Counted from the first letter of the stretch, positions 1 to 64,000 are shown. The stretch is 64,000 nucleotides of DNA from Deltaproteobacteria bacterium (GCA_026417175.1 JAOADT010000007.1:1-64000), one strand, 5' to 3'. Numbers and translations: made by a program. The notes: generated by a model from the letters alone, not told the origin.

Positions 1-216
1 ACCCTGTAGGGGACAATAGGAGGTGCAAGATGGTAGAAAAGAAGACCTCAGATAAAAGGGATTGCGACTTTATGCTATGTGAAAAATATGCGACAAGAGA
101 AGCCACGTAGAAAAGAAGACCTCAGATAAAAGGGATTGCGACAGGAATAGGAACAATTAATTCTTGTTCAACGCCGCCAGGTAGAAAAGAAGACCTCAGA
201 TAAAAGGGATTGCGGC
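1..216 (+). CRISPR. Trailer end of a CRISPR array (3 repeats, 2 full spacers)
   Basis: A 36-base direct repeat occurs at 33-68, 107-142 and 181-216, separated by two unique 38-base spacers (69-106 and 143-180). Bases 1-32 are the end of a third spacer, so the array continues upstream of the window. The first two repeats are identical. The last differs by one base close to its 3' end (ATTGCGGC instead of ATTGCGAC), the usual sign of the trailer end. The repeat's 3' end ATTGCGAC resembles the 8-base crRNA 5' handles (ATTGAAAC type) of I-A/I-B/III repeats, so the array is probably transcribed on the plus strand from a leader outside the window. Cas6 and the cas1/cas2 genes lie 5-8 kb downstream. 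Confidence 0.97.
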
Positions 217-823
217 ATAGCCTTTACAAGTTAGATCAGAGGGACAGAAAGTGAATGAGTAAAGAACTGTAAGGGATAAATGAAAGCAAGTAATCGCATG
301 ATTGTGCGGTTATCGTAATGGGCTGGATAACCTTATGTACCGTACTCAAGTTATTTTTTGGAATGAAAGGATTTGACATAGCATGCTTTATTCTTCTTAT
401 CCATGTGTCCGGGGTTGAGATAATAGTAGTGACCATTCTTATGCTGATAAAACATTTACTTTCCAGCTTGTAGTGTGGCCATTTCGTCAATCTTTTCGAA
501 GTATTTAAAGATCTTAGTTTTTTAGCTGGTAGCCAGCCCAAATAAAAAGGTGACAGTAAAATTTAGAAATCAGCAGAACTCGTTGGGAAATACATGGGAC
601 AAAAATCAAAGAAATAAAGTAGGGATAGGATTTCCTTCGGACAGAGACAAAAGTAAGCGATTCTCGAAGTATGGCGAATAGTTTGGACAAAAGGTTTCAG
701 TTCTGACTCTCAGATACTTATCACATCAGAAAGGCAAGTCTTGTAAGATAGAGAGAGAAATGATATTTGTAAACTTGGTTTAGATTCTGAAAAAATGAAG
801 ATAATCACAAAGGGAGGGAACAA
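217..823. other. Intergenic region between CRISPR array and ring-nuclease-like gene
   Basis: About 600 bases without a convincing gene. The 101-residue minus-strand ORF here has no recognisable family, no clear ribosome binding site and skewed composition, so I do not call it. The final stretch carries a good Shine-Dalgarno sequence (AAGGGAGGG) for the gene starting at 824. I see no further CRISPR repeats, which fits the array ending at 216. Confidence 0.6.
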
Positions 824-1645
824 ATGAGCAAAGAATTCCACATTATAAGTAGCGGAGTGTCTCTTATCCTTAATGCCCAGAATAAAGGACTATTCTCAAA
901 TCTAAAAATCTCAGATGATTGTACATGGCAGAAAGTCTTAGAAGATCCAAAATCTGTGACGGAACTTACTGAATTTTTAAAATCTAATCCTATGAAAGAG
1001 TGTGCTGAACTTAACACTTTCCTACGGGCTGTAAAAGATAAAGACTTATCAAATATCGAAGTTTATTTATTTGGAACCAAAACGGCAGTGAATGAGTTGT
1101 GTAGGAGAGCTATTGAAAACGTTCTCAAACACTTGGGGTATAGAACTTACACTCCTTATGAAGTGAGTGGCTATTTTTGGGAAGCTAATTTTGATCCGTC
1201 GTATGCTACGGACGAATTTACAAATGGTATTTCCGAACTTTTGGATAGACTCATACACATAGCCAAAAGGAAAAAAGATGAAGGCTACACAGTGTATTTC
1301 AATGCAACAGGCGGTTTTAAAGCACATGTGATTGTGACCGCGCTTGCTGGCTTTCTCACGAATGGAAAGATTTACTACATGAACGAGGAATTCCAGGATA
1401 TTGTTTTTCTACCGCCCCTATTTTACCTTCCCAGGGGCAAGGAGATTGAGCTTTTACGCCAACTTTCCGACAAGAAACCACTTAGCGGGAAGGAATTCGA
1501 AGGCATAAGAGCCGCCTACGGAAGCGAACTCGAACGATTAGAGGTTTATGGCATTATCCAACTCGAGCATGATGATTTTGGACGTCCATTTCGAGTAAAA
1601 ATCACGAACAAAGGTGGATTGTTGGTGAAAGAGATTTTTTCATAG
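824..1645 (+). CDS. CARF-domain CRISPR protein, Crn1/APE2256 (Sso2081-like) ring nuclease family
   Basis: This 273-residue protein resembles the Cas_APE2256 family (PF09651), whose studied members (Sso2081, Sso1393) are Crn1 ring nucleases that linearise the cyclic tetra-adenylate second messenger of type III CRISPR systems. Two family hallmarks are visible. An N-terminal beta-strand/turn ISSGVSLILN (residues about 8-17) supplies a serine at the position used in catalysis. The motif NATGGFKAH (about 160-168) carries the lysine of the N-x-TGG-(F/Y)-K ligand-binding strand. Residues about 205-273 look like a winged helix, as in Sso1393. The ATG is preceded by AAGGGAGGG. It lies just past the array trailer, and no Cas10 or HEPN nuclease is visible in the window. 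Alternative: a CARF transcription regulator rather than an enzyme. The family call is firm and the enzymatic role is inferred. Confidence 0.82.
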   Translation: MSKEFHIISSGVSLILNAQNKGLFSNLKISDDCTWQKVLEDPKSVTELTEFLKSNPMKECAELNTFLRAVKDKDLSNIEVYLFGTKTAVNELCRRAIENVLKHLGYRTYTPYEVSGYFWEANFDPSYATDEFTNGISELLDRLIHIAKRKKDEGYTVYFNATGGFKAHVIVTALAGFLTNGKIYYMNEEFQDIVFLPPLFYLPRGKEIELLRQLSDKKPLSGKEFEGIRAAYGSELERLEVYGIIQLEHDDFGRPFRVKITNKGGLLVKEIFS

Positions 1646-1729
1646 GTCTTCATTTTTTATTAAACTCCTTTAGTGAGATAGAAAAATTATGAAATGCATG
1701 CAATACATTATTAAACCAAGGGGGTAAAA

Positions 1730-2629
1730 ATGCTATACGTTCTCTTCGTTGGACTTATTTTAGTTTTTCTTTTATCCTCTCTTAGGATTGTCCAGGAATA
1801 TGAAAGAATAGTCATATTTAGGCTTGGAAGGGTTTTAGAGACTGCGAAAGGTCCAGGTATAATACTTCTTATACCCATAATCGATCGTCCGGTAAGAGTT
1901 GACTTGAGAGAGTATGTGATTGAGATTCCACAACAGACGTGTATAACAAAAGATAACGCTCCAATCTCTATTGATTTTTTGATTTATCTGCGAGTGATAA
2001 ATCCAGTAGACTCCATAGTTAGAGTTCAGAACTTTCAATACGCGACTCGTGGGCTTGCAACAACCACACTTCGTGCAGTTATTGGCGATATCTCTCTTGA
2101 TGATGTACTTTCGAAAAGGGAAGACATAAACAGACAGCTTCAGTTGAAGCTCGACGAAGTGACATCTCGTTGGGGAGTGAAGGTAACAACTGTTGAGATT
2201 CGAGAGATAACGCCCCCAAAAGAAGTCCAAGACGCAATGACAAAGCAGATGGCAGCTGAAAGAACAAGAAGGGCAATGGTAACAGAAGCAGAGGGTGTAA
2301 AACAATCGCAGGTCCTGAAGGCAGAAGGTGAAAAACAGGCAAAAATTCTCGAAGCTGAGGGAATAAAGCAAGCCCAAATTCTTAAAGCAGAGGGTGAAAA
2401 AAGAGCGAAGATACTTGAAGCGGAAGGATACTCTGAAGCACTCATGAAAATCTGGGAGGCGGCCAGATTAATTGATGAAAATACACTTAAAATTCAGTAT
2501 CTAGAAGCACTTAAGAACATCGGAAGTTCTCCATCTTCAAAGATTGTTTTTCCACTTGACATCCTCGACACAGTATCCCGCATTTTGAAAAAAAATGTGA
2601 AGAGTGGCGAGGAGGTTTCTCATGGCTAA
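1730..2629 (+). CDS. Slipin/stomatin-like SPFH domain membrane protein
   Basis: A 299-residue prokaryotic stomatin. It has one N-terminal membrane segment (about residues 2-20), then an SPFH/band-7 domain beginning EYERIVIFRLGR and covering about residues 24-190. A charged helical tail follows, with tandem 11-residue repeats built on the pattern K-Q-A-x-I-L-x-A-E-G. This architecture is typical of slipins, which assemble into membrane scaffolds. They are often encoded with NfeD, but no NfeD is present here. A GGGGG-containing ribosome binding site precedes the ATG. The gene overlaps the next one by 8 bases, suggesting co-expression with the DUF2130 protein. Its role at this locus is unknown. 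Confidence 0.93.
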   Translation: MLYVLFVGLILVFLLSSLRIVQEYERIVIFRLGRVLETAKGPGIILLIPIIDRPVRVDLREYVIEIPQQTCITKDNAPISIDFLIYLRVINPVDSIVRVQNFQYATRGLATTTLRAVIGDISLDDVLSKREDINRQLQLKLDEVTSRWGVKVTTVEIREITPPKEVQDAMTKQMAAERTRRAMVTEAEGVKQSQVLKAEGEKQAKILEAEGIKQAQILKAEGEKRAKILEAEGYSEALMKIWEAARLIDENTLKIQYLEALKNIGSSPSSKIVFPLDILDTVSRILKKNVKSGEEVSHG

Positions 2630-3896
2630 AGAAAGCGTGATCATTACGTGCCCTTACTGCAAGGCCGAAATAAGGCTGGATGAAGCGTTAACGGACCATC
2701 TTCGGAAAGAGTTCGAAAACGAGATGGCAGAAAGAGTCGAAAAAGTAAGGGGTGAGCTTTTGGAAAGGGAAGAGAAGATCAAAAAGCTTGAAAAAGCCTT
2801 GGAGGAAGAAAGAATAGCAAAATATGAAGAAATTGAAAAAGTAAAAAAATCCTTCAAAGAAGACTTTTATAAAAGACTAAAGGAAGAAAGAGAAAAAGTT
2901 GAATCAGAAGTGAAAAAAAAGATGGAAGAGAACTTCGCTATTGAACTTAAAGCGTTAAAAGAAGAACTTTCTGAGAAAACTAGAAAAATAAAAGAATTTA
3001 TGGAGATGGAGATAGCTTTGAGACAAGAAAAGGTTAGGCTTGAAGAGGAAAAAGAGCAGATAAAGTTGGAAGTCACCAGAAGGCTCGATGAAGAGAGAGC
3101 GAAGATTAAGGACGAACTTTCAAAAAAACTTGAAGAAGAATTTAAGCTAAATGTGGCAGAAAAAGAGAGGCAGATTGAAACACTGCGAAAAGAAATAGAG
3201 GAATTGCGCAAAAAGGCGGAAAGGACAGGACCAGATTCGGGTGAAACTTTAGAATGGGTATTGGAAGAAATCTTAAAGGAAAACTTCAAAGAAGATATAA
3301 TAGAGCCCGTGCCTCGCGGTATAAGGGGAGCCGACGTAATCCAGAAAGTTCGTAACATTAGGGGAGAAGTTGTCGGCACAATTCTATGGGAAGCAAAGAA
3401 GGTTACTAGATGGAATGAAGAATACGTAGACAAACTCAAAGAAGATCAAAGGGAAATAAAAGCTGAAATCGCAGCTATCGTATCTACTACTTTGCCCAAA
3501 GGGATAAACGGTATAGGATGCATAAAAGGTGTGTGGATCGCTGATTACAGGCTTACGGTTGGTTTAGCTTCAGCTTTACGGTTTGGATTGCTCGAAGTTT
3601 TCAACGCTAAAATAGCCTTGGAAGGCAAGAAAGAAAAGCTAGAGATGCTGTATGAGTATCTTTCTGGTCCAGAGTTTAAACAGCAAATAGAGGGTATTAT
3701 GGAAGCTTTTGTGGCTTTGAGGAATGATTTAGAAGCGGAAAAAAGAGCTATGGAAAAAATATGGGCAAAGCGGGAAAAACAGATTGACAAGGTCATCAAA
3801 AATACAACGCGCATGTACGGCAGCTTGCAGGGGATAATAGGTAGTTCAATGCCTGAACTTAAAAGTTTTGACCTGAAGGCCCTTCCTGAGGACTGA
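2622..3896 (+). CDS. DUF2130 family coiled-coil protein with nuclease-like C-terminal domain
   Basis: A 424-residue protein. It starts with a small CxxC element (ITCPYCKAEIRLDEAL), continues through a long charged coiled coil (about residues 20-205), and ends in a globular DUF2130 domain (about 210-370). The domain contains ADVIQKVRN followed by GTILWEAKK, a D...ExK arrangement like a PD-(D/E)xK nuclease core, and then a conserved W..Y..KLKEDQ segment. I moved the start from the GTG at 2604 to the ATG at 2622, which sits behind GAGGAGG and overlaps the slipin stop. DUF2130 proteins are common but of unproven function; nuclease activity is inference from the motif. The acidic and lysine-rich composition explains the many Ser/Phe-rich antisense ORFs. 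Confidence 0.88.
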   Translation: MAKESVIITCPYCKAEIRLDEALTDHLRKEFENEMAERVEKVRGELLEREEKIKKLEKALEEERIAKYEEIEKVKKSFKEDFYKRLKEEREKVESEVKKKMEENFAIELKALKEELSEKTRKIKEFMEMEIALRQEKVRLEEEKEQIKLEVTRRLDEERAKIKDELSKKLEEEFKLNVAEKERQIETLRKEIEELRKKAERTGPDSGETLEWVLEEILKENFKEDIIEPVPRGIRGADVIQKVRNIRGEVVGTILWEAKKVTRWNEEYVDKLKEDQREIKAEIAAIVSTTLPKGINGIGCIKGVWIADYRLTVGLASALRFGLLEVFNAKIALEGKKEKLEMLYEYLSGPEFKQQIEGIMEAFVALRNDLEAEKRAMEKIWAKREKQIDKVIKNTTRMYGSLQGIIGSSMPELKSFDLKALPED

Positions 3897-3913
3897 ATAT
3901 TTACTTTTGCCCC

Positions 3914-4655
3914 TTGCCATCATATAATAAAATCATTCCATTCAGCGTTAAATTGTACCAAGAAGTAGACAAACTCTCGCCAGATCTCAAATCTGTAATG
4001 ATTGAGTTCATGGCAGAAATTGAAAGAAATAGGGAGGAGTCTGTAAAAAGAACAGACTTACAAGACATAAAGGAGATTGTGGCAGATTTGTCTATTAATG
4101 TGAAAGAGCTGGCATATCTCCAGAAATCCACTGAGACAACAATAGAAGAGCTTGCGAAAGCCCAAAGGAGGACTGAGAAAAGACTGGAAAACCTCTCAGG
4201 AGCACAAAAGAGAACAGAACTTGCGCTCAAAAAACTCACAGAAGATCACTCAGAGACAAAAAAACAACTCGGAGGTATTTCTTCAACGGATGGTTACCAT
4301 CTAGAAGACAGAGCTCAAAAATGACTACCCTCATTGCTTAAAACCAGATACGGCGTAGAATTAAAAAGTAAGCTTATTAGAAAATCTACTTGACAAGAAG
4401 GGCGAATACACAGAGGTCAACGTATTTGGGGAAGGGAGAAAAAATGGGAACGAGATTGTAATACTTGAAGAAAGTAAAGCCCGGTTATCCAGAACTGACG
4501 TGGATGAGTTCCTGAAAAAGAAGTTGAACCGTCTTTCATTTAACATCGAAGTATTTCCGATTATGGTAACCTACATGATTTCGCATCCCGATGTAGAAAA
4601 TTACGCTAAAAAGAAGGGTATAACCGTTTTTTATTCTTATGATTTTGAAATTTAA
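3914..4655 (+). pseudogene. Broken coiled-coil plus PD-(D/E)xK nuclease-like gene (DUF3782-like)
   Basis: The 136-residue ORF (TTG start, 3914-4324) encodes an N-terminal coiled coil with repeated RRTEKRLENL-type heptads and stops after GYHLEDRAQK. The same frame continues past that TGA with sensible protein (LPSLLKTRYGVELKSKLI) until another stop near 4390. The coding sense then resumes in a different frame (4388-4655) with EYTEVNVFGEG, a nuclease-like ESKARLSRTDVDEF and a C-terminal MVTYMISHPDVENYAKKKG...FYSYDF. Together these parts match the layout of the coiled-coil/endonuclease-like family often annotated DUF3782 or, misleadingly, 'chordopoxvirus fusion protein'. One nonsense codon and one frameshift mean the gene is probably dead, unless the assembly is wrong here. 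Confidence 0.78.
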
Positions 4656-4657
4656 AA

Positions 4658-5074
4658 TCACTCCCCAATAATTTTTATCAACACTCTTTTCGGTCTTTTG
4701 CCGTCAAACTCTCCGTAAAATATCTGTTCCCACGGTCCGAAGTCAAGTTTACCATTTGTAATTGCTACCACTACTTCCCTTCCCATTATTTGTCTTTTTA
4801 AATGCGCATGAGCATTATCCTCTCCAGTGAGATTGTGTTTATACCGATGAGGAGAAAACGGCGCAATTTCTTCAAGCCATTTTTCAAAATCATAGTGAAG
4901 CCCTTTTTCATCATCATTTATGAAGACACTTGCTGTAATGTGCATGGCGTTAACAAGGCACAGACCTTCTTTTATCCCGCTTTCTTTCACGGCCTCTTCA
5001 ACATGGGGAGTGATGTTTAAAAAGGCCACTTTAGTTGGCGTGTTAAAGACAAGCTCTTTTCTGTAAGATTTCAT
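4658..5074 (-). CDS. YjbQ/UPF0047 family protein
   Basis: A 138-residue protein of the YjbQ family (UPF0047), small beta-rich trimers reported to have weak thiamine-phosphate synthase activity; the true role is unclear. Visible hallmarks are the central [18 protein letters not shown] segment, the [15 protein letters not shown] stretch with conserved histidines, and the C-terminal [18 protein letters not shown]. Length and ends match full-length members. It runs convergently toward the broken nuclease gene and diverges from cas6 across about 120 bases, so it is not part of the cas operon. An AGAGG precedes the ATG. Confidence 0.93.
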
Positions 5075-5195
5075 TTCTGAACCTCTTTCTTAGTGTGTTT
5101 TTAAAATTTATACGCTTTTTTTGCGTTTTTTTGCAATTTATGAACTTGGGCTCAGTGTTAAATAATGTTATGTGCGGAATAAAAACTCTGTTATA

Positions 5196-6149
5196 ATGGA
5201 AAAGATGAACATAAAATACGCAAAACTCGGTTTCTATATCAAGGCGGAAACAGAGCTTATCCTTCCACAGTATAAAGGCTCCACTTTAAGGGGGGGATTC
5301 GGCCAGGTTCTAAAAGACGTGGTATGCGCCATAAAAAAAGATTGCTCTGACTGCATCCTCAAATCAAGATGCGTATATAGCTATGTTTTTGAAACAGAAC
5401 CTTTAGGCTCAGCGGAGATCCTAAATATGTCCAAGTACGAAAGGATCCCTCATCCATTTATTTTGGAACCGCCTGAGGAAGAAAGGACTGTCTACCCAGA
5501 AGGAAGTAATTTGTCTTTCAACTTGATATTAATCGGGAACGCCGTCCAGTACTTTCCGTATTTCGTTTTTGCCTTTCTTGAGCTCGGAAGAAGGGGGATA
5601 GGGAGGAAAAAGGGCAAATACTCTATATTTCAAATCATGGATCTAAAAGACAGTAGAGTTGTTTTTACTGATGAACGGCAGACCCTAAGTGAGATTGAGC
5701 CCTCAGTGATTGAGATTCCAGATATCCCAATTAACGATAAGGAAATTAGAAGAGTGACTTTGAGCCTTAAAACACCGCTCAGACTAAAATTCAGCAGAGA
5801 TCTGGTAGTTAACTTAAAATTTCACATGCTTTTAAGAAACCTTCTACGAAGACTAACCCTGATATATTACTTTCACTGCGAACGGCAAAAACCTAAATGG
5901 GATACGAAAGCATTAATCCGTAAAGCAGAAAATGTGGTAACAATTACTTCTGATACTTCATGGTTTGACTGGGAGAGATATTCGTCCAGACAGAGCCTAA
6001 AATTGAAGATGGGCGGACTGATTGGAAACATCACCTTTGAAGGAGAGTTGAACTCATTTTTGCCGATCCTAAAGGCAGGCGAGATACTCCATGCAGGAAA
6101 AGGCACAAGTTTCGGCCTTGGAAGGTATGAGATAGTCGAAATCTCATAG
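5196..6149 (+). CDS. cas6: Cas6 pre-crRNA endoribonuclease (RAMP)
   Basis: A 317-residue RAMP protein of the PF10040 Cas6 type, which cuts the repeat RNA to make crRNAs. The N-terminal part has the STLRGGFGQVLKDVVC element. Four cysteines follow with the spacing C-x5-C-x2-C-x5-C (CAIKKDCSDCILKSRC appears within the stretch), typical of this Cas6 group and possibly metal-binding. The C-terminal glycine-rich loop GKGTSFGLGRYEI is the RAMP signature. I prefer the ATG at 5196 to the GTG at 5172 because family members begin at about this point, although no clear ribosome binding site is seen. It opens a five-gene cas operon. The 8-base handle of the repeats at 33-216 fits Cas6 processing. Confidence 0.92.
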   Translation: MEKMNIKYAKLGFYIKAETELILPQYKGSTLRGGFGQVLKDVVCAIKKDCSDCILKSRCVYSYVFETEPLGSAEILNMSKYERIPHPFILEPPEEERTVYPEGSNLSFNLILIGNAVQYFPYFVFAFLELGRRGIGRKKGKYSIFQIMDLKDSRVVFTDERQTLSEIEPSVIEIPDIPINDKEIRRVTLSLKTPLRLKFSRDLVVNLKFHMLLRNLLRRLTLIYYFHCERQKPKWDTKALIRKAENVVTITSDTSWFDWERYSSRQSLKLKMGGLIGNITFEGELNSFLPILKAGEILHAGKGTSFGLGRYEIVEIS

Positions 6150-6209
6150 AAACATTTCAGAAAACATTCTTTCCGTGCGTTCTTAAAGCCCATAAAGTAA
6201 AATACAAAT

Positions 6210-6491
6210 ATGGGAAGAAAACTTTATGTTATTGCCTACGATGTAAGAGATGAGCAGAGACTTAATAAGGTTAGAGAATACTTAAAAAATTACTCAACTG
6301 GTGGGCAAAAGTCAGTGTACGAATGTTTTCTAACAGACGGAGAATTGCAGGAAGTTTTGAAAGAGCTAGCTCGACTTATAAGAGAGGATGAAGACAGGGT
6401 TCACGTATTCAGACTTGAAGGTCGTAGCAAGGTGCACACACTCGGAATAGCGCATCCCCCTAAAGATCCATCATACTTTTTCATAGGCTAA
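6210..6491 (+). CDS. cas2: Cas2 (first copy)
   Basis: A 93-residue Cas2. It opens with the ferredoxin-fold strand KLYVIAYDVRDEQRL, which carries the conserved Asp, and continues with QKSVYECFL and the strand DRVHVFRLEGRS. Cas2 dimers form the central scaffold of the Cas1-Cas2 spacer-integration complex. It begins 60 bases after cas6, and the cas1 start codon lies 4 bases after its stop, so the two are probably translated together. It differs clearly from the second Cas2 at 8254 in its middle and C-terminal parts. Confidence 0.95.
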   Translation: MGRKLYVIAYDVRDEQRLNKVREYLKNYSTGGQKSVYECFLTDGELQEVLKELARLIREDEDRVHVFRLEGRSKVHTLGIAHPPKDPSYFFIG

Positions 6492-6495
6492 AACC

Positions 6496-7452
6496 TTGGG
6501 TACTTTGTACATAGACAAAAAAGGTGTTCTCGTGAAACTTGACGGAGGGGCTCTTGCCTTTTATGATAAAGGTGAGAAAACTGGAATTGTCCCTATTTCG
6601 CCTCTAAAATCTGTGGTTATTTCTTCTAACGTCATAATTGAAAGCTCAGTCCTTAAAGCCCTTGCAGATCATAACATAATGGTTGTCTTTCTGTCCGGAA
6701 AAAGAATGAGGTTCTCGGGCATCTTAAGGGGGAGAATTCATAAAAACGGTCTTCTTCGATTGAAACAGTATGAAAAGTCTCTTTCGTCATTTGCAATGGA
6801 AGTTGCGAGGGACATAGTTAGAAGGAAACTATTGGCACAGAAAGAATTTCTCGAGTCTTTAAAAACTGAGAGGCCAGACAAGATTCTCTTTTTAGACTCT
6901 TCTCTTAACACTTTGTCAAAAAATCTCGAGACAATTTCATCAGCTGAATCTTTTGAGAACATAAGGGGATTGGAAGGTAGTTCCTCTTCCGCTTACTTTT
7001 CCGCTTATACCCAGCTTTTCCCGCCATCACTGGATTTTAAAAAGAGAGTTAAAAGGCCTCCAGGTGATCCGGTAAACGCGATGCTATCCTTTCTTTATAT
7101 GCGAATCCATTATGAGATTTTGAGAGAAGTGGAAATGATAGGGTTTGATCCGACAATAGGGTTTTATCATCAGTTCGATTACGGAAGAGATTCTCTGGCG
7201 TGCGATATAGTTGAACTTTTTAGAACTGAGGTAGATAGGTTCGTGTACAAGATATTCAAAGAAAAGCATCTTTCCCTTAGGGACTTCGCAAAAGACGACG
7301 AGAGGCCAGGTGTCTACCTAAAAAAGCATGGTAGAAAAAAATTATTTCCACTTTACGAAGACTGGGTAGGGAATCTTCGTCCCCTTTTTAGAGAAGAGGT
7401 TAGAGTCCTCGCAAGGAAGGTAATGGATGGAGCGGACTTTGTATCTGAATGA
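6496..7452 (+). CDS. cas1: Cas1 integrase (catalytic residues intact)
   Basis: A 318-residue Cas1, the integrase that inserts new spacers at the array leader. The N-terminal beta domain (residues 1-75) runs from LYIDKKGVLVKL to NIMVVFLSGKRM. The helical domain carries the three expected metal ligands: Glu in RGLEGSSSSAYF, His in IGFYHQFDYGRDSLACD, and Glu in DIVELFRTEVD. The start is a TTG four bases after the cas2 stop; no upstream ATG fits. The final 26 bases overlap the second, Cas1-like gene in another frame, so the two are almost certainly co-translated. Confidence 0.95.
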   Translation: MGTLYIDKKGVLVKLDGGALAFYDKGEKTGIVPISPLKSVVISSNVIIESSVLKALADHNIMVVFLSGKRMRFSGILRGRIHKNGLLRLKQYEKSLSSFAMEVARDIVRRKLLAQKEFLESLKTERPDKILFLDSSLNTLSKNLETISSAESFENIRGLEGSSSSAYFSAYTQLFPPSLDFKKRVKRPPGDPVNAMLSFLYMRIHYEILREVEMIGFDPTIGFYHQFDYGRDSLACDIVELFRTEVDRFVYKIFKEKHLSLRDFAKDDERPGVYLKKHGRKKLFPLYEDWVGNLRPLFREEVRVLARKVMDGADFVSE

Positions 7453-8257
7453 TAGCGGATCTTCCATTTCAGTCATGAGAGATGGACCATCATTATGGAT
7501 TGAAGAAAAAGGCGGTGCTGGAAGAAGAATACCTGTAAGATTTATAGATCTTGTCATATTAGTACAGAATGTGAAAATAGATGCCCAATCCTTAGCAGTT
7601 TTATCGGAAAATCAAGTTCCTGTCATTATCATGGATAGAAGTGGACAACGAAAAGCCTACGTTTTACCTTATGAGGAAAAGATTCCATTTCGCTACAGGG
7701 ATCAAAAGTTTATTTTGAGAAATGAAAGAAGCGAAGAAAGATATAGAAAATGGGCTGAGACAAAAAGAATGATCATAGGGATTAGCGCCCTAAAAAGGAT
7801 AGGGAAAGATAAACTTACACGATGTGAAGAGATAGGAGAAGGAAACTATTCGATTATCATGAAAGAACTGATTAGCTCCATGGGGATTGAAGAGGAAAAG
7901 TATATGATTGTAAAAAACACAGTGTGTTCTTTGTTCCATGGCATAATAGCAAAGAAATTACTTAGAGCAGGTTTCGACATACATCTCGGAGTGATCAACA
8001 GAAGAAAAAACTTTGGTCTTATTCTTGACGTTTCATATATTATGGACGGAGAGATAGATCTCCAGACGCTTCAGTTTTTTAAAACAGATGCGAAAAGGGA
8101 AATCGCATTTCATCATGTCTTTGGAAGGTGCGAATTGAAGCCCAATGTTATGAGATTTATAGCACACAGATTCGAAAACCGAAAAAAGACAATTGGACAG
8201 ATGGTAGACAACATAATAGATGAACTTTGTACGCTTATGAGGGAGATTAAAATGTGA
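7427..8257 (+). CDS. Divergent Cas1 paralogue with apparently lost active site
   Basis: This 276-residue protein follows the Cas1 plan. Its N-terminal beta domain runs TLYLNDSGSSISVMRD to IDAQSLAVLSENQVPVIIMD, like Cas1 strands, and the helical domain ends in the AGFD-x-x-LG segment that in Cas1 precedes the catalytic His. Here the G-F-x-H-x motif reads GVINRRKNFGLILDV, with Asn where His is expected. The D-L-x-E-x-F-R motif reads DVSYIMDGEID, lacking the Glu and Arg at the expected positions. A possible first Glu remains in GEGNYSIIMKEL. It therefore looks unable to bind metals as canonical Cas1 does. The ATG lies inside the cas1 3' end (26-base overlap), and its stop overlaps the next cas2. 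A structural partner of the active Cas1 is inference. Confidence 0.8.
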   Translation: MERTLYLNDSGSSISVMRDGPSLWIEEKGGAGRRIPVRFIDLVILVQNVKIDAQSLAVLSENQVPVIIMDRSGQRKAYVLPYEEKIPFRYRDQKFILRNERSEERYRKWAETKRMIIGISALKRIGKDKLTRCEEIGEGNYSIIMKELISSMGIEEEKYMIVKNTVCSLFHGIIAKKLLRAGFDIHLGVINRRKNFGLILDVSYIMDGEIDLQTLQFFKTDAKREIAFHHVFGRCELKPNVMRFIAHRFENRKKTIGQMVDNIIDELCTLMREIKM

Positions 8258-8529
8258 AAACACCTTATCTTGTCTGCTACGACATATCGGATGAAAGAAG
8301 ATTGACACGATTGTTCAACTATATGAAGGATATGGGTATACACCTTCAATACTCGGTCTTTTACTGTGTTCTCGACTGGGACGAACTTGTAAACCTCAAG
8401 ATGGAAATTAGTAGGATTATAAAAGACGAAGAAGATGATGTAAGAATATACCCATTACAAAAGGACTCCCTTGTTGCCCGTCTCGGTTGTGGTGACAGAA
8501 TTCCAGATAACGTGCAAATTTTTTTGTAA
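8254..8529 (+). CDS. cas2: Cas2 (second copy)
   Basis: A 91-residue Cas2. The first strand and its conserved Asp appear in YLVCYDISDERRLTRL, the second strand in HLQYSVFYCVL, and the last in DDVRIYPLQKDS. The GTG start overlaps the stop of the Cas1-like gene by 4 bases (GTGA). It is not a recent duplicate of the Cas2 at 6210, since the two share only family motifs. Its coupling to the Cas1-like gene suggests a cognate pair, mirroring the cas2-cas1 pair upstream. The operon ends here; the next genes are convergent. Confidence 0.93.
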   Translation: MKTPYLVCYDISDERRLTRLFNYMKDMGIHLQYSVFYCVLDWDELVNLKMEISRIIKDEEDDVRIYPLQKDSLVARLGCGDRIPDNVQIFL

Positions 8530-8662
8530 TTGCGCTTTAATAACGATAAAAACAAAGTTGCTTTGAGCAAGAAGAGATATTCAGTTTTTACAAAGGTCGT
8601 GGAAGATGGAAATTTTCGCGATAACAATCGGGATCTTTTTTCCGTTTCTTGGTGCTATGACT

Positions 8663-9466
8663 TCATAATTTATCTGATGTTAATTGGCTATCACTAAAGG
8701 TTAAATTATCGAGATTTCCAATTTTTTTCGATTCTGCCAATTCTTTTTTCAATTTTAGTTCGAGATGAGAGAGAATAGGAAGATAAGCGTTTCTGGGACG
8801 AGGAATCTCTATTGGATGGACTGATTTTATGACAGTTGGACGTGGAGTTAAAACATAAACAATGTCAGCCAAAAGTAAAGCTTCCCTCAAACTGTGGGTT
8901 ACCAGCACAATTGTCTTTTCGAACATTCGCCAGATATTGATTAGCTCTTCTTGAAGTTCCTCTCTTGCAATAGCGTCGAGTGAAGCGAAAGGTTCATCCA
9001 TCAAAAGCAAGACAGGATCTACCGCTAAAGCCCTGGCAAGGGCAACTTTTTGCTGCATTCCGCCAGAAAGTTGATGGGGATAAAAACTTTTAAAATCATT
9101 AAGACCTATTTTTTTGAGTAGATCTAATACCACTTTCTCAATTTTGATTTTGGGAATCCCTTTTAATCTCAAGCCGAATCCAACGTTTTCTTGGACTGTA
9201 GCCCACGGAAAAAGAAGAGGATTTTGAAAAACGAGAACTATGTTGTTACTATTAGCCTCTTCGCCTTGAAGAAGGACACTTCCATCATCAGGTTTTTCAA
9301 GTCCAGCTATGATTTTGAGCAAGGTTGTCTTTCCGCAACCAGATGGCCCAACTATGGCCACAAATTCACCCTTTTTTATATCTATCGAGATGTTTTTAAT
9401 AACCTGTACTATTCCTTTGTCGGTATTAAAACTTTTACTTAAGTTAACCAGTTTCAAAAAACTCAT
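8663..9466 (-). CDS. SsuB/TauB-type ABC transporter ATP-binding protein
   Basis: A 267-residue ATPase of the nitrate/sulfonate/taurine (SsuB, TauB, ThiZ) importer group. Walker A is GPSGCGKTT, the Q-loop is LVFQNPLLFPW, the signature is LSGGMQQ and Walker B is LLLMDEPFASLD, followed by the H-loop VTHSLREA. I start it at the ATG at 9466 (MSFLKLVNLSK), which overlaps the permease stop; the longer ORF start at 9508 would intrude further into the permease gene. It is the last gene of the SBP-permease-ATPase operon. Confidence 0.93.
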   Translation of the reverse strand: MSFLKLVNLSKSFNTDKGIVQVIKNISIDIKKGEFVAIVGPSGCGKTTLLKIIAGLEKPDDGSVLLQGEEANSNNIVLVFQNPLLFPWATVQENVGFGLRLKGIPKIKIEKVVLDLLKKIGLNDFKSFYPHQLSGGMQQKVALARALAVDPVLLLMDEPFASLDAIAREELQEELINIWRMFEKTIVLVTHSLREALLLADIVYVLTPRPTVIKSVHPIEIPRPRNAYLPILSHLELKLKKELAESKKIGNLDNLTFSDSQLTSDKL

Positions 9467-10244
9467 GAGCCGAAAGCCCTTTTCGCCATTTAATGGTCTT
9501 ACGCTCAACCATATTTAATAAACGATCCATTAGGAGGCCTATAAGACCTACTACAAGTATTCCCACAAAGATGTCCTCTGTTCTAAATAAATTTCTAGCT
9601 TCCATCATCATGAAACCAATACCCTTTTTAACAGCTACCATTTCTGCTGCCACAACGCACATCCATGAGAGGGAAAGAGTGAGTCTTAGTTGGGCAAAAA
9701 CACTGGGTAAAAGGGAAGGTATAACTACAAACCAAATGGTCTGTCTCAAATTTGCTCCAAATATGAAAGCCACATTGATTAAGTCTTTGTCCAGTCTTCT
9801 CACAGCCATGGTTATTCCGGTTAATGTTGAAAAAAAAGTTCCCACAAAAATTATGAAAATCGCAGGTTTGTCACCTATCCCGAACCAGAGTATCGCAACA
9901 GGTATCCAAGCTGGAGGAGCAAGTGGCCTAAAAAGTCCGAATAAAGGTTCTAAATATTTCTCGCTTTTTTTGAAAAGTCCAAGAAAAATCCCGAGGGGAA
10001 AGGCTACTGCGACTGATAGAAGGAAACCAGCAAATACCCGCCACAAGCTCTGATAGATATGTTGAAGCAAGTCCCCTTGGAGTAAAAGTACGAAAGCCCT
10101 TTTCATTACTTTACTGAGTGGAGGCAGAATAAGGGGATCGAGAAGGTTTAAACGAGGAAAAAGCTCCCAAGCCGCACAAAACAAAAAAACCAATACAAAT
10201 CGTTTGAAAGGTTCACTGACGCCAAACACGATCTTTAAGAGCAC
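9444..10244 (-). CDS. SsuC/TauC-type ABC transporter permease
   Basis: A 266-residue inner-membrane permease with about six membrane helices. It carries the BPD_transp_1 EAA-like loop around FGANLRQTIWFVVIPSLLPSVFAQLRLTLSLSW, here quoted only as FGANLRQTIW and IPSLLPSVFAQLRL. The overall pattern is that of SsuC/TauC/ThiX permeases. The start is a GTG inside the 3' end of the solute-binding protein gene (32-base overlap), and its 3' end overlaps the ATPase gene, so the three genes are translationally coupled. The substrate cannot be read from the permease. Confidence 0.92.
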   Translation of the reverse strand: MLLKIVFGVSEPFKRFVLVFLFCAAWELFPRLNLLDPLILPPLSKVMKRAFVLLLQGDLLQHIYQSLWRVFAGFLLSVAVAFPLGIFLGLFKKSEKYLEPLFGLFRPLAPPAWIPVAILWFGIGDKPAIFIIFVGTFFSTLTGITMAVRRLDKDLINVAFIFGANLRQTIWFVVIPSLLPSVFAQLRLTLSLSWMCVVAAEMVAVKKGIGFMMMEARNLFRTEDIFVGILVVGLIGLLMDRLLNMVERKTIKWRKGLSAHEFFETG

Positions 10245-11178
10245 CTTTTAAGTAAGTTAGGTCTAACATTTCTTCAACACTCGGCAGCCGTTCTATCATC
10301 TTGTAGCGCTTCAGCAATTCCGCTATTCTTACAACTTCTTTGGAGTCTATCTCGTACGAGATCTTCATTTTTTCAGGAGAGAGTGACTGTTTTATTATTT
10401 TAATATCAGGACTACCAATGTATTCCGCAATTGTTTTCGAGGTAAAGTCTAAATCACTGTTAGCATATTTCACCGCATCAATGTGAACCTTAAGAACCTT
10501 CTTTACCAGGTAAGGCTTTAATCCAAGAAATTCTCTGTGGCCCGTAATTACGCAACAGGGATGATCAGGCCAGTATTTAGTGTAATAAGTCAAAATTTTT
10601 CCCCAGCCAGACATTTCTGCCTCAGTCATGAATGGTTCCGTATTTGAGGTTGCATCGACTTGTCCAATTTTCAATGCAGCTACCATATCACCCAATGTCA
10701 TAAAATAGCGTAATTCTACGTCTTTGTTCGGATCCAAACCTTCTTTCTCCAAAGCGAACATAAGAAGCAAATCCAGTATGGAAGCTCGTATAGTGGCAAT
10801 CTTTTTTCCCTTCAAGTCAGAAAAAGATTTAATTGGGTCTTCCTTGCGAACCAAAATGCCGTCACTTCCTTTGCCTGTCATCGCTATTATCTTAATTGGC
10901 ACTCCATTTGATATAGCCGTAATAGCAGTGCTTATGGGGAAAACCCCTATCTGGATCTCCTTTCTTTTCATAGCTTCGACTATTTCTGTGTTACTGGGAA
11001 AGAGTTTTACAACTGCAGATATACCTTCTTTTCGGTAGAGATCGAGCTTTTGTGCTATGTAAAATGGGACATGATCGTTAGCACTTCTAACCCCGATCGA
11101 AACCGGTTGTTCACATATGCCATTTGTCGCAAAAAAAGGTAAAAATATTACTACCATTAGAAGGATTGACTTCATCAT
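10213..11178 (-). CDS. NMT1/THI5-like (SsuA/TauA) solute-binding protein
   Basis: A 321-residue periplasmic binding protein with a signal peptide (MMKSILLMVVIFLPFFATNGICE). The mature start PVSIGVRSANDHVPFYIAQKLDLYRKEG is typical of NMT1/THI5-like proteins; the AQKLDLYRKEG segment is the family's hallmark. Relatives bind aliphatic sulfonates, taurine, pyrimidine precursors or purines. The start at ATG 11178 is chosen because GGAGGGA lies just upstream; a TTG at 11190 would overlap that site. A candidate riboswitch or attenuator lies directly before the ribosome binding site, so the regulator of this operon may reveal its substrate. Confidence 0.93.
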   Translation of the reverse strand: MMKSILLMVVIFLPFFATNGICEQPVSIGVRSANDHVPFYIAQKLDLYRKEGISAVVKLFPSNTEIVEAMKRKEIQIGVFPISTAITAISNGVPIKIIAMTGKGSDGILVRKEDPIKSFSDLKGKKIATIRASILDLLLMFALEKEGLDPNKDVELRYFMTLGDMVAALKIGQVDATSNTEPFMTEAEMSGWGKILTYYTKYWPDHPCCVITGHREFLGLKPYLVKKVLKVHIDAVKYANSDLDFTSKTIAEYIGSPDIKIIKQSLSPEKMKISYEIDSKEVVRIAELLKRYKMIERLPSVEEMLDLTYLKGALKDRVWRQ

Positions 11179-11198
11179 AACTCCCTCCAAAAATCAAA

Positions 11199-11247
11199 AA
11201 GCGGAAGCATCCTGGCTGGGTGCCCCCGCTTGGGACTTACATGCCAG
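11199..11247 (-). promoter_or_regulatory. Candidate riboswitch/attenuator (possible NMT1-motif xanthine type) ahead of NMT1-type ABC operon
   Basis: Read on the minus strand, the leader offers two mutually exclusive folds. Fold 1 is a two-helix aptamer: CTGGC pairs with GCCAG (11243-11247 with 11212-11216), an internal loop ATGTAA/ACCCA follows, and GTCCC pairs with GGGGC around an AAGCG loop. Fold 2 is a terminator-like hairpin: AAGCGG pairs with CCGCTT (11231-11226 with 11204-11199) and is followed by TTTGATTTTT. The AAGCGG strand overlaps the fold-1 loop and stem. The GGAGGGA ribosome binding site follows immediately. Position before an NMT1-domain importer recalls the NMT1 motif, a xanthine/urate riboswitch class. 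I cannot confirm the consensus from memory, so the class is tentative; the two-state structure is directly visible. Confidence 0.5.
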
Positions 11248-11345
11248 ACAACTAAATTTAACCCTGCGATTAATGGAAGTCAAGAAGACCTAATTTAATG
11301 AAAGCAACTGATTTTAAGTGGTACTGGCTAAATAAAATTGGCTAA

Positions 11346-12953
11346 TTACCCTATTAGATCCTTTATCTTTGATATGAGCACATTGAAGGAAAGTGGTTTC
11401 GAAATAACTTCGTAAATCGCGCCATCCGGAACAGCCTCTTTGACTTCTTCGGGGTAAGCGGTCAAAAATATGAACTTTGGCGCTAATGAAATTTTTCTAG
11501 ATTTTTTATACAGGTCTAAGCAATCTCGCTCTAAGAGTTGTACATCAACGATAATGAGGCTTATGTTACCGTTTTCCTCAAGTATGGCCATCGCATCTTT
11601 TAAATTGAAAGCTTCTTTCACTTCATAACCTGTCCAAGATAAAGCATCCATAACGAATTCTCTAACTTCCGAGGAATTAGCGAGAATTAAAATTTGCTGC
11701 CGAACCGGAGCAAAATCGAGTGGTTCTTTTACTTCATTTACTTTTTCTTCAGTATATGCCACCTTGGAGGGAAGATAGATCCTCACAGTGGCTACGTTTT
11801 CGCCGGATTCTTTGATAACCAGGTAGCCGTCGTGCTGTTTGATAGTTGTATATATTGAGATCAAGTCTACAGCTTTTTTTTCTATGATTCTTTCAATCTG
11901 TATTAAGGGGTTAAAAATTGGGAGCCACGATCCTTCTGTACTTTTTACCCTGCACACCAGTTCGATCACAGCATATGGCCCCTTTACACCAAATCCGTGT
12001 TTCTGAATAAATGCATCGTCTATTTTATCTTCAAAGACTCTAACTTCTAAATTTCCCTCAGATGGCATTAATGATTGAAGAGTCCTCATTATATTATAAA
12101 ACAAACGACTTAATTGCTGGGGGTCGCCTATGACTTTGAGTTTTTCCGTGGAATTGAAAATTTTCAGTTCAACTTTACCAGGGATAGATTTTTTTATGAA
12201 GGGTTCCATCTTTTTGAGTATATAGTGGGGTTCTAGCAATTCGAAATCTAATATGCCATTATCTTCCCGTGAAATTATGTCTTCTAGAATGTACTGAGCT
12301 TCTTCGCACCGAAGTAGCACTGAATCAATAATTTTCTTAGTATCCCCTTTTACATCCAGAGTGATTTGTGATACTGATCTACGAATATCGAAAATAACTG
12401 TAGCAAGATCCCTAAGTAACTTGTGAGAGAACTTTTTCGGAGAATCATTCTTGGATATTTCAATCTCCTTTATATGCAAAATTTCTTCGCACACACCATA
12501 AAATTTAATACTTTCTTCACCGAGACCTGTTAAGCTCCATATACTAAATTTGACCCATGTTTTTTCTCCATCCTTCTTTGATATTTCCGCTTCAAAATTC
12601 TCAAGCTCTTTTTCTGTTTCGAGAACATGTATAAGTCTGCTTTTATCTTCCGGCTGTGCCAAGAAATCAAAGATGGAATAAGACGATTTTATAATCAAAT
12701 CGGGCTTAGAGCTAAACCCCAAAATTTCTGCCATTTTTCTGTTGAGACTTAAGATCCTTCCAGAAGCTTCAAGCTCGAATATGCCATAAGGAAAATTTTC
12801 AAAAAGGTCAACATATTTCTCTATTTCTTTAACCAACTTTCTTTCTAAATCTGACTTCTCGGCGAGAATTTTGTATAGTTTTCTCAGCTCTCTTATTCGC
12901 CTAGTCCCCAGCTTTTGTACCAACTTAACATAGTAATCAGACTCTTTTCTCAT
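11346..12953 (-). CDS. PAS-containing hybrid histidine kinase with degenerate catalytic and receiver domains
   Basis: A 535-residue cytoplasmic signalling protein. A short N-terminal helix is followed by a PAS domain (about residues 50-160, FENFPYGIFELEASGRIL). A DHp-like helix pair follows (about 175-245, with His in KKFSHKLLRD), then an ATPase-like region (about 250-400) with one recognisable N-box (LFYNIMRTLQSLMP). The DxGxG and GxGL boxes needed for ATP binding are not evident. The C-terminal receiver-like domain (about 415-535) keeps the phosphoacceptor Asp in LIIVDVQLL and the Lys in ISKPLS, but the acidic pair at its start is replaced (LILANSSE). It overlaps the FIST gene by 4 bases. 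Probably a pseudokinase partner of the FIST sensor. Confidence 0.82.
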   Translation of the reverse strand: MRKESDYYVKLVQKLGTRRIRELRKLYKILAEKSDLERKLVKEIEKYVDLFENFPYGIFELEASGRILSLNRKMAEILGFSSKPDLIIKSSYSIFDFLAQPEDKSRLIHVLETEKELENFEAEISKKDGEKTWVKFSIWSLTGLGEESIKFYGVCEEILHIKEIEISKNDSPKKFSHKLLRDLATVIFDIRRSVSQITLDVKGDTKKIIDSVLLRCEEAQYILEDIISREDNGILDFELLEPHYILKKMEPFIKKSIPGKVELKIFNSTEKLKVIGDPQQLSRLFYNIMRTLQSLMPSEGNLEVRVFEDKIDDAFIQKHGFGVKGPYAVIELVCRVKSTEGSWLPIFNPLIQIERIIEKKAVDLISIYTTIKQHDGYLVIKESGENVATVRIYLPSKVAYTEEKVNEVKEPLDFAPVRQQILILANSSEVREFVMDALSWTGYEVKEAFNLKDAMAILEENGNISLIIVDVQLLERDCLDLYKKSRKISLAPKFIFLTAYPEEVKEAVPDGAIYEVISKPLSFNVLISKIKDLIG

Positions 12954-14200
12954 AACGAACCGTTTTTCTCAGTAATGAGAGAAAATAACCCCAACCCAGA
13001 TGATACCAATGGTCTACCGGAAACCTCTGCAATTTGTACCGGGCAACAAAAGCCAATTAAAGGCACTTCGTTATTAATAGCTTTTTGGACTTCTCTAGCC
13101 TCTTCGAAAAATATGTCCCAGTATTCCCTAGAGTGAGGAAAAGACGTGATATACAGTGCTAGAACAGGTCTTTCTCCGATTGACTTTATGTCCCTAAGTA
13201 AAGATGGAATCTGGAACATTATGGATTCCAATGTTGTTTCTGGGTCCCTTACGAGAAACTGGATGAAATCTCCTTCCTTTATATCTGTATCTGACAAAAT
13301 TATCCCTTTTTCATCGGGCGTCAATCCTACCAGAGAGCGGCAAATGTACAGATTTTCATCTTGTCTGTCTTTTCCGTTTTGATTCACGCCGATCGTCAAA
13401 AGCTGAACAGGACTTTCATTTTGCCATTCCTCTTCTCCTAGGATCTGGTTAATTGTCTCGATAATCGGTTTACCATCAAGTTCGTAAATTACAGGACCCC
13501 TTATTCTAGTGACTTTTCTTTCGATACCGTCAAGTGGGGTAAAACCTGGAATTATTTTCTGGTAAAATTTTAGAGGTCCCCCAAGAATAATCCCCATCGC
13601 ATGATCCTGAGAGACATGGAATCCGCAGAACTGAAAACCGGGTCTAAAATTATGGTCTTTTGACAACCCGGCGCCCCATATAGTCAACTTAGAGCTCACC
13701 GCAGCATTTATTCCCTGAAGCAGATAGGAACCAGAATGAGGAAGATAATAGTCTTTTACTCCAGGATACTCTCTCAGTAGCTGGTAAAAAAATATGAAAA
13801 GCCCTTCGAGTGAAAGATCATTATATTGAAACCTTTTACCAAGACGTTTACCGGCTTTTTCTTCCTCTCTATGAATATTTCTCTCGCAGCTTACAAAAAC
13901 CTCTATAAGGTTAGTTTCTAGAAACATAAGTGAAGCTGAGTAGTCGCTATTAGATACAAAGGTGTTACACATTAGCCCTTTTGTGGAGCCTCCCACTATT
14001 GGCACAGAAAAACCGACAGCATTTCTTACTTCTTCGAAGAAATTGTAAGGATCAACCTTTGGTCCAGTAAAGGCGAAAACGACCTTAGGTTTCCCTACTA
14101 CAGAATCTGCTTCCATTTTTTCACTAATGAGATCTCTAAGTGAACTGATTTTCCTTATGTCCGCTATGTGTTGAGTTAGAATTTTAACAGGAGCCCACAT
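12950..14200 (-). CDS. FIST domain sensory protein (FIST N and C)
   Basis: A 416-residue protein with FIST_N (about residues 35-230) and FIST_C (about 235-385) domains, which are ligand sensors predicted to bind small molecules such as amino acids. Visible hallmarks are the early GGSTKGLMCN motif, the GINAAVSSKLTIWGAGLSKD glycine-rich stretch and the late FSHSREYWDIF-like/IGFCCPVQIAEV segment, all characteristic of FIST proteins. No membrane segment is present. The gene leads a two-gene operon with the hybrid kinase (4-base overlap), a common FIST partner. It diverges from the AbrB-like/arsM genes. Confidence 0.9.
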   Translation of the reverse strand: MWAPVKILTQHIADIRKISSLRDLISEKMEADSVVGKPKVVFAFTGPKVDPYNFFEEVRNAVGFSVPIVGGSTKGLMCNTFVSNSDYSASLMFLETNLIEVFVSCERNIHREEEKAGKRLGKRFQYNDLSLEGLFIFFYQLLREYPGVKDYYLPHSGSYLLQGINAAVSSKLTIWGAGLSKDHNFRPGFQFCGFHVSQDHAMGIILGGPLKFYQKIIPGFTPLDGIERKVTRIRGPVIYELDGKPIIETINQILGEEEWQNESPVQLLTIGVNQNGKDRQDENLYICRSLVGLTPDEKGIILSDTDIKEGDFIQFLVRDPETTLESIMFQIPSLLRDIKSIGERPVLALYITSFPHSREYWDIFFEEAREVQKAINNEVPLIGFCCPVQIAEVSGRPLVSSGLGLFSLITEKNGSL

Positions 14201-14303
14201 TTTCTTCTAAGTTATATATCATCAAAAATTCAAAGGAACTTAAGCTCAAAAGATCTACCCCAGTACGTTAAACAATAATACATCAAGATTTGTAATTATA
14301 TGC

Positions 14304-14332
14304 TTGACATTCGACGGTTTCATCAGTATAAT
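14304..14332 (+). promoter_or_regulatory. Sigma-70-type promoter for the AbrB-like/arsM operon
   Basis: A perfect TTGACA (-35, 14304-14309) and a perfect TATAAT (-10, 14327-14332) are separated by exactly 17 bases, on the strand of the AbrB-like gene that starts 86 bases downstream. Such an ideal promoter is expected to be strong unless repressed. Confidence 0.88.
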
Positions 14333-14358
14333 CAAAACCAACTGAATAATATGAAAAA

Positions 14359-14371
14359 CCGTAAAATACGG
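14359..14371. promoter_or_regulatory. Palindrome downstream of the arsM promoter, possible operator
   Basis: CCGTAAAATACGG is a perfect inverted repeat with 5-base arms around AAA. It lies about 27 bases after the -10 box, within the predicted transcript start region. Its position would suit an operator. The AbrB-like product encoded next is a candidate binder; that is inference. Confidence 0.45.
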
Positions 14372-14417
14372 AAAATCCCGACTTATAATAAAGGGCACAT
14401 CAAGACTAGGAGGAAAA

Positions 14418-14648
14418 TTGGCCTATTGTAGACTAGAATCATTGGTAACCATCGACGATAGGGGTCAGATGGTAATCCCAAAGGAGGTAAGGGAGAAAGC
14501 AAAGATTAGGCCGGGAGATAAACTCGCTGTAATGACTTGGGAGATTAATGGAGAGGTATGCTGTATTTTTTTGATAAAAGCTGAAAATCTGGCAGAGAGT
14601 GCAATAGAACTAATTGGACCCATATTCTCGGAACGAAAAATTAAATAA
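14418..14648 (+). CDS. AbrB/SpoVT-like HgcAB-associated protein family
   Basis: A 76-residue protein. The swapped-hairpin AbrB fold is seen in LVTIDDRGQMVIPKEVREKAKIRPGDKLAV (residues about 9-38, quoted in part as DRGQMVIPKEVREKA). The C-terminal EVCCIFLIKAENL with paired cysteines marks the group named after its neighbours HgcA and HgcB (mercury methylation). No hgcAB is in this window; instead it sits with an arsenite methyltransferase. The start is a TTG behind a perfect AGGAGG five bases upstream. It may be a metal(loid)-responsive regulator using the CC pair, but function is unproven. Confidence 0.85.
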   Translation: MAYCRLESLVTIDDRGQMVIPKEVREKAKIRPGDKLAVMTWEINGEVCCIFLIKAENLAESAIELIGPIFSERKIK

Positions 14649-14661
14649 GTTGGGAGGAAGA

Positions 14662-15495
14662 ATGATGAAAAGTTCAGATATTAAGAAAGTAGTGAAAGAG
14701 GCTTACGGAGAAATTGCAAAAGGATCTGGATCATGCTGCGGTTCATTAAATTTGTGTTGTGGAAGTAATGTATCTCCAGAGACAATAAGCATAAAGATAG
14801 GGTATTCCCGTGAGGATCTAAATACCGTGCCACAAGACGCAAACTTGGGATTAGGTTGCGGGAACCCACTGGCTTTCACTTCTTTAAAAGAGGGTGATGT
14901 GGTCCTCGATCTTGGTTCAGGGGCTGGGTTTGATTGCTTTATCGCAGCGAGAAAAGTGGGAAAAACAGGAAGGGTTATTGGAATAGATATGACCCGAGAG
15001 ATGATTGAAAGAGCACGTGAGAACGCTAAGAAAGGAGGTTTCGATAACGTAGAATTCCGGCTCGGAGAAATTGAGAACCTGCCTCTTCCGGATAACTATG
15101 TAGATGTGATTATTTCAAACTGTGTGATCAATCTTATTCCAGATAAAAGAAGTGCTTTCGGAGAAGCCTTCAGAGTCCTGAAACCTAAGGGTAGAATTAT
15201 TATATCTGACATAGTATTCCTTGGAGACCTTCCAGAGGTGATAAAACATTCAATTGATGCGTACGTTGGTTGTATCTCAGGAGCCATAAAGAAAAGTGAA
15301 TACATTAACCTTATGGAAGAAGTTGGCTTTCGGCAAATTGCCATACATGATGAGACCCGTTTTTTCACTGAATGTTTGATTAACGAGGTTTTTGTAAACC
15401 GTTTACAACATAACCTCGGAATGTCCATAAATAACCTTAATGAAATATTGGGTCTTGTTGTGAGCATAAAAGTTTCGGCAATAAAACCAATCTAA
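14662..15495 (+). CDS. arsM: Arsenite S-adenosylmethionine methyltransferase
   Basis: A 277-residue ArsM-like SAM-dependent methyltransferase, which adds methyl groups to trivalent arsenic. The N-terminus carries the cysteine clusters SCCGS and LCCGS. The SAM-binding motif I is VVLDLGSGAGFDCF, and the preceding GLGCGNP motif is typical of the ArsM group, as is the third cysteine region YVGCISGA. The start is set at ATG 14662 behind GGAGG, not the TTG at 14614 that overlaps the AbrB-like gene. The AbrB-like regulator gene is 13 bases upstream and likely co-transcribed. Confidence 0.92.
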   Translation: MMKSSDIKKVVKEAYGEIAKGSGSCCGSLNLCCGSNVSPETISIKIGYSREDLNTVPQDANLGLGCGNPLAFTSLKEGDVVLDLGSGAGFDCFIAARKVGKTGRVIGIDMTREMIERARENAKKGGFDNVEFRLGEIENLPLPDNYVDVIISNCVINLIPDKRSAFGEAFRVLKPKGRIIISDIVFLGDLPEVIKHSIDAYVGCISGAIKKSEYINLMEEVGFRQIAIHDETRFFTECLINEVFVNRLQHNLGMSINNLNEILGLVVSIKVSAIKPI

Positions 15496-15538
15496 GACAC
15501 TAGTCTGGGTAAAAGTATTTTCTTGTCTTTGAAACTAA

Positions 15539-15568
15539 TTGAATCGTACAGTGTAATTTCATTATAAT
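15539..15568 (+). promoter_or_regulatory. Sigma-70-type promoter for gltX-smc
   Basis: TTGAAT (15539-15544) and TATAAT (15563-15568) with an 18-base spacer lie 22 bases before the gltX ATG, which has a GGAG ribosome binding site. Confidence 0.6.
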
Positions 15569-15590
15569 CAATAAAAACCAGGAGTGATAA

Positions 15591-16985
15591 ATGGTTAGAA
15601 CGAGATTTGCTCCCAGTCCTACCGGCTACCTTCACATAGGAGGAGCAAGGACTGCTCTATTTAATTACCTTTTTACCAGACATGAAAATGGAAGGATGAT
15701 TTTAAGAATTGAGGATACTGATCTTGAGAGATCAAAGGATGAGTATACCAAAGACATTATCGAGGGACTTAAATGGTTGGGGATAGATTGGGATGAGGGA
15801 CCGTATTTTCAAAAGGAAAGAATGGAAGAATACCGAAAATTTGCGAATATGCTTTTGGAAAAAGATCTGGCCTATAAATGTTATTGTCCGACAGAGGTCC
15901 TTGAAGAAAAACGAAAGAAAGCTTTAAAGGAAGGAAAGAAACCATCCTATGATCGAACTTGCAGGGACAAAAATTTTAATTACCCAGAAAGACCATTTGT
16001 AATAAGATTTAAGACCCCTCTTTCTGGCACTGTAAGCTTCAACGACATTATCAGAGGAACAATAACTTTCGATTATGAAGAGCTTGACGATCTCATAATC
16101 CTAAGGAGCGACAATACGCCAACCTACAATTTTACCGTTGTTGTTGACGATGCACTTATGAACATCACTCATGTGATTCGAGGGGATGATCACATTAACA
16201 ATACTCCGAGACAAATACTTATTTATCAAGCTTTGGGGTATAGAATCCCTGAATTTGCCCATGTACCTATGATTCTGGGAAAGGATAGAACAAAATTAAG
16301 TAAAAGACATGGGGCAGTCTCTATCCTTGAGTATAGAAGAGAAGGATTTCTTCCTGAAGCCTTAATTAACTATATAGCTAGACTTGGTTGGTCATACAAA
16401 GATCAGGAAATCTTTTCAAAGCAGGAACTTATAGAGAAATTCGAACTCAAAGATGTGGGTAAATCTCCCTCAATTTTTGACGTGGAAAAGCTTCTTTGGG
16501 TGAATAGTTACTACATAAAAACATTGCCCCTCGAAGTTGTATCTGAGCGATTAATACCGTACCTTTTGGAGCTGGGTATTTATGCTGAACCCAATAATTA
16601 TCTTTACAAAGCTGTAGACACACTCAGAACCAGGGCAAAAACGTTAAAGGAAATGGCCCAAATGGCTTATTTCTACTACAAAGAAGATTATGATTTTGAA
16701 AACAAAGCCAAAGAAAAATTTTTTACAAAAAAGGGCAAGGAAATTCTTATTGCTTTTCTCGACGGCTTTCAGAAGATTGAAAACTTGGATGAGAATAGTC
16801 TAAGAGATATATTTGACAGGGTTTGTAAAGAATTTGATGTAAAATTGGTGGATGCTGTTCAGGTAGTGAGACTCGCTATATCAGGCAGACTAGCGACACC
16901 CGGAATCTTCGAGGTTATAGAGATTATAGGAAAGGAAAGCACAAAAAGAAGAATAGAAAGAGCTATTGGAGAGATTCCATATTGA
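15591..16985 (+). CDS. gltX: Glutamyl-tRNA synthetase
   Basis: A 464-residue class I synthetase that charges tRNA-Glu. The HIGH-type signature is PSPTGYLHIGGART (residues about 9-22) and the KMSKS-type loop is KLSKRHG (about 239-245). Length and the helical anticodon-binding C-terminus match bacterial GluRS. Whether it is discriminating or also charges tRNA-Gln is not clear from sequence. Its stop overlaps the TTG start of smc by 4 bases (TTGA), so the two are coupled. Confidence 0.97.
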   Translation: MVRTRFAPSPTGYLHIGGARTALFNYLFTRHENGRMILRIEDTDLERSKDEYTKDIIEGLKWLGIDWDEGPYFQKERMEEYRKFANMLLEKDLAYKCYCPTEVLEEKRKKALKEGKKPSYDRTCRDKNFNYPERPFVIRFKTPLSGTVSFNDIIRGTITFDYEELDDLIILRSDNTPTYNFTVVVDDALMNITHVIRGDDHINNTPRQILIYQALGYRIPEFAHVPMILGKDRTKLSKRHGAVSILEYRREGFLPEALINYIARLGWSYKDQEIFSKQELIEKFELKDVGKSPSIFDVEKLLWVNSYYIKTLPLEVVSERLIPYLLELGIYAEPNNYLYKAVDTLRTRAKTLKEMAQMAYFYYKEDYDFENKAKEKFFTKKGKEILIAFLDGFQKIENLDENSLRDIFDRVCKEFDVKLVDAVQVVRLAISGRLATPGIFEVIEIIGKESTKRRIERAIGEIPY

Positions 16986-19900
16986 GACTGGTAAAACTTG
17001 AGCTTTTAGGATTTAAGTCTTTCTGCGATAGGACTGTGTTTCACTTCAGTGAGGGAATAACATCCATAGTTGGGCCTAATGGATGCGGTAAAAGTAACAT
17101 AATAGATGCTATTGTTTGGGCACTGGGTGAGAGAGGAACAAAAGCCTTAAGAATAAAAGAGATGGAAGATGTCATATTCCACGGGAGTAACGGCAGAAAA
17201 GGCTTAAATATAGCGGAGGTTACCATATTTTTGGTAGATGACAAGAATGAATACTCAATTAGAAGAAGGCTTTTTAGAGATGGTACTAACGAATACTTTC
17301 TGAACGGAAAGTCTGTACGCCTGAAAGACATCCAGGATTTTTTTCTTGGTACAGGTATAGGACTTAATACATACGCCATAATAGAGCAGGGCCGTATAGA
17401 GAGCTTTGTCCAGATGAAACCCCAGGAGAGGAAGATTCTTATAGAAGAGGCCGGGGGAATTACTCGATTTAAAGAGAAAAAGGAAGATGCACTTATAAGA
17501 CTTGAGGAAGTAAGAACAAACCTCGAAAGGGTAGAAGATATTTACAAAGAGGTACAAGGTTCATACAAGAGAGCAGAAGTTGAGTGGGAAAGATGGAAAA
17601 AATATAAGGAACTCATGGAAAAAAAGCGTATTGTTGAAAGAAACATTCTTTTGGAAGGCTATTTAAGGATTAAAAAAAATTATCAGCGATTGAGCGAAAA
17701 AATGGAAAAAATAAAGGAGGAAATGGATAGAAAAAAAAGAGAAGAGCAGATGCTTGAGGAAAGATTGGCAATAAAAGGGGAAGAATTGTCTTTAAGCGAG
17801 AAGACGATAAATGATATGGAACTTGCACTTAGAACGAAAGAAAAAGACATGGAGGCCAATATCAGAGAGATTAACTATAGGAACAATGAAATCAATAAGT
17901 TATCAATTAGACTTAAGGAAGCAAATGATAAGTTGGAGAAAACAGTCGAAAAAATAAATTTATTGAAAAGTGAGCTACAAGAACTTTCGAGGGAACACTT
18001 GGAGCTTTCAGAAAGAGTTAAAAAAAGTTCAAGTGATCTTTATATTCTTAATGAAAAGGCAGTCACTTTAAGAAAAGAGTTAGATGAAATTGAAGTTCAA
18101 CTTGAAGATAGAAGGACTGAACTATTCGGAATTGTTAGTGAACTTACGGATGTGAATAACAAAATATCTGAGTATGAAAGAAAAAAGAAAGAAAGAGAGG
18201 AAAGGGAAAAAAGATTAAGGTTAGAGAAGGAACTGCAAGAGAAAAAGGTTTCATCGATCCGGGAAGAAATTTCGCGGTTTAAAGCTAGATTAGAGGACAC
18301 AAAAAAAGCCCTCTTGTCTCAAGAACAGAATTTAGAAAAAAAAGAAAAAGAACTATTGGAATTAAAAACCTTAATTGAGGATAAGGAAAAAAACATTTCC
18401 TTATTCCGTATGGAGATAAAGATCAAAGAAGACTATCTTAGGAGGCTTGGACACCTTCATGAGGTGAAAGATGAAGTTCATGGATTAAAGAGGTTGTTAG
18501 ATGTGATCCAAGTTAGTGAGGAAGATGGGAAGATATTGGAAAAATATTTTGCAAGAGAGTTAGAGTCCTTTGTTATAGATGAGGTTGATCCTCATCTAAT
18601 AGAGGAACATGCCAAGATGACAGGAAACTATATTTTCTTCACTGAAAATGGAATATTTAAGAAGATAAAAGAGGGTGTTACTGTCCAATTTAAAAGGGCC
18701 AAAAGTGTAAAAGAAGCGGTAGAAAAAGTGTTAGAAGGAGAGGAAGGTATATTCGTGGTGAATGATTTAATTATTGATTCAAGAGGTTTCGTATTCACAA
18801 AATCGTCGAAAGAGAATTTTGATCTGAAAGCAGAAAAGGAGAAGAGAAAAACAAAACAAGAATTGGAGGATTTGAGAGAGAAGTTGAGATTATTATCTAC
18901 TGAGAGGGAAAATCTTAATGCACTTTGGAAAAGGGTGGAAACAGAAAAAAAAGTTCTACAAGAGAAATCTGGGATTTTAAAACAGCAAGTGAAAGATACC
19001 GAAAGACTCATATTGGTTTCAGAAGCAAGGCTAAAAGAAGCGGAAGAAAGACTCAAAAAACTGAGTGAATTTCAAGACTTTCCAGATTTTTCTAATCTAG
19101 AGTCTCAAGTTTGCACTGAACTTTACGAAAAAAAGGAATCTCTTTTATCTAGAAAAAAAGAGTCGGAATCTGAAATAGAAAACCTTAAGTCTCTCATTTT
19201 TGAAAAAAGAAAATCTTTAGATGACATAATTGAATCGTTAAAAAACAAAGAGATAGAGAGGGAGAGGGAAAGAAGTGCCATATCAAAAATCGAGACAGAA
19301 AAACTAAATAAGATTAATTATTTAAAAGAACTCGAAGCTATAACGATTTCTCTTTCAAGCGAAATAAATGATTGTGAAAAGAGAATATTGGAAGAAACCG
19401 AGTCTCTTAAACAATTGGAGAAGGAGTACGAAAGTAAAAAGAAAGAAGTAGAACTTAAAGAAAAACAATTAGGGGAACTGAAACTCTATATGGGTACTCT
19501 CATAGAAGAGAAAGAAAAAATTTTGAATGAACTTAAGGAGAGGAGAAAAGAAGTTGAAAGGATAAAAGGGAAGTGGGACAGTTTAGAAAAAGAGTCTTTA
19601 CTTGTTTCAGAAAAATTAAATCAGATAGTGGAGGTACTTAATTCGACATACGAAATAGATCCGGAGAAATCCGAGGTGAAGGAACTCAAACAAGTATCTG
19701 AACTCGAGAACGAAAAGGCATCAATAGAAGAAGAAATTGCATCTTTGGGTGAGATAAATTTTAGAGCAGAGAAGGAATATCACGAATATAAGGAACGGTT
19801 AGAGTTTCTTGAGAGGCAAAAAGAAGACCTCAAGTCAGCGATGGAATCCTTAAAAAGAACTATACTAAAAATAGAAGCTGTGTCTAGAGATGTATTTTTT

Positions 19901-20332
19901 GAAACTTTAGATCGTGTGAACGACTACTACAAAAAGTTCATTAATAAACTGTTTCAAGGTGGTGAAGGCTATCTCAAGTATAACCCTGACACCGATGGAA
20001 TAGAAATGTTTGCCCAGCCCAGTGGGAAAAAAATTATAAGGATGGAGATGTTGTCAGGAGGGGAAAAGGCTCTTGCTTCTGTTGCTCTTCTTTTTGCTCT
20101 TATTGAGGCAAACCCACCCCCATTTTGCTTTATGGACGAAGTAGACGGTCCTCTGGATGATGCAAATCTTATGTATGTCCTCGAAACAATAAAAGATCTT
20201 AGTAAGAAAACGCAGGTTATCTTTATAACACACAATAGACTCACGATGGAGGTCTCAGGAACTATCTATGGAATAACCATGGAAGAAGATGGCGTTTCAA
20301 AAGTCGTCTCGGTACGGCTGGCAAGCTTTTAA
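16982..20332 (+). CDS. smc: Chromosome segregation protein SMC
   Basis: A 1116-residue SMC ATPase that compacts and separates chromosomes, with ScpA and ScpB partners not seen here. Head N-part: Walker A GPNGCGKSNII (about residues 33-43) and QGRIESF. Two long coiled coils flank a hinge at about residues 500-620 (DEVHGLKRLLDVI to IDSRGFVFT). Head C-part: signature MLSGGEKALAS and Walker B FCFMDEVDGPLDD. The start is the TTG at 16982 overlapping gltX; MRLVKLELLGFKSF is the canonical SMC N-terminus. It is slightly shorter than typical SMC (about 1180), from shorter coiled coils. Confidence 0.97.
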   Translation: MRLVKLELLGFKSFCDRTVFHFSEGITSIVGPNGCGKSNIIDAIVWALGERGTKALRIKEMEDVIFHGSNGRKGLNIAEVTIFLVDDKNEYSIRRRLFRDGTNEYFLNGKSVRLKDIQDFFLGTGIGLNTYAIIEQGRIESFVQMKPQERKILIEEAGGITRFKEKKEDALIRLEEVRTNLERVEDIYKEVQGSYKRAEVEWERWKKYKELMEKKRIVERNILLEGYLRIKKNYQRLSEKMEKIKEEMDRKKREEQMLEERLAIKGEELSLSEKTINDMELALRTKEKDMEANIREINYRNNEINKLSIRLKEANDKLEKTVEKINLLKSELQELSREHLELSERVKKSSSDLYILNEKAVTLRKELDEIEVQLEDRRTELFGIVSELTDVNNKISEYERKKKEREEREKRLRLEKELQEKKVSSIREEISRFKARLEDTKKALLSQEQNLEKKEKELLELKTLIEDKEKNISLFRMEIKIKEDYLRRLGHLHEVKDEVHGLKRLLDVIQVSEEDGKILEKYFARELESFVIDEVDPHLIEEHAKMTGNYIFFTENGIFKKIKEGVTVQFKRAKSVKEAVEKVLEGEEGIFVVNDLIIDSRGFVFTKSSKENFDLKAEKEKRKTKQELEDLREKLRLLSTERENLNALWKRVETEKKVLQEKSGILKQQVKDTERLILVSEARLKEAEERLKKLSEFQDFPDFSNLESQVCTELYEKKESLLSRKKESESEIENLKSLIFEKRKSLDDIIESLKNKEIERERERSAISKIETEKLNKINYLKELEAITISLSSEINDCEKRILEETESLKQLEKEYESKKKEVELKEKQLGELKLYMGTLIEEKEKILNELKERRKEVERIKGKWDSLEKESLLVSEKLNQIVEVLNSTYEIDPEKSEVKELKQVSELENEKASIEEEIASLGEINFRAEKEYHEYKERLEFLERQKEDLKSAMESLKRTILKIEAVSRDVFFETLDRVNDYYKKFINKLFQGGEGYLKYNPDTDGIEMFAQPSGKKIIRMEMLSGGEKALASVALLFALIEANPPPFCFMDEVDGPLDDANLMYVLETIKDLSKKTQVIFITHNRLTMEVSGTIYGITMEEDGVSKVVSVRLASF

Positions 20333-20402
20333 TTAAATTAATGTGATTCTTTTTGAAAAAAAAATTTCCCTATGATATTAGATTGAAAAAAGGAGGGCTA
20401 TT

Positions 20403-21059
20403 ATGCTTGTCAAGGATGTAATGACAACGAACGTTATTACCGTACCGAGTTCAACTCCCCTTATTGATGCAGAAAGGATAATGCAGTTTCACAGAATAGA
20501 AAGGCTTCCCATTGTCGACAAGGGAAAACTTGTTGGAATAATTACTAAGAACGATGTACTTAAAGCTTCACCATCAGCCGCAACCTCTTTAAGCAGGTCT
20601 GAACTACTCTACCTCCTTGCTAAACTTACTGTTAAAGAGATAATGAAAAAAAATGTAGTTACTGTGACACCAGATATGCCTATAGAACAGGCAGTTGCAC
20701 TTGCACAAGCCAAAAGAGTTGGAGCGCTCGTTGTTGTGGAGAATGATAAGGTCGTAGGCATAGTTACTACAAATGACATATTCTACAAGGTAGTAAACCC
20801 TTTATTTGGGATAGGAGAGAAGGGGACAAGAATAATAATATTTGGCGGCGGAGAGCCTAAAAACATATGCCAGATTATGGATTTCGTTTGTAAGGAAAAT
20901 CTGCCTGTTAAAACCATATGGGCATTGAAATTACCGGATTCAGAAAGAACGGAGCTTGTCCTTCATTTAGACAGGGATGACGTAGCAGATATAGTCGAAA
21001 AAATAAAGAAATTGGGTTATGAGGTTGAAATCAGACCTCATGAACCAGAAATTGCTTGA
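20403..21059 (+). CDS. Tandem CBS-domain protein with ACT-like C-terminus
   Basis: A 218-residue cytoplasmic protein with two CBS motifs (about residues 1-60 and 75-135; VKDVMTTNVITV and VKEIMKKNVVTV each open a motif). CBS pairs bind adenine nucleotides. A C-terminal region follows (about 140-215), with IIIFGGGEPKNICQIMDFV and a beta-alpha-beta pattern, consistent with an ACT-like domain. AAAAAAGGAGGG precedes the ATG. It resembles AcuB-type proteins. It sits alone between smc and the Liv cluster, and its regulatory target is unknown. Confidence 0.85.
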   Translation: MLVKDVMTTNVITVPSSTPLIDAERIMQFHRIERLPIVDKGKLVGIITKNDVLKASPSAATSLSRSELLYLLAKLTVKEIMKKNVVTVTPDMPIEQAVALAQAKRVGALVVVENDKVVGIVTTNDIFYKVVNPLFGIGEKGTRIIIFGGGEPKNICQIMDFVCKENLPVKTIWALKLPDSERTELVLHLDRDDVADIVEKIKKLGYEVEIRPHEPEIA

Positions 21060-21133
21060 CAATTTGCTGGAAACTGAATTAAAGTAAAATATAGAATAGG
21101 ATTTAATTAAAAACGTAAAAAAAAGGGGGAGTT

Positions 21134-22324
21134 ATGAAAAAGATAGTAATTTTTCTCTGCATCACAATGTTTGCCGTAATATCTGTTTCTCATGCCCAGG
21201 TTAAGATTGGGGCCGTGATCAATCTTACGGGTCCTGCTTCTTCTTGGGGTATCTATCATGCAAAAGGCCACCAGGACTACATTAAATATGTAAATGAAGT
21301 AAAAGGCGGGATTAGCGGAAAAAAAGTCGAACTCACGGTAGTGGACCATGCGTACAAGATCCCTGAAGGACTAAAGCATGTAAAAAAGTTTTGTGAAGAA
21401 AAGGTAAGTATGTTGGCAACTTGGGACACCGGACTCGGGATTCAGGCAAAGCCCATAGTTCAAGAATATAAAATCCCAACCATCAATTACTCGACCGGTC
21501 AGGATATCTTAAAGCCGCCAATCGACTATATGTATTTGCCGTTTGGCACTTACATATTGGACTCGTACGCTGTTCTTGAGTACATAAAAGCTATCCATAA
21601 GGGAAAGGAGCCACCCAAAGTCGGACTTCTAACTTATAACAATCCTTATGGTAAAACTATCCATGAACCCAGTAAGGAATACGCGGCAAAGCATGGGATA
21701 AAAATTGTTGGTATTGAGGAATTTCCCCCAGCGACAGTTGATTTGTCAACTCAGCTTTTAAAACTAAAAGAGGCTGGGGCTGAATATATATTTATGCAGA
21801 TTTTGCCAGCTGGAATAATAACGGCTCTTAAGGCTGCAGATCAACTTAACTATAACGTTCCATTTTTTGGTACATGGACGTCTACGGATCCTGACTTTTT
21901 TAAGCTGGGGAAGGGTATCATAAGAGACAGATTATTTATGCAGTTCTGTGGAGCACTTCCCCAAGATGACACGCCAGGAATAAAATTGTACAATGAGCTT
22001 GTAAGAAGATACAAATCTGTTGCGGGATTTGACACATCATATTGGGAGGGAGTGATAATCGGGATGATCATGGAGCGTGCTTTGGAAAAGTCGCACAAAA
22101 TGTTCGGTAATTTTGATCCAATAAATGTTAACAAGGCTTTAGAAAGTTTCAAAAATGAAGACTTCGGAGGGCTTATACCGCCAGTAACTTATACTAAGGA
22201 CAACCATGAAGGATCATTCATGGCCCGTATAGTACAAATTCATGAAGACGCTACATATTCCCCCATGACAAACTTCTTTGTTCCCGGTAAAGGTCAGATC
22301 AAGGTATTGAGGGCCCCCAAATGA
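21134..22324 (+). CDS. Liv-type ABC transporter solute-binding protein
   Basis: A 396-residue periplasmic protein of the LivJ/peripla_BP_6 family. The signal peptide is MKKIVIFLCITMFAVISVSHA, with the mature protein starting QVKIGAVINLTGPASSWG, a family signature. It heads a cluster with permeases, two ATPases and two CoA ligases. That arrangement in anaerobes usually points to uptake of carboxylic or aromatic acids rather than amino acids. It has an AAGGGGGAG ribosome binding site. A second protein of the family lies at 51509. Confidence 0.94.
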   Translation: MKKIVIFLCITMFAVISVSHAQVKIGAVINLTGPASSWGIYHAKGHQDYIKYVNEVKGGISGKKVELTVVDHAYKIPEGLKHVKKFCEEKVSMLATWDTGLGIQAKPIVQEYKIPTINYSTGQDILKPPIDYMYLPFGTYILDSYAVLEYIKAIHKGKEPPKVGLLTYNNPYGKTIHEPSKEYAAKHGIKIVGIEEFPPATVDLSTQLLKLKEAGAEYIFMQILPAGIITALKAADQLNYNVPFFGTWTSTDPDFFKLGKGIIRDRLFMQFCGALPQDDTPGIKLYNELVRRYKSVAGFDTSYWEGVIIGMIMERALEKSHKMFGNFDPINVNKALESFKNEDFGGLIPPVTYTKDNHEGSFMARIVQIHEDATYSPMTNFFVPGKGQIKVLRAPK

Positions 22325-23142
22325 GAGCCTTCAGGGGAGAGCCCTCAATATACAGTAACGCTCAGCCTGCCAAAAGACAGGCTGAGCTAAAAATAGAGAA
22401 CGTAACGCTAAGCTTCGGAGGGCTTATGGCCCTCCACGATGTAAATCTTGAAGTAAAAACGGGAGAATTTTTAAGCATTATAGGACCAAATGGAGCCGGT
22501 AAAACAAGCCTTTTAAATTGCATAACAGGTTTTTATCATCCCCAGAAAGGAAGAATTATCTTTAACGGTGAAGACATTACAGGACTTCCGCCTCATGAAG
22601 TAACTAAAAGAGGGATCGGGAGAACTTTCCAGAACATAGAACTTTTTCCGGGTATGACAGTTCTCGCAAATATTTTTCTAGCGCGTCATCTTTACTGTAA
22701 CTATAGTTTTGTAAAGGCCTCACTTTTTACTCGATCTGTTCAAGATGAAGAAGTGAATCACAGGAAGATAGTAGAAGAAATCATAGATTTTCTTGAAATG
22801 CAACCCATAAGAAAGAAACTTGTCGGTTCTTTGCCTTACGGACTTAGAAAAAGAGTGGAATTGGGGAGAGCTTTGGCGCTTGAACCTAAGTTGCTTATTC
22901 TAGATGAACCATTTGCTGGTATGACACTTGAGGAAAAAGAGGACATGGTCAGGTTCCTGCGGGAGATAAACACGAGGTGGAATCAAACGACAATTTTGGT
23001 AGAGCACGATATGGCTGTTGTCATGAGTATTTCAGAAAGGATAATAGTTCTTAATTTTGGTGAAAAGATAGCGGAAGGCCCTCCTAACGTAATAAAAAAT
23101 CATCCGGAAGTTATAAAGGCGTATCTCGGAGAAGAAGCCTAA
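22321..23142 (+). CDS. livG: LivG-type ABC transporter ATP-binding protein
   Basis: A 273-residue ATPase. Walker A is GPNGAGKTSLL, Walker B LLILDEPFAGM and the H-loop VEHDMAVVM. The signature loop is LPYGLRKRVE, a degenerate LSxGxx common in LivG. The typical LivG segment GIGRTFQNIELFPGMTV is present. It overlaps the upstream binding-protein gene by 4 bases (ATGA). The first 20 residues are an extra leader before ELKIENVTLSFGG, so translation might begin later. Confidence 0.94.
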   Translation: MRAFRGEPSIYSNAQPAKRQAELKIENVTLSFGGLMALHDVNLEVKTGEFLSIIGPNGAGKTSLLNCITGFYHPQKGRIIFNGEDITGLPPHEVTKRGIGRTFQNIELFPGMTVLANIFLARHLYCNYSFVKASLFTRSVQDEEVNHRKIVEEIIDFLEMQPIRKKLVGSLPYGLRKRVELGRALALEPKLLILDEPFAGMTLEEKEDMVRFLREINTRWNQTTILVEHDMAVVMSISERIIVLNFGEKIAEGPPNVIKNHPEVIKAYLGEEA

Positions 23143-23159
23143 AAAGGGGTGATAAAATT

Positions 23160-25091
23160 ATGAAGATGGATCGAGAGTATCTATCAGAGTTAAAAATGTA
23201 TACAATTCCACAGATACTATACAAACAAGCTGAACGTTTGAAAAATAAGGTCGCTTTAAGGAAAAAGTCTCTTGGTATTTGGGAGACTGTTACTTGGGGA
23301 GACTACTTAAAGTTCGTAAGAAATGTGGCCTTAGGGCTTATATCTCTTGGGATAAAGAGGGGAGATCATGTGGCTATTATAATGGACAACCAGCCGGAAT
23401 GGCTCTTTTGTGAACTTGGCGCCCAATCAATTGGTGCCATCACACTTAATCTATTTACGTCTTCCATTGCCAAAGAGTTTTCAGTTTTACTTAACAGGTT
23501 TGAGGCTAAAATTGTGGTTGCCCAGGATCAAGAGCAGGTGGATAAATTGCTAGAAATAAGGGATGAAATAAATAATGTGACAAAAGTCATATATGTGGAT
23601 CCTACAGGGATGAGTTTCTATAAGGATGACTGGTTAATCAGCTTTAAAGAGCTCCTTGAACTGGGTAAAAAATTGGATGAAAGGGAGCCTGATCTTTTTG
23701 AAAGAGAACTTTGGAAGGGGAAGAAAGAAGACATAAATCTTATGATGATGACATCGGGAACAACCGGGATTCCAAAGCTTGCCATGTTAAAACATGAAAA
23801 TTTTATTGATATGGCGCTTAAGTGGATAGAAACTGCTCCAATTGAAGTCGGAGATAACTGGATTTCAATCACACCTCCTGCATGGATAGTGGATCAGATG
23901 TGGGGTATTGGGGTGGCCATAATGTCTGGAATGGTTATGAATTTCCCGGAAACCCAGGAGACTCTAGCCGAAGACTACAGAGAAATTGGACCTTCTATCA
24001 CGATAACTTCTTCTAGGTTTTGGGAAGATCTTGCATCAAAAATAAGAGTTAAAATAGATGATAGCGGTTTTATAAAAAGAAAATTTTATGATTGGGGATT
24101 GAAAATCGGTGGGTTAGTAACTGATCTAGAGGCGAGAAAAAAACCCGTTCCTGTTCATCTTAAAATCCTAAAGGGGATTTTTAAATATCTTGTATACAGA
24201 CCGTTACTTGACAGGGTAGGCTGTTTACAGATTAAAGCTGCAATAACTGGCGGTCATCCGATAAGCCCTGACGTTATAAGATTTTTCAGGTCAGTAGGTT
24301 TAAATCTAAAGCATGCTTACGGACTAACAGAAGGTTGTGGAGTTTTTCAGGTCCAGCCAGATGATGAAGTAAAGCCGGAAACTGTTGGGAAACCATTGCC
24401 AAGAACAGAGATTAGGATTTCAGAAGAAAACGAGATTCTCGTAAAGTCACCTTCGCTTTTTGTGGGTTATTACAAAGATGAAGCAGAAACGAAGAAGGCA
24501 CTTGAAGATGGATATCTGCATACAGGTGATGCGGGCTACATAGATGAGGACGGACACTTAATCGTTATAGGTCGTAAAGAAGAAATAATGAGACTGAAAG
24601 GAGGGGAGGCTTTTTCCCCTGACTTTATAGAAACAAGGCTGAAATTTAGTCCTTACATAAAAGAAGCTGTGGTTTTTGGAGAGGGGAGAGAGTACGTTAC
24701 AGGTTTTATTTGTATAGATTTCGGAAACGTAGGTAGCTGGGCAGAAGCAAGAATGATTCCGTACACTACTTACACAGATCTATCTCAGCAGAAACCAGTT
24801 GAGGAGCTTATTCTTTCCGAAGTGAGAAGGATAAATCATGAACTTCCAAGACCCATGAGATTAAAAAGAATTCTCTTGCTTTATAAGATGCTCGATCCAG
24901 ACGACGAGGAACTCACTAGAACTGGAAAAGTGAGGAGAAAATTTGTTTACCAGCGTTATATAGATCTTGTAGAAGCTATGTACAGTGGGAAGGAGGAGAT
25001 TGAAGTTACCGGGAAGGTCCAATATAGAGATGGACACGTAGGAACGATAACCACAAAGGTAAGAATACTTAATGTGGAAAGTATACAATAG
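23160..25091 (+). CDS. AMP-dependent acyl-CoA synthetase (long-chain type)
   Basis: A 643-residue ligase of the ANL superfamily that activates a carboxylic acid to acyl-AMP and then acyl-CoA. The P-loop is MMTSGTTGIPKLAML, the A5 motif is YGLTEGCG, and the later ADP/AMP-binding element is YLHTGDAGYID; GRKEEIMRLKGGE follows, and the C-terminal catalytic lysine region is RTGKVRRK. Length fits the FadD15-like eukaryote-style group. It lies inside the Liv operon between livG and livH, so it probably activates the acid the transporter imports. Confidence 0.93.
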   Translation: MKMDREYLSELKMYTIPQILYKQAERLKNKVALRKKSLGIWETVTWGDYLKFVRNVALGLISLGIKRGDHVAIIMDNQPEWLFCELGAQSIGAITLNLFTSSIAKEFSVLLNRFEAKIVVAQDQEQVDKLLEIRDEINNVTKVIYVDPTGMSFYKDDWLISFKELLELGKKLDEREPDLFERELWKGKKEDINLMMMTSGTTGIPKLAMLKHENFIDMALKWIETAPIEVGDNWISITPPAWIVDQMWGIGVAIMSGMVMNFPETQETLAEDYREIGPSITITSSRFWEDLASKIRVKIDDSGFIKRKFYDWGLKIGGLVTDLEARKKPVPVHLKILKGIFKYLVYRPLLDRVGCLQIKAAITGGHPISPDVIRFFRSVGLNLKHAYGLTEGCGVFQVQPDDEVKPETVGKPLPRTEIRISEENEILVKSPSLFVGYYKDEAETKKALEDGYLHTGDAGYIDEDGHLIVIGRKEEIMRLKGGEAFSPDFIETRLKFSPYIKEAVVFGEGREYVTGFICIDFGNVGSWAEARMIPYTTYTDLSQQKPVEELILSEVRRINHELPRPMRLKRILLLYKMLDPDDEELTRTGKVRRKFVYQRYIDLVEAMYSGKEEIEVTGKVQYRDGHVGTITTKVRILNVESIQ

Positions 25092-25104
25092 TTGGGAGGG
25101 ATAA

Positions 25105-25983
25105 ATGGATTTCTTTTTAACCCTTTTAGTTCAAGGTTTATCTATTGGGTGCCTTTACGCAATAGCTGCACTTGGATTTGTGATGATTTTCAAGTCTTCA
25201 AGTGTCTTGAACTTCGCACACGGTGAACTCCTGGCAATTGGAGCGTATATATTTCTTGTGATATCCGTATGGCTCAAACTACCCATATATCTTGCTTTTA
25301 TAATAACCTTCGTTGGCAGTTTTTTGCTAGGTTTTGTCATAGAGAGACTTTTTCTAAGACCCATGATAGGTGAAGCATTAATTGAGGTAATAATGTTAAC
25401 AGTCGGACTAGCAGCCATGTTTAAGGGGCTGCTTCTTTTTATATTTTCAGGAAATACCTACGTTTATCCTAATTTTCTTCCAGCTGGTTTGGCGGTGAAG
25501 ATTGGGAGCGTCTCAATATCCCCGGTATATACAGCCACATTTTTAATAACAGTGCTATTTTTGATCATTTTTGGTCTTTTCTTCAAATATTCTTCTCAGG
25601 GCATATACATGAGGTCTGTTGCGGATAGCCAGACAGCGGCCCTTTCACTAGGAGTGAACGTTAGAAGGGTTTTTGCACTATCTTGGGCTATTGCCTCTCT
25701 TGTGTGCGCTATGAGCGGTATAGTTCTAGGAATTCTAAACGGCATAAATGTACACGATCTATCTAAAATGGGCTTAAAAGTTTTTCCTGTTGTGATTCTC
25801 GGAGGCTTGGAGAGCATTGGAGGGGCAATAATTGGTGGGCTCATAATAGGCGTGATAGAAACCCTTGTAAGTGGCTATTTTTCCACTTCCCTTCGTGATG
25901 TTGTGGCTTATGTGATTCTTGTTATTATACTCATGATCAAACCTTATGGTCTTTTCGGATTAGTTGAAATTGAGAGGGTTTAG
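25105..25983 (+). CDS. livH: LivH-type ABC transporter permease
   Basis: A 292-residue permease with about eight membrane helices. It starts LLVQGLSIGCLYAIAALGFVMIFKSS and then VLNFAHGELLAIGAY, the LivH signature. The cytoplasmic loop SLGVNVRRVFALSWAI contacts the ATPase. GGGAGG precedes the ATG. It partners LivM, whose start follows 3 bases after this stop. Confidence 0.95.
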   Translation: MDFFLTLLVQGLSIGCLYAIAALGFVMIFKSSSVLNFAHGELLAIGAYIFLVISVWLKLPIYLAFIITFVGSFLLGFVIERLFLRPMIGEALIEVIMLTVGLAAMFKGLLLFIFSGNTYVYPNFLPAGLAVKIGSVSISPVYTATFLITVLFLIIFGLFFKYSSQGIYMRSVADSQTAALSLGVNVRRVFALSWAIASLVCAMSGIVLGILNGINVHDLSKMGLKVFPVVILGGLESIGGAIIGGLIIGVIETLVSGYFSTSLRDVVAYVILVIILMIKPYGLFGLVEIERV

Positions 25984-25985
25984 TT

Positions 25986-27053
25986 ATGAAGTTAAGACTT
26001 AGACCATGTGGTAACTTTAAAGAAAGATACATAGAAGAGCTGGCCATATTTGAAACTGACTTTGGTCGGCTTTGGACCCTAATAGGAATTGTGATACTCT
26101 TTTTTGTAATCCCCTTTTTGTTTGGCTCGTACGGGCTTTACGTTCTTAACCATATTGGCATTTATGCAATAGCGGCTGTTGGACTGAATATTCTTATAGG
26201 ATTTACGGGACAGATTTCCTTAGGACACGGAGCATTTTTCGGCGTAGGAGCCTACACCGCGGCAATATTAATGGCTAAATTGGGTGTACCCTTTATCCCA
26301 GCGGTCATATTGGGCGGAATAATGACCTCAATTATAGGACTGATATTTGGGATCCCTTCTTCAAGATTGAAGCATCTTTATTTAACAATTTCGACACTTG
26401 CAGGACAGTTTATTCTTGAATACATTTTCGTCCATTGGAAGTCACTCACAGGTGGTACAGAAGGTATAATCCTCCCTAAATCCACAATATTGGGTTACAC
26501 TTTAAAAGGAGACCGGACATTTTTTTACGTAATATTTATGTGCTTTGTGCTTTTTCTTTGGATAGCGAAAAATATAGTTAGGACGAGATTTGGGCGTGCC
26601 TTCATTGCTATAAGGGATAATGACCAGGCAGCTGAAGGGATGGGTATACCTGTATTTAGATACAAGCTTTTGTCTTTTGGAATAAGCTCATTTTACGCAG
26701 GATTTGCAGGAGCATTATGGGCGGCGTATACGGGAAGTATAACTCCCGAGCCTTTTACTTTTACCCTATCAATCGAGTTCATAGCCATGATAATAATTGG
26801 GGGACTTGGAAGCATAACTGGAAGTGTATTTGGAGCCACCTTCATAACTCTCATTAACGAGCTACTATCTCAGCTTGCTGCCTATCTTATGAATTTAAAG
26901 GGACTTGCTGGAGTTGCCATGACAATTGCTCCACTTAGAGAATTCTTTTTCGGGCTGATAATCGTTCTTTTTCTTATTTTTGAACCAAAAGGGATAGCTG
27001 AAGTCTGGAGAATTGTAAAAAGTAGTTTTAGACTTTGGCCATTTTCATATTAG
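25986..27053 (+). CDS. livM: LivM-type ABC transporter permease
   Basis: A 355-residue permease. The family motifs GLNILIGFTGQISLGHGAFFGVGAY and the loop RFGRAFIAIRDNDQAAEGMGI are present, here cited as GFTGQISLGHGAFFGVGAY. An N-terminal cytoplasmic extension of about 30 residues precedes the first membrane helix, as in several LivM proteins. It pairs with LivH. Confidence 0.95.
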   Translation: MKLRLRPCGNFKERYIEELAIFETDFGRLWTLIGIVILFFVIPFLFGSYGLYVLNHIGIYAIAAVGLNILIGFTGQISLGHGAFFGVGAYTAAILMAKLGVPFIPAVILGGIMTSIIGLIFGIPSSRLKHLYLTISTLAGQFILEYIFVHWKSLTGGTEGIILPKSTILGYTLKGDRTFFYVIFMCFVLFLWIAKNIVRTRFGRAFIAIRDNDQAAEGMGIPVFRYKLLSFGISSFYAGFAGALWAAYTGSITPEPFTFTLSIEFIAMIIIGGLGSITGSVFGATFITLINELLSQLAAYLMNLKGLAGVAMTIAPLREFFFGLIIVLFLIFEPKGIAEVWRIVKSSFRLWPFSY

Positions 27054-27063
27054 GGGGTTATGG

Positions 27064-27867
27064 ATGGAAAACAATATTGCACTTTTGATCAACAATATAA
27101 GTGTGGTCTATCATGATGTTATACAGGTATTAAAAGGCGTTTCACTAGAAGTGAAAAAGGGTGAGATTGTTTCACTTCTTGGAAGTAACGGAGCAGGGAA
27201 AACTACAACCTTAAGGGCCGTCTCAGGTCTTCTAAAACCTGAAAATGGAAGAGTTACAGAAGGGTCGATAATATTTGAGGGAAAACCAATACACAATCAG
27301 CCTCCGGAAGTTATAACTAGATTGGGAATAATTCAAGTTTTAGAAGGAAGAGTGCCTTTTAAATATTTAACTGTTGAGGAAAATCTGAGAGTTGGTACAG
27401 CCACAAGATGGGGGAAACCGTACAAAGAGGATCTGGAGCTTGTTTATTACTATTTTCCTAGACTTAAAGAGTTGCGAAATAGACTTGCGGGATACTGTAG
27501 TGGAGGAGAGCTTCAGATGCTCGTAATTGGAAGAGCGCTTATGGCACACCCCAAACTTTTGTTGTTAGATGAACCCTCTCTCGGACTGGCTCCATTTTTG
27601 GTAAAGGAAATTTTTGACATAGTGAAAAGGATAAATAAAGAGCAAGGGACTACAATCGTTCTTGTTGAGCAAAATGCCAATATGGCATTGAATATAGCCA
27701 CGTACGGATACGTTATGGAAAATGGAAAGATTGTGATGGAAGGTAAGGCCCAGGACTTAAAGGAAAATCCTGATGTCAAAGAATTTTACTTGGGAACAAC
27801 GGCAAAAGGACTGGTAAAGAGTTACAAGGACGTAAAGGCTTATAAAAGAAGGAAAAGATGGCTCTGA
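27064..27867 (+). CDS. livF: LivF-type ABC transporter ATP-binding protein
   Basis: A 267-residue ATPase. Walker A is GSNGAGKTTT, the signature is CSGGELQM, and Walker B LLLLDEPSLGLAP is typical of LivF. It completes the transporter. An ATG four bases earlier (27060) is an alternative start; GGGGG upstream serves either. It overlaps an alternative start of the downstream ligase gene. Confidence 0.95.
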   Translation: MENNIALLINNISVVYHDVIQVLKGVSLEVKKGEIVSLLGSNGAGKTTTLRAVSGLLKPENGRVTEGSIIFEGKPIHNQPPEVITRLGIIQVLEGRVPFKYLTVEENLRVGTATRWGKPYKEDLELVYYYFPRLKELRNRLAGYCSGGELQMLVIGRALMAHPKLLLLDEPSLGLAPFLVKEIFDIVKRINKEQGTTIVLVEQNANMALNIATYGYVMENGKIVMEGKAQDLKENPDVKEFYLGTTAKGLVKSYKDVKAYKRRKRWL

Positions 27868-27881
27868 ATAAGGAGGGCCCT

Positions 27882-29153
27882 ATGGAGCGAAAGAGATTTT
27901 TTGATGAATTAGAGAGTATGGATAGAAAAGATAGAGATTTGTATCAACTCGAGAAACTGAAAGAGCAGATAAAAAGAGCTTATGAAAATGCTGTAGCTAT
28001 AAAAGAACTATTTGATAGAGCAAACATAAAGCCAGATATGATCAAAACTTTCTATGACTTAGAAAAAGTACCCATAATCAGAAAAACGGATGTTATAGAA
28101 TTTCAAAAAAGATATCCACCATACGGTGGTTTTCTAACCGTTCCCGAAAATGAAATCCAAAGAGTCTTTATAACACCAGGTCCCATATATCTTCCTCATC
28201 AAATAGAAGAAATCTCATGGTTCGGCAAAAGCTTTTTCGCTGCCGGATTCACAAAGGGTGATGTTGTGATAAACACTCCAACTTACCACATGTCACCGGC
28301 TGGTATTCTTTTTCACGAAGGACTGAGGGTTACTGGAGCAACGGTTATTCCGACAGGCGTAGGAAACACCGATAGTCAAATAAAAACCATGTTAGATCTT
28401 AAAGTTACTGGATTTGCCGGGATGCCAAGCTTTTTAATGACCATAATTAAAAGGGCAGAAGAGCTCGGATATAACTTCAGAAAAGATTTTAAACTTAAAA
28501 AAGCGTGGTTTACTGGAGAGATGCTACCAGCGTCTATGAGAAAAGTTTTTGAGGAAGAATACGGAATCGACACATATCAGTGCTACTCAGTGACTGAATT
28601 GGGAGGATGTGTTGCTTATGAATGCGCAGAAAAGAAAGGTATGCATTTCATGGACGAATATTTGATTGAAATAGTTGATCCGGAAACGGGTAAATCATTA
28701 AGAGAGGGTGAAGTGGGAGAGCTTGTAGCGACTCCAATAAATAATCCATATTGGGGACTTGTTCGTTTTGGAACAGGCGATATGACATCTTACATTACCG
28801 AACCATGCTCCTGCGGTAGAACCTCGTACCGTATTACTGGCATAGTTGGCCGTAGCACAGATGCGGTGAAAGTTAGAGGGATGTTTATAGTAAAAAAACA
28901 GATGGAAGCATTTTTCGCCAATATAGATGAAATATCCAGATACCAGGTTATAGTCGAAAGAAAGGAGCAAAGAGACGAACTTTCTCTTAAGGTTGAGCTC
29001 AAGGATGAAAGTATTGATAGAAGCGAGCTAAAAAAACGCATAGAGGAAGAATTTCCAAAAAGTCTGAGGGTCCGGTTGGACAGAATCGAGTTTTGTGAAA
29101 AAGGCAATATTAAGGAGGAAGAAACCTTAATAGACAAAAGAAAATGGGACTAA
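27882..29153 (+). CDS. Phenylacetate-CoA ligase-like enzyme
   Basis: A 423-residue PaaK-type ligase. The fold is shortened as in PaaK. The segment TYHMSPAGILFHEGLR, the SVTELGGCVAYEC metal/active-site region and the C-terminal GRSTDAVKVRGMFI are family hallmarks. A usual P-loop S/T-G-T is replaced by a looser ITPGPIYLP. I start it at ATG 27882 with GGAGGG six bases upstream; the ATG at 27858 would overlap livF. Being the last gene of the Liv operon, it suggests an aromatic or related acid as substrate, but this is inference. Confidence 0.9.
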   Translation: MERKRFFDELESMDRKDRDLYQLEKLKEQIKRAYENAVAIKELFDRANIKPDMIKTFYDLEKVPIIRKTDVIEFQKRYPPYGGFLTVPENEIQRVFITPGPIYLPHQIEEISWFGKSFFAAGFTKGDVVINTPTYHMSPAGILFHEGLRVTGATVIPTGVGNTDSQIKTMLDLKVTGFAGMPSFLMTIIKRAEELGYNFRKDFKLKKAWFTGEMLPASMRKVFEEEYGIDTYQCYSVTELGGCVAYECAEKKGMHFMDEYLIEIVDPETGKSLREGEVGELVATPINNPYWGLVRFGTGDMTSYITEPCSCGRTSYRITGIVGRSTDAVKVRGMFIVKKQMEAFFANIDEISRYQVIVERKEQRDELSLKVELKDESIDRSELKKRIEEEFPKSLRVRLDRIEFCEKGNIKEEETLIDKRKWD

Positions 29154-29437
29154 TATCCTTTGGGTTTTATATAACCTGAAATACCCGCGTAGACGAAAAT
29201 CACTGAGGCCGCAAGGAAAAATCTGTAAGGTATGACAAACCGGTAGTCTAAAATTGTAAAAGACACACTGACTGAGAGTAAATTTGTCAAAATACCAGAA
29301 GCTGTTTCCCAACCACAAATAAAAAACACCGGAAATAGGGCAAGAAATACTGCAAGGCTAAAAAATAGAATTACTCTGCCCAATGACTTACGGAAAGGTT
29401 CAACCTTTAAGTAGGAGAGGATTGAATTTTGTTTCAT
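29150..29437 (-). CDS. Small hypothetical membrane protein
   Basis: A 95-residue protein with about three hydrophobic segments (VILFFSLAVFLALFPVFFIC and two more) and basic ends. I do not recognise a family. It starts within the yhhQ 3' end (38-base overlap) and ends overlapping the paaK-like stop on the other strand by 4 bases. It lacks a clear ribosome binding site. Hydrophobic composition and tight packing favour a real gene. Confidence 0.6.
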   Translation of the reverse strand: MKQNSILSYLKVEPFRKSLGRVILFFSLAVFLALFPVFFICGWETASGILTNLLSVSVSFTILDYRFVIPYRFFLAASVIFVYAGISGYIKPKGY

Positions 29438-30089
29438 AGTCGAAAACGTCTAGCCCCTCTCTTTTTTTAAGAAAATTGACTACCCCGTATGTTAAAGGTG
29501 TAAAAAGGATCTCGTATAAAACCTTCGCCACCCATTGGTTTATAACGGTGAAAATTAACGCCCCTATCGGTATGTTTCCGTAAAAGGCAAGTGTTATAAA
29601 AACAGCAGAATCGAACCATTGGCCCACAAAAGTAGAAGTTATGGTCCTTAGCCAAAGAAACTTTCCCCTTGTTTTTACTTTAAGCTTAGCCAATACAAAT
29701 GAATTGGAGAATTCACCAAAGAGATAGGCAATAAAAGACGCAAAGAGAAGTCTTGGTGCGTACCCCAGGATCTTTTCGTAAGCGCTTTGACCATCCCAAA
29801 AGTGTGCTGGGGGCAAAAGTTTTGCTATAAATGAGATCAGGACAAAAATCAAGTTACACACAAAACCAAGCCAAATAACCCTTCTTGCCGCGCTATAACC
29901 ATAAACCTCGGTAAGAATATCGCCAAATATATAACTAATAGGAAAAACCACTATGGCCGCCGGTAAAATTATCCCTGAAATTTCAATAAGTTTAACTGCA
30001 ATAATGTTTGAGCTTATAAGGCAAGTTATAAAAATAGCAGAGGACAGAAGAAACCAAGAGGAATATGTAATTCTTTCTAAGTGCTGCAC
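29400..30089 (-). CDS. yhhQ: Queuosine precursor transporter (YhhQ/VUT family)
   Basis: A 229-residue integral membrane protein of the Vut_1 family (PF02592), which imports 7-deazaguanine precursors of queuosine. Family hallmarks are ISSNIIAVKLIEISG, FPISYIFGDILTEVYGY and FVGQWFDSAVFI. Six membrane segments are expected. The downstream small membrane gene may be co-transcribed. Confidence 0.93.
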   Translation of the reverse strand: MQHLERITYSSWFLLSSAIFITCLISSNIIAVKLIEISGIILPAAIVVFPISYIFGDILTEVYGYSAARRVIWLGFVCNLIFVLISFIAKLLPPAHFWDGQSAYEKILGYAPRLLFASFIAYLFGEFSNSFVLAKLKVKTRGKFLWLRTITSTFVGQWFDSAVFITLAFYGNIPIGALIFTVINQWVAKVLYEILFTPLTYGVVNFLKKREGLDVFDYETKFNPLLLKG

Positions 30090-30124
30090 GGTCTATTTTT
30101 AATAGCAGATGTGATATATGGAAT

Positions 30125-31333
30125 TCAAGTGGGTTTTTCTTCTTTTACGCGACTTAAAAAAATTATACTTACAAAAAAAAGAAAAGATACAAAGACCACC
30201 GATATTCTTTGGCTTTTCGTCATGTACGAGATTATACCGAACATAAGTGGACCAATTATTGCTGACGATTTTCCCACAAAGCCGTAAACGCCAAAATACT
30301 TTGATTCCTCTCCATTTGGTATAAATGTAGCAAAAAGAGCTCTAGATGACGCCTGTAAAACTCCGAGAAATAATGCGCCACAGAGACAAAGTACTGTGAA
30401 ATCCAATTTTTTAGTGACGAATGCAGCAATAAATGTAATAATCGCCCATGCCCAAAGAGAAAGAGTTGTGGTCCTTTTATATCCCATCCTTTCCACGTAT
30501 GCTGAAATTATAAACGCCCCAACCATCGCCGCAGCTTGAATTGAAATATACAGGTAGACCAACTCTTCTGCTGAGAAGGATAGCGTGCTTGCTGCATAGA
30601 GACTGGAAAAAACTATTACAGTATTTATTCCGTCTTCGTAAAAAATGTAACCTATTATAAAGTATCTTAAGTCCTTATTCCTTATTAGCCTCTTTGTTAG
30701 GCTGAGGACGTCTTTTAAGCCTTGCGTTATGGAAATACCTCGCCTGGTACTCGTTTCTGAAGGAAGGAACAAAAAGGATGGTAATGAAAATATGAAGAAG
30801 AATAGAGCACACATTAGCCAAATGAGTTCAATGTATCCCTCATTTAAAAGAAAAAGTGAAAGTACTAGTGAAATTATCGAACCCAAATAGCCAGTCGCAA
30901 ATCCGATCGCCGAGGTCCTACCTTTTCCCACGTTACTCTCGACTGCTGTCAAAAAGGAGTTGTAAAAAACAAAAGCTATCTCCATAGAAAAATTTGCAAG
31001 AACAGTAAGCATGAATCCCTCTATAGCCATGCCTTTTTTGAGAAAAGAAAGTGAAGCTACAGAAACTACACATAGTGAAGTAAAAAAAAGAAGCATCTTT
31101 TTTCTTATCTGTAAACGATCAGCGAGACTGCCAAGGTAAGGAGCAAAAATGGCGCAAAGGGCCATACTTAGAGAGATAGCCTTACCCCATAAGGCATCGC
31201 CTAGATGATTTTCATTTCCTACTATCTCTTTTGCGTAGTAAACAGGAAAAATCGTTGCGGCAATCACCGCCGAGTAACTAGAATTGGCGAAGTCGTAAAA
31301 ATACCACGCAATTCGGATCAGTCTACCTTTCAC
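30125..31333 (-). CDS. MFS transporter of the UMF1/ATG22 family
   Basis: A 402-residue transporter with about twelve membrane helices. The N-terminus WYFYDFANSSYSAVI is the UMF1/ATG22 signature, and the first cytoplasmic loop is LGSLADRLQIRKK. Members are possible amino-acid exporters; the substrate here is unknown. It diverges from the sfsA-like fusion gene. Confidence 0.93.
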   Translation of the reverse strand: MKGRLIRIAWYFYDFANSSYSAVIAATIFPVYYAKEIVGNENHLGDALWGKAISLSMALCAIFAPYLGSLADRLQIRKKMLLFFTSLCVVSVASLSFLKKGMAIEGFMLTVLANFSMEIAFVFYNSFLTAVESNVGKGRTSAIGFATGYLGSIISLVLSLFLLNEGYIELIWLMCALFFFIFSLPSFLFLPSETSTRRGISITQGLKDVLSLTKRLIRNKDLRYFIIGYIFYEDGINTVIVFSSLYAASTLSFSAEELVYLYISIQAAAMVGAFIISAYVERMGYKRTTTLSLWAWAIITFIAAFVTKKLDFTVLCLCGALFLGVLQASSRALFATFIPNGEESKYFGVYGFVGKSSAIIGPLMFGIISYMTKSQRISVVFVSFLFFVSIIFLSRVKEEKPT

Positions 31334-31444
31334 GTAAATTTCTCCAACGAAGCCCTCTTTTTAAGGATTAAAAGATATATGCGTACCCAATAGAGTGTCA
31401 AGTTTTAGTAACTTTTTAGGTTTGTAAACTGGTATAATGTTTCG

Positions 31445-32584
31445 ATGGTAGATAAAAAAGAACTCCGAGAAGGAATTTTTATTTCTAGAGTGAACCGTTT
31501 TGTTTGTGAATGTGTTATAGACGGGAAACGTGTCTTTGCCCATCTTCCTAATTCGGGAAGACTTTTGGAAATTCTTTTTAAGGGAGTAAAAATCTACGCA
31601 CTAAGAATTAGTGGAAAAAGCATTCTTCAGTACAGGTTGATTTTTGCTGAAAAAGAGGGGATGCCAATACTCATAGATACAAACCTTACGAACATTATAG
31701 CTAAGCATCTCATTGAAAAAAACATGATACCATCACTTAAAGGGTATAGTGTCTCAAAGAAAGAGGTAAGTTTAGAAGGAAATAGATTTGATCTTCTTCT
31801 TGAACGGGCACAAGAAAAGTTGATTATAGAAGTTAAAAATTCAACGTTATTTTGGAAGAGTCTTTCCATGTTTCCTGATTGCGAAACAAAAAGAGGAAAA
31901 AAACATATTGAGGGACTGGTTAAAGCAAAAGATGACAAAACGGATTGTGGAATTCTATTCATAGTGAGCTCACCTAAAGTGACTCATTTTCTTCCAGACT
32001 TTCACAATGATTACGCCTTTAGTAAAGAGCTTCTAAAAGCTAAGGACGTTATAAGGGTCTATGCCATATGTGTAGGTTTTGATAGCGACTTTTCCATTTC
32101 TGAAGTGAAAGAAATAAAAATTCCTTGGGAAGTACTGGCAGAAGTGGGTGAAGACTCAGGTGCATATCTTCTGATAATGAATGTGTCCGAGAACAGAAAT
32201 CTTTTAATCGGGGCCATTGGTGAAAAATTTTTGAGAAAAGGATATTACGTATACGTGGGTTCAGCAAGGAAAAACCTTAAAAATAGGATTTCGAGACATT
32301 TTAAAAGGCAAAAGAAACTTCACTGGCATATAGATTTCCTCACAATCAATTTCCGCCCCTTTTTTGTTTTTCCAGTGAGAGCTCAAGAGTCTTATGAGTG
32401 TGAAATAGCTTACGAGCTTTCCAAAATTAGCGACTGGTCTATTCTTGCATTTGGTTCGTCAGATTGTAGTTGTGAAACACACCTATTTGGTTTTGAAAAT
32501 AATCCGATGGATAGTTTAGAGTTCATAAATCTGCTACTTTATTTCAGAATGGGGATATTAGAGAAACAATTGCAAAATAATTGA
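31445..32584 (+). CDS. SfsA fused to a GIY-YIG-like DUF123 domain
   Basis: A 379-residue two-domain protein. Residues 1 to about 230 are SfsA, a DNA/RNA-binding nuclease-like protein once linked to sugar fermentation. It has an OB-type N-terminus (NRFVCECVIDGKRVFAHLPN) and a restriction-endonuclease-like core with E-x-K in LIIEVKNSTLF. Residues about 240-360 are DUF123, a GIY-YIG relative, with GYYVYVGSARKNLKNRISRH and LHWHIDFL. Fusions of these are known in some anaerobes and archaea. No clear Shine-Dalgarno sequence is visible. A DNA-processing role is inference. Confidence 0.92.
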   Translation: MVDKKELREGIFISRVNRFVCECVIDGKRVFAHLPNSGRLLEILFKGVKIYALRISGKSILQYRLIFAEKEGMPILIDTNLTNIIAKHLIEKNMIPSLKGYSVSKKEVSLEGNRFDLLLERAQEKLIIEVKNSTLFWKSLSMFPDCETKRGKKHIEGLVKAKDDKTDCGILFIVSSPKVTHFLPDFHNDYAFSKELLKAKDVIRVYAICVGFDSDFSISEVKEIKIPWEVLAEVGEDSGAYLLIMNVSENRNLLIGAIGEKFLRKGYYVYVGSARKNLKNRISRHFKRQKKLHWHIDFLTINFRPFFVFPVRAQESYECEIAYELSKISDWSILAFGSSDCSCETHLFGFENNPMDSLEFINLLLYFRMGILEKQLQNN

Positions 32585-32627
32585 GATCTAAAAAGTTTGT
32601 GTGTTAAAAAAAGAAAGGAGGACTTTT

Positions 32628-33182
32628 ATGGATTTGCTTAAAGTCATACACGAGAGGCAAAGCATAAGAAAATACAGAGAAGATGAGATCCCGGAAGAAA
32701 TATTGATAGAGATATTAGAGGCTGCAAGGAGATCTCCATCCTGGGCCAACACTCAGACATGGCGTTTCATTATAGTAAAAGATACTAGGGTAAAGGAAGA
32801 ACTGTCTAAAACGCTAACCGAACATAATCCTGCTAAGGAAGCATTGAGAAAGGCTCCGGTGGTTATATGTCTTGTTTCCCAAAAAGGTGTTGCCGGTTTT
32901 AGCAAGGGGGTCCCTCGTACCTCAAAAGGAGATTACTATATGTTCGATGCCGGTATTGCAATGGAGCACATAGTACTCGCGGCGTGGAATTTTGGGCTTG
33001 GGACTTGTCACGTAGGAGCCTTCGACCATGAAGAGGCTGAAAGGGTACTAGGCGTCCCAGAGGGTTTTACTATAGTTGCCATGACACCCCTCGGATACTT
33101 TGATGAGAAACCGATTGTTACGCCAAGAAAGTCTTTAAAAGAGATCTTGTTTCTCGATAGATTCGGGAAACCTTACCTTTAG
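32628..33182 (+). CDS. Nitroreductase family FMN protein
   Basis: A 184-residue flavoprotein. RQSIRKYREDEIPEEILIEILEAARRSPSWANTQTWRF is the nitroreductase N-terminus, cited here as RQSIRKYREDEIP and ARRSPSWANTQTWRF; the late HVGAFDHEEAERVLGVPEG is also typical. The ATG at 32628 follows AAAGGAGG; the ORF start at 32601 is too far upstream. It probably reduces quinones, nitro groups or similar acceptors. It is 5 bases from the DegT gene, so likely in one transcript. Confidence 0.92.
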   Translation: MDLLKVIHERQSIRKYREDEIPEEILIEILEAARRSPSWANTQTWRFIIVKDTRVKEELSKTLTEHNPAKEALRKAPVVICLVSQKGVAGFSKGVPRTSKGDYYMFDAGIAMEHIVLAAWNFGLGTCHVGAFDHEEAERVLGVPEGFTIVAMTPLGYFDEKPIVTPRKSLKEILFLDRFGKPYL

Positions 33183-33187
33183 AGGTC

Positions 33188-34294
33188 ATGAACATACCCC
33201 TTGTCAATCTTAAGCTTCAATACAAGAAGGTCGAAAAAGAGATTTTAAAAGGTATAAAGGAGATTCTCAAAGAACAAAGGCTTATACTCGGAAAGTACTG
33301 TGCACTTCTTGAGGAAACCATAGGAAAATTCACAGGTGTCAAACACGCGATTTCGTGTGCGAATGGGACTGATGCGCTTATTTTATCCCTCATGTCCCTT
33401 GGGATCGGAGATGGAGATGAAGTTATAACAACCCCTTACACATTTTTCTCTACGGCGAGTTCGATTGCTCTTGTAGGCGCAAAACCTGTTTTTGTGGACA
33501 TTGAGCCAAAGTTTATGAACATTGATCCAGTGAAAATAGAAATGGCGGTAACTGAGAGGACCAAAGCCGTTATTGTTGTTCACCTTTTTGGAAAACTTTG
33601 CCAAATGGAAAAGATAATGCACCTTGCAAGGAAACATGGAATTTACATCGTTGAAGATATGGCCCAGTCGATAGGTGCGCGGAAAAATGGTAAAATGGCC
33701 GGATCTTTTGGACATGTTGCAGCGTTGAGTTTCTATCCCACAAAGAACCTTGGAGGAATAGGAGAGGGTGGAATGGTGTTAACTAAAAGCGGAGAGCTAG
33801 CTAGAAAGTTAAAAATGCTGAGAGTCCACGGGATGGACGAAAAGCCGTACACCCACGAGATTATAGGTATAAATAGTAGACTTGATGAAATTAAGGCCTT
33901 TGCTCTCTATGTGAAATTTTCTTATCTTCAGGAATGGAACAAAAAAAGAATTGAGAATGCAAAGTTTTATAATGAAAAACTTAAAGATCTACCAATTGTC
34001 CTTCCCGATTTAGAGGATGAGGAATCCCATGTGTTTCATCAGTACGTAATAAGGAGTGAAAAAAGGGATGAACTTATGGAATTTCTAAGAAAAAGGGGAA
34101 TACAAACGGGGATATACTATCCCCTTCCACTTCATCTTCAAGAATGTTTCAGTTATCTTGGATATAAAAAAGGAGATTTCCCCTGTGCTGAAGAGGCCTC
34201 AGCAAAAAGCTTGGCAATTCCTGTTTATCCTGAACTAAAAGAGAAGGAAAGGGAGTATATTGTAAAAAGTATACGGAAATTTTTTAGGGCATAG
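33188..34294 (+). CDS. DegT/DnrJ/EryC1/StrS-type PLP aminotransferase
   Basis: A 368-residue sugar aminotransferase-type protein. The PLP lysine lies in SFYPTKNLGGIGEGGM, preceded by the cofactor Asp in IVEDMAQSIGA. The C-terminal GIQTGIYYPLPLHLQ is typical. Such enzymes transaminate keto-sugars for surface polysaccharides, although no glycan genes adjoin it. Its 3' end overlaps the convergent ahbD gene by 11 bases. Confidence 0.93.
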   Translation: MNIPLVNLKLQYKKVEKEILKGIKEILKEQRLILGKYCALLEETIGKFTGVKHAISCANGTDALILSLMSLGIGDGDEVITTPYTFFSTASSIALVGAKPVFVDIEPKFMNIDPVKIEMAVTERTKAVIVVHLFGKLCQMEKIMHLARKHGIYIVEDMAQSIGARKNGKMAGSFGHVAALSFYPTKNLGGIGEGGMVLTKSGELARKLKMLRVHGMDEKPYTHEIIGINSRLDEIKAFALYVKFSYLQEWNKKRIENAKFYNEKLKDLPIVLPDLEDEESHVFHQYVIRSEKRDELMEFLRKRGIQTGIYYPLPLHLQECFSYLGYKKGDFPCAEEASAKSLAIPVYPELKEKEREYIVKSIRKFFRA

Positions 34295-35288
34295 TGCAGT
34301 ACGGTTCGCCTTCCATAAAATCGCCGTACTCTTCGTATGATCTTGCCCTGCAGCCTCCGCATATGTCGAGGTACCTACATCTTCCACATTTTCCCTTGTA
34401 TTGAGAGTAATCCCTTAGTCTCAGAAACACTTCTGAGTTTTTCCAAACGTGTTCTACCCCTTCAGTTTTGACATCTCCACAGGGGATCTCCAGATACCCA
34501 CAGGGTTGGGTTACACCAGTGTGAGATATAAACATAAAACTTTTTCCTGCAAGACATCCAGAACTTCTTAAGGTTTCTCCGTTTTCCTTTAGTATTCTAT
34601 AGTATTGGGGACCGCATGTCACCTTTATTTCCAGCTCTCTTTTTCTTTCGAGAGTGTATATTAGCCTTAAGGTTTCCTCATATTCTTCTGCCTTAAGAAC
34701 TTTTTCTTTTATGTTTTTCCCCCGGCCTACCGGAAGAAGCATGAAAACATGCCAAGCGGAAGCTCCCAGTGAGATTGCAAGTGCGTAAATATTCTCCAAA
34801 TCATTAATATTCATGTAAGTGACAGTGGTGTTTATCTGGAAAGGAAGATTTTCCTCTTTCATTATTTTTGCGGCATTGACGATATATTCGAATGAGCCAT
34901 TTACTCCCCTGAAGTGGTCATGAGACTGACTGTCTTTTCCGTCTATGCTCAAACTTACCCTTCTTATATTCAGTTTTTTTAAAGTTCTCGCTATTTCTTT
35001 TGAAATAAAAGTCCCGTTCGTTGCAAGTACAGTATAAAGACCCCTTTCATTTGCATAGCTTATAATCTCAAAGATATCATTTCTGAGCAAGGGCTCTCCA
35101 CCTGTTAAAATGATCACAGGTGAAGAAAAAGACGAAATAGAATCAATTACCATCTTACATTCATCTGTGGTGAGTTCCTGTTCATCTCTTTCCTTGATAG
35201 CAGAGGCTCTGCAGTGAAGACACGATAGATTACAGGACCGAGTGAGTTCCCATGCTACCATTCTTAGAGGAAACTCTCTTTTAGCCAT
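34284..35288 (-). CDS. ahbD: Heme b synthase (radical SAM AhbD)
   Basis: A 334-residue radical SAM/SPASM enzyme that decarboxylates Fe-coproporphyrin to heme in the siroheme-dependent pathway. The cluster motif is CNLSCLHC in [16 protein letters not shown]. The SAM-binding GGEPLLR and the SPASM C-terminus [17 protein letters not shown], with further cysteine ligands, fit AhbD. Assignment is supported by neighbours hemB and ahbC on the same strand. Its start overlaps the hemB 3' end by 25 bases. A general peptide-modifying SPASM enzyme is the alternative, but context disfavours it. Confidence 0.88.
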
Positions 35289-36250
35289 CTTGCTACGTCC
35301 TTAGCAAAGTAAGTTATTATAATGTCGGCTCCTGCCCTTCTGATTGAAATAAGTAGCTCTGTTACACTTCTTTTATAGTCTATAAATCCTGCTTTTGAGG
35401 CCTCTTTTACCATGAGGTATTCCCCACTTACTGAGTAAGCAGCAATAGGCACGTTAAATGCTTGTCTTGCCATACTTATAACATCTAGATAAAAAAGGGC
35501 GGGCTTTACCATGACTATATCAGCTCCCTCATGTATGTCTAACTCTATCTCTTTTAGCGCCTCCCTTTTGTTTGGAAAGTCCATCTGGTAAGATTTTCTG
35601 TCTCCAAATTGAGGTTGAGACTCAGCTGCGACACGAAAAGGACCATAGAGGGAAGAAGCATACTTTGCCGAGTAGCTCATAATGGGAATGTCATGATACC
35701 CATTTTTGTCGAGTGTCTCTCTTATAACTTTCACTCTACCGTCCATCATATCTGACGGTGCAATTATGTCAGATCCAGCCTCGGCGTGGGAAAGGGCTAC
35801 CTTTGAAAGAATTCTTAATGTCTCGTCGTTATCAACAGAGGTGTCTTTTATAATTCCGCAGTGTCCGTGACTTGTATATTCGCAGAGACATACATCCGTT
35901 ATGACCAAAAGATTTTTACCAACAATTGCTTTTATTTTCCGTACGGTTTTCTGTATTATGCCATTTTCATCATAAGCTGAAGATCCTTTTTCATCCTTCT
36001 TGTCTGGTATGCCAAAAAGGATTATTGCAGGTATAGAAAGACTCATCACTTCTTCTATTTCCTCTAAAATCCCTTCAGGAGAAAACTGATATATGCCAGG
36101 CATAGAAGGAATCTCAACCTTTTTTTCAGGCATCTCTTTGACAAAAAGAGGATAAACTAAATGATTTATAGTAAGATCTGTCTCCCTCACAAGGTTTCTT
36201 ATGATCTCAGTTTTTCTTAATCTCCTTGGTCTCGTAAAAGGGTACTCCAT
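35264..36250 (-). CDS. hemB: Porphobilinogen synthase (zinc type)
   Basis: A 328-residue HemB, condensing two 5-aminolevulinate molecules. The zinc-binding cysteines are in [14 protein letters not shown]. The Schiff-base lysines are in [15 protein letters not shown] and [11 protein letters not shown]. It is flanked by two radical SAM heme genes, with 3 bases to ahbC upstream, forming an ahbC-hemB-ahbD operon. Confidence 0.96.
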
Positions 36251-36253
36251 CTT

Positions 36254-37402
36254 TTAAAGAATCTCCTCATCAGTTAGGTAACACTGGGGATCCGGTGCCC
36301 AAAAGTCTTTCGTTTTTTGATAAGCTCTTGCTCTGAAATTCCCCCCACATATGTGAAGAAACTTACATTTAGAGCACCTTCCTTTAATGTAAAGCTTTTT
36401 ATTTCTCAATTGTACCAGCATTTCATTACTTTCATCCGACCATATGGCGCTAAAAGGTCTTTCCCTTATGTTTCCGAGTTTAAGATCCCTAAAGAACTGG
36501 TCCGGATAGACGTTTCCGCTTTCATCGATACAAGCGATCCCTATACCTGATAGATTTCCCTCATTCTTAGACAAAAGTTCGTATACTTCATTTGCTCTTT
36601 TAGGGTCTTCTTTTAGGAGTTTTAGATAGACATAAGGTCCGTCTGCATGGTTATCTACAGTCAAAACCTCAATTTTACCATTTTTTGTAAAGATTTCTTT
36701 GGCTCTTACCAGTATGTAATCCATTATCTGTCTTCGTTCTTCGTGGGTGAGATCTAAGGTCATGAGGTTTTTGCCTCTTCCTGAGTACACCAGATGGTAA
36801 AAGCAGATCCTGTCAACCCCTTCTTTTTCAAAAAAGTCTAGTATAGCTGGTATTTGGCCAAAATTTTCTCGGTTAATGGTGAACCTTATGCCTACTTTTA
36901 TATTTGACTTTTTACAGTTAATTATCCCCTGTTTTGCCATTTCGAAGGCACCGTTTTTTCCCCTGAATATGTCATTTACTTCGCCGATACCGTCTAAACT
37001 TATCCCAACGTACGAAACACCAACTTTTTTCAATTTTTTTGCAACCTCTTCAGTTATCAATGTTCCGTTTGTGGAAAGAACAGTTCTGATCCCTTTTTTT
37101 TGAGCATAGTCAAAAAGTTCAAAAATGTCCTCTCTCAAAAGAGGTTCTCCTCCTGAAAATAAAAGAACCGGTATTCCAAAAGAAGAAAGATCATCTATTG
37201 TCAATTTTGCCTCTTCTTTCGAAATCTCTTCCCGGTCGTTTTTTTCAGCGTTTGAAGCCGCATAACAGTGTTTACAGAAGAGGTTGCACCTTCTCGTTAA
37301 GTTCCAAACTACGACCGGTTTTCTTTCTCGAGCATTAGTCCGATAGCGCAACTGATCAAATGTTTCTTCGGCTCCGCAGTAAAGTTTTGTAATGCTAACC
37401 AA
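36254..37402 (-). CDS. ahbC: 12,18-didecarboxysiroheme deacetylase (radical SAM AhbC)
   Basis: A 382-residue radical SAM/SPASM enzyme removing acetate side chains from didecarboxysiroheme to give Fe-coproporphyrin III. The N-terminus is ISITKLYCGAEE-like (actual SITKLYCGAEETFDQLRY), a hallmark of AhbC. The cluster motif is CNLFCKHC, followed by GGEPLLREDIF, and the SPASM cysteines end in CSKCKFLHICGGNFRAR. Together with HemB and AhbD it supports heme made from siroheme, as in sulfate reducers and methanogens. AhbA/B are not in the window. Confidence 0.9.
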   Translation of the reverse strand: MVSITKLYCGAEETFDQLRYRTNARERKPVVVWNLTRRCNLFCKHCYAASNAEKNDREEISKEEAKLTIDDLSSFGIPVLLFSGGEPLLREDIFELFDYAQKKGIRTVLSTNGTLITEEVAKKLKKVGVSYVGISLDGIGEVNDIFRGKNGAFEMAKQGIINCKKSNIKVGIRFTINRENFGQIPAILDFFEKEGVDRICFYHLVYSGRGKNLMTLDLTHEERRQIMDYILVRAKEIFTKNGKIEVLTVDNHADGPYVYLKLLKEDPKRANEVYELLSKNEGNLSGIGIACIDESGNVYPDQFFRDLKLGNIRERPFSAIWSDESNEMLVQLRNKKLYIKGRCSKCKFLHICGGNFRARAYQKTKDFWAPDPQCYLTDEEIL

Positions 37403-37410
37403 GATACCAC

Positions 37411-37719
37411 CTACTTCTTAACAATGGTCTTTGCAAAGAGATCGTGAGTTCTCTCGTATGTTATCGTTACCCTGTCTCCTATTTTTAGGTCTTTGAGGTC
37501 GGCCTTTTTTTTCCCTATCTTTACCACTGTCTCAGGAGTAACTATAACACCTACAACCATTTCAGATTTTCCGATCATTTCTGACACAACAATTGCAGTT
37601 CCCTTGGGGTCGATTGCTTTAACCCTTCCCGTAAATGTCTTTATGTTGTCAGAAGAATGGACTAAGTGTACATAGCAAAACATGACTAAGCAACATATAA
37701 AAGTTGCGAGTTTTTTCAT
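37411..37719 (-). CDS. Secreted small beta-barrel (OB-like) hypothetical protein
   Basis: A 102-residue protein with a signal peptide (MKKLATFICCLVMFCYVHLVHS). The rest is a small beta domain (FTGRVKAIDPKGTAIVV to LKIGDRVTITYE) resembling DUF5666/OB-like secreted domains. It lies 8 bases upstream of ahbC on the same strand, with a GGGAGG before its ATG, so it may lead the heme operon. A role in heme or metal handling is speculation. Confidence 0.8.
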   Translation of the reverse strand: MKKLATFICCLVMFCYVHLVHSSDNIKTFTGRVKAIDPKGTAIVVSEMIGKSEMVVGVIVTPETVVKIGKKKADLKDLKIGDRVTITYERTHDLFAKTIVKK

Positions 37720-37807
37720 AGTTTTTTCCTCCCTTTAAAAATTTCTTTAATTATACAACATGGCGTTATAATTATAAAAGAAAAAGGATATCCTTTGCGC
37801 GAGAGAT

Positions 37808-38656
37808 ATGTTAAATCCTGAGGAAAGGTTAAGAATTGAAGAGCTCGCATACATTCCCGAGCACACAGTTTCCCTTATGACAATCATATCTGATGGAGAA
37901 GCTTTTTTTGAGGAAGGTTTTTTGTATTTTAAGGGAGACCACTGGCTCATATTTGTAGGGTATCCGATCCAGAAGGAGTATTCTGAAGAGGCTGTGATAA
38001 AATTTGTTTTTCGTCTCAGAGATTTGTTTCAATTTGATTATTTGTGGCTGATTTGTCCTAAAGTACCCGGGATATTAAAAAAGGAAGCTTCTATTTACGT
38101 TAAAGACAATTATTACACTTTAGATTTAGGGTCTTTTAACCCCCCTAATAGGCTAGTCAAAAGACTGGAAAAAGTCTCTCAAAAAATCTACGTAACCAGA
38201 TCTACCGTGTATACGGATGAACACGAAGCGGTTTTGGTTAACTTCGTAAAAGAAAAAAAACCCGAACCCTTCGTTAAAGCTTTATACTGCTCTATGCGTA
38301 AATATGTCTCTCATTCTGATTCGGCAATACTTTTAAATGCCTACGATGCTAATAGAAATCTTATAGCATTCTACGTTATAGATAATGGAGCCAAAGAGTT
38401 TATAACCTATGTTGTTGGATGCAGAAAAACGAATTCACTGTTTTTTGGAGTATCCGATCTAATATTTTTAAAAATGGTGGAATTAGCTTTGGAGATGAGA
38501 AAGAAATATATTCACTTAGGGCTTGGAGTAAATGAAGGAATAAAACGGTTCAAAGAAAAATGGGGAGGTGTGCCTTCCATCCCTTACGAGTTTGTAGAGT
38601 TGAGGCGAAAAAAGGGTATTTTCAATTTGCTAAAAGGCATAGAAGGTATTATATAA
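37808..38656 (+). CDS. GNAT/FemAB-like acyltransferase (first paralogue)
   Basis: A 282-residue protein resembling GNAT-fold or FemAB-like transferases. Its C-terminal half carries KKYIHLGLGVNEGIKRFKEKWGG, where the LGLGVNEGIKRFK segment resembles the conserved 'G...FK..GG' end of these folds. The N-terminus has AYIPEHTVSLMTII. It is a clear paralogue of the gene at 39495, with shared motifs at both ends. It opens a tight operon with a TraB-like gene, the second paralogue and a radical SAM gene. The substrate is unknown. Confidence 0.8.
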   Translation: MLNPEERLRIEELAYIPEHTVSLMTIISDGEAFFEEGFLYFKGDHWLIFVGYPIQKEYSEEAVIKFVFRLRDLFQFDYLWLICPKVPGILKKEASIYVKDNYYTLDLGSFNPPNRLVKRLEKVSQKIYVTRSTVYTDEHEAVLVNFVKEKKPEPFVKALYCSMRKYVSHSDSAILLNAYDANRNLIAFYVIDNGAKEFITYVVGCRKTNSLFFGVSDLIFLKMVELALEMRKKYIHLGLGVNEGIKRFKEKWGGVPSIPYEFVELRRKKGIFNLLKGIEGII

Positions 38657-38670
38657 GGGGTTTAAAAGAT

Positions 38671-39501
38671 ATGGTTCCATTTTTAAGACAAAAACGTTTC
38701 AGAATGATATTTAGGATTACCAAAGGAGATAAAGTCAATTATCTCTCTGGCACTGCTCATTTCTTTCCTTACAGCTTTAAAAAATCCCTCAGTAGACTAA
38801 TCTCAAAGGTGGATGTGGTTCTTTTCGAGGGACCTCTAAACGAAAGTGACATGATAAAAATAGCTAGTTACGGATGTACAAGTTCTTCCACTGATTCTTT
38901 ACTGGATATGCTGACTGAAGAAGCGCGCGGCATGTTAGTTAAAGAGTTTGAGACATTCGATCTTGGGAAACATTCAGAAATTCTTCGATACATGTACGTT
39001 AAAATGGACAAAAGTTTCTTAGAAATGGAGATTCGGGGACTTAAACCATGGATGGCCTTCTTCAAAATCTGGTCCTTCTATCTCAGGAAAAGAGGCTGGG
39101 TCTACTCAGTGGATATGGAGGCACACTTTTTGGCAAAAAAGTTAGGGAAAAATATCCATTATCTTGAGACAATTGAAGAACAGATTAAAGCCCTGGAAGG
39201 GATGCCGGTTGAGCGGATAATCGATTTCTTAAATCTCTGCTCCAAATGGCGCGATTATGCTGAAACACATGCGGATTTTTATTTGAAAGGAGAGCTTGAT
39301 GCTCTTCTAGGAGCAACTACATCTTTTCCCACCAGGTGTGAATCAATAATAGACAAAAGAGATCCTATTCTATTTGAAAGGATGATTCCATTTTTAGAAA
39401 AAGGTAATGTTGCTATTTTCGTGGGTGTAACACATGTAAAGGGGATCTCGAACAGACTTGAAACTGAAGGATACTCGGTTTCTCAGCTGGTTCAATGTTA
39501 A
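38671..39501 (+). CDS. TraB/GumN family protein
   Basis: A 276-residue protein of the TraB/GumN family (PF01963), related to the Tiki metalloprotease fold. It carries the N-terminal VNYLSGTAHFFP and DVVLFEGPL and the C-terminal AIFVGVTHVKGISNRLETEGY, where the G-x-x-H motifs are possible metal sites. I start it at ATG 38671 (after GGGG), 14 bases after the previous gene, not at the ORF start inside that gene. Its last codons overlap the next gene by 7 bases. No signal peptide is evident. Confidence 0.85.
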   Translation: MVPFLRQKRFRMIFRITKGDKVNYLSGTAHFFPYSFKKSLSRLISKVDVVLFEGPLNESDMIKIASYGCTSSSTDSLLDMLTEEARGMLVKEFETFDLGKHSEILRYMYVKMDKSFLEMEIRGLKPWMAFFKIWSFYLRKRGWVYSVDMEAHFLAKKLGKNIHYLETIEEQIKALEGMPVERIIDFLNLCSKWRDYAETHADFYLKGELDALLGATTSFPTRCESIIDKRDPILFERMIPFLEKGNVAIFVGVTHVKGISNRLETEGYSVSQLVQC

Positions 39502-40331
39502 CGCGAGAACAGGAATGCTTTATTAAGAAAAAGGCTTATGTTCCTGAACATATTTATCCTTATGTGGTATCGGTTTCCGGTGCTGAGCCTTACTTTTACG
39601 AACCTTTCATCGTTTACGAAAAGAAAGAATCTCTGATAATAGTTGGATATCCCATAGATTGTGACTTCCGAGAAGAAATATTCTGCGAGACTCTGAACCA
39701 ATTAAAAAATAAAAAAAAGAAAAAGAGAATCCTTGGAATCTTACCAAAGCCACTCAAGGGTCTAAAACCTAAGTCTTCGGACCATTATTACATATTACAA
39801 CTAGAAAATTTAGTCATAGATCAAAAAACAAAGAATATGATCAAAAGGGCAAAAAAGGAGCTAGTGATAGAAACTAAAAATGAGCTTACCTTTGATCATA
39901 TTGATCTTATAGAGCGTTTTATCTCTTGGAAAAGATTTGACGAGGAAACATCATTAATTTTTAGAAACCTATCTACCTATGTTAATAATAAAAACCATGT
40001 TAAAGTGATAACTGCTCGTAACGCTAAAGGAAACCTTATAGCATTCGATGTAGTTGACACCTGCGGTTTGGATTACGCTTTTTATATGTTCAATGTACGC
40101 TCGCAGAGCGAATATGTTCCGGGCACATCTGATTTGCTTTTTGAGCAGATCATACGAATAGCAGCAGAAGAGGGTAAAAAGTTCGTAAATCTTGGACTAG
40201 GTATAAACGATGGCATCAGGTTTTTCAAGAAAAAATGGGGAGGAAGACCATATCTGGAGTATCATCTCTATGAGTGGTGGTCTCAAGAGACGCTATTTTA
40301 TATCTTGATGAATAGGTTCTTAGGTGAGTAA
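39495..40331 (+). CDS. GNAT/FemAB-like acyltransferase (second paralogue)
   Basis: A 278-residue paralogue of the protein at 37808. Both share a YVPEHIYPYV/YIPEHTVSL N-terminus, a GYPI segment, G-(V/T)-SDL and the KKFVNLGLGINDGIRFFKK C-terminal motif followed by WGG. The ATG lies inside the TraB gene's end, and the TAA is followed immediately by the radical SAM ATG with no spacer. Duplicate acyltransferases in one operon suggest two successive or alternative acyl transfers to one product. The function is unproven. Confidence 0.8.
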   Translation: MLTREQECFIKKKAYVPEHIYPYVVSVSGAEPYFYEPFIVYEKKESLIIVGYPIDCDFREEIFCETLNQLKNKKKKKRILGILPKPLKGLKPKSSDHYYILQLENLVIDQKTKNMIKRAKKELVIETKNELTFDHIDLIERFISWKRFDEETSLIFRNLSTYVNNKNHVKVITARNAKGNLIAFDVVDTCGLDYAFYMFNVRSQSEYVPGTSDLLFEQIIRIAAEEGKKFVNLGLGINDGIRFFKKKWGGRPYLEYHLYEWWSQETLFYILMNRFLGE

Positions 40332-41408
40332 ATGGGATGTTTAGAAATTTTTCGCACTAAAAAATTTTACGCTTGGCAAATAGAGATAACTACTAAGTGT
40401 GCTTTTTTTTGCAAGATGTGTATTAAGGCCGAATGCATAGACTACGAAAAAAAAGATATGAAAATTGAAGATTTCAAAAAGCTTGTTTCATATTTCCCCT
40501 ATGTGAGAAGTGTTGTACTTGAAGGATGGGGAGAATCGGTGCTTCATCCCCATTTTTTGGATTTTGTGTCTATTGTAAAAAATGAGGGACCCAGGGTCGG
40601 TTTTGTCACTAGTGGATATGGACTGGACGAAAGTTACATAAAAGAACTTTTGAAATTGGGCATCGATTTTTTAGGATTTTCCTTTTCAGGAGCAAAAGCG
40701 TCCACGCACGAAAATATAAGGGTGAATTCTCATTTTGACGAGCTTATAGGATCTATAAGGTCTTTCCAAGAGCACGCCAAAACTCTTAAATTAAAGTCTC
40801 CTAAGATGCACATAGTTTATCTTCTTCTTAAAAATAACATTGAAGATTCGCCGTTTATAGTTGATCTTGCAAAGGATTTAGGAATAAAAGAAATTGTTTT
40901 TTTAAATATTATCCAGATTTCTAGCCAGGCTCAAAACGAGATGAAAGTGTTTTCGTATGATGAAAATACTGCATACGACATTATAATTCGTGAAGTCCAA
41001 AGAAAAGCCTCCTCTTACGGGATAAAAGTTCATTTACCTTCCTTTACGGCGAACCAAGAATTGACCACGTGTCCAGAAAGGCCCCTGGAGTCACTTTACG
41101 TTTCGGTGGAAGGAGATGTTTCGCCATGTGTATACCTCAACCCGCCAGTAAAATCACCCTTTGTAAGAATTTTCAAAGACAAAATATATCATATAGAAAG
41201 AGTAAAGTTTGGAAACCTTTTCTCTGAATCCCTTGATACTATATGGGAAAGAGATGAGTATATAGCCTTTAGAGATAGTTATTTAAAAAGAGAATTAGCG
41301 GCTAAACAGATGTTTGAAAGTTTATTCAATTTTAGGTTTTTTAATGCCTTTAATCTTCCACATGTGCCAGAACCTTGCAGGACTTGTCATAAGATCTACG
41401 GCCTTTGA
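40332..41408 (+). CDS. Radical SAM enzyme with SPASM/twitch-like C-terminus
   Basis: A 358-residue radical SAM enzyme. The cluster motif is CAFFCKMC (residues about 22-29), in ITTKCAFFCKMCIKAEC, with two extra cysteines near it. The C-terminal part has CPERPLESLYVSVEGDVSPC and PCRTCHKIYGL, a SPASM-like auxiliary cluster set. The middle VLEGWGESVLHPHF replaces the usual GGEP. It ends the GNAT-TraB-GNAT-rSAM operon. It is not one of the AhbC/D enzymes, and its substrate is unknown. Confidence 0.88.
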   Translation: MGCLEIFRTKKFYAWQIEITTKCAFFCKMCIKAECIDYEKKDMKIEDFKKLVSYFPYVRSVVLEGWGESVLHPHFLDFVSIVKNEGPRVGFVTSGYGLDESYIKELLKLGIDFLGFSFSGAKASTHENIRVNSHFDELIGSIRSFQEHAKTLKLKSPKMHIVYLLLKNNIEDSPFIVDLAKDLGIKEIVFLNIIQISSQAQNEMKVFSYDENTAYDIIIREVQRKASSYGIKVHLPSFTANQELTTCPERPLESLYVSVEGDVSPCVYLNPPVKSPFVRIFKDKIYHIERVKFGNLFSESLDTIWERDEYIAFRDSYLKRELAAKQMFESLFNFRFFNAFNLPHVPEPCRTCHKIYGL

Positions 41409-41413
41409 AAATA

Positions 41414-41442
41414 AAAAGGGTGGCTGTGTAGCCACTCCTTTT
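41414..41442. terminator. Bidirectional intrinsic terminator
   Basis: AAAAGG-g-TGGCT-GTGT-AGCCA-ct-CCTTTT forms a strong hairpin between the radical SAM gene and the convergent tusA-like gene, with A/T tracts on both sides. It probably stops transcription from both directions. Confidence 0.8.
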
Positions 41443-41448
41443 GTCTAA

Positions 41449-41670
41449 CTATTCCTCCTTAATTATTATTATTTTGTATCCTACTCCTTCTGGCTCTATA
41501 GATTTTATGGTCCAACCGTGGGATATCACAGCGCGTGACACATTTTCCTTAGATGTGTCTGTATCCACAAGGATACAGATCTCACCTTGTTTCAATTTCT
41601 TTATTTCTTCTATAGTTAAAATAACGGGTTGCGGGCAAGAAAGCCCTCTTAGATCTAAAACTGTGCTCAT
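41449..41670 (-). CDS. TusA/SirA-family sulfur or selenium carrier protein
   Basis: A 73-residue TusA-fold protein. LDLRGLSCPQPVI contains the CPxP active-site cysteine. I start it at ATG 41670, preceded by GAGGAGG; the longer ORF start at 41727 would overlap yedE. It lies 17 bases downstream of yedE on the same strand, so it probably carries persulfide or selenium for that membrane protein. YedF proteins have the same N-terminal domain. Confidence 0.93.
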   Translation of the reverse strand: MSTVLDLRGLSCPQPVILTIEEIKKLKQGEICILVDTDTSKENVSRAVISHGWTIKSIEPEGVGYKIIIIKEE

Positions 41671-41687
41671 AAGAACCTCCTCGTTTA

Positions 41688-42782
41688 CTAACTCTTTTTT
41701 CTCATAGTAAATCCTACAAATAGGCATACCATAAGTCCTATTATAACCGCATGGGCTCCGTACTGACCAATCCCATCAGGAGAACTTGCTAAAGAGAAAT
41801 TATGAGAGATAGCAGCTCCAACTATCATGCCAAGAACGAACACTCCGGCATCAGCATCACCCTCACCTGCTAAGAAAAGCTGCCTGCCGGGACATCCGCC
41901 AGCTAATGTAAAGGCTAACCCCGCCAAAACCATGCCCCCAAAATTCCACAATTGCATGCTATGCGCGATAGGTTGTTTTTCAAACCCTGGATTGAACTGA
42001 CCCAAAATAAGATTTGTGATGAAAGAAAAAATAGCTAAGGCCAAGACACCTGAAAGAAGATGTGTTTGTTTGAATAGAAGAAAGTCTCTAATGGCCCCCA
42101 TGGTGCAAAATCTGCTTCTTTGAGCTAAAAATCCTATAAAGATGCTGAAAGAAAGAGATACCAGAAGCGGTGCGTGCATTGAGCCAGGGCCTTTCATACT
42201 GTAAAAAAGAATACCACTTTTGTCTTGACCCGGGGTTTGGGGGAAAACAATGACAAGACAGAGAAGACCAAGCATTATAAGTGGTATTATCCAGCCAACA
42301 GATGCGTATGTGGGCTGTGATCTTCCAAGGTTATACCCTGCTCTTAAAAACAAGGTGCCGATCCATATGCCAAAAATCAATCCTGCTATTCCGAATAAAG
42401 CGTTTCCATCTCCTCCCGTAAGACGTAAGAAAGCTCGCCAGGGACAGCCTAAAAATACAAGTGCACCTATCATCGCAAATACACCAAGTATGAACCTAAC
42501 GATTGGCGCAGATCCGGTTCTAGGTCTAAACTCTTTGTAGGAATAGGCTGCAATGAGTGAGCCGAAAACGAAACCGATAATCTCCGGCCTAATATACTGT
42601 GCGAGCTGAAAGCGGTGAAGTCCAATTGCTCCTGCTATGTCCCTCTGAAAACAGGCGACGCATACTCCCATATTAGGTGGGTTACCCAGTTTCTGTAAAA
42701 GAGGAGCAAGAACCCCTATGATTGCCCCCACTGTTACGATTCCTAATCTGGTTGCAAAGAAAGTAAAGAGTTTTTTTTGCAT
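41688..42782 (-). CDS. yedE: YedE-family selenium/sulfur transporter-like membrane protein
   Basis: A 364-residue membrane protein of about ten helices. GCPWRAFLRLTGGDGNALFG, with a conserved cysteine, and the later TLAGGCPGRQLFLAGEGDAD are hallmarks of YedE (TIGR04112, linked to selenium metabolism). The cysteine in RSRFCTMGAIRD is the third conserved one. The GGAGG ribosome binding site overlaps the start of a long leader with strong structure (42861-42985). It is followed by the tusA-like gene, while the DUF3343/yedF pair is 5 kb away. Confidence 0.93.
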   Translation of the reverse strand: MQKKLFTFFATRLGIVTVGAIIGVLAPLLQKLGNPPNMGVCVACFQRDIAGAIGLHRFQLAQYIRPEIIGFVFGSLIAAYSYKEFRPRTGSAPIVRFILGVFAMIGALVFLGCPWRAFLRLTGGDGNALFGIAGLIFGIWIGTLFLRAGYNLGRSQPTYASVGWIIPLIMLGLLCLVIVFPQTPGQDKSGILFYSMKGPGSMHAPLLVSLSFSIFIGFLAQRSRFCTMGAIRDFLLFKQTHLLSGVLALAIFSFITNLILGQFNPGFEKQPIAHSMQLWNFGGMVLAGLAFTLAGGCPGRQLFLAGEGDADAGVFVLGMIVGAAISHNFSLASSPDGIGQYGAHAVIIGLMVCLFVGFTMRKKS

Positions 42783-42860
42783 ACCTTCCTCCTTTTGATT
42801 AGATTCTCAGTTGTGGGAGAAGAGGAAGAAGGTAGGTTTACGAAAGACGACATCTATAAG

Positions 42861-42985
42861 AGGTAAAAAGATGAAAAGCCTCCCTCTTCACCCTTCTCCC
42901 TCCGCACCTCTCAGAACCCGACCCGGGTCCAAAAAAATCTCAGATAATGGATAAAGGGTGATGAGGCTTACCCATCTTCTCACCT
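42861..42985 (-). ncRNA. Structured 5' leader RNA of yedE, class unknown
   Basis: The minus-strand transcript before yedE can form a long interrupted stem: AAGCCTC (42969-42963) pairs with GAGGCTT (42882-42876), CACCC/GGGTG (42960-42956 with 42893-42889) extends it inward, and AGATG/CATCT plus AGGT/ACCT extend it outward. The loop holds GGACCCGGGTC (self-complementary) and a G-rich strand with GAGAGG and GGAGGGA. It begins about 80 bases upstream of the start codon. The compensating multi-part pairing suggests a riboswitch or protein-binding leader. It does not match the TPP, SAM, cobalamin, glycine or SRP motifs I know. Confidence 0.45.
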
Positions 42986-43703
42986 ACCTTTCGATGTGTT
43001 TTTAACAATTTTTGTATTTTGAATCAATAAAAAGTAAACACATTTTAATTTAGTTCTGATATAAAGTTGTTCCACCAATCTAAGGTCCCTGTAATTTATT
43101 TGACATCACTTCATTACTCCAGGTTTGCTTATGGTATTTTTAGTAACGTGCCTTTAATGAATGATACTCTATATATTTACACAGGACTTAAATCTTTTTG
43201 CGATTTTTTCTTTATCCATAAAGTGTATCATCTTTTCCCCAATGAAAAGATGATAGTTGCTTTTTTGGTTATCGAGCATTACCAATTCATCTTTTAGTTT
43301 TTCCGTTTAGATTTTTTCGTCTTTGTTTGAGCCAGGTTTTACAGGTTGTTCAACTAGTCAATTAATCTATATTATTGACTTAGCTTTCTTGTGGAAAAAA
43401 TTGCGCGTAATTGAAATAGATAAAGGATTTTGGCAACAAAGAATTTAGAACTGGTATGAATAAGAATATGAAAGACTGTCAAAATGGTTTATTAACAAAT
43501 GTACGGTCTGATAGGCAAAACTTTATAATTAATTAAATTTAGACATTACAAGTGTACGAATTTTTTTTTGAACTGAAGAGCAAAATAGAAAACATGTAAG
43601 ATTTCCCAAAATTGGTTAACCTGGAGAAATTGTCTTTGCATTCCGTTTTGAAAGTGGTATATATAAAATAACTAGGTTCAAGGGAAAGGAGGTGAAATGA
43701 GAT
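42986..43703. other. Long AT-rich non-coding interval
   Basis: About 700 bases without a supported gene; the 76-residue ORF at 43067 has no recognisable features. The interval contains one strong inverted repeat at 43227-43254 (listed separately) and a possible promoter upstream of the small lipoprotein gene: TTGCAT (43636-43641) and TATATA (43660-43665), 18 bases apart. AAAGGAGG at 43686 is the ribosome binding site. Confidence 0.55.
43227..43254. repeat. Perfect 11-base inverted repeat, possible terminator or RNA hairpin
   Basis: ATCATCTTTTC and GAAAAGATGAT flank a 6-base loop (CCCAAT). A run of six T follows five bases later on the plus strand, so it could end a plus-strand transcript, but no gene lies just upstream. 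An unrecognised small RNA is possible. Confidence 0.5.
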
Positions 43704-43883
43704 ATGAAGAAGCTTCTGGCCCTAGTAATAGCTCTTTCGTTATTCGTGACATTCACAATGGTGGGCTGCAAGCCTAAAGAGGAGCCGAAACCCACACCTA
43801 AGGAAGAAGCAAAACCGGCGCCCGCTCCTGAAAAGGCACCAGAAAAACCGGAAGCACAACCACCAGCACCTGAGAAAAAGTAG
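43704..43883 (+). CDS. Small proline-rich lipoprotein (59 residues)
   Basis: This short gene is absent from the ORF track. A signal peptide (MKKLLALVIALSLFVTFTMV) ends in a lipobox VGC, and the Cys is followed by a 38-residue tail rich in Pro, Lys, Glu and Ala (KPKEEPKPTPKEEAKPAP begins it). It should be an inner- or outer-membrane-anchored lipoprotein, perhaps spanning the cell wall space as a proline-rich stalk. AAAGGAGG lies 11 bases before the ATG. It is followed by a palindrome and the pal-like gene, which shares the proline-rich style. Confidence 0.82.
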   Translation: MKKLLALVIALSLFVTFTMVGCKPKEEPKPTPKEEAKPAPAPEKAPEKPEAQPPAPEKK

Positions 43884-43892
43884 TTCAAATGC

Positions 43893-43918
43893 GGCCATAT
43901 GCTACATAGCATATGGCC
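43893..43918. repeat. Perfect 12-base inverted repeat between lipoprotein genes
   Basis: GGCCATATGCTA and TAGCATATGGCC flank two bases (CA). No T tract follows, so it is more likely an RNA processing or stabilising hairpin or operator than a terminator. It sits 25 bases before the start of the pal-like gene. Confidence 0.6.
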
Positions 43919-43942
43919 AAATTCACTAAAAGGGGTGAAAAA

Positions 43943-44527
43943 ATGAATGTAAGAATTTTAGGAGTACTGGTAATTTTAATCATAGGTACGTCGCTTACGG
44001 GATGTGGATGCTTCCAGCAGGCGATAAAAGGAGAAAAAGCACCGCCTTCACCTCCACCTGAAGCAAGAATACTGAAACCAGAAGAAAAACCGGCGATTCC
44101 TATTACGCCTCCCCAAGAGACACCAAAAGTAGTGACTCCTTCACCGGTTCCTAGTCCAGTGACTGCGCCTACACCAAAGGTGGCAGAGCCTCAGTATGTT
44201 CTTAAGGATATAAATTTTGATTTTGACAAGTACAACATTAGACCCCAAGATGCGGAAATACTTAAAGAAAATCTTAATTGGTTTAAAGCTAATCCCGGAA
44301 AAAGAGTAAGAATTGAGGGACACTGTGACGAAAGGGGTACATCTGAATATAATCTTATACTTGGCCAGAAAAGGGCAGACGCAACTAAAAACTATCTTGT
44401 GAATCTGGGAGTAGACGAAAAACTGCTGGAGACTGTAAGTTACGGAAAAGAAAGACCGCTTGATCCAGGACATAATGAGGAGGCATGGGCAAAGAACAGG
44501 AGAGCTCATTTCTTAATACTTCCTTAA
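43943..44527 (+). CDS. pal: Pal-like OmpA-domain peptidoglycan-associated lipoprotein
   Basis: A 194-residue lipoprotein. Signal peptide and lipobox: MNVRILGVLVILIIGTSLTGC. A proline-rich linker (about residues 40-85) is followed by an OmpA domain (about 85-194) with INFDFDKYNIRPQDAEIL, RVRIEGHCDERGTSEYN (with the conserved Asp and Arg contacting peptidoglycan) and a KNRRAHFLIL C-terminus. It tethers the outer membrane to the wall, usually with Tol proteins, which are not seen here. The ATG at 43943 follows AGGGGTG; the ORF start at 43913 lacks a signal peptide and lies in a palindrome. A terminator follows its stop. Confidence 0.93.
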   Translation: MNVRILGVLVILIIGTSLTGCGCFQQAIKGEKAPPSPPPEARILKPEEKPAIPITPPQETPKVVTPSPVPSPVTAPTPKVAEPQYVLKDINFDFDKYNIRPQDAEILKENLNWFKANPGKRVRIEGHCDERGTSEYNLILGQKRADATKNYLVNLGVDEKLLETVSYGKERPLDPGHNEEAWAKNRRAHFLILP

Positions 44528-45630
44528 CCCAAAAAAATGGGAAGGGGGCTGAAATTGCCCCCAGGTTTTTTTACGGGGTAGACGCTTTAGCGAAATTATT
44601 TGCGCTATCAGGGGCGCAACTAAAAATTTTTAAAGAAGTAGACAGATACTTTCCGGTAAGAATTCCAGGATTTTATCTTTCTCTTATGAGCTCAGATGAC
44701 CCTTTCTGTCCAATTAAGAGACAGGCCTTACCGAGTCTAGAAGAACTATCAGGAAGTGGGCATGAGGATCCTTTAGCGGAGAATGATAATTCATTAACCC
44801 CCAGTTTTATAAAAAAATACCCCGGAAGAGGGGTTTTTCTAATAAGTTCAGAGTGTGCCATGTTTTGTCGTTTTTGTAACAGAAAAAGAGTATTAGGCCG
44901 GAACGTGGACTTTGAGAGTTCTTGGGATGAGACTTTCGAGTGCATGGAAAAAATGGAAGACTTGCGAGAGGTCATAATTTCTGGTGGAGATCCTTTAATG
45001 CAGAGTATTGATAAACTTTATTACGTCTTAGAGAGGATTCGAAGAATAAGACGGGTAAGAACGTTAAGGATAAGCACGCGGGTCCCTGTTGTTTTTCCTC
45101 AGGGGATTAGTGAAGAATTTCTTAAAATACTGACTAAATTTAATCCATTATGGATCGTTATTCACATAAATCATCCCAGAGAAATCACTGAAAGCTTTAA
45201 AAGAATCATAAGAGAAATTCAAAAAAAAGGGTCTCCCGTGATAAGCCAGACTGTTCTTTTAAGAGGGGTAAATGATTGTGCGAGAACTCTTATTGAACTG
45301 TTTGATGGTTTGGTAAGTTTAGGAATAAAGCCTTATTATCTTTTCCAGCTTGACGAAGTAATAGGGGCTCAACACTTCAAGGTTAGACTCTCCGATGGCA
45401 TAAGAATTTATAAAACCATCAGGAAGCATTCCTCAGGCCTTGCCGTTCCAAACTATGTAGTAGACCTAAGTGGTGGGCTTGGAAAAGTTTCAGTAACCGA
45501 AAGTTTAATAAGAAAAAACGGGGGAGTCGGGTATTTTCGAACTGATGATGGGAAGATTGGTAAATACGGAGATGATGGATATGAAAGTGAATGCAAACGG
45601 TGTGGACTTTGCGTTCACACAGAAGAATAA
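44485..45630 (+). CDS. kamA: KamA family radical SAM aminomutase (lysine/glutamate 2,3-aminomutase type)
   Basis: A 381-residue PLP and radical SAM enzyme of the KamA/EpmB family. The cluster motif is CAMFCRFC in ISSECAMFCRFCNRKR. Preceding YLSLMSSDDPFCPIKRQ and following ISGGDPLMQS are family hallmarks. C-terminal CKRCGLCVHTEE may add a cluster. It is somewhat shorter than clostridial KamA, so it may act on EF-P or as a glutamate mutase. The start is uncertain: the only ATG in frame lies inside pal and the pal terminator falls at codons 20-30, so translation may really begin at a rare codon near 44557. The following adk is 19 bases away. Confidence 0.88.
   Translation: MGKEQESSFLNTSLTQKNGKGAEIAPRFFYGVDALAKLFALSGAQLKIFKEVDRYFPVRIPGFYLSLMSSDDPFCPIKRQALPSLEELSGSGHEDPLAENDNSLTPSFIKKYPGRGVFLISSECAMFCRFCNRKRVLGRNVDFESSWDETFECMEKMEDLREVIISGGDPLMQSIDKLYYVLERIRRIRRVRTLRISTRVPVVFPQGISEEFLKILTKFNPLWIVIHINHPREITESFKRIIREIQKKGSPVISQTVLLRGVNDCARTLIELFDGLVSLGIKPYYLFQLDEVIGAQHFKVRLSDGIRIYKTIRKHSSGLAVPNYVVDLSGGLGKVSVTESLIRKNGGVGYFRTDDGKIGKYGDDGYESECKRCGLCVHTEE
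44544..44572 (+). terminator. Intrinsic terminator after pal
   Basis: GGGGGC-TGAAATT-GCCCCC followed by AGG and seven T. It lies 17 bases after the pal stop. It also falls inside the annotated N-terminal part of the kamA-like ORF. Confidence 0.85.
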
Positions 45631-45649
45631 CTTAGAAGGAGGTTTTTTT

Positions 45650-46297
45650 ATGAGAATAGTGTTACTTGGTGCTCCAGGTGCTGGAAAAGGAACGGTGGCA
45701 AAAATGCTAATGGAATATGACGGTTCTGTTCAAATTTCTACGGGTGATATCCTCAGAAATGCTGTGAAGCATGGAACTGAGCTTGGATTAAAGGCAAAGA
45801 CCTACATGGACAGAGGAGAGCTTGTTCCAGATGACTTGATAATAGAGATAATAGAGGAAAAGATTAAAGCTCCGGACTGCGAAAAGGGGTTCATCCTTGA
45901 TGGATTTCCAAGGACCATAAACCAGGCAGAACGATTAAAAGACCTGCTTAAACGGATCAATTTAAAACTTGATGCAGTAATAAACTTGGATGTACCAAAA
46001 GAAGTTGTTCTTGAGAGATTGACTACAAGAAGAACTTGTTCCAATCCGGAATGTCAAGAGATTTACAACGTGAAAAGCAAACCACCTTCACCCGATGGGA
46101 AATGCCTGAAATGTGGATGGCCTGTAGTGCAAAGAGATGATGAAACAGAGGAAGCGATCAACAAGAGACTTGAGGTTTATAATGAAAAAACTGCCCCTCT
46201 CATAGAATATTACAAAAAAGAAGGACTTCTTCATAACGTCAGCTCTTTAAGCAGCGAAGAGATAGTAAAAGAGATAATAAAGATAGTGAAAAGCTAG
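45650..46297 (+). CDS. adk: Adenylate kinase with four-Cys zinc LID
   Basis: A 215-residue Adk. The P-loop is LLGAPGAGKGTVA, the NMP part QISTGDILR and the core DGFPRTINQAERL. The LID carries four cysteines with the pattern C-x4-C...C-x2-C (CSNPEC and CLKCGWP), so it binds zinc, as in many thermophiles and Gram-positives. AAGGAGG lies before the ATG at 45650; the longer ORF overlaps kamA. Confidence 0.97.
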   Translation: MRIVLLGAPGAGKGTVAKMLMEYDGSVQISTGDILRNAVKHGTELGLKAKTYMDRGELVPDDLIIEIIEEKIKAPDCEKGFILDGFPRTINQAERLKDLLKRINLKLDAVINLDVPKEVVLERLTTRRTCSNPECQEIYNVKSKPPSPDGKCLKCGWPVVQRDDETEEAINKRLEVYNEKTAPLIEYYKKEGLLHNVSSLSSEEIVKEIIKIVKS

Positions 46298-46469
46298 ATG
46301 CATGGGTAACATGACAAGACATAACGTGTCCGAGTTTTCAAAGGTTTATATTACGCTTTGTACTCTAGCAGATATTACAAATAGGAAATACCGACATATA
46401 AATAAAGGACAAACCTGGAGATTTGCTGTGGACATTTTGGAGTTTGGCGGATAAGGAAAAAGGTAAACG

Positions 46470-47297
46470 ATGAAAATCGCAAATATTCTTTGGCAATGTG
46501 AGCGTAAATTAGTTGTATTTGAAGAAGACAAGTTTTACCCTATAGATGCACAAAGAGAGGAAGATGTCTTTGGCAGTATCCAAAATATAAAAAAAGGTAG
46601 AAATCCTTTGCCTGTCACAAAAGATGATATAAAGTGGCTTCCAGTAGTAAATGCTCCCTCTAAAATCATAGGCATTGGTCTAAATTACTTAGATCACATA
46701 GTGGAAAGTCACGGTAGGCTACCTAAAAGTCCTATCATATTTGCCAAATATCCCAATGCACTTATTGGGCATAAGGATTTCATTGTTTGGAGTCGCAGGG
46801 TGACAGAAAAGGTGGATTATGAAGCAGAGCTTGCAGTTATAATTGGAAAGAGAGCGAAATCAGTAACTTCGGATGAGGCTTATGAGGTTATAGCGGGTTA
46901 TACGTGCGCAAACGACGTGAGCGCAAGAGATCTTCAATTTGGAGATGGTCAATGGACGAGAGGAAAGTCACTCGATACTTTTTGTCCTTTAGGTCCATAT
47001 ATGGTTACCCGCGATGAAATAAAGGATCCTCAGAATCTATCAATTAGGACTATTCTTAATGGAAGAATTGTTCAGGAGAGTAATACCTCTAAAATGATAT
47101 TCGGTATAAAAGACCTTATAGCATTCATAAGTAGACACATGACGCTCTTTCCTGGTGACGTTATACTCACAGGGACACCTGCTGGAGTAGGGGCTTTTAG
47201 AAAACCACCCAGATTTCTTGTTGATGGTGATGAGATAATCATTAGTATTGAGTCAATAGGTGATCTTATAAATTACTGTAAAATGAATGAAAACTAG
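46470..47297 (+). CDS. Fumarylacetoacetate hydrolase (FAH) family protein
   Basis: A 275-residue FAH-fold protein. The C-terminal domain (about residues 70-275) includes KIIGIGLNYLDHI, VDYEAELAVIIGKRAKSV and DVILTGTPAGVGAFR, with the acidic metal ligands (E in DYEAELA, D in GYTCANDVSAR). Relatives include acylpyruvases, oxaloacetate decarboxylases and catechol-degradation enzymes; which one is not decidable. It has a short N-terminal domain. It stands alone before the tRNA. Confidence 0.92.
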   Translation: MKIANILWQCERKLVVFEEDKFYPIDAQREEDVFGSIQNIKKGRNPLPVTKDDIKWLPVVNAPSKIIGIGLNYLDHIVESHGRLPKSPIIFAKYPNALIGHKDFIVWSRRVTEKVDYEAELAVIIGKRAKSVTSDEAYEVIAGYTCANDVSARDLQFGDGQWTRGKSLDTFCPLGPYMVTRDEIKDPQNLSIRTILNGRIVQESNTSKMIFGIKDLIAFISRHMTLFPGDVILTGTPAGVGAFRKPPRFLVDGDEIIISIESIGDLINYCKMNEN

Positions 47298-47348
47298 TTG
47301 AGTGCAAATAGTCGACAAAAAATTAAGTCATTTTGTATTTACACCTAA

Positions 47349-47434
47349 TGCCGGAGGCGGGGGTCGAACCCGCACGGGGTTTAAACCCCACCGGATTTTG
47401 AGTCCGGCGCGTCTTCCAGTTCCACCACTCCGGC
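47349..47434 (-). tRNA. tRNA-Leu (anticodon CAA)
   Basis: On the minus strand, acceptor halves GCCGGAG and CTCCGGC pair. The anticodon stem CCGGA/TCCGG holds the loop CTCAAAA, giving anticodon CAA (Leu, UUG). A long variable arm (GGGGTTTAAACCCC, a hairpin) marks it as class II. The T arm is GCGGGTTCGACCCCCGC. The 3' CCA is not encoded. Confidence 0.95.
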
Positions 47435-47536
47435 AGCTTTTTTATCATACAATACACATAAAGGATGTTGCAACAGTCTGATTCTTTCAACAAAAAATTT
47501 ATATGGAACATTTGTAACCGCTAGTACCAAATATTT

Positions 47537-47767
47537 TTATCCGGTATCTATCCTGAAATCTTCAATCCTTTCACTCAGTAAGGATTCAACAGTCTGTCTG
47601 TCCTCTCTGCAAAATCTTATACATATTCCACAATCGGAACTAAGAGTTCTTGGCACCGGTATTAGTTTATATGGAATACCTCTGTTTTTTAGAATCTTTT
47701 CTGCCGCTAGAACGTGGCTTGTAGAGTTGAAAAGGGCAAAGAGGTAACCCTCATTACATTCCTTCAT
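47537..47767 (-). CDS. DUF3343 small protein (selenium-linked)
   Basis: A 76-residue protein of the DUF3343 family. YLFALFNSTSHVLAAEKILKNRGIPYKLIPVPR and the CGICIRF cysteine motif are typical, quoted here as FNSTSHVLAAEKILKNRG. It is frequently adjacent to yedF in selenium-metabolism loci. It overlaps the yedF stop by 4 bases. Its biochemical role is unknown. Confidence 0.9.
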   Translation of the reverse strand: MKECNEGYLFALFNSTSHVLAAEKILKNRGIPYKLIPVPRTLSSDCGICIRFCREDRQTVESLLSERIEDFRIDTG

Positions 47768-48348
47768 GGATAGATTAGCCTTTCTGCTAATGTAAGGATT
47801 TGAGCTATAACATACATATTAGAGATCTCACCCACTGAAATCTCGTCCTTTATTCCAAGATGGGTAACGCAGGTTCCACATAATAGTATTCTAACTCCTA
47901 TGTTCTCAAGCATCTTTAAGTCTGTAAGACACTCAGAATCTTTTTTTGCCAGCAAAACACCAGTGTTGTACATTATTATTGTATCAGGTTTTTTCTCAAG
48001 TTCAGTAAGTGTATGGATGAAAATCCGTAGAAGTAGCCTTCCCAACTCTACGTCTCCTCTACCCATTGTGTCAGAAGAAATGACAATAACTGTTTTTCCT
48101 TTCGGAATCGTCTCTACTTTATTGTCCCTTAAAAGTTTTTCTTCTCGCTTCAATAAAATTCTGTAAACTCCATCTTCTTCTATTCCTTCAAATGTGTAAC
48201 CTTTGTCCGCAGCTAGCCTTTTTATATTTTCAAAGGCTACTACATTATCGACATGTATCTCGACTTCCTCATGTTCGTCTAGGGCCTTCTTTGCTAAAAT
48301 CAAGGGTTCTGGGCAGCTTAGACCTTTTGCGTTAACGATAAATGCCAT
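47764..48348 (-). CDS. yedF: YedF-like selenium metabolism protein
   Basis: A 194-residue protein: an N-terminal TusA-like domain (residues 1-70; NAKGLSCPEPLI contains the CPxP cysteine) plus a C-terminal DsrE-like domain (about 85-194; VIVISSDTMGRGDVELGRLL and ILLCGTCVTHLGI, with two cysteines). The layout matches TIGR03527 (YedF), linked to selenophosphate loci. I start at ATG 48348 behind TTGGAGG. It pairs with the DUF3343 gene. The yedE/tusA pair is 5 kb away. Confidence 0.93.
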   Translation of the reverse strand: MAFIVNAKGLSCPEPLILAKKALDEHEEVEIHVDNVVAFENIKRLAADKGYTFEGIEEDGVYRILLKREEKLLRDNKVETIPKGKTVIVISSDTMGRGDVELGRLLLRIFIHTLTELEKKPDTIIMYNTGVLLAKKDSECLTDLKMLENIGVRILLCGTCVTHLGIKDEISVGEISNMYVIAQILTLAERLIYP

Positions 48349-48498
48349 ATTAGCCTCCAATTGGAAAGATTTCCAGTCTTTAAAGCCGAACCGGCTTTAC
48401 GCTAGATACACACTAGGCGGGATATAAGACAGATAGCTAGTATGAATCACAAATAAAATATTACACAAATGGATATTCCACAGTCAATCTAATTTGAT

Positions 48499-49176
48499 TC
48501 ACACGATTTCTGAATAGACACGTTCTATTGCTTCAAAAATGTCTGGCCATTCTGTGATAGGTCGTCCCATGACTATGTAATCAGCTTCTGCCCTAACAGC
48601 TTCTTTTATAGATGAGACTGCTATCTGATCCTTTCTGTGAGGAAACCAGTGAGGTCTTATTCCCGTGCAAATCTTTTTTAAGGGATAATCTTTTATTACG
48701 CTTAAACCTTTTGCTGAAAGAACAACGTATGCATAACCATTCATGAGTGCTATGTCTGCAAAGTTTCGAATCATTTCTTCGGTGTTTCTTTCGTAAATCC
48801 ATTTTACTTGGAGATCGGTAAAGGAGGTAAGAACAGTAAAACCTGCAATATGCTCAAGCAATTGTTCCTTTCTGGGTCTAAAGTTGGCCGAACAGTGTAC
48901 TGAGACAATATCTGCACCTGCTTCTACCAATCTGTTTAGGCAATTTTCTATGGTATTGGGTATATCGTGAAGCTTAGTGTCAGCAAAAACGGAAAGACTG
49001 TATATTTCTTTAAGGGTTTTGATGATATAGGGGGTAGAAGCGGAAAAAAGCATGTCATTTATCTTTATACCCCAGATCATACCTTTTTCTTTGGCCGCTT
49101 TCAGTTTATCGAATATCCCTTTCTCTTTTGCCTCTTCGAAAGAAAAACCATCTACAGCTACAATCAACTGGGTCAT
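48499..49176 (-). CDS. pyrF: Orotidine 5'-phosphate decarboxylase
   Basis: A 225-residue OMP decarboxylase, last step of UMP synthesis. The catalytic D-x-K-x-x-D is in FADTKLHDIPNT, and the substrate loop region is TGIRPHWFPHRKDQIAV. IVMGRPITEW holds the phosphate-binding part. The sequence is divergent from the enterobacterial form but the active-site tetrad appears complete. It is single, with no other pyr genes near. Confidence 0.92.
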   Translation of the reverse strand: MTQLIVAVDGFSFEEAKEKGIFDKLKAAKEKGMIWGIKINDMLFSASTPYIIKTLKEIYSLSVFADTKLHDIPNTIENCLNRLVEAGADIVSVHCSANFRPRKEQLLEHIAGFTVLTSFTDLQVKWIYERNTEEMIRNFADIALMNGYAYVVLSAKGLSVIKDYPLKKICTGIRPHWFPHRKDQIAVSSIKEAVRAEADYIVMGRPITEWPDIFEAIERVYSEIV

Positions 49177-49261
49177 CCTTCCTCTCTTGCCTAATATTTT
49201 ATCGGTTATTTGCGGATTTTCTTAAACCTGTTACGTCAGTCTTGACCTTAGTGTTCTTCCC

Positions 49262-51217
49262 ATGTTATTTAAAGCCATGCTAGAGGTATATCCGTCTCTC
49301 TTTTCACCAGGTAAAATAGGGAACATTATCACAAAAAACAGAATTAAATACGCTGCAACAGAGACAAACTTTCCCTTTGCCGACGGCTATGTGAGCGAAA
49401 AGGAAATAGCTTACATGGAGGCTCAGGCAAAGGGAGGCGCAGCTATAGTGACAACCCAGGGTGCTTACCCAGACGAAAAGGGAGAAGGAAAGGGTTTCAA
49501 AGGTATGCTGGCCATTTGGGATGATAAGTTTATCCCAGGACTTGCTAGACTTGCCGAGGTTATAAAGAAAAACGGAGCACTTGCCTGCCTTCAGATAATG
49601 CACTGTGGTAGAGAAGGTGGGGTAGACCTCGACTACTGCTTAATGCCTTCTTACGTGCCACAGAGGCTTTCGTACTTTAAAGAGCCAAGGGTTATGACAA
49701 AGGAGGATATAAAAAAGACAATACAAGATCATATAAAGGCCGCAAAGCGAGCTTACACTGCAGGATTCGATATGATAGAGATATCCGGAATAGTCGGATA
49801 CCTGATTTCCACTTTTATATCGAGGTACACAAATAAGAGGGAAGACGAATACGGGGGTGACATCAGACAAAGATGTAGATTAATGGTAGAGATATTACAA
49901 GGAATAAAAGCTGAATTAGGGGATAGTATACCTGTCGGAATCAGGCTATGTGGACTTGAACTCCTGGATGATCGAGGAGGAAATACTTTTGAAGAAAGTA
50001 TAGAAACTTTTAAGGTTGCGGAAGAAGCAGGGGCTAATTACGTGAGCGTAACTATCGGCTGGCATGAGTCTTCAGTTCCGGTCATAACTAGAGATGTACC
50101 AATGGGTAAGTGGCTCTATGTGGCAAAAGAAGTAAAGAAGCACGTCAACATACCTGTAATGATGGCCTTCCGCCAGTTTCTCCCTCACATACCAGAGAAA
50201 GCCATAAAAGAAGGCATAATTGATTTTTGGGAAGTATGTAGGCCGATGATAGCCGATCCAAATTTGCCTAATAAAGCAAAAAATGGGAAAGAAAAAGAAA
50301 TAATCCCTTGTATCGCATGCAACCTGTGTTTTTTGAGGCTTTATTACCATGAGCCAATAATGTGCACAGTTAGGCCCACATTGGGACATGAGGCGGAAAA
50401 AGAGTGGGGATACTATGGCTTCGAAAAAACTCAAAGAAAAAAAAGAATAATCGTTATAGGTGGGGGACCGTCAGGACTTCAATTTGCTCGTGTCGCTTCA
50501 GAAAGAGGACACCACGTGACTGTTTATGAGAGAAGGGAAAAGTTAGGCGGTAGCTTACTTCTTGCTTCAAAAATCTCCCCTGGAGATGAAGAATTCTTAA
50601 GGGTTGCTGACTATCTTGAACATGAGTGTAAAAAATCAAAGGTAGAGATATTAAAAGGTGTAAGTTTTGCAATCCAACAAGAAATAAGTGACATTGATGT
50701 TATAGTGTATGCAGGTGGGGCTTTACCCAAAAAGTTTGAGTGGGAACATACTCATAAAATACTTACTCCTGAGGATATAATTGAAAAAGGTCTTTTTCCT
50801 TCTGGTAAAGTCGTAGTTCTAGGGGGAAGAGGGGTTGGGCTTTCCGTTGCTACATACCTTTTGAATGTTAATCATTATGAAATTACCATCATCAGTGAGG
50901 ACAAAAGATTAGGAAAGGATGTTAACCCGTTTTATCTTTGGAAAATGGTAAAAATCTTAAAGGAAAAGGGTGTCAAAATATTTTTAGGTGCAAAAATTAT
51001 AAAGGTCGAGGGTGAGAGTCTCATTGTTTCTAGTGAAAAAGGTGTAGATGAGATCGAGTTCGAAAATATTGTAAATACCTTGAGAGAGGAAGCTAAAGAT
51101 GTGTGGGTTTCATTTAACAAACGGGTTAAAGAATTTTACGTAATTGGAGATGCAAGAAGACCAAGAAGGCTACACAACGCTATACATGACGGATATAGAC
51201 TGGGAATGAAAATATAA
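49262..51217 (+). CDS. Old-yellow-enzyme/2,4-dienoyl-CoA reductase-like iron-sulfur flavoprotein
   Basis: A 651-residue multi-cofactor reductase. Residues 1 to about 330 are an FMN-binding OYE barrel (SPGKIGNIITKNRIKYAAT). Next comes a 4Fe-4S site, CIACNLC...C. From about residue 400 is a FAD/NAD(P)H Rossmann unit (IIVIGGGPSGLQFARVA), with a second nucleotide site VVVLGGRGVGLSVA. Relatives include 2,4-dienoyl-CoA reductase, trimethylamine dehydrogenase and bile-acid BaiCD. A ferredoxin gene abuts its stop. The substrate may be an enoate or enone; that is inference. Confidence 0.92.
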   Translation: MLFKAMLEVYPSLFSPGKIGNIITKNRIKYAATETNFPFADGYVSEKEIAYMEAQAKGGAAIVTTQGAYPDEKGEGKGFKGMLAIWDDKFIPGLARLAEVIKKNGALACLQIMHCGREGGVDLDYCLMPSYVPQRLSYFKEPRVMTKEDIKKTIQDHIKAAKRAYTAGFDMIEISGIVGYLISTFISRYTNKREDEYGGDIRQRCRLMVEILQGIKAELGDSIPVGIRLCGLELLDDRGGNTFEESIETFKVAEEAGANYVSVTIGWHESSVPVITRDVPMGKWLYVAKEVKKHVNIPVMMAFRQFLPHIPEKAIKEGIIDFWEVCRPMIADPNLPNKAKNGKEKEIIPCIACNLCFLRLYYHEPIMCTVRPTLGHEAEKEWGYYGFEKTQRKKRIIVIGGGPSGLQFARVASERGHHVTVYERREKLGGSLLLASKISPGDEEFLRVADYLEHECKKSKVEILKGVSFAIQQEISDIDVIVYAGGALPKKFEWEHTHKILTPEDIIEKGLFPSGKVVVLGGRGVGLSVATYLLNVNHYEITIISEDKRLGKDVNPFYLWKMVKILKEKGVKIFLGAKIIKVEGESLIVSSEKGVDEIEFENIVNTLREEAKDVWVSFNKRVKEFYVIGDARRPRRLHNAIHDGYRLGMKI

Positions 51218-51411
51218 TGATACCGGACATCAAGATAGGATTATGTGTAATGTGTGGAAAATGTGAAGAAGTGTGTCCCACGGACGCCATTCATTTGTCT
51301 TCTGGATTTGTCTACATAGAGACCGACTTTTGTGAGGAATGTGGAATATGTGCTGCCAATTGTCCAACCGGAGCAATTGCAATAAAATTTCCAGTCTTTG
51401 AAAGGGCCTGA
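51217..51411 (+). CDS. Dicluster 4Fe-4S ferredoxin
   Basis: A 64-residue ferredoxin with two C-x2-C-x2-C-x3-C-P motifs: CVMCGKCEEVCP and CEECGICAANCP. Its first base is the last base of the upstream flavoprotein stop, so the two are coupled and it likely carries electrons to that reductase. Confidence 0.95.
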   Translation: MIPDIKIGLCVMCGKCEEVCPTDAIHLSSGFVYIETDFCEECGICAANCPTGAIAIKFPVFERA

Positions 51412-51508
51412 AAGGGTCTTTCAAAAAAGAATCACCAAAATCAACGGTAATCAAGTAGCCCTGTATGGTATAGATCTTGCTTATACCCTACAAAGAGGGA
51501 GGTATGTT

Positions 51509-52759
51509 ATGAAAAAATTTCCTGTTCTCGCTTTTGTTTTAATCATGATTTTTGCTATTACTTTCTCCATAGAAGCTTCTGATAAGGGTTCAGATGAACC
51601 TATAAAAATTGGTGTATTTTTTGTAGCTTCAGGTCCGATGGGTGGATACGGAAAGCACGGATTTCAGGCTGTAAAGATGGCCTTAGAGGAGATAAATGCG
51701 CAAGGGGGGATACTGGGAAAAAGAGTAGAAGCCATATATGAGGATACAAGACTTAACTTGGAAAGGGCAACAGAGATAGTGAAGAAATTCATTGATGTGG
51801 ATAAAGTGGATTTTATAATAGGCCCTACATCGAGCGGGATAGCCGCTCCGATATCAAAAATGACTAATGAAAGAAAAAAAATTCTAGTTTTAACCCAGGC
51901 TGCGGCAAATTCTCTTACAGATGAAAATTTCGGAAGGTATCAATTCAGTGTTCTAAGTAACGCACTAATGCATTCAAGATCAGGGGCTTACTATATGGCA
52001 TCGAAACCATTCAAAAGGTGGATGGTTATAGGTCCTAACTACAATTACGGTCACGAATCATGGGCCGCATTTAAAGAAAAAATAAAAGAACTTAGAAACG
52101 ATGTGGAGTTTGTAGGAGAGCTTTGGCCAAAGTTGATGGAGACGGACTATACCCCTTATATCGAAAAGATACTAGATGTAAAGCCGGATGCAGTTTGGTC
52201 GCCACTTTGGGGAATGGATGCAGTAAATTTCATAAGACAAGGTTTAAAGTATAAACTTTTTGAAAAGATCGCTTTTGCCTTCCCTGACGGTGCTGCTCTT
52301 GAGACCTTAATCCCTCTAGGAAAAGATATGCCTGAGGGTATATATGTTGCGGCCAGATATTTTTTTCTTACTCCTGATTCTGAGAGAAACAGGGCCTTCG
52401 TTAAAGGCTATATGGAAAGATACAATGAATATCCCGATTATATGGCAGAGGAAACTTATGCGGGTGTGTATTTCATAAAAGCAGCTGTGGAGAGAGCTCA
52501 AAGTTTGGATCCTGACAAAATAGTGGAAGCGGTAGAAAGAGAACCACTGGCATGGGAGACTCCCGAAGGATGGAAAATTATGAGGAAAGAAGATCACTCA
52601 GTTGTGGAAGATGTTGTGTGGGGTGAGACAAAGTTTAACGAAAAATACGGATTTGCTACTCTAAAAAATGTGCAGTCTATTCAGGCGGAGGAAATCTGTA
52701 GAACGAAGGACGAGCTTACGCATGTGCGGGAAAATTTCGAAAAAAGACTCAAAAAATAA
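51509..52759 (+). CDS. Liv-type solute-binding protein without a linked transporter
   Basis: A 416-residue peripla_BP_6 protein. The signal peptide MKKFPVLAFVLIMIFAITFS... precedes a mature start PIKIGVFFVASGPMGGYGKHG. I start at ATG 51509 after GGGAGG; the longer ORF start overlaps the ferredoxin gene. No permeases or ATPases follow, so it may feed the 21-29 kb Liv transporter or a transporter elsewhere. Its placement behind a reductase and ferredoxin suggests a substrate link; that is inference. Confidence 0.93.
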   Translation: MKKFPVLAFVLIMIFAITFSIEASDKGSDEPIKIGVFFVASGPMGGYGKHGFQAVKMALEEINAQGGILGKRVEAIYEDTRLNLERATEIVKKFIDVDKVDFIIGPTSSGIAAPISKMTNERKKILVLTQAAANSLTDENFGRYQFSVLSNALMHSRSGAYYMASKPFKRWMVIGPNYNYGHESWAAFKEKIKELRNDVEFVGELWPKLMETDYTPYIEKILDVKPDAVWSPLWGMDAVNFIRQGLKYKLFEKIAFAFPDGAALETLIPLGKDMPEGIYVAARYFFLTPDSERNRAFVKGYMERYNEYPDYMAEETYAGVYFIKAAVERAQSLDPDKIVEAVEREPLAWETPEGWKIMRKEDHSVVEDVVWGETKFNEKYGFATLKNVQSIQAEEICRTKDELTHVRENFEKRLKK

Positions 52760-53219
52760 AAAATTTTAAAAAGGTTCTCTGGGGTGGTTTATAGATAAGT
52801 CTATTAGATTATCCACATAAATCTCATCGATGCAAACTACCGTATCAGCTCCATCCCAGTAGAATCTTAAAATGAAGTATAGCCTACAGCAAAGGAATAC
52901 ATTGTGAACGTATTTTAATCTTTCAGAAGATTCGCTAGTTTAAAGAATTCAATTATCTCCGCCTGTAACTTCTTAAGGTCTTTGAGGTCATGAACTGCTA
53001 TAACAAGTCTGTACATATTTCCATTGATTGTTTGAAAAAAACGTGAAAACTATTTACCTTTTATTTCGCAGTCTTTATTGGATTAGCCGGAGACCGATCT
53101 TGAGCTTATCCCAGTCGTATCGAGCGGTCATAGTAACTACTCTGGATTACCCTCAAACACGATCTCAAAAGGGAGACTCAAGAAGATGGTTTTATCTGGA
53201 CCATTTTATCAACTCTTTT
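52760..53219. other. Non-coding interval with possible decayed fragments
   Basis: About 460 bases with no supported gene. On the minus strand a 33-residue open segment (52915-53016; starts MYRLVIAVHDLKDLKKL) and other short protein-like pieces, separated by stops, hint at a degraded gene. I cannot name the family. The 115-residue plus-strand ORF at 53028 runs into the antisense of the cupin gene and is not supported. Confidence 0.4.
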
Positions 53220-54572
53220 TTAAACCCTGCCATAATCATCTTCAATTCTTTCTATATCATCTTCTCCAAAGTATTGCCCAGTCTGTATTTCAATAAAAAC
53301 CAGAGGTTCTTTACCCTCGTTTTTGATTCTGTGCCAAGCTCCACACGGTATGTCAATATGGTCGCCATTGCTTAAAAAATAATCGTGCCCATCCTTTGTG
53401 ACTCTCGCAAGTCCATGTAAAATAAACCAATGTTCACTCCTTTTTTTATGTCTCTGGTAACTTAATCGTTGCTCTGGATACACAGTTATTCTCTTCACTT
53501 TGTGCTGATCACTGTCGACCAAAATTTCATAGAATCCCCACGGTCTTTTGTCTTCTGTTTTTCTCTCATCGATAATTTTTTTGTAAACTTGGATGTATTC
53601 CTCTACCATCCTTTCTACTGTGAACTTTTCTTCTACCCATTGGCGGCATCTGTGCCTGTCAAGCTTCCTTACATCCTTAATCTTTTCTAGAAGCTCTTGA
53701 ATATTACTTGCGAGAAAACCAGTCTCACCATGTCTTACGAGCTCTGGCATACTCCCTCTTTTTATTGCTAGCACTGGGGTCCCACAAGCCATAGCTTCTA
53801 TAACCGAAAGCCCAAAGGGCTCATCAAAGTTTATAGGGTGTATAAGCGCGTATGCTTCACCCAAAATCTCCGACTTTTTTTCGGGTCCCACACTTCCTAT
53901 GTAGATTATCTTTTGCCCGTCAATATAAGGGGCACACATAGTGTCAAAGTATTTCTGGTCCTGGATTATTCCTGCTATAACGAGTCTCATGCCAGCTTCT
54001 TTTGCAATTTGGATAGCTTCATATGTGCCTTTGTCGTGATGTATTCTCCCGAAAAAGAGTAAGTAATTACCGTGGTGAGAATAAAATCTGAATTTTTTCA
54101 CATCTATCCCGTGATATATGGTTGCAATGTAGTCCAGCTCAGGGTTTTTGTCTGCCTCACTTATGGCTACGTAATATACGGTCTTGTTATATTTTTTATA
54201 CACTGGTAAAATTCCGGGAGAAGAAAAACCGTGGATAGTTGTAAGGACAGGAGTTTTTGTCATTTTTGCGTAGGTTAGTGGGAGAAAATCAAAATGATTA
54301 TGAATCAGCTCAAACTCTTCTGCCCTTTCGAAAACTTCTGAGATATGAAGAGATTCGTAAACCTTTGGTATTATACCTTTGTCTTCCTCATAGCCCATTT
54401 TCGCAACACTCACAAGTTTAGCATTTGTTATCGAATCCCCTGTTGCAAAAAGGGTTACATCAAATCCTCTTTTCACGAGTTCTTCAGTGAGATTAGATAC
54501 AACATATTCCCAAGGTCCATAATGACGAGGAGGTGTTCTCCATGCAATCGGAGAAAGCATCGCTATCTTCAT
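53220..54572 (-). CDS. GT4 glycosyltransferase fused to a mannose-6-phosphate isomerase-type cupin
   Basis: A 450-residue fusion. Residues 1 to about 335 are a GT4/GT-B glycosyltransferase (MKIAMLSPIAWRTPPRHYGPWE at the start; LLFFGRIHHDKGTYEAI; the late EPFGLSVIEAMACGTPVLA). Residues about 340-450 form a cupin like the type II phosphomannose isomerase end of ManC (RPWGFYEILVD, LSYQRHKKRSEHWFIL, NGDHIDIPCGAWHRI). The fusion would join sugar-phosphate supply with transfer. ATG 54572 is preferred; the ORF start upstream lies in the broken gene. Last gene of the glycan operon. Confidence 0.9.
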   Translation of the reverse strand: MKIAMLSPIAWRTPPRHYGPWEYVVSNLTEELVKRGFDVTLFATGDSITNAKLVSVAKMGYEEDKGIIPKVYESLHISEVFERAEEFELIHNHFDFLPLTYAKMTKTPVLTTIHGFSSPGILPVYKKYNKTVYYVAISEADKNPELDYIATIYHGIDVKKFRFYSHHGNYLLFFGRIHHDKGTYEAIQIAKEAGMRLVIAGIIQDQKYFDTMCAPYIDGQKIIYIGSVGPEKKSEILGEAYALIHPINFDEPFGLSVIEAMACGTPVLAIKRGSMPELVRHGETGFLASNIQELLEKIKDVRKLDRHRCRQWVEEKFTVERMVEEYIQVYKKIIDERKTEDKRPWGFYEILVDSDQHKVKRITVYPEQRLSYQRHKKRSEHWFILHGLARVTKDGHDYFLSNGDHIDIPCGAWHRIKNEGKEPLVFIEIQTGQYFGEDDIERIEDDYGRV

Positions 54573-54573
54573 T

Positions 54574-55179
54574 CTAGTTTCTCCTTCTTTGTTTTTCGTT
54601 CCATTCAAGTGCATTATTTACATTTGGTGAAAGGCCTATTTTCCCAGAATCCGAAAAAGAACTATCTATTGATTCTACAAAAACTTTTTTTCTCCGATGC
54701 TTGAGGTCATGACCAAATGAAATCCGTTTGTGAGTTTTGAGCATTTTATCAGATGGGTTGGATCTATGGATCAAAGCCCATTCAACCTGAAATCTCCGTA
54801 GGAATAAAGCTGAATGTCCGTTTTTCAGTGGAATGATCGATCCTTTCTTCTCAAATGACCTAAAATTTTCTTTCAATGTTAAAGAAGAAATAAAGGGACC
54901 ATATGTCAAATGAGCTGTATAGACTGTAGCATGCTTTTTAAGTTCTTGGACATAGGTTATTCTTGGAATTTCTATTCCATTCTCTTCTTCCGGGTGAGAA
55001 TTGGCTTCAGGAAAAAGTGTGGACTTTTCATCTATAATCCTATTTTTTATCCTGTCTTTACTTTTACCAGGCAAAATAAATATAGTGACGGCGGCGTCAA
55101 GTACCCGATTCACAGGGCAAGGGAGATATGACATATTAATTATTCCGTTTCTCTGATAACCTTTGAACAAATCCGGCAT
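54574..55179 (-). pseudogene. Decayed GH130 glycoside phosphorylase gene
   Basis: The 201-residue reading frame aligns by eye with GH130 (mannoside phosphorylase) proteins: LFKGYQRN at the start, GIEIPRITYV for the usual G-x-EDPRIT, TYGPFISSLTL, and RFQVEWALIHRSNP. But the catalytic-site Asp of EDPR is replaced (EIPR), the usual PEDKDAALFP reads PLKNGHSALFL, an early strand is deleted, and the protein ends about 120 residues short with a basic tail. It lies in frame in the glycosyltransferase operon, 4 bases after one gene and overlapping the next start. A remnant rather than an enzyme. Confidence 0.75.
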
Positions 55180-55183
55180 AAGG

Positions 55184-56410
55184 CTAAAACTCCAGATCTA
55201 GAACTACAGGTCTTTTTGTCTGACAAGATTCTATAGCTAGTTTATACGCCTCATTATACTGTCTTGCAACAATTTCCCAGGATACCACATTTTCTAAATA
55301 CCTTTTAAGATTTTCTCCCAGTTCCAGCCTCAGTTTTTCGTCACAAGCTAATCTTATCACCTTTCTTTTGAGCATCTCTTTCGTAGTAAAAAGGAGTCCA
55401 CCTTCACTTTCTAAAGTTTGGGCCGTTAGTCCCTCCATCGGTGCGGTCGTGATATAAGGTTTATTTAAAGCTATAACACGCGCTAACGTCCCAGACTGTG
55501 TTTCATCTACGGTAGGTATAACTATGAAGTCACAAACAGCCATTACCTTGTAATATATTTCACCACGAGGCACAAACTCGTAAAAGTGCGCCATTCCCTT
55601 GTCCGATAGTATTTCTAATTCCGACTTCCACGTTTCATAATCCTTTTTATGATGAGGATCTCTCATGGTTCCTGCAGCTAGAAGATCCCACTCCTCATTT
55701 GTCATTCTTTTTATTTCTTTATGTATCTCTTCCCACATTGAAAGGAGAATGTCCCATCTTTTGTTAGACTGGATCCATCCCACCATGCCTACTACATGGG
55801 TTGAAAGTCCGACATCATCAAGACCGAGTTCTTTTCTCAAAATGGGTATTTCATGTATGCCCCATCTCCTATCAGGTCTTGCTCCATGGGGTACAACCAT
55901 AATGTTTCTAGGCGTCATCCAATTCCTGTTTTTAAAAATCCAGTCTAACCTCCATTTTTGATAATGACATTTAAAAAGTACAACATGACTCTTCTGGCAC
56001 AAGCGATAAATAAAATCAGCTTCAAAATCGGTAAGTCTTCCATGAACCGTATGGGGCTCAACAACAATCGGAAAGTCTCCTATAGCTTCAAGAAGATTTA
56101 GAAACCCTTCATTTCCATCACCTATACCACGTTCGTCATGATATTCGTAGAGTCCATATTCGTGCTGAATGTGAACTACATACGGATCTAGCCTCTCTAT
56201 AAATTTTGCGACCGGTTTCCACCAATCGGCCCTGTTAATTTCTATTACTGGATATACACCTTCTCCTTGACCATCTGTGTGGCATACAACTAACACATCT
56301 CTTTCTGGATTTGCTTTTTTTATAAACTCTCGCGCCTCTTCTGCAAATGTTGCTATTCCACAAAGCCTTGGAGGATAAGAACTTACCATTACAATTGGCT
56401 TATGAGACAT
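55184..56410 (-). CDS. GT4-type glycosyltransferase
   Basis: A 408-residue GT-B enzyme. N-terminus PIVMVSSYPPRLCGIATFAEEARE, cited as SSYPPRLCGIATFAEE; HIQHEYGLYEYHDE in the N-lobe; the C-lobe has VGMVGWIQSNKRWDILL and the IPTVDETQSGTLARVIALNKP acceptor/donor loop. It resembles the N-terminal half of the following 779-residue enzyme. Likely sugar donor is a nucleotide-activated hexose. It starts 11 bases inside the upstream gene's end. Confidence 0.92.
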   Translation of the reverse strand: MSHKPIVMVSSYPPRLCGIATFAEEAREFIKKANPERDVLVVCHTDGQGEGVYPVIEINRADWWKPVAKFIERLDPYVVHIQHEYGLYEYHDERGIGDGNEGFLNLLEAIGDFPIVVEPHTVHGRLTDFEADFIYRLCQKSHVVLFKCHYQKWRLDWIFKNRNWMTPRNIMVVPHGARPDRRWGIHEIPILRKELGLDDVGLSTHVVGMVGWIQSNKRWDILLSMWEEIHKEIKRMTNEEWDLLAAGTMRDPHHKKDYETWKSELEILSDKGMAHFYEFVPRGEIYYKVMAVCDFIVIPTVDETQSGTLARVIALNKPYITTAPMEGLTAQTLESEGGLLFTTKEMLKRKVIRLACDEKLRLELGENLKRYLENVVSWEIVARQYNEAYKLAIESCQTKRPVVLDLEF

Positions 56411-58739
56411 GCCTTTCTCCCTCTTTTTCTAAAATACCCATTCCGTTTCCTTCTTGAGTTACAGAAACCTGAAACTTTCTTAACTCGTATATTCGAAAAA
56501 GAGAAAGAAGCCACGCAAGCGTCGATTCTGCTCCCTGGTTTTTGTTTGGACCTGTGGATTGGAGTCCGTCGTAGCACCCCCCGCTTTTATAATCGTAAAG
56601 GGGAACATCGAGATCATTCCTCCCTAAAAACCACTCAAGACATCTTTCAGCGTACTCTATCCATCTTTCGTCTGCAGTAACAAGGTAGGCACTTTTAAGT
56701 GCCTCAATCAATTCTTGGGCTTCTAATGGTTGTTGGTCGAACCTTGCTTTTTCTTTACCTTTTTTATACCAACCATTACTTCCTATTGGAACAAAATGTC
56801 CTTTTTTATCTATCTGAATAGATACGAGCCATCCCAGCGACTCAAGCCCAGCATATATAAGATCAGTCTTTTTCATGTCATGTCCGGAAAATATAAGAGC
56901 CTGAGAGATCCTTCCATTTGCATAGGTTACTGTTTCTTCTATCCATGGCCAATCCGGGGTTGCATTCACGGTATAAAGGTTGTATAACTTCAAAGCTAAA
57001 AAATCTCTTATCCTTTTAACTTCCGTATCTCCCACGAATACATTAAGATAATAATGTATTCCTGTTAAAGCGTATGCCCATGCTCGCGGAGAAGTGAATT
57101 CCTGAACAGGAGGCAGTGAGAGCCTAAAAAGCTCTATGATAGCCTCTCGTAACTCTAAATTTTTACAAAGATAAATTGCCTCACCTAAACTCCATACCGC
57201 CCTTCCATGGCTATCTTCTGATCCTATCTCTTCGAGCCACTTTCTATCGTAGCCCATGAAGTTTCTGAACCTCCCGTTTTCTTTGTTAAATGCATAGTGG
57301 AGAAAACTTATGTAAGTGCAAGCAAGATTTGTTAAAAGTTCAGGATCTTCTTTAATGTCAAAATCGATTGCAAGTAAAGCTGCAATTAGAGCTCTCGCAT
57401 TGTCATCCGTACAGTAACCATGAAACCTATCGGGAACGATATACTTGGCATGCTGGATTATCCCCACATTATCTGTAAGCCTTATAAGATGGGTAAGTTT
57501 AGGTGTAGGAAGCTCATCAGGTTTTTCCTTCATCATTTTTGCGACAAAAATGTTTCTTGGCTTATTTTCTCTTTCTAACTTTACCTCTGAAAAAAGCTTT
57601 AAATATCGTCTAGCCACTTCTTTCCAAACCATTTCTCTTGAAAACGTATAGGCCTTTTTCCTCATTATATGTCTTTCCACTTCGTTTGAGAGTAAATACA
57701 CGATCTCTCTGGCCAATGCTTGGGGGTCTCTGAATGGAACAAGTTTACCCCTTCCGTCCTGTAACATTTCCTCGGCATACCAGTAGGGGGTTGAGACGAC
57801 GGCCTTTCCTGATCCGAGTGCGTAAGCAAGAGTTCCAGACACAATCTGTTCCTGGTTCAAATACGGAGTAACATAGATGTCTGCGGCTCCTAAGAACTCG
57901 CATAGTTCCGTGAGAGTCACATATCTGTTAAAAAATATTATCTTGTCGTCCACCCCTAGCTCTCTGGCTCTTCTTTGTAGACTTAATCTGTACGATTCCC
58001 CATATTCTCTTTTTACGTGCGGATGCGTTGCGCCAAGAATTATATAAACAACATCGGGATGTTCTTTAACAATCAAAGGCAGTGCTTCAATCATGTTTTC
58101 TATTCCCTTACCCGGCGAAAGTAATCCAAACGTGAGTATTACTTTTTTACCTTCCACACCAAATTGATCCTTGTAATAATTTGGATCAACAAAAGGTACG
58201 TCTGGTATCCCATGAGGAATTAAAACTATTTTTTCTTTAGGAACCCCATAGACACTGATGAGTATGTCTGTCGCTTTATTACTCATCACAACTATTCTGT
58301 CGGACATGTGTGCGATTCTTTTGAGGGTGGAATACTGAGTGGGAGAAGGGTTCATAAGAACAGTATGAAAAGTGCTTACTACTGGCATCCTGAGTTGAGT
58401 AAGCAATTCTAGGATGTAAGAACCGTCGAGTCCCCCAAATATTCCGTATTCGTGCTGGAGACAAACAAGCTCAATCCTGTTGACATTCAAGAAATCAGCA
58501 GCAAGTCTGTAATCGGAAAGCATGTTTTGATTTATTTCGAAGTGTACCTCTTCAGGGTATATGTATCCTCCAGAAAGATCGTTCATCGCTATAGCCCAAC
58601 ATTCTGTGGAAGGATCTTCGTTTTTGACCGCGGTGAGAAGATCGTTGGTGAAAGTTGCTATTCCACATTGGCGTGGAACATAGGTGCTTATAAAAGCGAT
58701 CTTTTTTGGACCAAAATGATAAGGTCCACATTCTACCAT
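56400..58739 (-). CDS. GT4 glycosyltransferase with a C-terminal helical (alpha/alpha toroid) domain
   Basis: A 779-residue two-domain protein. Residues about 15-385 are a GT4 enzyme (FISTYVPRQCGIATFTND; LQHEYGIFGG; FGLLSPGKGIENM; LNQEQIVSGTLAYALGSGK). Residues about 430-760 form a helical domain with HGYCTDDNARALIA, EDSHGRAVWSLGEAIY and CYDGLQSTGPNKNQGAEST motifs, typical of glycosidase-like toroids linked to such GT4s. The ATG at 58739 follows GGAGGG; the TTG at 58763 would add 8 residues. First gene of a four-gene glycan operon. Confidence 0.9.
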   Translation of the reverse strand: MVECGPYHFGPKKIAFISTYVPRQCGIATFTNDLLTAVKNEDPSTECWAIAMNDLSGGYIYPEEVHFEINQNMLSDYRLAADFLNVNRIELVCLQHEYGIFGGLDGSYILELLTQLRMPVVSTFHTVLMNPSPTQYSTLKRIAHMSDRIVVMSNKATDILISVYGVPKEKIVLIPHGIPDVPFVDPNYYKDQFGVEGKKVILTFGLLSPGKGIENMIEALPLIVKEHPDVVYIILGATHPHVKREYGESYRLSLQRRARELGVDDKIIFFNRYVTLTELCEFLGAADIYVTPYLNQEQIVSGTLAYALGSGKAVVSTPYWYAEEMLQDGRGKLVPFRDPQALAREIVYLLSNEVERHIMRKKAYTFSREMVWKEVARRYLKLFSEVKLERENKPRNIFVAKMMKEKPDELPTPKLTHLIRLTDNVGIIQHAKYIVPDRFHGYCTDDNARALIAALLAIDFDIKEDPELLTNLACTYISFLHYAFNKENGRFRNFMGYDRKWLEEIGSEDSHGRAVWSLGEAIYLCKNLELREAIIELFRLSLPPVQEFTSPRAWAYALTGIHYYLNVFVGDTEVKRIRDFLALKLYNLYTVNATPDWPWIEETVTYANGRISQALIFSGHDMKKTDLIYAGLESLGWLVSIQIDKKGHFVPIGSNGWYKKGKEKARFDQQPLEAQELIEALKSAYLVTADERWIEYAERCLEWFLGRNDLDVPLYDYKSGGCYDGLQSTGPNKNQGAESTLAWLLSLFRIYELRKFQVSVTQEGNGMGILEKEGERHVS

Positions 58740-59240
58740 ACCACCCTCCAATGGTATTCGCAACTTTATACTTTAAATTTAATTCTGAAAACATTGATTT
58801 TCTATATAGCTTAATTATAAAGATCTTAATTTGGATAAATAATTCAAACTCTTAATTTAGTGGCCATGCAATTGTAAAAGAAGGAAAATGTTGGTTTCAA
58901 TAGTTTGGTTGATTACAGGCGGTTACATGCAGTTTTTAGATCAATTATAAACTTTTTTCTAATGGAACAAATTTCAGGTTCTTTTAAGCCAATTTAAAGT
59001 CATTGAAATATATTCTCACTTTTACGAAATTACTCTTAATTATTTATTCAAAGATACTTTGTGTATCTGAAGGAAACATATTGTATCCAAACGGATCAAA
59101 AGTAACAACTCCAAAAGTGAGTTAAATAGGTATTTTGGCTTCTTTTATTATTTAAACACCGGTTTTCGATACAAAAACGATGGCATCGTATTTGCTTCAA
59201 TAAAAAAAAATTAAAAATTAAAAAAATTATAGGGGGTCCC
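58740..59240. other. AT-rich divergent intergenic region
   Basis: About 500 bases between the glycan operon and the TRAP operon, with no supported gene. A perfect palindrome ACGATG-G-CATCGT lies at 59177-59189, about 50 bases before the TRAP start codon, and may be an operator. A poly-A-rich stretch and GGGGG ribosome binding site precede dctP. Confidence 0.55.
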
Positions 59241-60266
59241 ATGAAAAGGTCAGATTTAACGTTAATCCAATTGTGCTTTTTATTTCTCTTGCTTTTCGTA
59301 GCCAGAGCTTCGGTTTATGGGGACGAAAAGATACAGATTAGAATCTCAAACTGGTTTCCGGTGGGTGTTGGTCAGGACAAGTTGCTCAGAGAGTGGGGTG
59401 AGGATCTAGAAAGAAGAACAAATGGGAAAGTTAAAGTTACTTATCATCCGGCAGGTACTTTAATACCTGCACCTCAGTCTTATGATGGAATTGTCAAAGG
59501 TATTGCTGACGTTACACAACATGTGGCAGGTTACACCGTTGGAAGATTTCCCATGATGGAACTTATAGATCTGCCTTTAGGATACCCAAGTGGAGCAGTT
59601 GCCACATATCTTGCCAATGACTACTATAAAAAATTTCAGCCTAAGGAAATGGATGCTGTAAAGGTGCTTTGGTTTCATGCCCAAGCGCCAGGTATCCTTC
59701 ACACGAAGTCAAAGCCAGTAACTAAGCTAGAGGACTTGAAAGGTTTAAAAATAAGAACATTTGGATCTAACGCCAAGCTTATGTCATATCTCGGTGGAAC
59801 ACCCGTAGCGATGCCCATGAGTGACGTTTATGACGCTCTTTCAAAAGGCGTCGCGGATGGGCTTCTTGCTTCTTACGAAACAATGGAGAACTGGAAGTTT
59901 GCAGATTTTATTAGGTATTCCACCGAGTGTTTTGATGTCGCATATACGGCGGTCTTCATGGTCATTATGAATAAAACAAAATGGAACTCCCTTCCACATG
60001 ACATAAAAGAAATCATAGATAAGATGAGCTTGGAATACATAGCGAAATCTGCAAAAATGTGGGATGAAATAGCAGAGAGTGGAAAAAAAGTGCTCCTAAG
60101 TAAAGGAGGAAAGATCATCGATCTTTCGAAAGAAGAGGAAGCGCGATGGGTGGAGAAGGCCAAGCCTCTTTTTGAAGAGTACGCAAGTAATGTAGAAAAG
60201 AAGGGTTTACCAGGAAGGGAGGCTGTAAAATACATCCAGGACTATGTGAAAAGATATAAAAGATAA
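59241..60266 (+). CDS. dctP: TRAP transporter solute-binding protein (DctP family)
   Basis: A 341-residue periplasmic protein. Signal peptide: LIQLCFLFLLLFVARASVYG. The mature part starts IQIRISNWFPVGVGQDKLLREW. The DctP hallmarks are LEDLKGLKIRTFGSNAKLM (with the conserved Arg that binds a carboxylate) and PVAMPMSDVYDALSKGVADG. Substrates are usually organic acids. A hairpin follows, and the membrane subunits start 438 bases downstream. Confidence 0.94.
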   Translation: MKRSDLTLIQLCFLFLLLFVARASVYGDEKIQIRISNWFPVGVGQDKLLREWGEDLERRTNGKVKVTYHPAGTLIPAPQSYDGIVKGIADVTQHVAGYTVGRFPMMELIDLPLGYPSGAVATYLANDYYKKFQPKEMDAVKVLWFHAQAPGILHTKSKPVTKLEDLKGLKIRTFGSNAKLMSYLGGTPVAMPMSDVYDALSKGVADGLLASYETMENWKFADFIRYSTECFDVAYTAVFMVIMNKTKWNSLPHDIKEIIDKMSLEYIAKSAKMWDEIAESGKKVLLSKGGKIIDLSKEEEARWVEKAKPLFEEYASNVEKKGLPGREAVKYIQDYVKRYKR

Positions 60267-60704
60267 TTGCGAATTTTTTGTGGGGGCTCTAGGACCCCCG
60301 ATAAAATGTTTGTTTCCAAAAATGATTAGTGATTTTAATGCGAAAAGAAATGTTAATACAATTAATTAACTTATAGCTATAGAGTTCCTCTTTAAGTATT
60401 TAAAAGGTAGTGTTGGGGGGTTGGAAAAAGCGATTCTTAAAATGTAGTAAATCGGATAACGGTTGGCTAAGATATGTAAAATGGAGCGATGAGAACAAGC
60501 CAGTTAACATTTTGGATTTACACAAAAGCATATGAGGAAATGATAAACAGGCGCCAAGGATATTATGAGAAAGAAGTTCCATGGTTGTGGCATTTAAAAT
60601 GCGCACTGGTTGCGTTTTTGCTACACAACTCGCTCTAGTTTTTGAAAGCGTTTTCGAGGACGATCAATTTTTTGTAAGTAAAAGTCTTTATCCCGGGGGA
60701 GACT
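60267..60704 (+). other. Interval between dctP and dctQ
   Basis: 438 bases. Just after dctP there is a GGGGG/CCCCC hairpin (60282-60286 with 60295-60299) without a T tract, which may reduce read-through and make the binding protein more abundant. A 49-residue open segment (60489-60638, starts MRTSQLTFWIYTKAY) has no ribosome binding site and is not called. Confidence 0.5.
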
Positions 60705-61202
60705 ATGGAGGGCTACTATAAATTCATAACTGGATTAGGTAGGTTTATATTTTGGATTGCTGGAATTATCCTTTTATTTATGATGTTTATTACCGTCATT
60801 GATGTATTGCTTAGATATTTTTCTAAGAGTATCGCAGGTACATATGAACTTGTTTCTTTTGCAGGTGCTCTTTTGGTCGGCTTTGCCATCGCAAAGACTA
60901 CAATGGATGAAGCGCATGTAACTGTAGATCTATTGATAGAGAAAATTCCACCTGCCGGAAAGAAGATATTTAGGGTATTAACGAGGATTGCAGGAGGTCT
61001 ATTATTCTTGCTGATCAGCTGGTCATTTTTCGAAAAAGGGAAGGAACTATTTGTCTCGAAGGAGGTATCCATGACTCTTCATATACCTTTTTCCCCTGTT
61101 GCGTTCGGTCTTGGATTTTGTGCGTTAATAGAAGCCGTCCTACTTTTCTCAGATTCTCTAAGGATAATGAAATCGAATATAAAGACAGATAGGGAGAAGT
61201 AG
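60705..61202 (+). CDS. dctQ: TRAP transporter small permease (DctQ)
   Basis: A 165-residue membrane protein with four helices. The DctQ signature is the charged VDVLLRYFSKSIAGTYELVSF segment, cited as VLLRYFSKSIAGTYEL, after the first helix. GGGGGAGA before the ATG. It bridges DctP and the large permease. dctM follows one base after its stop. Confidence 0.93.
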   Translation: MEGYYKFITGLGRFIFWIAGIILLFMMFITVIDVLLRYFSKSIAGTYELVSFAGALLVGFAIAKTTMDEAHVTVDLLIEKIPPAGKKIFRVLTRIAGGLLFLLISWSFFEKGKELFVSKEVSMTLHIPFSPVAFGLGFCALIEAVLLFSDSLRIMKSNIKTDREK

Positions 61203-61203
61203 G

Positions 61204-62505
61204 ATGAGCGAAGTAACAGTAGGTATAATTGGGTTATTATCGCTTTTAGTTCTTTTTTTGACCGGCATGGAAATGGCCTTTCTTATGGCAGGCGTCGGGT
61301 TTATAGGCATATGGATCTTAGCTGGCTTTAAAACTGCAGTGGGTATGTTAGCCAACGATTTTATGGATGCGCTAGCCTCCTATGGCTTAACAGCCATACC
61401 ATTGTTTATTTTCATGGGACAGATTGCTTTCAATGCCGGTATTGCCAAGAACCTCTACAATACTGCGCATAAGTTTTTAGGCCATATTCCCGGGGGTTTG
61501 GCCGTAGCTACGGTGGCAGGCGCAACAGTTTTTAAAGCCATATGCGGATCTGTCGCTGCCACGTCGGCAACATTCGCGAGTGTTGCCATTCCTGAGATGG
61601 ATAGATTTGGGTACAGCAAGAAACTCTCTACAGGAATCGTAGCAACTGTCGGAACACTCGGGGTCCTCCTTCCGCCGAGCACAATACTCATTATCTTTGG
61701 GATCATAACCAATCAGTCAATTGGAAAATTATTCCTTGCTGGAATCTTTCCTGGACTCTTAATGGCTGTATTTTTTATGGTTATTATCTTTGGCTGGTCA
61801 AGGATAAATCCGAGTATAGGACCTAAGAGCGAGAGATATTCCATGAAGGAGAAAATTAAAACGATACCAAGTATCATTGGTCCTGTAGTCGTATTCATTC
61901 TTATAATCGGTGGATTAATGAAAGGCATTTTTACACCCACTGAAGCCGGTGCAGTTGGCGCATTTACGGTGCTTCTTCTTTGTATGTTCAGAAAGGAGTT
62001 CGGACTTACGGGACTAAAAAGATCAGTCCAAGAATCCGTTAGAACTACATGTATGGTTCTCATGCTTGTTGCTTCTTCGAACATTTTAGGACATTTTATA
62101 GCCCTATCAAATATCTCGCATTTAATTGCACAATGGGTTGCAGAGCTGCAGGTTAACAAAGTTCTGATAATCGTTGTTATCTTTTTAATATATCTTATTG
62201 GTGGATCTTTTATGGATGATCTTGCGTTTATGATTCTTGCTACACCTATATTTTTCCCAATAATAACCCACTTAGGTTACGATCCCATTTGGGCTGGTGT
62301 AATGATAGGTCTAACTGTGTGCATAGGCTCCGTAATACCCCCTGTAGCCATATGTGTTTTTATTGTTAAAAACATAACAAAGACTCCCGTGGGCGTGATT
62401 TATAGCGGTGTCTATCCTTTCCTGATTTCCATGGTTTTGGTTGTAGTACTCCTTTTTATTTTTCCGGAGTTGGCTACTTATCTTCCCAGTGTGCTTATGA
62501 AATGA
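61204..62505 (+). CDS. dctM: TRAP transporter large permease (DctM)
   Basis: A 433-residue membrane protein with about twelve helices. AVATVAGATVFKAICGSVAATSATFA is the family's first re-entrant motif, shown here as FKAICGSVAATSATFA, and PPSTILIIFGIITNQSIGKLFLAGI and IYLIGGSFMDDLAFMILATPIFFPI follow. It drives sodium-coupled solute uptake. The operon may end here or continue to the acyl-CoA synthetase 160 bases on, which would fit an organic-acid substrate. Confidence 0.95.
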   Translation: MSEVTVGIIGLLSLLVLFLTGMEMAFLMAGVGFIGIWILAGFKTAVGMLANDFMDALASYGLTAIPLFIFMGQIAFNAGIAKNLYNTAHKFLGHIPGGLAVATVAGATVFKAICGSVAATSATFASVAIPEMDRFGYSKKLSTGIVATVGTLGVLLPPSTILIIFGIITNQSIGKLFLAGIFPGLLMAVFFMVIIFGWSRINPSIGPKSERYSMKEKIKTIPSIIGPVVVFILIIGGLMKGIFTPTEAGAVGAFTVLLLCMFRKEFGLTGLKRSVQESVRTTCMVLMLVASSNILGHFIALSNISHLIAQWVAELQVNKVLIIVVIFLIYLIGGSFMDDLAFMILATPIFFPIITHLGYDPIWAGVMIGLTVCIGSVIPPVAICVFIVKNITKTPVGVIYSGVYPFLISMVLVVVLLFIFPELATYLPSVLMK

Positions 62506-62665
62506 TTTTTGCCAGTGTGGGTTACCCATTGTGAAGGATTTAAAAATTTAAATAAGGATATTTTTGGGGATCAGTGAAATAGCAAGCTTGTTTTCCCAAA
62601 ATTGTTGCTAGCTAATGTTCAGATGATCCCAAGTAAACACAGAAATTTTTACTTCGGAGGTAAAG

Positions 62666-64000
62666 ATGGTGGTAGGTGAAATTTTAGCAAGAAATGCAAG
62701 GAAGTTTCCTAAAAAAGAGGCCCTTGTGTTTGAGAAAAAGAGGGCTACATTTTCCGAAGTCAACGAGAGAGTAAACAGGCTAGCTACAACTCTCTTAGAA
62801 ATGGGTGTGAAAAAAGGTGACAGAATTGGCGTTTTACTACATAACTGCCATCAGTTTGTGGAAATTTATTTTGCTTCTGCAAAAATAGGGGCGATTTTCT
62901 GTCCATACAATAATCATTTCAGGCAAAAGGAGCTAACATACATAATAAACTATTCAGAACCGAAGGTTCTTTTTATAGATTCTGAATTCTCAGGATTGGT
63001 TTACGAAATCAAAAAAGACTTAGGAAGCGTAGAGCATTACGTGTGTCTTTCCAGTCCAGAACAAGACGAGATGATGGATTATGAGGAATTGATCTTACGC
63101 GGTAAAAATGAAGAACCGGATGTTCAAGTAAATGATGATGATATATGTAGCATGATATTTACTGCTGGAACGACGGGTAGGCCAAAAGGAGCACTCCGTA
63201 GTCACAGACATGTCATAATGAATGCTATTTCTGGAGTGATAGAGCTGAAAGTAGATTACGACGAAAAAGTTTTAGTTGCGTTTCCATTGTATCACGTGGC
63301 TGGAGAAGACAATATTGTGAGACATTTTTTTATGCCAAATACCATCTTCTTAAGACGGGAAGGAAAATTTAACGCAAAAGATATCCTAAGTTATATTGAA
63401 AGGGAAAAGATAACCCGTTGCCAGCTGGTGCCAACAATGATCCATACTCTTATTCAAGATCCTGATATAGATAAATATGATCTAAGTAGCCTAAGGCTTA
63501 TTCTTTACGCCGGTGCACCCATGCCTGTTGAGCTTTTGCGTAAAGCACTTACGATTTTCAAGTGTGGATTTGCTCAGCTTTATGGACAAACAGAGTCAGG
63601 TCCTTTGACGACCATACTGAAACCTGAAGACCATGTTTTAGAGAACAAAAAGAGTTCGACAAAACTTGCCTCTTCCGGAAAGCCGGTAATCAGCTGTGAA
63701 CTTAGAATTGTGGATGAGAATGATAATGACGTGCCAGTAGGTAGTATTGGAGAAATCGTTGTTAGGGGAGAATGTATAATGAAAGGATATTGGAGAATGG
63801 AAGAGGAGACAAAGAAAAAGCTCAAAAACGGATGGCTCCATACAGGTGACTTGGGAAAGATGGACGAAGACGGTTACGTTTATATAGTTGAAAGAAAGGA
63901 TGATCTTATCATATCTGGTGGGGTAAACATATATCCTAGAGAAATTGAAGAAGTCCTTTACACCCATCCAAAAGTTTCAGAAGCCTCGGTAGTGGGGGTA
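62666..64000 (+). CDS. Acyl-CoA synthetase (AMP-forming), cut by the window end
   Basis: 445 codons are visible to the window edge with no stop, so the C-terminus is missing (which is why the ORF track omits it). The ANL P-loop is MIFTAGTTGRPKGALRSH, the A5 motif YGQTESGPL, the A7 motif WLHTGDLGKMDEDG, and SGGVNIYPREIEEVLYTHPK follows. It is about 500 residues when complete, the medium/FadK-like group. CGGAGG lies five bases before the ATG. It follows the TRAP operon by 160 bases and may activate the acid that TRAP imports. Confidence 0.93.
   Translation, partial: MVVGEILARNARKFPKKEALVFEKKRATFSEVNERVNRLATTLLEMGVKKGDRIGVLLHNCHQFVEIYFASAKIGAIFCPYNNHFRQKELTYIINYSEPKVLFIDSEFSGLVYEIKKDLGSVEHYVCLSSPEQDEMMDYEELILRGKNEEPDVQVNDDDICSMIFTAGTTGRPKGALRSHRHVIMNAISGVIELKVDYDEKVLVAFPLYHVAGEDNIVRHFFMPNTIFLRREGKFNAKDILSYIEREKITRCQLVPTMIHTLIQDPDIDKYDLSSLRLILYAGAPMPVELLRKALTIFKCGFAQLYGQTESGPLTTILKPEDHVLENKKSSTKLASSGKPVISCELRIVDENDNDVPVGSIGEIVVRGECIMKGYWRMEEETKKKLKNGWLHTGDLGKMDEDGYVYIVERKDDLIISGGVNIYPREIEEVLYTHPKVSEASVVGV

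What the first reader, a model, noticed from the sequence alone, without database searches (positions are those of the whole stretch)
37808..41408. GNAT-TraB-GNAT-radical SAM operon of unknown function
Four genes with 14-base, overlapping (7-base) and zero-base junctions encode two paralogous acyltransferase-like proteins, a TraB/GumN-like protein and a radical SAM/SPASM enzyme. No precursor peptide or biosynthetic partner is obvious. Paired transferases around a metalloprotease-like protein suggest a new modification pathway (peptide, lipid or cofactor).
Basis: partly seen in the sequence, partly recalled or inferred. Interest (0 to 1): 0.7.

Follow-up and report, generated by a model that had tools for sequence, protein, structure and literature searches.

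The report
Conserved GNAT–TraB–GNAT–radical-SAM sulfur-linked cassette
Four adjacent genes encode an undescribed four-part enzyme set that sulfite-reducing bacteria keep together and sometimes fuse into one protein; it probably builds or modifies something from amino acids in connection with sulfite handling, but the product is unknown.

Summary
It is a real, widely conserved system. In the phylum sample 25 of 297 genomes carry the GNATs. The cassette's TraB family was found in all 16 GNAT-bearing genomes tested, with one weak hit (2e-9) among 64 without. Fusion proteins tie the set together: GNAT-TraB (~600 aa), GNAT-TraB-GNAT (878-1081 aa) and GNAT-radical SAM (645 aa), in the window's order and with catalytic motifs kept. 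The best structural matches of the GNAT are FemX, MprF-type lipid aminoacyltransferases and streptothricin-type tRNA-dependent peptide synthases, so aminoacyl-tRNA is a likelier donor than acyl-CoA. New link: 23 of 25 carrier genomes have dsrA (144 of 297 overall), and the radical SAM gene or its homologues sit next to a long YeiH-type (sulfite-stress) transporter gene in ten families. I read it as an undescribed tRNA-dependent aminoacyl-transfer plus radical-SAM pathway attached to dissimilatory sulfite metabolism. Substrate and product are unknown; no precursor peptide is in the operon.

The parts
37808..38656 (+). GNAT-1: double-GNAT (FemX/MprF-like) transferase, 282 aa
   Evidence: AYVPEH and F-K-x-K-W motifs invariant or nearly so; always with TraB; fused to TraB in other genomes
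38671..39501 (+). TraB/PrgY/GumN-family protein, 276 aa, soluble form
   Evidence: PF01963 5.9e-33; GTAH30, E53 and GVTH255 invariant; family restricted to GNAT-bearing genomes
39495..40331 (+). GNAT-2: double-GNAT transferase, 278 aa
   Evidence: AlphaFold2 pLDDT 91.5; best PDB matches FemX, L-PGS/A-PGS, MprF, Sba18/Sbb17; F244-K245 invariant in 42 homologues
40332..41408 (+). radical SAM/SPASM enzyme, 358 aa
   Evidence: CX3CX2C at C23/C27/C30 and C-terminal cysteines invariant; best NCBIfam model TIGR04317 at 163.6 bits, under its 380 cutoff; homologues next to YeiH in ten families
41449..41727 (-). TusA-like sulfurtransferase gene, convergent with the cassette; possible functional neighbour
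   Evidence: PF01206 3.9e-17; next to cassette or radical SAM also in L038, L077, L123
41688..42782 (-). YeeE/YedE-type sulfur transporter gene next to TusA; possible functional neighbour
   Evidence: PF04143 2.9e-14; same loci as TusA

Best explanation
The four genes encode one functional unit: two FemX/MprF-like transferases, a TraB-family metallohydrolase and a radical SAM/SPASM enzyme, acting in a sulfur (sulfite) metabolic setting. Likely mechanism: each GNAT protein moves an aminoacyl group from a charged tRNA onto a shared acceptor (small molecule, peptide or protein); the TraB protein hydrolyses or trims an amide or ester intermediate; the radical SAM enzyme makes a radical modification of the same product; in many lineages a YeiH-type exporter gene is coupled to it. 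Shown: co-conservation, order, fusions, motif conservation, fold, association with YeiH and dsrA. Inferred: aminoacyl-tRNA as donor, hydrolase role, order of steps. Unknown: acceptor and product.
For: Gene order GNAT-1/TraB/GNAT-2/radical SAM conserved in families f1, f9, f21 and in a Syntrophaceae record. Fusions GNAT-TraB, GNAT-TraB-GNAT in four genomes and GNAT-radical SAM in one. TraB family in 16 of 16 GNAT-positive and 1 of 64 GNAT-negative genomes tested, the one at 2e-9. GNAT-2 model (pLDDT 91.5) matches FemX E 1.9e-11, L-PGS 4.6e-11, MprF ~4e-10, Sba18/Sbb17 ~3e-9. Weak sequence hits point the same way: LPG_synthase_C in 16 of 42 members, arginyltransferase in 11, FemAB in 4. The F-K dyad invariant in all 42 fits FemX Lys305 and DhpH-C Phe328/Lys329 (PMC12945691). 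Two helices are net positive (about +3) across the 42. GNAT with dsrA 23/25 vs 121/272, p 3e-6; radical SAM next to YeiH in 18 of 40 genomes with both, ten families; YeiH drives sulfite stress resistance in Salmonella (PMC12880088).
Against: CoA-dependent tandem GNATs and N-myristoyltransferases also match the fold, with slightly weaker scores, so the donor is not proven. The F-K correspondence is by motif, not by superposition of coordinates. No tRNA synthetase paralogue, precursor or substrate gene is in the operon. Radical SAM homologues occur with YeiH in genomes lacking the GNATs, so the radical SAM step does not always need the rest. In the window's own genome YeiH is on another contig. 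In a test on independent tree pairs, GNAT presence did not predict YeiH adjacency. All genome associations come from one phylum.
Confidence: 0.42

Rival explanations
1. The GNATs are acyl-CoA-dependent and the operon acylates a lipid, sugar or cofactor; TraB is a deacylase and the radical SAM enzyme tailors the same compound.
For: GNAT fold in general; matches to CoA-bound tandem GNATs (2wpw, VipF) and N-myristoyltransferases at 1e-8; Acetyltransf_6 hits in 10 of 42 members.
Against: All 27 best PDB matches apart from 2hqy (a solved protein of unknown function) are FemX, MprF-type or streptothricin-type aminoacyl-tRNA enzymes; invariant F-K dyad as in FemX/DhpH-C; two conserved basic helices.
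Confidence: 0.2
2. A ribosomal-peptide (RiPP-like) pathway: the radical SAM/SPASM enzyme modifies a precursor peptide, TraB cleaves it, the GNATs add amino acids; the precursor is encoded elsewhere.
For: SPASM domain; TraB family proteins are thought to be peptidases (established knowledge).
Against: No room for a precursor gene in the operon (short upstream gap, tight junctions); no small gene recurs next to the cassette across families.
Confidence: 0.15
3. The radical SAM protein is a metalloenzyme (tungsten oxidoreductase) maturase of the TIGR04317/TIGR04311 type and the other three genes help in that maturation.
For: Best sub-threshold NCBIfam models are TIGR04317 (163.6 bits) and TIGR04311 (128.7).
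Against: Scores far below cutoffs 380/400; all five aldehyde ferredoxin oxidoreductase genes of the genome lie on other contigs; the recurrent partner is YeiH, not AOR.
Confidence: 0.08
4. The GNATs are protein modifiers (ATE/Bpt-like N-terminal or side-chain aminoacylation) acting on a sulfur-pathway protein such as YeiH or the NF038143 protein encoded beside it.
For: Sub-threshold arginyltransferase hits in 11 of 42 members; NF038143 genes lie beside GNAT-2 and YeiH in L037 and L053 and beside YeiH and the radical SAM gene in L059.
Against: NF038143 occurs in only 5 of the 67 genomes tested, all 5 among the 25 carriers; no common target feature seen in the YeiH extension.
Confidence: 0.13

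Closest known systems
FemX/FemAB/MurM and VlmA/DhpH-C/PacB/Orf11/Sbb17 aminoacyl-tRNA-dependent GNAT-fold transferases
   Same: double-GNAT fold, invariant F-K dyad, conserved basic helices
   Different: only about 11-16% structural identity, no Pfam/NCBIfam membership; comes as an obligate pair with TraB and radical SAM
MprF-type lysyl/alanyl-phosphatidylglycerol synthases (PF09924)
   Same: fold and weak sequence similarity in 16 of 42 members
   Different: window members below the gathering score; no flippase domain; soluble; TraB partner instead
TraB/PrgY/GumN (Tiki-like) family PF01963
   Same: above cutoff (115 vs 26.8 bits), both GxxH motifs and Glu invariant
   Different: short soluble form without the C-terminal membrane part usual in PrgY (from knowledge); fused to GNATs; confined to this cassette in the genomes tested
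TIGR04317/TIGR04311 radical SAM/SPASM maturases
   Same: best-scoring radical SAM models
   Different: less than half of the cutoff scores; not next to aldehyde ferredoxin oxidoreductase; next to YeiH in ten families
YeiH putative sulfite/sulfate exporter (PF03601, TIGR00698)
   Same: recurrent neighbour of the radical SAM gene and of the cassette
   Different: long form of about 510-620 aa with an N-terminal extension, below the TIGR00698 cutoff

Membership tests
TraB/PrgY/GumN PF01963 | Pfam gathering score | tested here: met
   115.3 vs 26.8 bits
TraB/PrgY/GumN PF01963 | paired GxxH motifs and conserved Glu (definition from memory) | tested here: met
   GTAH30, E53, GVTH255 invariant in 14 homologues and GxxH motifs kept in fusions
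TraB/PrgY/GumN PF01963 | hydrolase/peptidase activity | not testable with these tools
   needs biochemistry
aminoacyl-tRNA-dependent GNAT transferases (FemX-like) | double-GNAT fold | tested here: met
   Foldseek E 1.9e-11 to FemX, TM 0.65
aminoacyl-tRNA-dependent GNAT transferases (FemX-like) | catalytic Lys after Phe (FemX Lys305) | tested here: inconclusive
   F244-K245 invariant in 42 but matched by motif, not by superposition
aminoacyl-tRNA-dependent GNAT transferases (FemX-like) | use of aminoacyl-tRNA | not testable with these tools
   needs assay
PF09924 LPG_synthase_C | Pfam gathering score | tested here: not met
   18.8 vs 27.5 bits for GNAT-2; GNAT-1 no hit
TIGR04317 tungsten-cofactor radical SAM maturase | curated score | tested here: not met
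   163.6 vs 380 bits
TIGR04317 tungsten-cofactor radical SAM maturase | neighbouring aldehyde ferredoxin oxidoreductase | tested here: not met
   five AOR genes, all on other contigs
TIGR04311 radical SAM/SPASM metalloenzyme maturase | curated score | tested here: not met
   128.7 vs 400 bits
radical SAM/SPASM superfamily | CX3CX2C and SPASM cysteines | tested here: met
   invariant; CX3CX2C in 51 of 52 homologues
RiPP pathway | precursor peptide gene nearby | tested here: not met
   no conserved short ORF next to the cassette

The most novel reading that the evidence does not exclude
An undescribed multi-enzyme assembly, GNAT-TraB-GNAT plus radical SAM, makes a tRNA-derived aminoacyl compound or modification that sulfite-reducing bacteria use with a YeiH-type transporter to handle sulfite or a sulfonated or thiol product; a new pathway with no known counterpart.
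Probability: 0.3. Interest if true: 0.85.

Novelty: new variant of a known kind. Interest (0 to 1): 0.62.

Why it matters
No paper in the library searched links TraB, GNAT and radical SAM/SPASM, yet these enzymes are fused to each other in nature. The fusions make a shared pathway close to certain and give a concrete target: a tRNA-dependent modification system tied to dissimilatory sulfite reduction, a central process of the anaerobic sulfur cycle, and a possible first role for a bacterial TraB protein as an enzyme in a defined pathway.

Tried and rejected
Chance neighbourhood: rejected by conservation and fusions. Tungsten-enzyme maturation: below cutoffs, no AOR nearby. Precursor peptide: none found. 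Sequence search of solved structures with the GNAT profiles: no hit even at E 10 for the combined profile. Plasmids: no relative. NF038143 as the general partner: only 5 of the 67 genomes tested, i.e. 5 of 25 carriers. YeiH N-terminal extension as radical SAM target: no striking conserved motif. TraB model gave only weak structural matches. Search outside the phylum through a named Nitrospirae record was not possible with the tool.

Full report
Observation. TraB and radical SAM/SPASM calls pass curated cutoffs; the two GNATs are paralogues with only sub-threshold sequence hits. No tRNA or Rfam family overlaps them; the only one in the window is a tRNA-Leu at 47348-47435.

Conservation. Searching the phylum sample, 25 of 297 genomes carry the GNAT family, nearly always as a pair. 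Fetched neighbourhoods show GNAT-1/TraB/GNAT-2/radical SAM in that order in families f1, f9, f21 and a Syntrophaceae record, with different flanking genes. In f1 the flanks (AhbD-HemB-AhbC) are also kept. Variants: GNAT-2/GNAT-1/TraB with the radical SAM gene elsewhere (f22); GNAT-1/TraB and GNAT-2/radical SAM on separate contigs (G177). The cassette TraB family was found in 16 of 16 GNAT-bearing and 1 of 64 other genomes, the exception at 2e-9.

Fusions. In f41, f77 and f91 GNAT-1 and TraB are one protein of about 600 aa. In f41 four genomes have GNAT-TraB-GNAT in a single open frame of 878-1081 aa, without internal stops and with both F-K motifs and both TraB GxxH motifs intact, and one has a GNAT-radical SAM fusion of 645 aa with CX3CX2C. 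Domain order equals the window's gene order. This is the strongest evidence that the four act together.

What the GNATs are. AlphaFold2 gave a confident model of GNAT-2 (pLDDT 91.5, pTM 0.85). The best PDB matches are FemX, L-PGS/A-PGS/MprF and the streptothricin-type peptide synthases Sba18/Sbb17, all aminoacyl-tRNA enzymes, together with 2hqy, a solved protein of unknown function; CoA enzymes follow. Over 42 homologues the invariant residues are P17, E18, D96, H135, D213, G234, L235, F244, K245, K247, W248. A review describes Lys305 of FemX and Lys329/Phe328 of DhpH-C as the catalytic site (PMC12945691); the F244-K245 pair fits by motif. Two helices are net positive across the family. This favours aminoacyl-tRNA as donor but does not prove it.

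TraB and radical SAM. TraB keeps GTAH30, E53 and GVTH255. The radical SAM protein has invariant CX3CX2C and C-terminal cysteines but stays well below every named NCBIfam equivalog.

Sulfur link. Radical SAM homologues (E <= 1e-40) occur in 59 of 297 genomes, wider than the GNATs. In 18 genomes of ten families they lie within 3.2 kb of a long-form YeiH gene, most within 1.1 kb. Against a random-placement model this is extremely unlikely (about 1e-16 counted by family), although that model ignores operon clustering. Genome co-occurrence (Fisher, not corrected for phylogeny): GNAT and dsrA 23/25 vs 121/272 (p 3e-6), GNAT and YeiH 21/25 vs 59/272 (p 6e-10), and the latter also within dsrA-bearing genomes (p 7e-8). 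In G177, G125 and G081 the order runs cassette part, YeiH and, within about 6 kb, dsrA. TusA-YeeE lies beside the cassette in the window and L038, and near the YeiH-radical SAM pair in L077 and L123. YeiH is the main sulfite-stress factor of Salmonella (PMC12880088). A tree of the radical SAM proteins has two well-supported sides, each holding cassette-bearing and YeiH-adjacent members; a test on independent pairs found no further correlation between GNAT presence and YeiH adjacency, so the two links may be separate properties of the radical SAM gene.

Mechanism. Shown: a single conserved functional unit, its folds and motifs, and its genomic association with YeiH and dsrA. Inferred: tRNA-dependent aminoacyl transfer, hydrolysis by TraB, radical modification, and a role in sulfite handling. 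Unknown: acceptor and product. The rivals are acyl-CoA chemistry, a RiPP with a remote precursor, protein aminoacylation and metalloenzyme maturation.

Novelty. The library of papers holds none with TraB, GNAT, radical SAM and SPASM together, and none naming the nearest radical SAM models or NF038143. The enzyme families are known; their combination, fusion and sulfur setting are not described in what I could search. I file it as a new variant of tRNA-dependent GNAT pathways, with a categorically new pathway as the open upper case.

Limits. All genome statistics come from one phylum, many genomes are fragmented MAGs, and genomes share ancestry, so p values overstate independence. Family numbers f1, f41 and so on are the tool's unnamed labels.

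Noticed in passing
window 34284-37402 (-): AhbD-HemB-AhbC (siroheme-to-heme pathway) divergent from the cassette; the same arrangement in the two other genomes of the family (L038, L039).
   Followed up: partly
window 44485-46297 (+): Lysine 2,3-aminomutase-like ORF overlapping a 250-aa ORF, a possible beta-lysine (AblAB-like) pair judged by eye.
   Followed up: no
L037 6574-8008, L053 8244-9490, L059 2438-3037: NF038143 (HYxxLL) family genes beside GNAT-2 and YeiH (L037, L053) or beside YeiH and the radical SAM gene (L059); all 5 genomes with the family among 67 tested are cassette carriers.
   Followed up: partly
L115 3640-3909: An 89-aa GNAT remnant directly upstream of an intact radical SAM-YeiH pair in a genome with no other GNAT: apparent decay of the cassette.
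   Followed up: partly
L062 5453-7429: One 658-aa ORF reads GNAT-1, then the first third of TraB, then the C-terminal part of the radical SAM protein; an internal deletion or an assembly error.
   Followed up: no
L120 9906-12168: Two divergent homologues of the radical SAM gene face each other in a genome whose cassette is scattered over several contigs.
   Followed up: no
L057, L127, L136: TerC-family membrane protein genes lie near YeiH or the radical SAM homologue.
   Followed up: no
G000 contigs C9, C11, C88, C97: Five aldehyde ferredoxin oxidoreductase genes in the window's genome, none on the cassette's contig.
   Followed up: yes
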